Origin: Clostridia bacterium
GTDB taxonomy: Bacteria > Bacillota_A > Clostridia > Christensenellales > Aristaeellaceae
Assembly (NCBI GenBank): GCA_017432405.1
Contig: JAFRJF010000030.1
Span: 1 to 13,582, forward strand
Reading direction: 5' to 3'
DNA: 13,582 nt
Shown here: in pieces, positions 1 through 13,582 of the stretch
Layout of the letters: every line of letters starts with the position of its first letter
Position numbering within the stretch: position 1 is the first letter of the stretch
Program-made: the position numbers and the translations under genes
The notes under the pieces: model-generated
The model's input: only the letters and a program-made list of their open reading frames with translations
Database searches by the model: none
Told to the model about the DNA's origin: nothing

Positions 1-101
1 ACTACACCATCTTACCTCACACGACTTAATATTTTATGCACAGCTCCTTAATCCCTTGGGACGACACGCACGATATCGATATGTACGCGGCAGCCGCCAT
101 T

Positions 102-129
102 CCTATTGCCTATTCCCTATTGCCTATTG
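102..129. repeat. Heptanucleotide tandem repeat, four CCTATTS units
   Basis: Four consecutive 7-base units read CCTATTG, CCTATTC, CCTATTG, CCTATTG at 102-108, 109-115, 116-122 and 123-129, with a decayed fifth unit (CCTTG) after them. They lie in the AT-richer leader upstream of the permease/c-di-GMP gene, before its predicted promoter. Seven is not a multiple of three, so copy-number change would shift any frame, which argues against the region being coding. The repeat is seen directly; any role is unknown. Confidence 0.75.
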
Positions 130-187
130 CCTTGACGTCTCCCAGACAAATCAGTATTTGTTTATCTCCCAAAATCCACAAAAGCTA

Positions 188-217
188 TGGACAATCCCCC
201 GCCCCGCATGTTACAAT
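188..217 (+). promoter_or_regulatory. Probable sigma-A promoter of the permease/c-di-GMP gene
   Basis: A -35 box TGGACA (188-193, five of six consensus bases) is followed after 18 bases by a -10 box TACAAT (212-217, five of six). The start point would fall near 224, giving a leader of about 55 bases to the ATG at 279. Its position inside the upstream extension of the open frame is one reason to reject the ATG at 36 as the start. A weaker pair, TTGACG (132-137) with TATTTG (155-160), is also present. Prediction from pattern only. Confidence 0.5.
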
Positions 218-265
218 ATTATCAGGTAATTGTGGAAATATATTCTTGTATTCATTTTCTCGCAA

Positions 266-271
266 AAGGGG
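266..271 (+). promoter_or_regulatory. Ribosome binding site that decides the start of the permease fusion
   Basis: AAGGGG (266-271), preceded by two further A residues, sits 7 bases before ATG 279, which is good spacing. The in-frame ATG at 273 is only one base away from it and is too close. The first in-frame ATG of the open frame, at 36, has no ribosome binding site and precedes the likely promoter. Confidence 0.65.
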
Positions 272-278
272 TATGTCT

Positions 279-3200
279 ATGCAGACCAACAATCAGACAC
301 GGCTGGGCGCGCGGCTGTCGCCCTTCAACGCCTGGGCGTTCGCGCTGGGCACGGCGGTGGGCTGGGGCTCGCTGGTGGTGACGGCGAACAGCTATCTCGG
401 CCAGGCCGGACCGGTGGGCAGCGTGCTGGGCATCGTGCTGGGCACGCTGATCATGCTGTTCATCGGCCGGAACTACAGTTACATGATGCAGGTCTTTCCC
501 GACGCCGGCGGCGCCTATACCTACAGCCGCGAGGTGTTCGGCTACGACCACGGCTTTCTGACCGGCTGGTTTCTGACGCTGACCTACCTGGCGGTGCTGT
601 GGGCCAACGCCACGTCGATCCCCCTGTTCACCCGCTACTTTCTGGGCGGGTTGCTTCAGATCGGGAAGATGTACACCATATTCGGCTACGACGTCTACCT
701 GGGCGAGACCGTGGTCACCATCGCGGTGATCCTGGCCACGGCCTATCTGTGCACCCACAGCCACAAGCTCACCGTGGGGCTGATGACCGGCCTGGTCTGC
801 GTATTCTGTGGGGGGATCGTCGCCGTGTTCGTCGCGGCGATGCTCGGTTTGAAGATCCCCCTCGAGCCCCGCACCATTCCCGACGCCGGCGTCCTGGGAC
901 AGATCGTCAAGATCGCGGTCATCAGCCCCTGGGCCTTCATCGGCTTCGAGAGCATCTCCCACCGCACCGAGGAGTTCGCCTTCCCCCACAGGAAGATCTT
1001 CCGGGTGATGGTGGCGGCGCTGATCGCCACGGGGCTGCTGTACGCCCTGGTCACGCTGCTGTCCGTCACCGCCTATCCCGAGCGGTACGGCTCCTGGCTG
1101 GAATACATCCGGGATCGGGGCAACCTCTCGGGTATCGAGGCCGTTCCTGCCTTCTACGCCGCCCACCACTACCTGGGCGAGGGCGGCGTGTGGATACTGA
1201 TGGCCTCGCTGATAGCGCTGATCCTGACCTCCCTCATCGGCAACACCACCTGCCTGAGCCGCCTGTTCTACGCCCAGAGCCTGGACGGCATACTGCCCAA
1301 AAAGATCTCCGAGCTCAACGAACAGGGCGTGCCCGCCAACGCCATGAAGCTGATCGCGGCGGTGTCGGCGGTGGTTCCCTTCGTGGGCCGCACGGCCATC
1401 GGCTGGATCGTGGACGTCACCACCATCGGCGCCACGCTGATCTACGGCTTCGTGTCCGCCGCGGCCTACAAGACGGCGAAGAGCCGCAGGGACAAGGTGG
1501 AGAAGTGGACCGGCCTGATCGGCCTGGGGCTGATGATCGCCTTTGGCCTGTACATACTGCTGCCGAACCTGGTCTCCTACGGCTCGATGGAGCCCGAGAC
1601 CTATTTCCTGTTCGTGGTGTGGAGCGTGCTGGGCTTCCTGTTCTTCCGCGCCATACTGCGCAACGACAGGGAAAAGCGGTTCGGAGGCTCTGTGGTGGTG
1701 TGGATCGCGCTGCTGTCGCTGGTGCTGCTGATCAGCCTGATCTGGATGCGCCAGTCGATGATCGTGGCCAACGACCAGATGCTGGGCAGCATCAAGGCCT
1801 ACTACGCCGAGATCGGCGACGCCACCCGCATGGCCGACGAGGCCTATATCGAACAGCAGGCCAACTGGCTGGACACCCAGAACTCCCGCACGCTGCTGAT
1901 GGCCATCGTCATGTTCTCCATCGCCGTAGGCATGATGTTCTCGAACCACGCCTACCTGAGCCGGCGGGCGAATGAGAGCGAGCAGGCGGCCAACGTCGAC
2001 CCGATGACCGGCGTGAAGAGCAAGCACGCCTTCCTGAAGAAGGAGCGGGACATCGACGGAACCATCTCAGACGGCACCGTCAAGGATTTCGCCATAGCGG
2101 TCTGCGACGTGAACGGCCTGAAGAAGATCAACGATACCCTCGGCCACAAGGCCGGCGACGAATACATCTGCAAGGCCTCGAAGCTGATCTGCGAGATCTT
2201 CAAGCACAGCCCCGTCTACCGCACCGGCGGCGACGAATTCGTGGTCGTACTCACGGACCGGGATTACGCCGTGCGCAAGGAACTGATGAAGGTGCTGCAC
2301 GACCGCTCCGTGGACCACATCTCCACCGAGGGCGTGGTGGTCTCCGGCGGCATTTCCGACTTCGTCAGGGGCGAGGACGTCAGCTTCCACCAGGTCTTCG
2401 AGCGCGCAGACGCGCTGATGTATGAAGAAAAGCAGCTGCTGAAGGGCCTGGGCTCCATCAGCCGGGACGAGGACCCCGAGGAGGAAAAGCCCGGCGACGA
2501 GGCCTCCGTGCTCAACGTGCGCAAGAAGGTGCTGGTGGTCGAGGACGAGGCGGTCAACCGGATGATGCTGGGCAACGTCATCGAAGCCGATTACGACGTG
2601 CTCTACGCCGAGGACGGCATCGAGGCCATGCACCTGATCGAAGCCAACAAGGGCGACCTGGCGCTGCTGCTGCTGGATCTGCAGATGCCCCGCATGAACG
2701 GCATGGAGGTCCTCAAGGCCGTCAAGGCGGACAAGGACCTGCGGCAGCTGCCCATCATCGTGCTCACCGCCGACCAGGACGCGGAGCTGGAATGCCTGAA
2801 AATCGGCGCCGTGGATTTCATACCGAAGCCCTACCCCGCCTGGGAGATCGTCAAGGCCCGGGTGGACCGTTGCGTGGAGCTGTCCGAGAGCCGGGAGACC
2901 ATCAAATCCACCGAACGCGACGGCCTGACCAGGCTGTACAACATCGACTACTTCCTGCGCTACGTCAACCTGTACGACCAGCGCTACCCCGAGATGGCCA
3001 TGGACGCCGTGGTGGTGGACATCAACCAGTTCCACATGCTCAACGAGCGCTACGGCAAGCACTATGCCGACGATATCCTGCGAAAGATCGGCGAGGGCAT
3101 TCGCCGGGCGGCCCGCAGGATGGGCGGCGTGGGCTGTCGCCAGGGGGCCGACACCTTCCTGCTGTACTGCCCGTTCCACGAGGATTATTCCCCGCTGATG

Positions 3201-4586
3201 GAGCAGCTTGCCGCGGACGTGGCCGTGGACAACAGCGCCGCGGACCGGGTGCGCCTGCGCATGGGCGTCTATCCCCAGGTAGACAAGACGCTGGACATCG
3301 AGCGCCGCTTCGACAGGGCCAAGATGGCCGCCGATTCGGTCAAGAGCGGCCAGGCCCGGGCCATCGGCATCTACGACGCGGAGCTGCACGAGGCCGCGCT
3401 GTTCCGCGACCGGCTGCTGGAGGACTTCCACAGCTCTGTGGAAAACCGGCGCTTCAAGGTCTACTTCCAGCCCAAGTTTGACATCCGGCCCGACAAGCCG
3501 GTGCTCTCCAGCGCCGAGGCGCTGGTGCGCTGGGATCACCCCGAGCTGGGCCTGATCAGCCCGATGGTGTTCATACCGCTGCTGGAGGAGAGCGGCATGA
3601 TACTGGAACTGGACCGCTTCGTCTGGCGCGAGGCCGCCGCGCGCATCCGCCAGTGGAAGGACAAGTACGGCTTCGCCGTGCCCGTGTCCGTGAACGTGTC
3701 CAGGATCGACATGCTGAACCCGAACCTGAAGGGCATATTCAACGAGATCCTGGAAGCCTGCGACCTGGACACCGAGGACTTCATGCTGGAGATCACCGAG
3801 TCCGCCTACACCCGCGAATCCGACCAGGTGCTGTCCACCGCCCGGGAGCTGCGGGGCATGGGGATGGGCTTTCGCATCGAGATGGACGACTTCGGCACCG
3901 GCTATTCCTCGCTGGGCATGCTGACCAAGCTGCCCATCGACGCGCTGAAGCTGGATATGTCCTTCGTGCGCAGCGCCTTCGGGGAGAGGCGGGACGTGCG
4001 CATGATCGAGCTGATCATCGACATCGCCGAATACCTGCGGGTGCCCGTGGTGGCCGAGGGCGTGGAGACCGAGGAACAGCTGCTGGCGCTGAAGGAGCTG
4101 GGCTGCGACTACGTGCAGGGCTATTACTTCTCCAAGCCGGTGCCCGCCGAGGCGTTTGAGCGCTTCCTGGTGGAGCGCAGCAGGGACAGCGCCGAAATCA
4201 GCCCCGAGGTGCGCACCCGCTTCATGGGCGCTTCCGACTTCCTGGACAGCGACTGCGAGCGCATCTACTACATCGACACGCGCACCGATTGCTACCTGGA
4301 GTTCTACAGGGGCTCCCGGGGCGTGCTGGAGATTCGCCCCGGCGGCACCGACTTTTTCCGCGACGCCCCCATGAAGCTGCTGGACGGCGTGGCCGAGGAG
4401 GACGCCGAAAGGGTTCGTGACGCGCTGCAGAAGGGTCGCCTCGCCCCGGCGTCCTCCGGCGAGGCCGAGACCGTGACGACCTATCGCTGCCTGCGCGGCG
4501 GCGTACTGAAGCCCTGCCGACTGGTGACGATCCCCGCCCGCGACGGCGACGGCCACCACATCGTGATCGGCGTGAAGGCGGATTGA
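279..4586 (+). CDS. APC-family permease fused to GGDEF-REC-GGDEF-EAL-PAS-like c-di-GMP module
   Basis: Membrane protein of 1435 residues. Residues about 12-460 form an APC-superfamily amino-acid permease with roughly 12 hydrophobic segments, including the family-typical GFES...EEF region near 222-233. Two further membrane segments (about 470-492 and 538-556) flank a 45-residue, probably extracytoplasmic, loop. The cytoplasmic part has five modules. GGDEF-1 (570-720) has an intact GGDEF at 650-654 and should make c-di-GMP; the RxxD inhibitory site is absent. REC (748-870) has acidic pair E755/D756, phospho-acceptor D800, T830 and K850. GGDEF-2 (879-1035) is degenerate, with GADTF at 956-960. 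EAL (about 1048-1295) keeps E1080, N1139, E1171, D1203/D1204, K1224, E1260 and Q1280, so c-di-GMP hydrolysis looks possible. The tail (1326-1435) is PAS-like. The inferred role is coupling amino-acid availability or transport to c-di-GMP level; whether it still transports is unknown. ATG 279 was chosen for its ribosome binding site. The frame is unbroken, so the fusion is real in this sequence. Confidence 0.9.
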   Translation: MQTNNQTRLGARLSPFNAWAFALGTAVGWGSLVVTANSYLGQAGPVGSVLGIVLGTLIMLFIGRNYSYMMQVFPDAGGAYTYSREVFGYDHGFLTGWFLTLTYLAVLWANATSIPLFTRYFLGGLLQIGKMYTIFGYDVYLGETVVTIAVILATAYLCTHSHKLTVGLMTGLVCVFCGGIVAVFVAAMLGLKIPLEPRTIPDAGVLGQIVKIAVISPWAFIGFESISHRTEEFAFPHRKIFRVMVAALIATGLLYALVTLLSVTAYPERYGSWLEYIRDRGNLSGIEAVPAFYAAHHYLGEGGVWILMASLIALILTSLIGNTTCLSRLFYAQSLDGILPKKISELNEQGVPANAMKLIAAVSAVVPFVGRTAIGWIVDVTTIGATLIYGFVSAAAYKTAKSRRDKVEKWTGLIGLGLMIAFGLYILLPNLVSYGSMEPETYFLFVVWSVLGFLFFRAILRNDREKRFGGSVVVWIALLSLVLLISLIWMRQSMIVANDQMLGSIKAYYAEIGDATRMADEAYIEQQANWLDTQNSRTLLMAIVMFSIAVGMMFSNHAYLSRRANESEQAANVDPMTGVKSKHAFLKKERDIDGTISDGTVKDFAIAVCDVNGLKKINDTLGHKAGDEYICKASKLICEIFKHSPVYRTGGDEFVVVLTDRDYAVRKELMKVLHDRSVDHISTEGVVVSGGISDFVRGEDVSFHQVFERADALMYEEKQLLKGLGSISRDEDPEEEKPGDEASVLNVRKKVLVVEDEAVNRMMLGNVIEADYDVLYAEDGIEAMHLIEANKGDLALLLLDLQMPRMNGMEVLKAVKADKDLRQLPIIVLTADQDAELECLKIGAVDFIPKPYPAWEIVKARVDRCVELSESRETIKSTERDGLTRLYNIDYFLRYVNLYDQRYPEMAMDAVVVDINQFHMLNERYGKHYADDILRKIGEGIRRAARRMGGVGCRQGADTFLLYCPFHEDYSPLMEQLAADVAVDNSAADRVRLRMGVYPQVDKTLDIERRFDRAKMAADSVKSGQARAIGIYDAELHEAALFRDRLLEDFHSSVENRRFKVYFQPKFDIRPDKPVLSSAEALVRWDHPELGLISPMVFIPLLEESGMILELDRFVWREAAARIRQWKDKYGFAVPVSVNVSRIDMLNPNLKGIFNEILEACDLDTEDFMLEITESAYTRESDQVLSTARELRGMGMGFRIEMDDFGTGYSSLGMLTKLPIDALKLDMSFVRSAFGERRDVRMIELIIDIAEYLRVPVVAEGVETEEQLLALKELGCDYVQGYYFSKPVPAEAFERFLVERSRDSAEISPEVRTRFMGASDFLDSDCERIYYIDTRTDCYLEFYRGSRGVLEIRPGGTDFFRDAPMKLLDGVAEEDAERVRDALQKGRLAPASSGEAETVTTYRCLRGGVLKPCRLVTIPARDGDGHHIVIGVKAD

Positions 4587-4625
4587 TGGAGAACCACCGA
4601 TGACCATATATTTCACATACACTGC

Positions 4626-4631
4626 AAGGAG
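4626..4631 (+). promoter_or_regulatory. Ribosome binding site selecting a GTG start for the phosphatase
   Basis: AAGGAG lies 7 bases before GTG 4639, and translation from there gives a textbook signal peptide (MKKK followed by a hydrophobic core). An upstream in-frame ATG at 4600 also has a GGAG at 4588-4591 and would add 13 residues to the basic n-region, so it remains a possible alternative start. Confidence 0.65.
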
Positions 4632-4638
4632 AAAGCCC

Positions 4639-5946
4639 GTGAAAAAGAAACTGATGCTGATGCTCACCGTCGCCCTGGCCCTGTGCCTGATCGCCCAGGC
4701 CGCGCTGGCCGCGCCCGAGGGCTACACCCTGCGCCAGGTCACCATACTCAGCCGCCACAACCTGCGGGCACCGCTGTCCAGCAACGGGTCCGTGCCCGAG
4801 GAGCTGACCCCCCACGCCTGGAACGCGTGGACCGGCAATTCCAGCGAGCTGACGCTGAAGGGCGGCGCGCTGGAGATACGCATGGGCCAGTACTTCCGCA
4901 AATGGCTGGAAGGCGAGGGCCTGATCCCGGAAAACTACGTGCCCACCGACGGCGAGGTGCGCTTCTTCGCCCGGAACAAGCAGCGCTGCATCGCCACCGC
5001 CCGCTATTTCGCCACAGGCATGATGCCCCTGGCGGACACGGTCGTGGAATACACCGGCGACGCTAACCACCCCGACGACATTTTCAAGCCGGTGCTGCGC
5101 TACTACAGCGACGCCTACGCCGAAGCCGCCATCGCCAACGTCAACGAAATCGCCGATGAAAACGGCTTTGCCAGCGCCAGCGAGGCCCTGAAGGACGGCA
5201 TCGCGCTGGTGATGGACGTGGTCGACATGGCAGACAGCGAGATCTACCAGAGCGGCAAGTACGGCGACCTGCTGGCCGACCCCTCGGGCATCAACCTTGA
5301 ACCCGACCAGGAGCCGGACCTCTACGGCCCCATCAAGACCGCCAACCAGGTGGCCGACGCGCTGATGCTGCAGTATTACGAGATGCCCGACCCGGTGGCC
5401 GCCGCCTTCGGCCACGAGCTGACCGAGGAACAGTGGAAGCAGATCGTGGACGTGAAGGAGACCTTCGGCATGCTGCGCCACGGCGCGCCGCTAGTGGCCC
5501 TGTCCATCGCCAACCCGGTGGTGAAGGACATCTACAGCGAGCTGAAGAACGAAAACCGGGTGTTCAGCTTCAGCTGCGCCCACGACTGCACCATACTGGG
5601 CGTGTTGTCCTCCCTGGGCGTTAAGGACTACACGCTGCCGAACACACTGGAGATGCACACGCCCATCGGCGTAAAGCTGGTGTTCCAGCGCCTCACCGAC
5701 GAGGCCGGCGCGAACTGGTACGACGTGAGCATGATCTACCAGAGCACCCAGCAGACCCGTGAGGTCTCGGAGCTGACCCTGGACAATCCGCCGATGCGCT
5801 ACGCCCTGGATTTCAAGGGCGTGGAAAAGAACGCCGACGGCCTGATCGCCGAGGCGGACCTGCTGGGCCTGTTCGAGGGCGCCATGGACGCCTTCGACCA
5901 TCTGGACGAGCAGTACGGCGAGACGGAGATGGACGCCGCGGCGTAA
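4639..5946 (+). CDS. Secreted histidine acid phosphatase, glucose-1-phosphatase (Agp)-like
   Basis: A 435-residue exported phosphomonoesterase of histidine phosphatase branch 2 (acid phosphatase/phytase/Agp group). An N-terminal Sec signal peptide (KKK, then a Leu/Ala-rich core) probably ends at an Ala-X-Ala site near residue 24. The catalytic motif reads RHNLRAP at 39-45: H40 would be the phosphorylated nucleophile, with R39 and R43 binding phosphate. The RHN variant, with NGS shortly after, matches my recollection of E. coli Agp rather than the usual RHGxRxP. The C-terminal HD pair (H315, D316) supplies the proton donor, and the following TPIG...VFQR stretch is also Agp-like. The length is close to the roughly 410 residues of Agp. 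It starts 52 bases after the permease/c-di-GMP gene with no terminator between, so co-transcription is likely. Expected activity is release of phosphate from sugar phosphates or phytate outside the membrane; the substrate is not determined by sequence. Confidence 0.87.
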   Translation: MKKKLMLMLTVALALCLIAQAALAAPEGYTLRQVTILSRHNLRAPLSSNGSVPEELTPHAWNAWTGNSSELTLKGGALEIRMGQYFRKWLEGEGLIPENYVPTDGEVRFFARNKQRCIATARYFATGMMPLADTVVEYTGDANHPDDIFKPVLRYYSDAYAEAAIANVNEIADENGFASASEALKDGIALVMDVVDMADSEIYQSGKYGDLLADPSGINLEPDQEPDLYGPIKTANQVADALMLQYYEMPDPVAAAFGHELTEEQWKQIVDVKETFGMLRHGAPLVALSIANPVVKDIYSELKNENRVFSFSCAHDCTILGVLSSLGVKDYTLPNTLEMHTPIGVKLVFQRLTDEAGANWYDVSMIYQSTQQTREVSELTLDNPPMRYALDFKGVEKNADGLIAEADLLGLFEGAMDAFDHLDEQYGETEMDAAA

Positions 5947-5960
5947 CGCGCCGGGCCAGA

Positions 5961-6002
5961 CAAAGGGATGCCGGCATCAAAAGCCGGCATCCCGTTTGTT
6001 TG
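5961..6002. terminator. Bidirectional intrinsic terminator between convergent units
   Basis: A perfect 11-bp stem, GGGATGCCGGC (5965-5975) with GCCGGCATCCC (5983-5993), encloses a 7-base loop. On the + strand it is followed by GTTTGTTTG; on the - strand the run is the weaker TTTGT. It lies 18 bases after the phosphatase stop and 20 bases beyond the stop of the convergent GH32-like gene, so it can serve both transcripts. Confidence 0.85.
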
Positions 6003-6013
6003 ACCCGGGTTCT

Positions 6014-7531
6014 TCACGCTCCCGGTATCTTCATCGTGATATTGCAGAACACGGCATCGCCGTCTGAAGCAAAAACGCCGATGTGCGCGCCGCCCGTGGA
6101 GTGGCCGATGCGGGAGCTGAGGGCCTTTTGATCGTCGATGTACAGTACGACGATCTCATTTTCGCAGACCAGCGTTACATGGTGGCTCTGTTTTTCCGAG
6201 AAATCGAACCGCGTGACCGCCATCGGGGGATAGTCGTCAAGCTCTGTCAGCTCGTACCCCTCATAGTGCAGCAGGTTTCGCCCGGCGTCCAGGCACAGCG
6301 CGGTCCAGGCCGCGTCCGCCGCGCTGCCGCCGAAGGCAAATCCGGCGCAGCCGTCCGCGTCCAGCGTCACGTCGCACTCCAGCAGCATCGTCGGGGCGCG
6401 CACGCCCATGTCCGCCAGCGCGATTTCGCCGCCTGCCGCCGAGAGCTCGACGGCGTTTCCCCCAATCTCCGCCTTGCCCTCAACGTTTTTGACCTCAAAG
6501 GCCAGATCCTGGGCGAAGTAATCCCCAAAGGACTGCGGCGCCTTCACGCCCAGCGTCCCGTCCTCGCGCCGGACCAGCTGATGGTTGAGCGCATTGCCGG
6601 CCCACTGGTAGATACCGGAATCCGCGGACAGCCCGGCCCGGCCCAGCCAGCCGCACAGGTAGGTGTTCCCGTCCCACTCGGCGGTCTTGGCTGCGTAGAA
6701 CACGAAGCCGTTGCCCTCCATCAGGCCCTGGCCGTCCAGTATGTTGTCCTCCGGCGCGGCGAAGGGGCCGTTCATGGATTCGCCGACGGCGTAATAGGTG
6801 ACGCAGTCCCAGCTGTAGGTCAGATACCATGCGCCGTCCATGCAGAACAGGTCCGGGCATTCCAGCATGTACTGCGCCCGTGGCGCGTAGATCGGGCCCT
6901 CAAAGGTCCAATCCTTCAAATCCGGCGAGGTATACTTCGCGACCACGCCGCCCAGCGTCGCTTCCCGCGCCGCGATGAGCAGCCAGTAGCGCTGGTCCGC
7001 CTCCATCCAGAACACTTCCGGGTCGCGGAAGTCGTCCCTGGAGTAGCCCTCCGGGCTGAAGAAGGTGTCCTCCGGGTGCTTTTCCCAGCGCACGCGGTCC
7101 GGGCTCGTGGCGTGCATGACGCACTCCTTGCCCATGCCGCCGTTGCCGGTATCGTTATGGCCGGTGTAGAAGAGGTGATACAGTCCCTCCCGGTCCCGCA
7201 GGACCGAGCCGGTGCCCAGGGCCGGATCGGGGTCGGACATGAGGCCGTATTCCAGCATCATGCCATCGTCCGCGTAATCGACAAAATCATCCGTGGTAAA
7301 CCTGTAGATCGGATGATAGCCCTGGCCGTTGTGATCGGTGTCGTACAGGTAATAGAGCTCGAGGGTGCCGTCCTCGGTCACAAAGGGCATGGTGTCGCCC
7401 ACATAGCCGCCCTCCGGCGCGGGATAGAGGCGGTAGTCCACCGGCGCATAGGCCTCGGTCAGGGCGCATGGCGCGATGATAGAAGCGAAGAGCGCCATCA
7501 AGGCCGCCAGGGCCACCGATCTTCTGTTCAT
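6014..7531 (-). CDS. Secreted GH32-like glycoside hydrolase (probable fructan-active enzyme)
   Basis: A 505-residue exported protein related to glycoside hydrolase family 32 (beta-fructosidases). The signal peptide spans about residues 1-29 (NRR, hydrophobic core, then an AYA cleavage site); the cysteine at 22 follows a proline and does not fit a lipobox. The five-bladed propeller domain carries the three acidic motifs in order: D46 in GDTMPF at the nucleophile position (classical GH32 reads WMNDPNG), D170 in FRDPEVF as transition-state stabiliser, and E224 in ECPDLF as acid/base. The C-terminal part, from about 345, looks like the beta-sandwich usual in the family. The start ATG 7531 was chosen because AAAGGAG stands 8 bases before it and the signal peptide begins there; an in-frame ATG at 7564 lacks these. 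It is the last gene of the - strand cluster. It probably hydrolyses levan, inulin or a related fructan outside the cell, but the altered nucleophile motif leaves specificity open. Confidence 0.8.
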   Translation of the reverse strand: MNRRSVALAALMALFASIIAPCALTEAYAPVDYRLYPAPEGGYVGDTMPFVTEDGTLELYYLYDTDHNGQGYHPIYRFTTDDFVDYADDGMMLEYGLMSDPDPALGTGSVLRDREGLYHLFYTGHNDTGNGGMGKECVMHATSPDRVRWEKHPEDTFFSPEGYSRDDFRDPEVFWMEADQRYWLLIAAREATLGGVVAKYTSPDLKDWTFEGPIYAPRAQYMLECPDLFCMDGAWYLTYSWDCVTYYAVGESMNGPFAAPEDNILDGQGLMEGNGFVFYAAKTAEWDGNTYLCGWLGRAGLSADSGIYQWAGNALNHQLVRREDGTLGVKAPQSFGDYFAQDLAFEVKNVEGKAEIGGNAVELSAAGGEIALADMGVRAPTMLLECDVTLDADGCAGFAFGGSAADAAWTALCLDAGRNLLHYEGYELTELDDYPPMAVTRFDFSEKQSHHVTLVCENEIVVLYIDDQKALSSRIGHSTGGAHIGVFASDGDAVFCNITMKIPGA

Positions 7532-7539
7532 ATCCTGTT

Positions 7540-7546
7540 CTCCTTT
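7540..7546 (-). promoter_or_regulatory. Ribosome binding site of the secreted GH32-like gene
   Basis: AAAGGAG on the - strand is 8 bases from ATG 7531. It excludes the longer reading with a start at 7564, which would place this site inside the coding region. Confidence 0.7.
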
Positions 7547-7571
7547 CTCGTGGGAACGGCACACTAAGGAA

Positions 7572-7607
7572 GGGACTGGAGGCCAGTCAAGCCTGGCATC
7601 CAGTCCC
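7572..7607 (-). terminator. Strong hairpin after the ATPase gene (terminator or attenuating stem-loop)
   Basis: An outer perfect 9-bp stem, GGGACTGGA (7572-7580) with TCCAGTCCC (7599-7607), is topped by an inner 5-bp stem GCCAG (7582-7586) with CTGGC (7593-7597) around a 6-base loop. On the - strand the stem is followed by TTCCTTAG, a poor U-tract, so it may terminate only partly or protect the upstream mRNA. A -10-like TACAAT on the - strand (7609-7614) immediately precedes it but has no convincing -35 box. Confidence 0.55.
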
Positions 7608-7624
7608 GATTGTATATACTCAGA

Positions 7625-8779
7625 TCAGAAGTCGTAATTCTTGCACATCGGCGCGTTGTTCCTGTAGGATTCCTCGTCGAACCAGATCATGTTGTTGCCG
7701 CTGGCCTTGTCGAACAGCTGGATCAGCCTGGGCTGGGTGGTGAAGTGGATCGTCTTGCCCATGGAGACGTCCACGGTCAGGTCGACGGTGGGGATCACCA
7801 TTACCACCTCGTCGTTGTTGCTGCGGGTGTGCAGGTTGACCTCGGTGCCCAGCATCTCGGAAACCTCGATCAGCGCGGTCAGCTCGCCCTCGCCCACGGT
7901 GATGTGCTGGGGACGGATGCCCGCCACGATGTCGCAGGGCTGCTGGTGCTTGTCGCGCAGCACCCGCTGCTGGAAGGCGTCCAGCTCAAACCGCACGCCG
8001 CGAATCTCCGCGTAATAGACACCGTTCTCCAACAGCAGCTTGCAGTTGTCGAAGAAGTTCATCACGGGCATGCCGATGAAGCCTGCCACGAACAGGTTTA
8101 CGGGCTTGTTGAACACCTCCACCGGGGTGCCGATCTGGTTGACAAAGCCGTCCTTCATGATGACGATGCGGTCGCCCAGGGTCATGGCCTCGGTCTGGTC
8201 GTGGGTGACGTACATGAAGGTGGTGTTGATGCGCTGGCGCAGCTTGATGATCTCGGCGCGCATCTGGTTGCGCAGCTTGGCGTCCAGGTTGGACAGGGGC
8301 TCGTCCATCAGGAACACCTTGGGGTCGCGCACCATGGCGCGGCCGATGGCCACGCGCTGCCTCTGGCCGCCTGAAAGGGCCTTGGGCTTGCGGTCCAGGT
8401 ACTGGGTGATGTCGAGGATCTGGGCCACCTCGCGCACCTTCTTGTCGATGACCGCCTTGGGCGTCTTCTTCAGCTTCAGCGCGAAGGCCATGTTGTCATA
8501 GACCGACAGATGGGGATACAGCGCGTAGCTCTGGAAGACCATGGCGATGTCCCTGTCCTTGGGGGCCACGTCGTTGCAAAGCCTGCCGTCGATGTACAGC
8601 TCGCCGTCGGAGATGTCCTCCAGGCCGGCGACCATGCGCAGCGTGGTGGACTTGCCGCAGCCGGAGGGGCCGACCAGCACGATGAATTCCTTGTCGGCGA
8701 TCTCCAGATTCACGTCGTGAACGGCCACGACATTGCCGTCATAAACCTTCTTCAGATCCTTCAGCAAAACAGTAGACAT
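7625..8779 (-). CDS. ugpC: Carbohydrate ABC transporter ATP-binding protein, MsmX/UgpC family
   Basis: A 384-residue cytoplasmic ATPase that powers CUT1-type sugar importers. It has Walker A GPSGCGKS (37-44), Q-loop Q83, signature LSGGQ (135-139), Walker B VFLMDEP (155-161, catalytic E160) and switch H193. After the nucleotide-binding domain, residues from about 235 form the OB/TOBE regulatory region typical of MalK/UgpC/MsmX. Family members are often encoded away from their permeases and shared by several importers; here the gene sits in the fructan cluster, which suggests service to the LplC-type permease at the right edge and perhaps to others. The symbol denotes the family, not glycerol-phosphate specificity. 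ATG 8779 lacks a well-spaced ribosome binding site: the nearest good match, GGAGGA (8805-8810), is 25 bases away. A hairpin follows the stop codon. Confidence 0.93.
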   Translation of the reverse strand: MSTVLLKDLKKVYDGNVVAVHDVNLEIADKEFIVLVGPSGCGKSTTLRMVAGLEDISDGELYIDGRLCNDVAPKDRDIAMVFQSYALYPHLSVYDNMAFALKLKKTPKAVIDKKVREVAQILDITQYLDRKPKALSGGQRQRVAIGRAMVRDPKVFLMDEPLSNLDAKLRNQMRAEIIKLRQRINTTFMYVTHDQTEAMTLGDRIVIMKDGFVNQIGTPVEVFNKPVNLFVAGFIGMPVMNFFDNCKLLLENGVYYAEIRGVRFELDAFQQRVLRDKHQQPCDIVAGIRPQHITVGEGELTALIEVSEMLGTEVNLHTRSNNDEVVMVIPTVDLTVDVSMGKTIHFTTQPRLIQLFDKASGNNMIWFDEESYRNNAPMCKNYDF

Positions 8780-8997
8780 AGCGTATTGCTCTGGCAGCCG
8801 GGATTCCTCCGGGGCGGCCTCGCGTCACGTATCAAACGCCATTGCGCCTCTCGTGAACCGCATTACGACAGGTCTCCACACTGCCGCACCGCGAGCCTGC
8901 GGACTTGCTTCCTCCTTCTTGAATGTGAACGGGGCCAATATGTGGAGTGGCGCCGTCCCATTGGAATATGGTCGAAAGTTCGATTCTATCGGTCATG
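8780..8997. other. 218-base gap between fructokinase and ATPase genes
   Basis: This is the longest gap in the cluster and contains no convincing gene. On the - strand it holds two purine-rich Shine-Dalgarno-like stretches, one at about 8908-8915 (AAGGAGGA) with no open frame of note behind it and one at 8805-8810 (GGAGGA) before the ATPase. A -10-like TAGAAT on the - strand (8983-8988) follows the kinase stop but its -35 is poor. It may hold a weak internal promoter for the ATPase, which is not demonstrated. Confidence 0.4.
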
Positions 8998-9963
8998 TCA
9001 GTGTTCTTCCAGCAGCGCTTCCACCAGCCCGCGCTCTGGCATGGAGCGAATCGCGCCCTTCCTGGTGGTCACCAGGTATGCCGCCGCGTTGGCGAAGCGG
9101 AGCATAGCCCGCAGTTCATCCTTGGAAAGGCCGTCCGTGCCGTGCGCCAGCACGAAGTCCAGAACGCTTGCGCAGAAGGTGTCCCCCGCCCCGGTGGTCT
9201 CGATGGTGCCGCCCAGCAGGAAGCTGGGAACGAAGATCTTCCTGTCCCCGCAGAAGGCATAGCTTCCGTTGGCCCCGGCGGTGACGTTCAGCAGCCGGAT
9301 GCCCGGGAAGCGCTCCCTCAGGAGCCGCGCGCCCTTCTCGTAGTCCGATGTGTCGGTGAGAAACTCGATCTCGTTGTCGGCGATCTTCACCACGTCCGCC
9401 TGGGAAAGCCCCCAGAGCATCTGGGCCCTGGCCTCGTTCAGGCTGTCCCAGAGGGGCGGGCGCAGGTTCGGGTCGAAGGAGATGATCGCCCCGGCCTCCT
9501 TCGCCGCCAGCACCGCGGCCCTGGTGGCCTGCCGCACGGCCCCGTGGGTCATGGACAGCGTGCCAAAGTGGAAGATCCGCGTATCGCGAATCATATCCAT
9601 GGGCAGCTCGTCCTCGGTGAGCATCATGTCCGCGCCGGGATTGCGGTAAAAGGAGAAATCCCTGTCGCCGTCCTCGTAGGTCTTGACGAAGGCCAGCGTG
9701 GTATGGACGGCATCGTCCATGCGCAGGGCGCCCATGTCGATGCCGGCTTCCTCGGCGACGGCCTTCAGCTGGTGGCCGAACATGTCGTTGCCCACCTTGC
9801 CGACGAAGGCGCAGCGCCTGTCCAGCTTCCTAAGCATCGCCAGCACATTGCAGGGCGCGCCGCCGGGATTGGCCTCGAAGACCGGATTGCCCTGCGCGCT
9901 CGTGCCGTTCTCGGTAAAGTCGATCAGCAGCTCGCCCAGCGCGACGACATCATATCGCTTCAT
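8998..9963 (-). CDS. scrK: PfkB-family fructokinase
   Basis: A 321-residue cytoplasmic sugar kinase of the ribokinase/PfkB family. The N-terminal substrate region has GELLIDF (10-16) and the GGAPCNV...VGNDMFG block (34-63), as in bacterial fructokinases of sucrose operons; FDPNLRP (163-169) precedes the C-terminal ATP site. The anion hole and catalytic base are in TTGAGDTF, with GAGD at 258-261 and D261 as base. It would convert ATP and fructose to fructose-6-phosphate. Its ATG overlaps the stop of the upstream GH32 gene by one base (TAATG), so translation is probably coupled, and the pairing with a beta-fructosidase supports fructose as substrate. A different ketose or a 2-keto-3-deoxy sugar acid cannot be excluded from sequence alone, but the context makes it less likely. 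Confidence 0.9.
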   Translation of the reverse strand: MKRYDVVALGELLIDFTENGTSAQGNPVFEANPGGAPCNVLAMLRKLDRRCAFVGKVGNDMFGHQLKAVAEEAGIDMGALRMDDAVHTTLAFVKTYEDGDRDFSFYRNPGADMMLTEDELPMDMIRDTRIFHFGTLSMTHGAVRQATRAAVLAAKEAGAIISFDPNLRPPLWDSLNEARAQMLWGLSQADVVKIADNEIEFLTDTSDYEKGARLLRERFPGIRLLNVTAGANGSYAFCGDRKIFVPSFLLGGTIETTGAGDTFCASVLDFVLAHGTDGLSKDELRAMLRFANAAAYLVTTRKGAIRSMPERGLVEALLEEH

Positions 9964-11462
9964 TATTCTTCTTCCTCTTTTTCAAAGATCAGGTCGTGCT
10001 TGTCCACGTCCATCAGCACCTCGCCCTCGGCCTCAAAGCTGATCACGTCCGCGCTGACGGGGGTATACATCACGAAGCTGGCGGCCTGCTCGCCGTCGTT
10101 GACGAACAGCTCCAGGCTGTGCCTGTCCATGACCACCCGCAGCCTGATGCAGCCGTGCCTGGAATAGACCGGGAACTCCCGCACATGCACGATGTCAAAC
10201 GGGTATCCGCAGCGGGAGCGGTCCACGCGAACGAGCGCCTGGCCGGGCTTGTAGCGGATCGTGGTGACGTGTTCGCCGTCCTTGGCCAGGTTCATCCTGA
10301 AGGCGTGGTACATCTCGCTGCCGTTGGCGGGTCGCACGTTCACGGTCATGTCGATGGTGCGCCCGCGGATGCCCGTCAGGAAGGTCTCGGTGGACAGGGG
10401 CACGTTCTTGTAGCTGATCTTTTCGCCGTAGTAGTTCTCGATCTCCCGCACGGGCTGCTGGATCAGCCGGCCGTCCCGTATGGACAGCTCCCTGGGCAGG
10501 GTCATCTGGCCGCAGATGCGGTCGGTGGCGGGATGGCTGCGCGCCGTATCCCAGTTCTGCAGCCAGGCGATCATGACGCGCCTGCCGTCCAGCGCCTTGA
10601 GCGTCTGGGGCGCGTAGAAATCGATGCCGTAGTCGATGGCATGGACGTTCTCGCGGATCAGGTGCTTCTTCTCGTTCTCCTGGCCGATCATGCAGACGGT
10701 GCCGTTGCCCGCGTGGAATTCCAGCCCCATGGGGCTCATCTCCTGGGGGCTGACCATCAGCACGTCCTTGCCGTCCAGCTTGAAGTAATCCGGGCATTCC
10801 CACATCATGCCGTACTGACGATGGTTGGAGGCCACGCGGCCCTGATAGGTCCAGTGGAAGGCGTCCTCGCTCTTGAACAGCAGGATCGAGCCGCTGCCGT
10901 CGGAGGGGCGATTGCCCACCACGGCATAGTAGCTGTCGCCCTCCTTCCACATCTTGGGGTCGCGGAAGTCCTCGGTGCTGCCGCCCTTGGGCAGGTCCTT
11001 CGCGGTGAGCACGGGATTGGCGTCGAGCTTTTCATAGTTCACGCCGTCCCCCACGGCCAGGCACTGGGTCTGGAAGGGCTTCATCGAGCCGTCCGCCTGA
11101 CGCTCCTCGCGCACGCCGGTGTACATCAGCAGCTGGCGGCCGTCCGGCAGCTCGATGGCGCTGCCGGAAAAGCAGCCGTCCTTGTCGTAGGGCATGTCCG
11201 GGGCCAGCGCCGCAGGAAGCCGCTCCCAGCGGATGAAATCCTTCGTCTTGAGGTGTCCCCAGTGCATCGGTCCCCAGATGGCCTTGTAGGGGTAGTACTG
11301 GTGAAACAGGTGGTACTCGCCCTTGTAGACGGAGAACCCGTTGGGATCGTTGATCCAGCCGATGGCTCCGGTGACGTGAAATTCCGGACGTTCCTCCTGC
11401 GGTACATAGGACATGTACTGGGATTCAAAATCCCGCGCCTTCTGCAAAGTCTGGCTGATCAT
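9963..11462 (-). CDS. Cytoplasmic GH32 beta-fructosidase (sucrose/fructo-oligosaccharide hydrolase)
   Basis: A 499-residue glycoside hydrolase of family 32 with no signal peptide, hence intracellular. The propeller domain shows all three catalytic motifs: WINDPNG (36-42, nucleophile D39), FRDP (166-169, stabiliser D168) and WECPDYF (221-227, acid/base E222). The C-terminal region from about 345 is the beta-sandwich domain of the family. The reaction is hydrolysis of terminal beta-D-fructofuranosyl residues. Annotation pipelines often call such proteins sucrose-6-phosphate hydrolase, but import here is by an ABC system and not a PTS, so unphosphorylated sucrose or short fructans are the likelier substrates. 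The start ATG 11462 has AGGAAGG 8 bases upstream (11471-11477). The C-terminal Glu run overlaps the ribosome binding site of the next gene, the fructokinase. The solute-binding protein gene lies upstream, separated by a stem-loop. Confidence 0.93.
   Translation of the reverse strand: MISQTLQKARDFESQYMSYVPQEERPEFHVTGAIGWINDPNGFSVYKGEYHLFHQYYPYKAIWGPMHWGHLKTKDFIRWERLPAALAPDMPYDKDGCFSGSAIELPDGRQLLMYTGVREERQADGSMKPFQTQCLAVGDGVNYEKLDANPVLTAKDLPKGGSTEDFRDPKMWKEGDSYYAVVGNRPSDGSGSILLFKSEDAFHWTYQGRVASNHRQYGMMWECPDYFKLDGKDVLMVSPQEMSPMGLEFHAGNGTVCMIGQENEKKHLIRENVHAIDYGIDFYAPQTLKALDGRRVMIAWLQNWDTARSHPATDRICGQMTLPRELSIRDGRLIQQPVREIENYYGEKISYKNVPLSTETFLTGIRGRTIDMTVNVRPANGSEMYHAFRMNLAKDGEHVTTIRYKPGQALVRVDRSRCGYPFDIVHVREFPVYSRHGCIRLRVVMDRHSLELFVNDGEQAASFVMYTPVSADVISFEAEGEVLMDVDKHDLIFEKEEEE
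9973..9977 (-). promoter_or_regulatory. Ribosome binding site of fructokinase inside the GH32 C-terminal codons
   Basis: The last codons of the GH32 gene (GAG GAA GAA GAA TAA) supply a GAGGA purine run 9 bases before the kinase ATG at 9963. The acidic tail and the translation signal therefore share the same bases. Confidence 0.5.
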
Positions 11463-11491
11463 AAGCGTTTCCTTCCTGTTGCGGTTTCGGT

Positions 11492-11555
11492 TGGGTCAAA
11501 GGGAACCATCCTCCCCCGAGAGGGGAGAAGAGGGGGAGGATGGCATATGGGTCAA
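11492..11555. repeat. Stem-loop flanked by 8-bp direct repeats, between binding-protein and GH32 genes
   Basis: A perfect 12-bp inverted repeat, CCATCCTCCCCC (11506-11517) and GGGGGAGGATGG (11532-11543), with a 14-base purine-rich loop is bracketed by identical copies of TGGGTCAA at 11492-11499 and 11548-11555. On the - strand the stem is followed by TTCCCTTTG, a weak U-run. It may act as a partial terminator or as mRNA protection after the highly expressed binding-protein gene. The flanking direct repeats also resemble a target duplication around a small palindromic element. Confidence 0.7.
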
Positions 11556-11560
11556 TTCAA

Positions 11561-13192
11561 TCAGCCCGCGAAGTAGGCGTCCAGGTACTTCTGGTGGATC
11601 TCCAGGTAACGGTCCAGGCCGTAGGCCTTCAGGTCGTTCTGGAACTGGTCCCAGTCAGCGTCGGTGAAGCCGTTCATCACCCAGTCGGACTTGGCGGTAT
11701 TGATGCACTTGGTCAGGTCGGCCTGCAGGTTGGAGATCTCCTTCATGTCCGCCTCGTTGAAGAACACGTCGGGGAACACATAGTCGTTGTTCATGTCGGG
11801 GGTGTAGACGTCCTTGATCCAGTTGAGGCGGTAGGCCGCGTCGTCGGGCAGGGTCACGTACTTGCCGTAGTAGCTGTCCAGGATGGCCAGGGGGCCCCAT
11901 ACGCACTCGGCCTCGCGAACCTCGACGGGAGAGGCGTCGCCCAGCCAGGCGTGCTTCAGCATGGGCTCGCCGGCGTCGTTGGTGCTCATCTCGAAGATGT
12001 CGAACTCGTCATCCTCGCCGTAGGTGCCCCAGTTGTTCTGGGGGGACTGGATCGGATCATACATCTGGTCGACCCAGGCGCAGACCAGCTCGGGGTTCTT
12101 GCAGGTGGCGGTCACGACGCAGCGGCCACGGTTGAAGCCGGAGGTATAGGAGGTGTTCTGGGGGGTGATGTTGCGCACGTCGGCAGTCAGCGCGGGCAGC
12201 GGCACCCAGCTCTTGCCGGCGATCAGGTCGTCCATGCTGACCTGGGCGACGTTGGCCACGTCCCAGGTGAAGCAAACGCCGTAGCGGCCGGACTTGCCCT
12301 TGGCCACATAGGTGGACCATTCCTGAGTGAAGGCCTCGGGGTCGATCAGGCCTTCCTCGTACAGCTTGTGCATCCACGCGGTGCCCTTCTTGAAGCCCTC
12401 GGTGGTGGCCACGCTGATGACCTGCTTGTCGTTGGTCACGGCGATATGACGGCCGCTGTCCACGTCGCCATAGCCCTCGCCGAAGCCGTTGATCAGGAGG
12501 AAGGGATCCTCGCCGCCGTTCATGATGAAGGACATGGGGATGATGGAGCCGTCGATGCCGAACTCGGCCTTCAGGGCGTCGGCGTTGTCTCGGAAGGCGA
12601 TCAGGGCCGCCTCGAAGTCGTCCACGGTGGTGGGCACTTCCAGCTTCAGGAAGTCCAGCCAGCCCTTGTTGATGAAGGGCATGGCGCCGACGGTCTGGAT
12701 GGCGGTCTTCTCATAGCCCAGCTGCTCGATCCAGGGGAAGGCCCAGATGTGGCCGTTCTCGTCGGTGCACATCACGCGATACTCGGGCGCCTGCTCGAAC
12801 ACCTTCTGCAGGTTGGGCATGCAGGTGTCGATGTACTTCTCCACCGGAATGATGGCGCCCTGCTTGGCGTACCTCAGAAGGTCGTTGTTGTCAAAACCGG
12901 CGTTGAACACCAGCTCCGGCAGGGTCTTGGGGTTGGACATCTCCAGGGTGATCTTGTCGCCCCACTGGTCGGACTGGATGGTGCGCCACTCGACGTGCAC
13001 GTTGGTGGCCTCCTCCAGGCGCTTGAAGATGGTGCGGTTGTTGGGGTCGGGTTCGGTGCCCACGCCATAGTTGGTCAGGGCGGTGAAGCTCTCGGTGTTC
13101 TCCAGCGGGAAGGTGTAGCCGTCGGCCAGGGCGGCGCTCGCCAGCATTGCCAGGCACAGGCACAGGGCCAGGATCATGGAAATCTTACGCAT
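11561..13192 (-). CDS. Extracellular sugar-binding protein of ABC importer (LipO/YtcQ-like)
   Basis: A 543-residue family 1 extracellular solute-binding protein that would capture an oligosaccharide for the adjacent ABC permease. The N-terminus (MRK, a Leu/Ala/Cys-rich core, then ASAALA-D) is a signal peptide with probable cleavage after about residue 23. C11 and C13 lie inside the hydrophobic core and are preceded by Leu, so there is no standard lipobox, which is unusual for a Gram-positive binding protein. The length is larger than MalE-type proteins (about 400) and matches the LipO/YtcQ group that accompanies LplB/LplC permeases, such as the one 63 bases upstream. ATG 13192 has AAGGAG 8 bases before it. 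The GH32 and fructokinase genes downstream suggest sucrose, fructo-oligosaccharide or another fructoside as ligand. The ligand is inference from neighbours. Confidence 0.88.
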   Translation of the reverse strand: MRKISMILALCLCLAMLASAALADGYTFPLENTESFTALTNYGVGTEPDPNNRTIFKRLEEATNVHVEWRTIQSDQWGDKITLEMSNPKTLPELVFNAGFDNNDLLRYAKQGAIIPVEKYIDTCMPNLQKVFEQAPEYRVMCTDENGHIWAFPWIEQLGYEKTAIQTVGAMPFINKGWLDFLKLEVPTTVDDFEAALIAFRDNADALKAEFGIDGSIIPMSFIMNGGEDPFLLINGFGEGYGDVDSGRHIAVTNDKQVISVATTEGFKKGTAWMHKLYEEGLIDPEAFTQEWSTYVAKGKSGRYGVCFTWDVANVAQVSMDDLIAGKSWVPLPALTADVRNITPQNTSYTSGFNRGRCVVTATCKNPELVCAWVDQMYDPIQSPQNNWGTYGEDDEFDIFEMSTNDAGEPMLKHAWLGDASPVEVREAECVWGPLAILDSYYGKYVTLPDDAAYRLNWIKDVYTPDMNNDYVFPDVFFNEADMKEISNLQADLTKCINTAKSDWVMNGFTDADWDQFQNDLKAYGLDRYLEIHQKYLDAYFAG

Positions 13193-13200
13193 GGTAAATT

Positions 13201-13206
13201 CTCCTT
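13201..13206 (-). promoter_or_regulatory. Ribosome binding site of the binding-protein gene
   Basis: AAGGAG on the - strand, 8 bases before ATG 13192, within the 63-base gap after the permease gene. The gap also holds a 5-bp hairpin (CAGGC/GCCTG, 13220-13235), too weak to call a terminator, so the permease and binding-protein genes probably share a transcript. Confidence 0.7.
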
Positions 13207-13255
13207 TTCTGTTATTGCACAGGCTTTCACGCCTGCAGTGTTAAGGATTGACGGG

Positions 13256-13582
13256 TCATCCCTTGACGGCGCCGGCCATGATGCCGCTGTCAAAGTACCT
13301 CTGGAAGAAGGGATACATGATCAGCAGCGGCAGGCTGGAGATGATGATGGTGGCGTACTTCAGAAGCTCGGCCAGCTGGGCGCGGGCGGCGGTGGACTGC
13401 ATGTCGGAGACCATGCCGGGCTCCGGCTGGCTCTGGATCAATATGCCGCGCAGCACCAGCTGCAGGGGCTGCTTGGAGACGTCGTTCAGGTAGATCATGG
13501 CGTCGAAGTAGCTGTTCCACATGCCCACGAACTGCCACATGCAGATGGTGGCGATGATCGGCGTGCAGACCGGCAGCAGGAT
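13256..13582 (-). CDS. LplC/YtcP-type carbohydrate ABC permease, C-terminal part (cut by window edge)
   Basis: Only the last 108 residues are visible; the frame is open to the right edge, so the gene is partial because of the window and not broken. The visible part begins with LLPVCTP, the end of the cytoplasmic EAA coupling loop, then a membrane segment, then WNSYFDAMIYL and LQLVLRGIL. A final membrane segment (YATIIISSLPLLIMYPFFQ) follows, and the protein ends in GIMAGAVKG. The WNSYF...IYL and C-terminal GAVKG signatures are typical of the LplC/YtcP branch of CUT1 sugar permeases. Its LplB-type partner should be encoded further right. Together with the binding protein and the MsmX/UgpC-type ATPase it would form the importer for the fructoside. 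Confidence 0.92.
   Translation of the reverse strand: MLLPVCTPIIATICMWQFVGMWNSYFDAMIYLNDVSKQPLQLVLRGILIQSQPEPGMVSDMQSTAARAQLAELLKYATIIISSLPLLIMYPFFQRYFDSGIMAGAVKG

Follow-up and report, generated by a model that had tools for sequence, protein, structure and literature searches.

Does a single gene of a Clostridia bacterium encode both an amino acid permease and the enzymes that make and degrade c-di-GMP, and does the permease act as their sensor? The question is raised by a stretch of 13,582 nucleotides (hereafter the window) from a bacterium that, judged by its relatives, is a gut anaerobe. The initial annotation had read the gene as a transceptor, in which the permease senses amino acids and sets c-di-GMP.

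One gene in one frame

The fused gene occupies positions 279..4586, stop included, on the + strand, as do all features described below. ORF translation and Pfam give a protein of 1435 aa whose frame contains no inner stop, with modules in the order AA_permease_2, two-helix membrane hairpin, GGDEF, REC, degenerate GGDEF, EAL and a tail that weakly resembles PAS. Read mechanically, the ORF begins at position 36, but the presence of AAAAGGGG 7 nt upstream of the ATG at 279 makes this ATG the likelier start codon.

Relatives were fetched with a query that stopped at residue 569, before the GGDEF domain, and are MAGs nearly throughout, with the named Lachnospiraceae strain AC2029 (L031) among them. 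Permease and GGDEF share a single frame in 76 of the 79 fetched loci, which are the distinct members of the best 80 of 478 stretches and not a neutral sample. The three exceptions are L065, an APC-EAL protein in which the queries used detected no GGDEF; L069, whose 770-aa protein showed no output domain; and the broken locus L073. Separate genes at the permease/GGDEF junction, which the initial annotation had named as evidence against its reading, occur at none of these loci apart from L073, and the shared frame rules out a two-gene reading of that junction. The joining of two genes by an assembly or gene-calling error might be suspected where most relatives are MAGs and 1/79 is broken; it is exceedingly improbable, because the in-frame passage from permease into GGDEF recurs across the relatives, strain AC2029 included, and because 1258 protein relatives were found at E ≤ 1e-3, with GGDEF on all 120 of the best 120 of these 1258. 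The uninterrupted frame claimed at the outset is thus borne out.

Permease core and hairpin coupler

The APC permease core spans residues 1-470 (279..1688), with an AA_permease_2 match at residues 13-428 scoring 98 bits against a Pfam cut-off of 27, and 12 membrane helices assigned from the AF2 model and by eye. It has the APC (LeuT-type) fold, and its AF2 model resembles AdiC, LAT and CAT in a structure comparison whose VIA-align rows span model residues 6-470 only, with the hairpin outside. The pocket is unusual, carrying a W in the GxG motif of TM1 and no TM5 Lys. In alignment columns counted with four 'other' rows left out, W29 of the TM1 GWG (residues 28-30, 360..368) is present in 82/82 GGDEF/EAL-fused and 13/13 kinase-fused rows, and the position of the GkApcT TM5 Lys, which is approximate and adjoined by an alignment gap, lacks Lys in 82/82 rows. 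The TM6 motif WAFIGFE is invariant across 98 aligned rows. W29 was considered as the mark of a dead transporter, a notion not sustained, as the G-W-G also occurs in two free-standing relatives, L173 (477 aa) and L174 (478 aa); the other two rows labelled standalone, L172 and L175, are frames of 710 and 642 aa.

Two further helices bring the membrane total to 14 (AF2 and by eye). Defined by AF2 and alignment A1, they comprise the outward-running TM13 (residues 473-511, 1695..1811) and TM14 (residues 517-571, 1827..1991), the latter continuing unbroken into the first GGDEF domain in the AF2 model. Comparison of the window gene with four relatives, region by region, gives Ka/Ks values of 0.13-0.27 for the permease and 0.13-0.22 for the hairpin.

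Enzymatic domains and tail

The first GGDEF domain (GGDEF1, residues 571-719, 1989..2435) matches Pfam in two stretches with 117.1 bits, retains its signature at 650-654, which is found in 194/198 ungapped rows, and has Ka/Ks of 0.08-0.22. An RxxD inhibitory site is common in diguanylate cyclases and not required; it was found in 0/199 rows of GGDEF1, so that this domain is not expected to be subject to product inhibition of that kind.

REC domains are recognized by an acidic pair, Asp, Thr and Lys. The REC domain of the window (residues 751-859, 2529..2855; Response_reg, 76.5 bits) possesses all of these in VVEDE, LLLDLQMP with phospho-acceptor Asp 800, IVLTAD and PKP, the Lys being present in 147/147 rows. 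It is followed by a degenerate GGDEF2 with GADTF at 956 (about residues 880-1040, 2916..3398, bounds set by us). EAL phosphodiesterases combine the EAL motif with a set of metal and catalytic motifs, and the EAL domain here (residues 1050-1287, 3426..4139; 205.6 bits) keeps them intact, with EAL in 145/148 ungapped rows and LEITE, DDFGTG, KLD and AEGVETEEQ in the window. Ka/Ks for REC, GGDEF2 and EAL is 0.10-0.41.

The tail (residues 1302-1435, 4182..4583) is under weaker selection than the rest of the protein (Ka/Ks 0.23-0.86) and has no Pfam match. Its AF2 model (pLDDT 78.1) resembles PAS-type folds weakly, with CACHE-type receptors also among the rows and PYP as the best structural row (E 8.6e-4, TM 0.42/0.45, rmsd 9.3). 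Of the GGDEF-REC-GGDEF-EAL-PAS series first proposed, GGDEF1, REC and EAL are intact; the second GGDEF is degenerate, and the tail is PAS-like in its weak structural likeness.

Short and long forms

The short form, APC-GGDEF alone, exemplified by the gene at L051:4093-6279, is found at 39 of the 79 loci and the long form at 36. Where relatives have two genes, the division falls after the first GGDEF, not at the permease/GGDEF junction. Adjacency was read from stop-to-stop frames: a same-strand REC-GGDEF-EAL gene lies within 600 bp at 17/39 short and 3/36 long loci, the latter (L004, L006, L007) being close kin (Fisher p 6.1e-4, or 1.1e-3 when the near-copies L012/L072 count once). Any EAL gene lies within this distance at 19/39 short loci; beyond the 17, L027 has a convergent EAL gene, and the one at L076 is divergent, encodes GGDEF-EAL but no REC, and has an EAL that branches outside the family group of the tree (p 1.2e-4 at 19/39, 2.8e-4 at 18/39). 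The EALs of the long form make up a single clade (SH-aLRT 99) grouped with the separate REC-GGDEF-EAL genes, in a tree that, like the other tree built, is 'quick', with long branches and an unsure root; L013, labelled long in that other tree, is an APC-GGDEF-GGDEF protein with a separate REC-GGDEF-EAL gene. Because the neighbouring gene is commoner at short loci and the EALs form this clade, the long form reads as a probable fusion of APC-GGDEF with that neighbour.

Within 600 bp, 9/39 short and 9/36 long loci have a kinase gene, and 30/39 and 27/36 show none, contig ends explaining some of these absences. L006 and L007 are among the loci with a neighbouring hybrid kinase. A kinase neighbour for the window strain by analogy with the closest relative, L001, was dropped, as L001 shows no match to the window DNA upstream of about position 162. 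A search of 8 sources found no c-di-GMP riboswitch near the gene that reached the gathering score. Output-free permeases were sought among the shorter hits of a search with 400 matches, of which 120 were listed, 41 inspected by eye and 10 of these 41 Pfam-scanned; most of the 41 look like truncated or broken family members.

Related permeases with other outputs

PAS-GGDEF and histidine kinase-REC are further outputs that occur on related hairpin-bearing permeases; 7 of 8 further loci fetched were scanned, L190 being left out. The hairpin model A1 matches GGDEF, PAS-GGDEF and one kinase group (L091-L093, L096) over its full length, the PAS-GGDEF match being partly by construction, since A1 includes PAS-type rows. 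In a second kinase group, which includes a protein encoded near the L001 gene, A1 matches over about the first half only, and beyond TM13 the likeness to the hairpin was judged by eye. The kinase-side permease gave 1908 matches at E ≤ 1e-3, with the best 120 of 1908 listed. Several outputs on one permease type are easier to reconcile with a sensor module than with a transporter under regulation, and their presence on related hairpin permeases speaks for the permease as the input of the signalling protein. The initial annotation had contrasted the c-di-GMP output with a histidine kinase; related APC proteins, one of them encoded near the L001 gene, do carry histidine kinases.

Proposed mechanism and alternatives

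We consider it probable that the protein is an APC-type transceptor, in which the state of the permease sets the cyclase through the hairpin and REC phosphorylation sets the phosphodiesterase. This reading rests on architecture, motif state, selection, predicted fold and the gene neighbours of relatives; its ligand, dimer, direction of control and kinase partner are parts that we infer. The ligand bound, and perhaps transported, by the 12-TM core would be an amino acid or a similar solute, and the conformation of the core would pass to the hairpin of TM13, an outer helical stretch and TM14. TM14, which the AF2 model shows as one helix reaching into GGDEF1, could then carry this state to the cyclase, two GGDEF1 domains of a putative dimer shifting into or out of a productive arrangement to set c-di-GMP synthesis, to which RxxD-type product inhibition should not apply. 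The REC-GGDEF2-EAL half would degrade c-di-GMP, and a hybrid kinase that phosphorylates REC should act as its switch; kinase genes adjoin some relatives. The net result would be a nutrient input on the cyclase and a phospho-signal on the phosphodiesterase within one polypeptide.

Several other arrangements deserve consideration. The permease may serve as a receptor only, binding and signalling without transport, a narrower form of the transceptor reading that we hold possible, if somewhat doubtful. The TM1 W and missing TM5 Lys are consistent with it, as is a count, confined to AA_permease_2, in 13 genomes that were selected because they contain the family and are mostly MAGs of unknown completeness: in 7 of them each listed match (E ≤ 1e-6) lies in frame with a hairpin or an output domain. 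Against it, the permease keeps the loops and TM6 that working carriers have, its core is selected about as strongly as the enzymes, and the TM1 W is common to the two free-standing permeases. Mere co-localization of a transporter with c-di-GMP enzymes, with no allosteric coupling, is unlikely given the conserved hairpin under purifying selection and a second helix that runs straight into GGDEF1, where the AF2 model predicts no flexible tether. Slightly less likely still is control in the reverse direction, with the cytoplasmic enzymes or c-di-GMP regulating an ordinary transporter: c-di-AMP-bound KimA (8b70), among the solved structures matching the model, provides a precedent for nucleotide control of this fold, and the permease loops and TM6 look intact, yet gating a transporter would hardly call for the HK-REC outputs seen on related permeases, and GGDEF1 and EAL keep active sites beyond the needs of a binding switch. 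The transceptor reading of the initial annotation is thus supported in part, by conservation, by purifying selection on permease, hairpin and enzymes, and by the other outputs on relatives.

Whether the protein exemplifies a large APC transceptor family across Clostridia, Erysipelotrichia and Coriobacteriia is evenly balanced. Such a family would combine a permease-hairpin sensor with swappable GGDEF, PAS-GGDEF or HK-REC outputs, its c-di-GMP branch being a two-input switch, from amino acid to cyclase and from phosphorelay to phosphodiesterase, built as two genes or one fused. The relatives suggest that transporters serve as nutrient sensors in a family so far little noticed, and many database 'amino acid permease' proteins may be sensors, to judge by the 1258 GGDEF-side and 1908 kinase-side matches (E ≤ 1e-3), sets that may overlap. 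If so, c-di-GMP control in these anaerobes would have amino acids as an input, sensed through a transporter fold, and a short APC-GGDEF protein (about 735 aa) with a simple c-di-GMP readout would allow transporter-enzyme coupling to be studied.

Comparison with known systems

GkApcT, AdiC and other APC carriers share the fold of the permease core but are free-standing, and GkApcT, compared also at TM6, has G-T-G in TM1 and a TM5 Lys where the window protein has G-W-G and no Lys. The APC-HK-REC proteins likewise join a related permease and extra membrane helices to an output, which in their case is a hybrid histidine kinase; no description of them was found in the literature searched. Sources that name these proteins call them 'amino acid permease'. 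In the available portions of two reports, the Amt5-type ammonium sensor histidine kinase (PMC10433425) also uses a transporter as the receptor for an attached signalling domain but differs in transporter family, ligand and output, and 5TMR/S-component receptors (PMC11109136) place a transporter-like membrane fold on GGDEF/EAL enzymes but with the S-component fold rather than APC.

The closest parallel is provided by SLC5-STAC proteins such as CbrA, whose topology is LeuT-type (PMC13022988, in part), and CrbS. The accessible text of PMC5715377, citing Korycinski 2015, already describes both GGDEF and kinase outputs for SLC5-STAC proteins, so that the c-di-GMP output cannot serve as the contrast to CbrA-like kinases initially drawn, and the APC-c-di-GMP protein is a variation on a theme already in print. 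No paper on an APC version of this fusion was found in the literature searched. Both types place a signalling enzyme behind a transporter, joined through a coupling element. The window protein differs in having an APC transporter (AA_permease_2), for which Pfam at E ≤ 0.001 lists only AA_permease families and no SLC5 domain; a membrane hairpin in place of the four-helix STAC domain, no such bundle appearing between transporter and GGDEF1 in the AF2 model; 14 membrane helices (AF2 and by eye) rather than 13; and an added REC-GGDEF-EAL. Taken with SLC5-STAC, it would suggest that LeuT-fold transporters may have been recruited to signalling repeatedly, through different couplers.

Architecture and conservation of the fused gene

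The fused gene occupies window positions 279-4586 (+) as a single frame of 1435 aa, and its translation likeliest begins at 279, because AAAAGGGG lies 7 nt upstream. Pfam places AA_permease_2 at residues 13-428, GGDEF1, with its signature intact, at 571-719, REC at 751-859, and EAL at 1050-1287. GGDEF is matched as two stretches overall, and in GGDEF2 the signature is replaced by GADTF; the EAL and REC motifs are retained, and no RxxD upstream of GGDEF1 was found in any of 199 rows. Against L001, L002, L003, and L005, four relatives of the gene, Ka/Ks is 0.13-0.27 for the permease, 0.13-0.22 for the two-helix membrane hairpin, 0.08-0.41 across REC, EAL, and the two GGDEF domains, and 0.23-0.86 for the tail, reaching up to 1.0 in one pair for the 20-residue linker preceding REC.

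A protein search with residues 1-570 (E<=1e-3) returned 1258 relatives, the best 120 of which all bear GGDEF. A genome scan with residues 1-569 matched 478 stretches, from which 79 loci were retained, comprising 39 of the short form (APC-GGDEF), 35 extended by REC-GGDEF-EAL, whether or not the tail follows, L016, which adds a further GGDEF2 stretch to the long architecture, L013 (APC-GGDEF-GGDEF), L065 (APC-EAL), the broken locus L073, and L069, where no output domain was detected. Since only L065, L069, and L073 fall outside the GGDEF-bearing classes, GGDEF is in frame at 76 of the 79 loci, bearing out the one-frame fusion of permease and GGDEF proposed in the initial annotation. By record names, these loci belong to Bacillota (71), Actinomycetota (7), and Chloroflexota (1), and include one named strain, Lachnospiraceae AC2029 (L031). 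Ruminant gut sites are given for 21, and record titles mark 28 as RUG isolates, which we take to mean rumen.

Downstream of the fused gene, a histidine acid phosphatase gene follows at 4600-5943 (+), its closest NCBIfam model being glucose-1-phosphatase/inositol phosphatase, with a score under the model's cut-off. On the opposite strand, a cluster at 6014-13540 (-) resembles those for fructan/sucrose use, with two GH32 genes, genes for a PfkB kinase, an ABC ATPase, and a solute-binding protein, and an incomplete frame, perhaps for a membrane component. A stretch of about 650 bp (6759-7411) within the first GH32 gene lacks a counterpart in L001, where the frame is shorter. A malK-I RNA (Rfam RF03069, 115.3 bits) at 8774-8965 (-), also found in L001, lies directly upstream of a MalK-like ABC ATPase gene (7625-8779).

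Origin of the long form

A same-strand REC-GGDEF-EAL gene lies within 600 bp at 17 of 39 short loci versus 3 of 36 long loci (p 6e-4), 17 being the stricter count and 19 of 39 the looser one; flanks exceeding 2.3 kb on both sides were present at 26 of 39 short and 26 of 36 long loci. In the EAL tree, the long-form domains, 37 rows and the fragment from L073, cluster together (99 SH-aLRT), nested within a 66-row group (95 SH-aLRT) with the 27 separate REC-GGDEF-EAL rows; this larger group excludes the APC-EAL row and four of the six remaining EAL rows. The permease tree requires four short/long changes, one depending on the label of L013. Taken together, gene adjacency and the two trees suggest that the window gene is a two-gene unit in fused form. 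Elsewhere, at L052, L075, and L105, REC-GGDEF-EAL proteins continue into two or three tail-like stretches and then another GGDEF.

The permease-hairpin module with other outputs

L001, the closest relative (97-98% identical), has two kinase genes oriented divergently near its fused gene, one encoding APC-HK-REC (934 aa) and the other PAS-HK-REC-REC. The first 545 residues of its APC-HK protein gave 1908 matches, with HisKA in 119 of the best 120. The hairpin alignment A1 (27 rows) matched 9 of 9 chosen genomes (E<=1e-3). In three samples, each including its centre genome, it matched at E<=1e-6 5 of 291 genomes for the G001 class, 7 of 246 for the G006 class, and 20 of 299 for the G002 family. 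Every frame among the matches listed in the four scans is at least 733 aa; seven chosen by length or source comprised three APC-HK-REC, three APC-PAS-GGDEF, and one long GGDEF/EAL form. Among kinase-type loci from the nine chosen genomes, A1 matched across nearly the full length in L091, L092, L093, and L096, and across about the first half only in L094, L095, L097, and L098, so the likeness of the second helix there was judged by eye. The permease tree gathers every GGDEF/EAL-fused row into a single group (84 rows, 99 SH-aLRT), with kinase-fused rows outside it and four standalone-labelled rows outside both (95 SH-aLRT).

Three further frames were observed. L170:2073-3725 (-) encodes an APC of the kinase type (551 aa) that has no output domain, its hairpin being recognised by eye; a kinase-like frame lies convergently alongside. 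P0149, a single example possibly from a chimeric contig, joins APC, hairpin, and partial GGDEF to a terminal LuxR-type HTH. L183:1936-7305 (+) encodes a 1790-aa APC-HK-REC protein with about 800 residues past REC lacking a Pfam match (E<=0.001).

Direction of control and comparison with known systems

Judged from sequence, one type of permease and hairpin recurring with several different outputs is what an input module looks like, which favours control running from permease to cyclase. The state of the permease would be relayed through the hairpin to GGDEF1, and phosphorylated REC would act as a second input on the EAL phosphodiesterase; nine of the 39 short loci, and likewise nine of the 36 long ones, have a kinase gene within 600 bp. 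We regard this arrangement as probable, with confidence slightly reduced, since A1 matches the hairpin incompletely in the second set of kinase-type loci. The opposite direction, in which the cytoplasmic enzymes or c-di-GMP act on the transporter, is kept as a rival, for which c-di-AMP-bound KimA offers a precedent.

Open-access literature on GGDEF and amino acid permeases yielded no title on this architecture, an absence that is weak evidence. All 82 GGDEF/EAL-fused rows and all 13 kinase rows have W29 between the TM1 glycines, a residue also present in two free-standing relatives. Unlike the carrier GkApcT, with its Lys in TM5, the GGDEF/EAL-fused rows have F (76), I (3), or L (3) among 82, and the kinase rows have L in 13 of 13, at a site adjoined by an alignment gap. 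Among known transporter-linked sensors, SLC5-STAC proteins with GGDEF are reported in PMC5715377, and PMC13022988 describes CbrA as a transceptor whose coupler is STAC.
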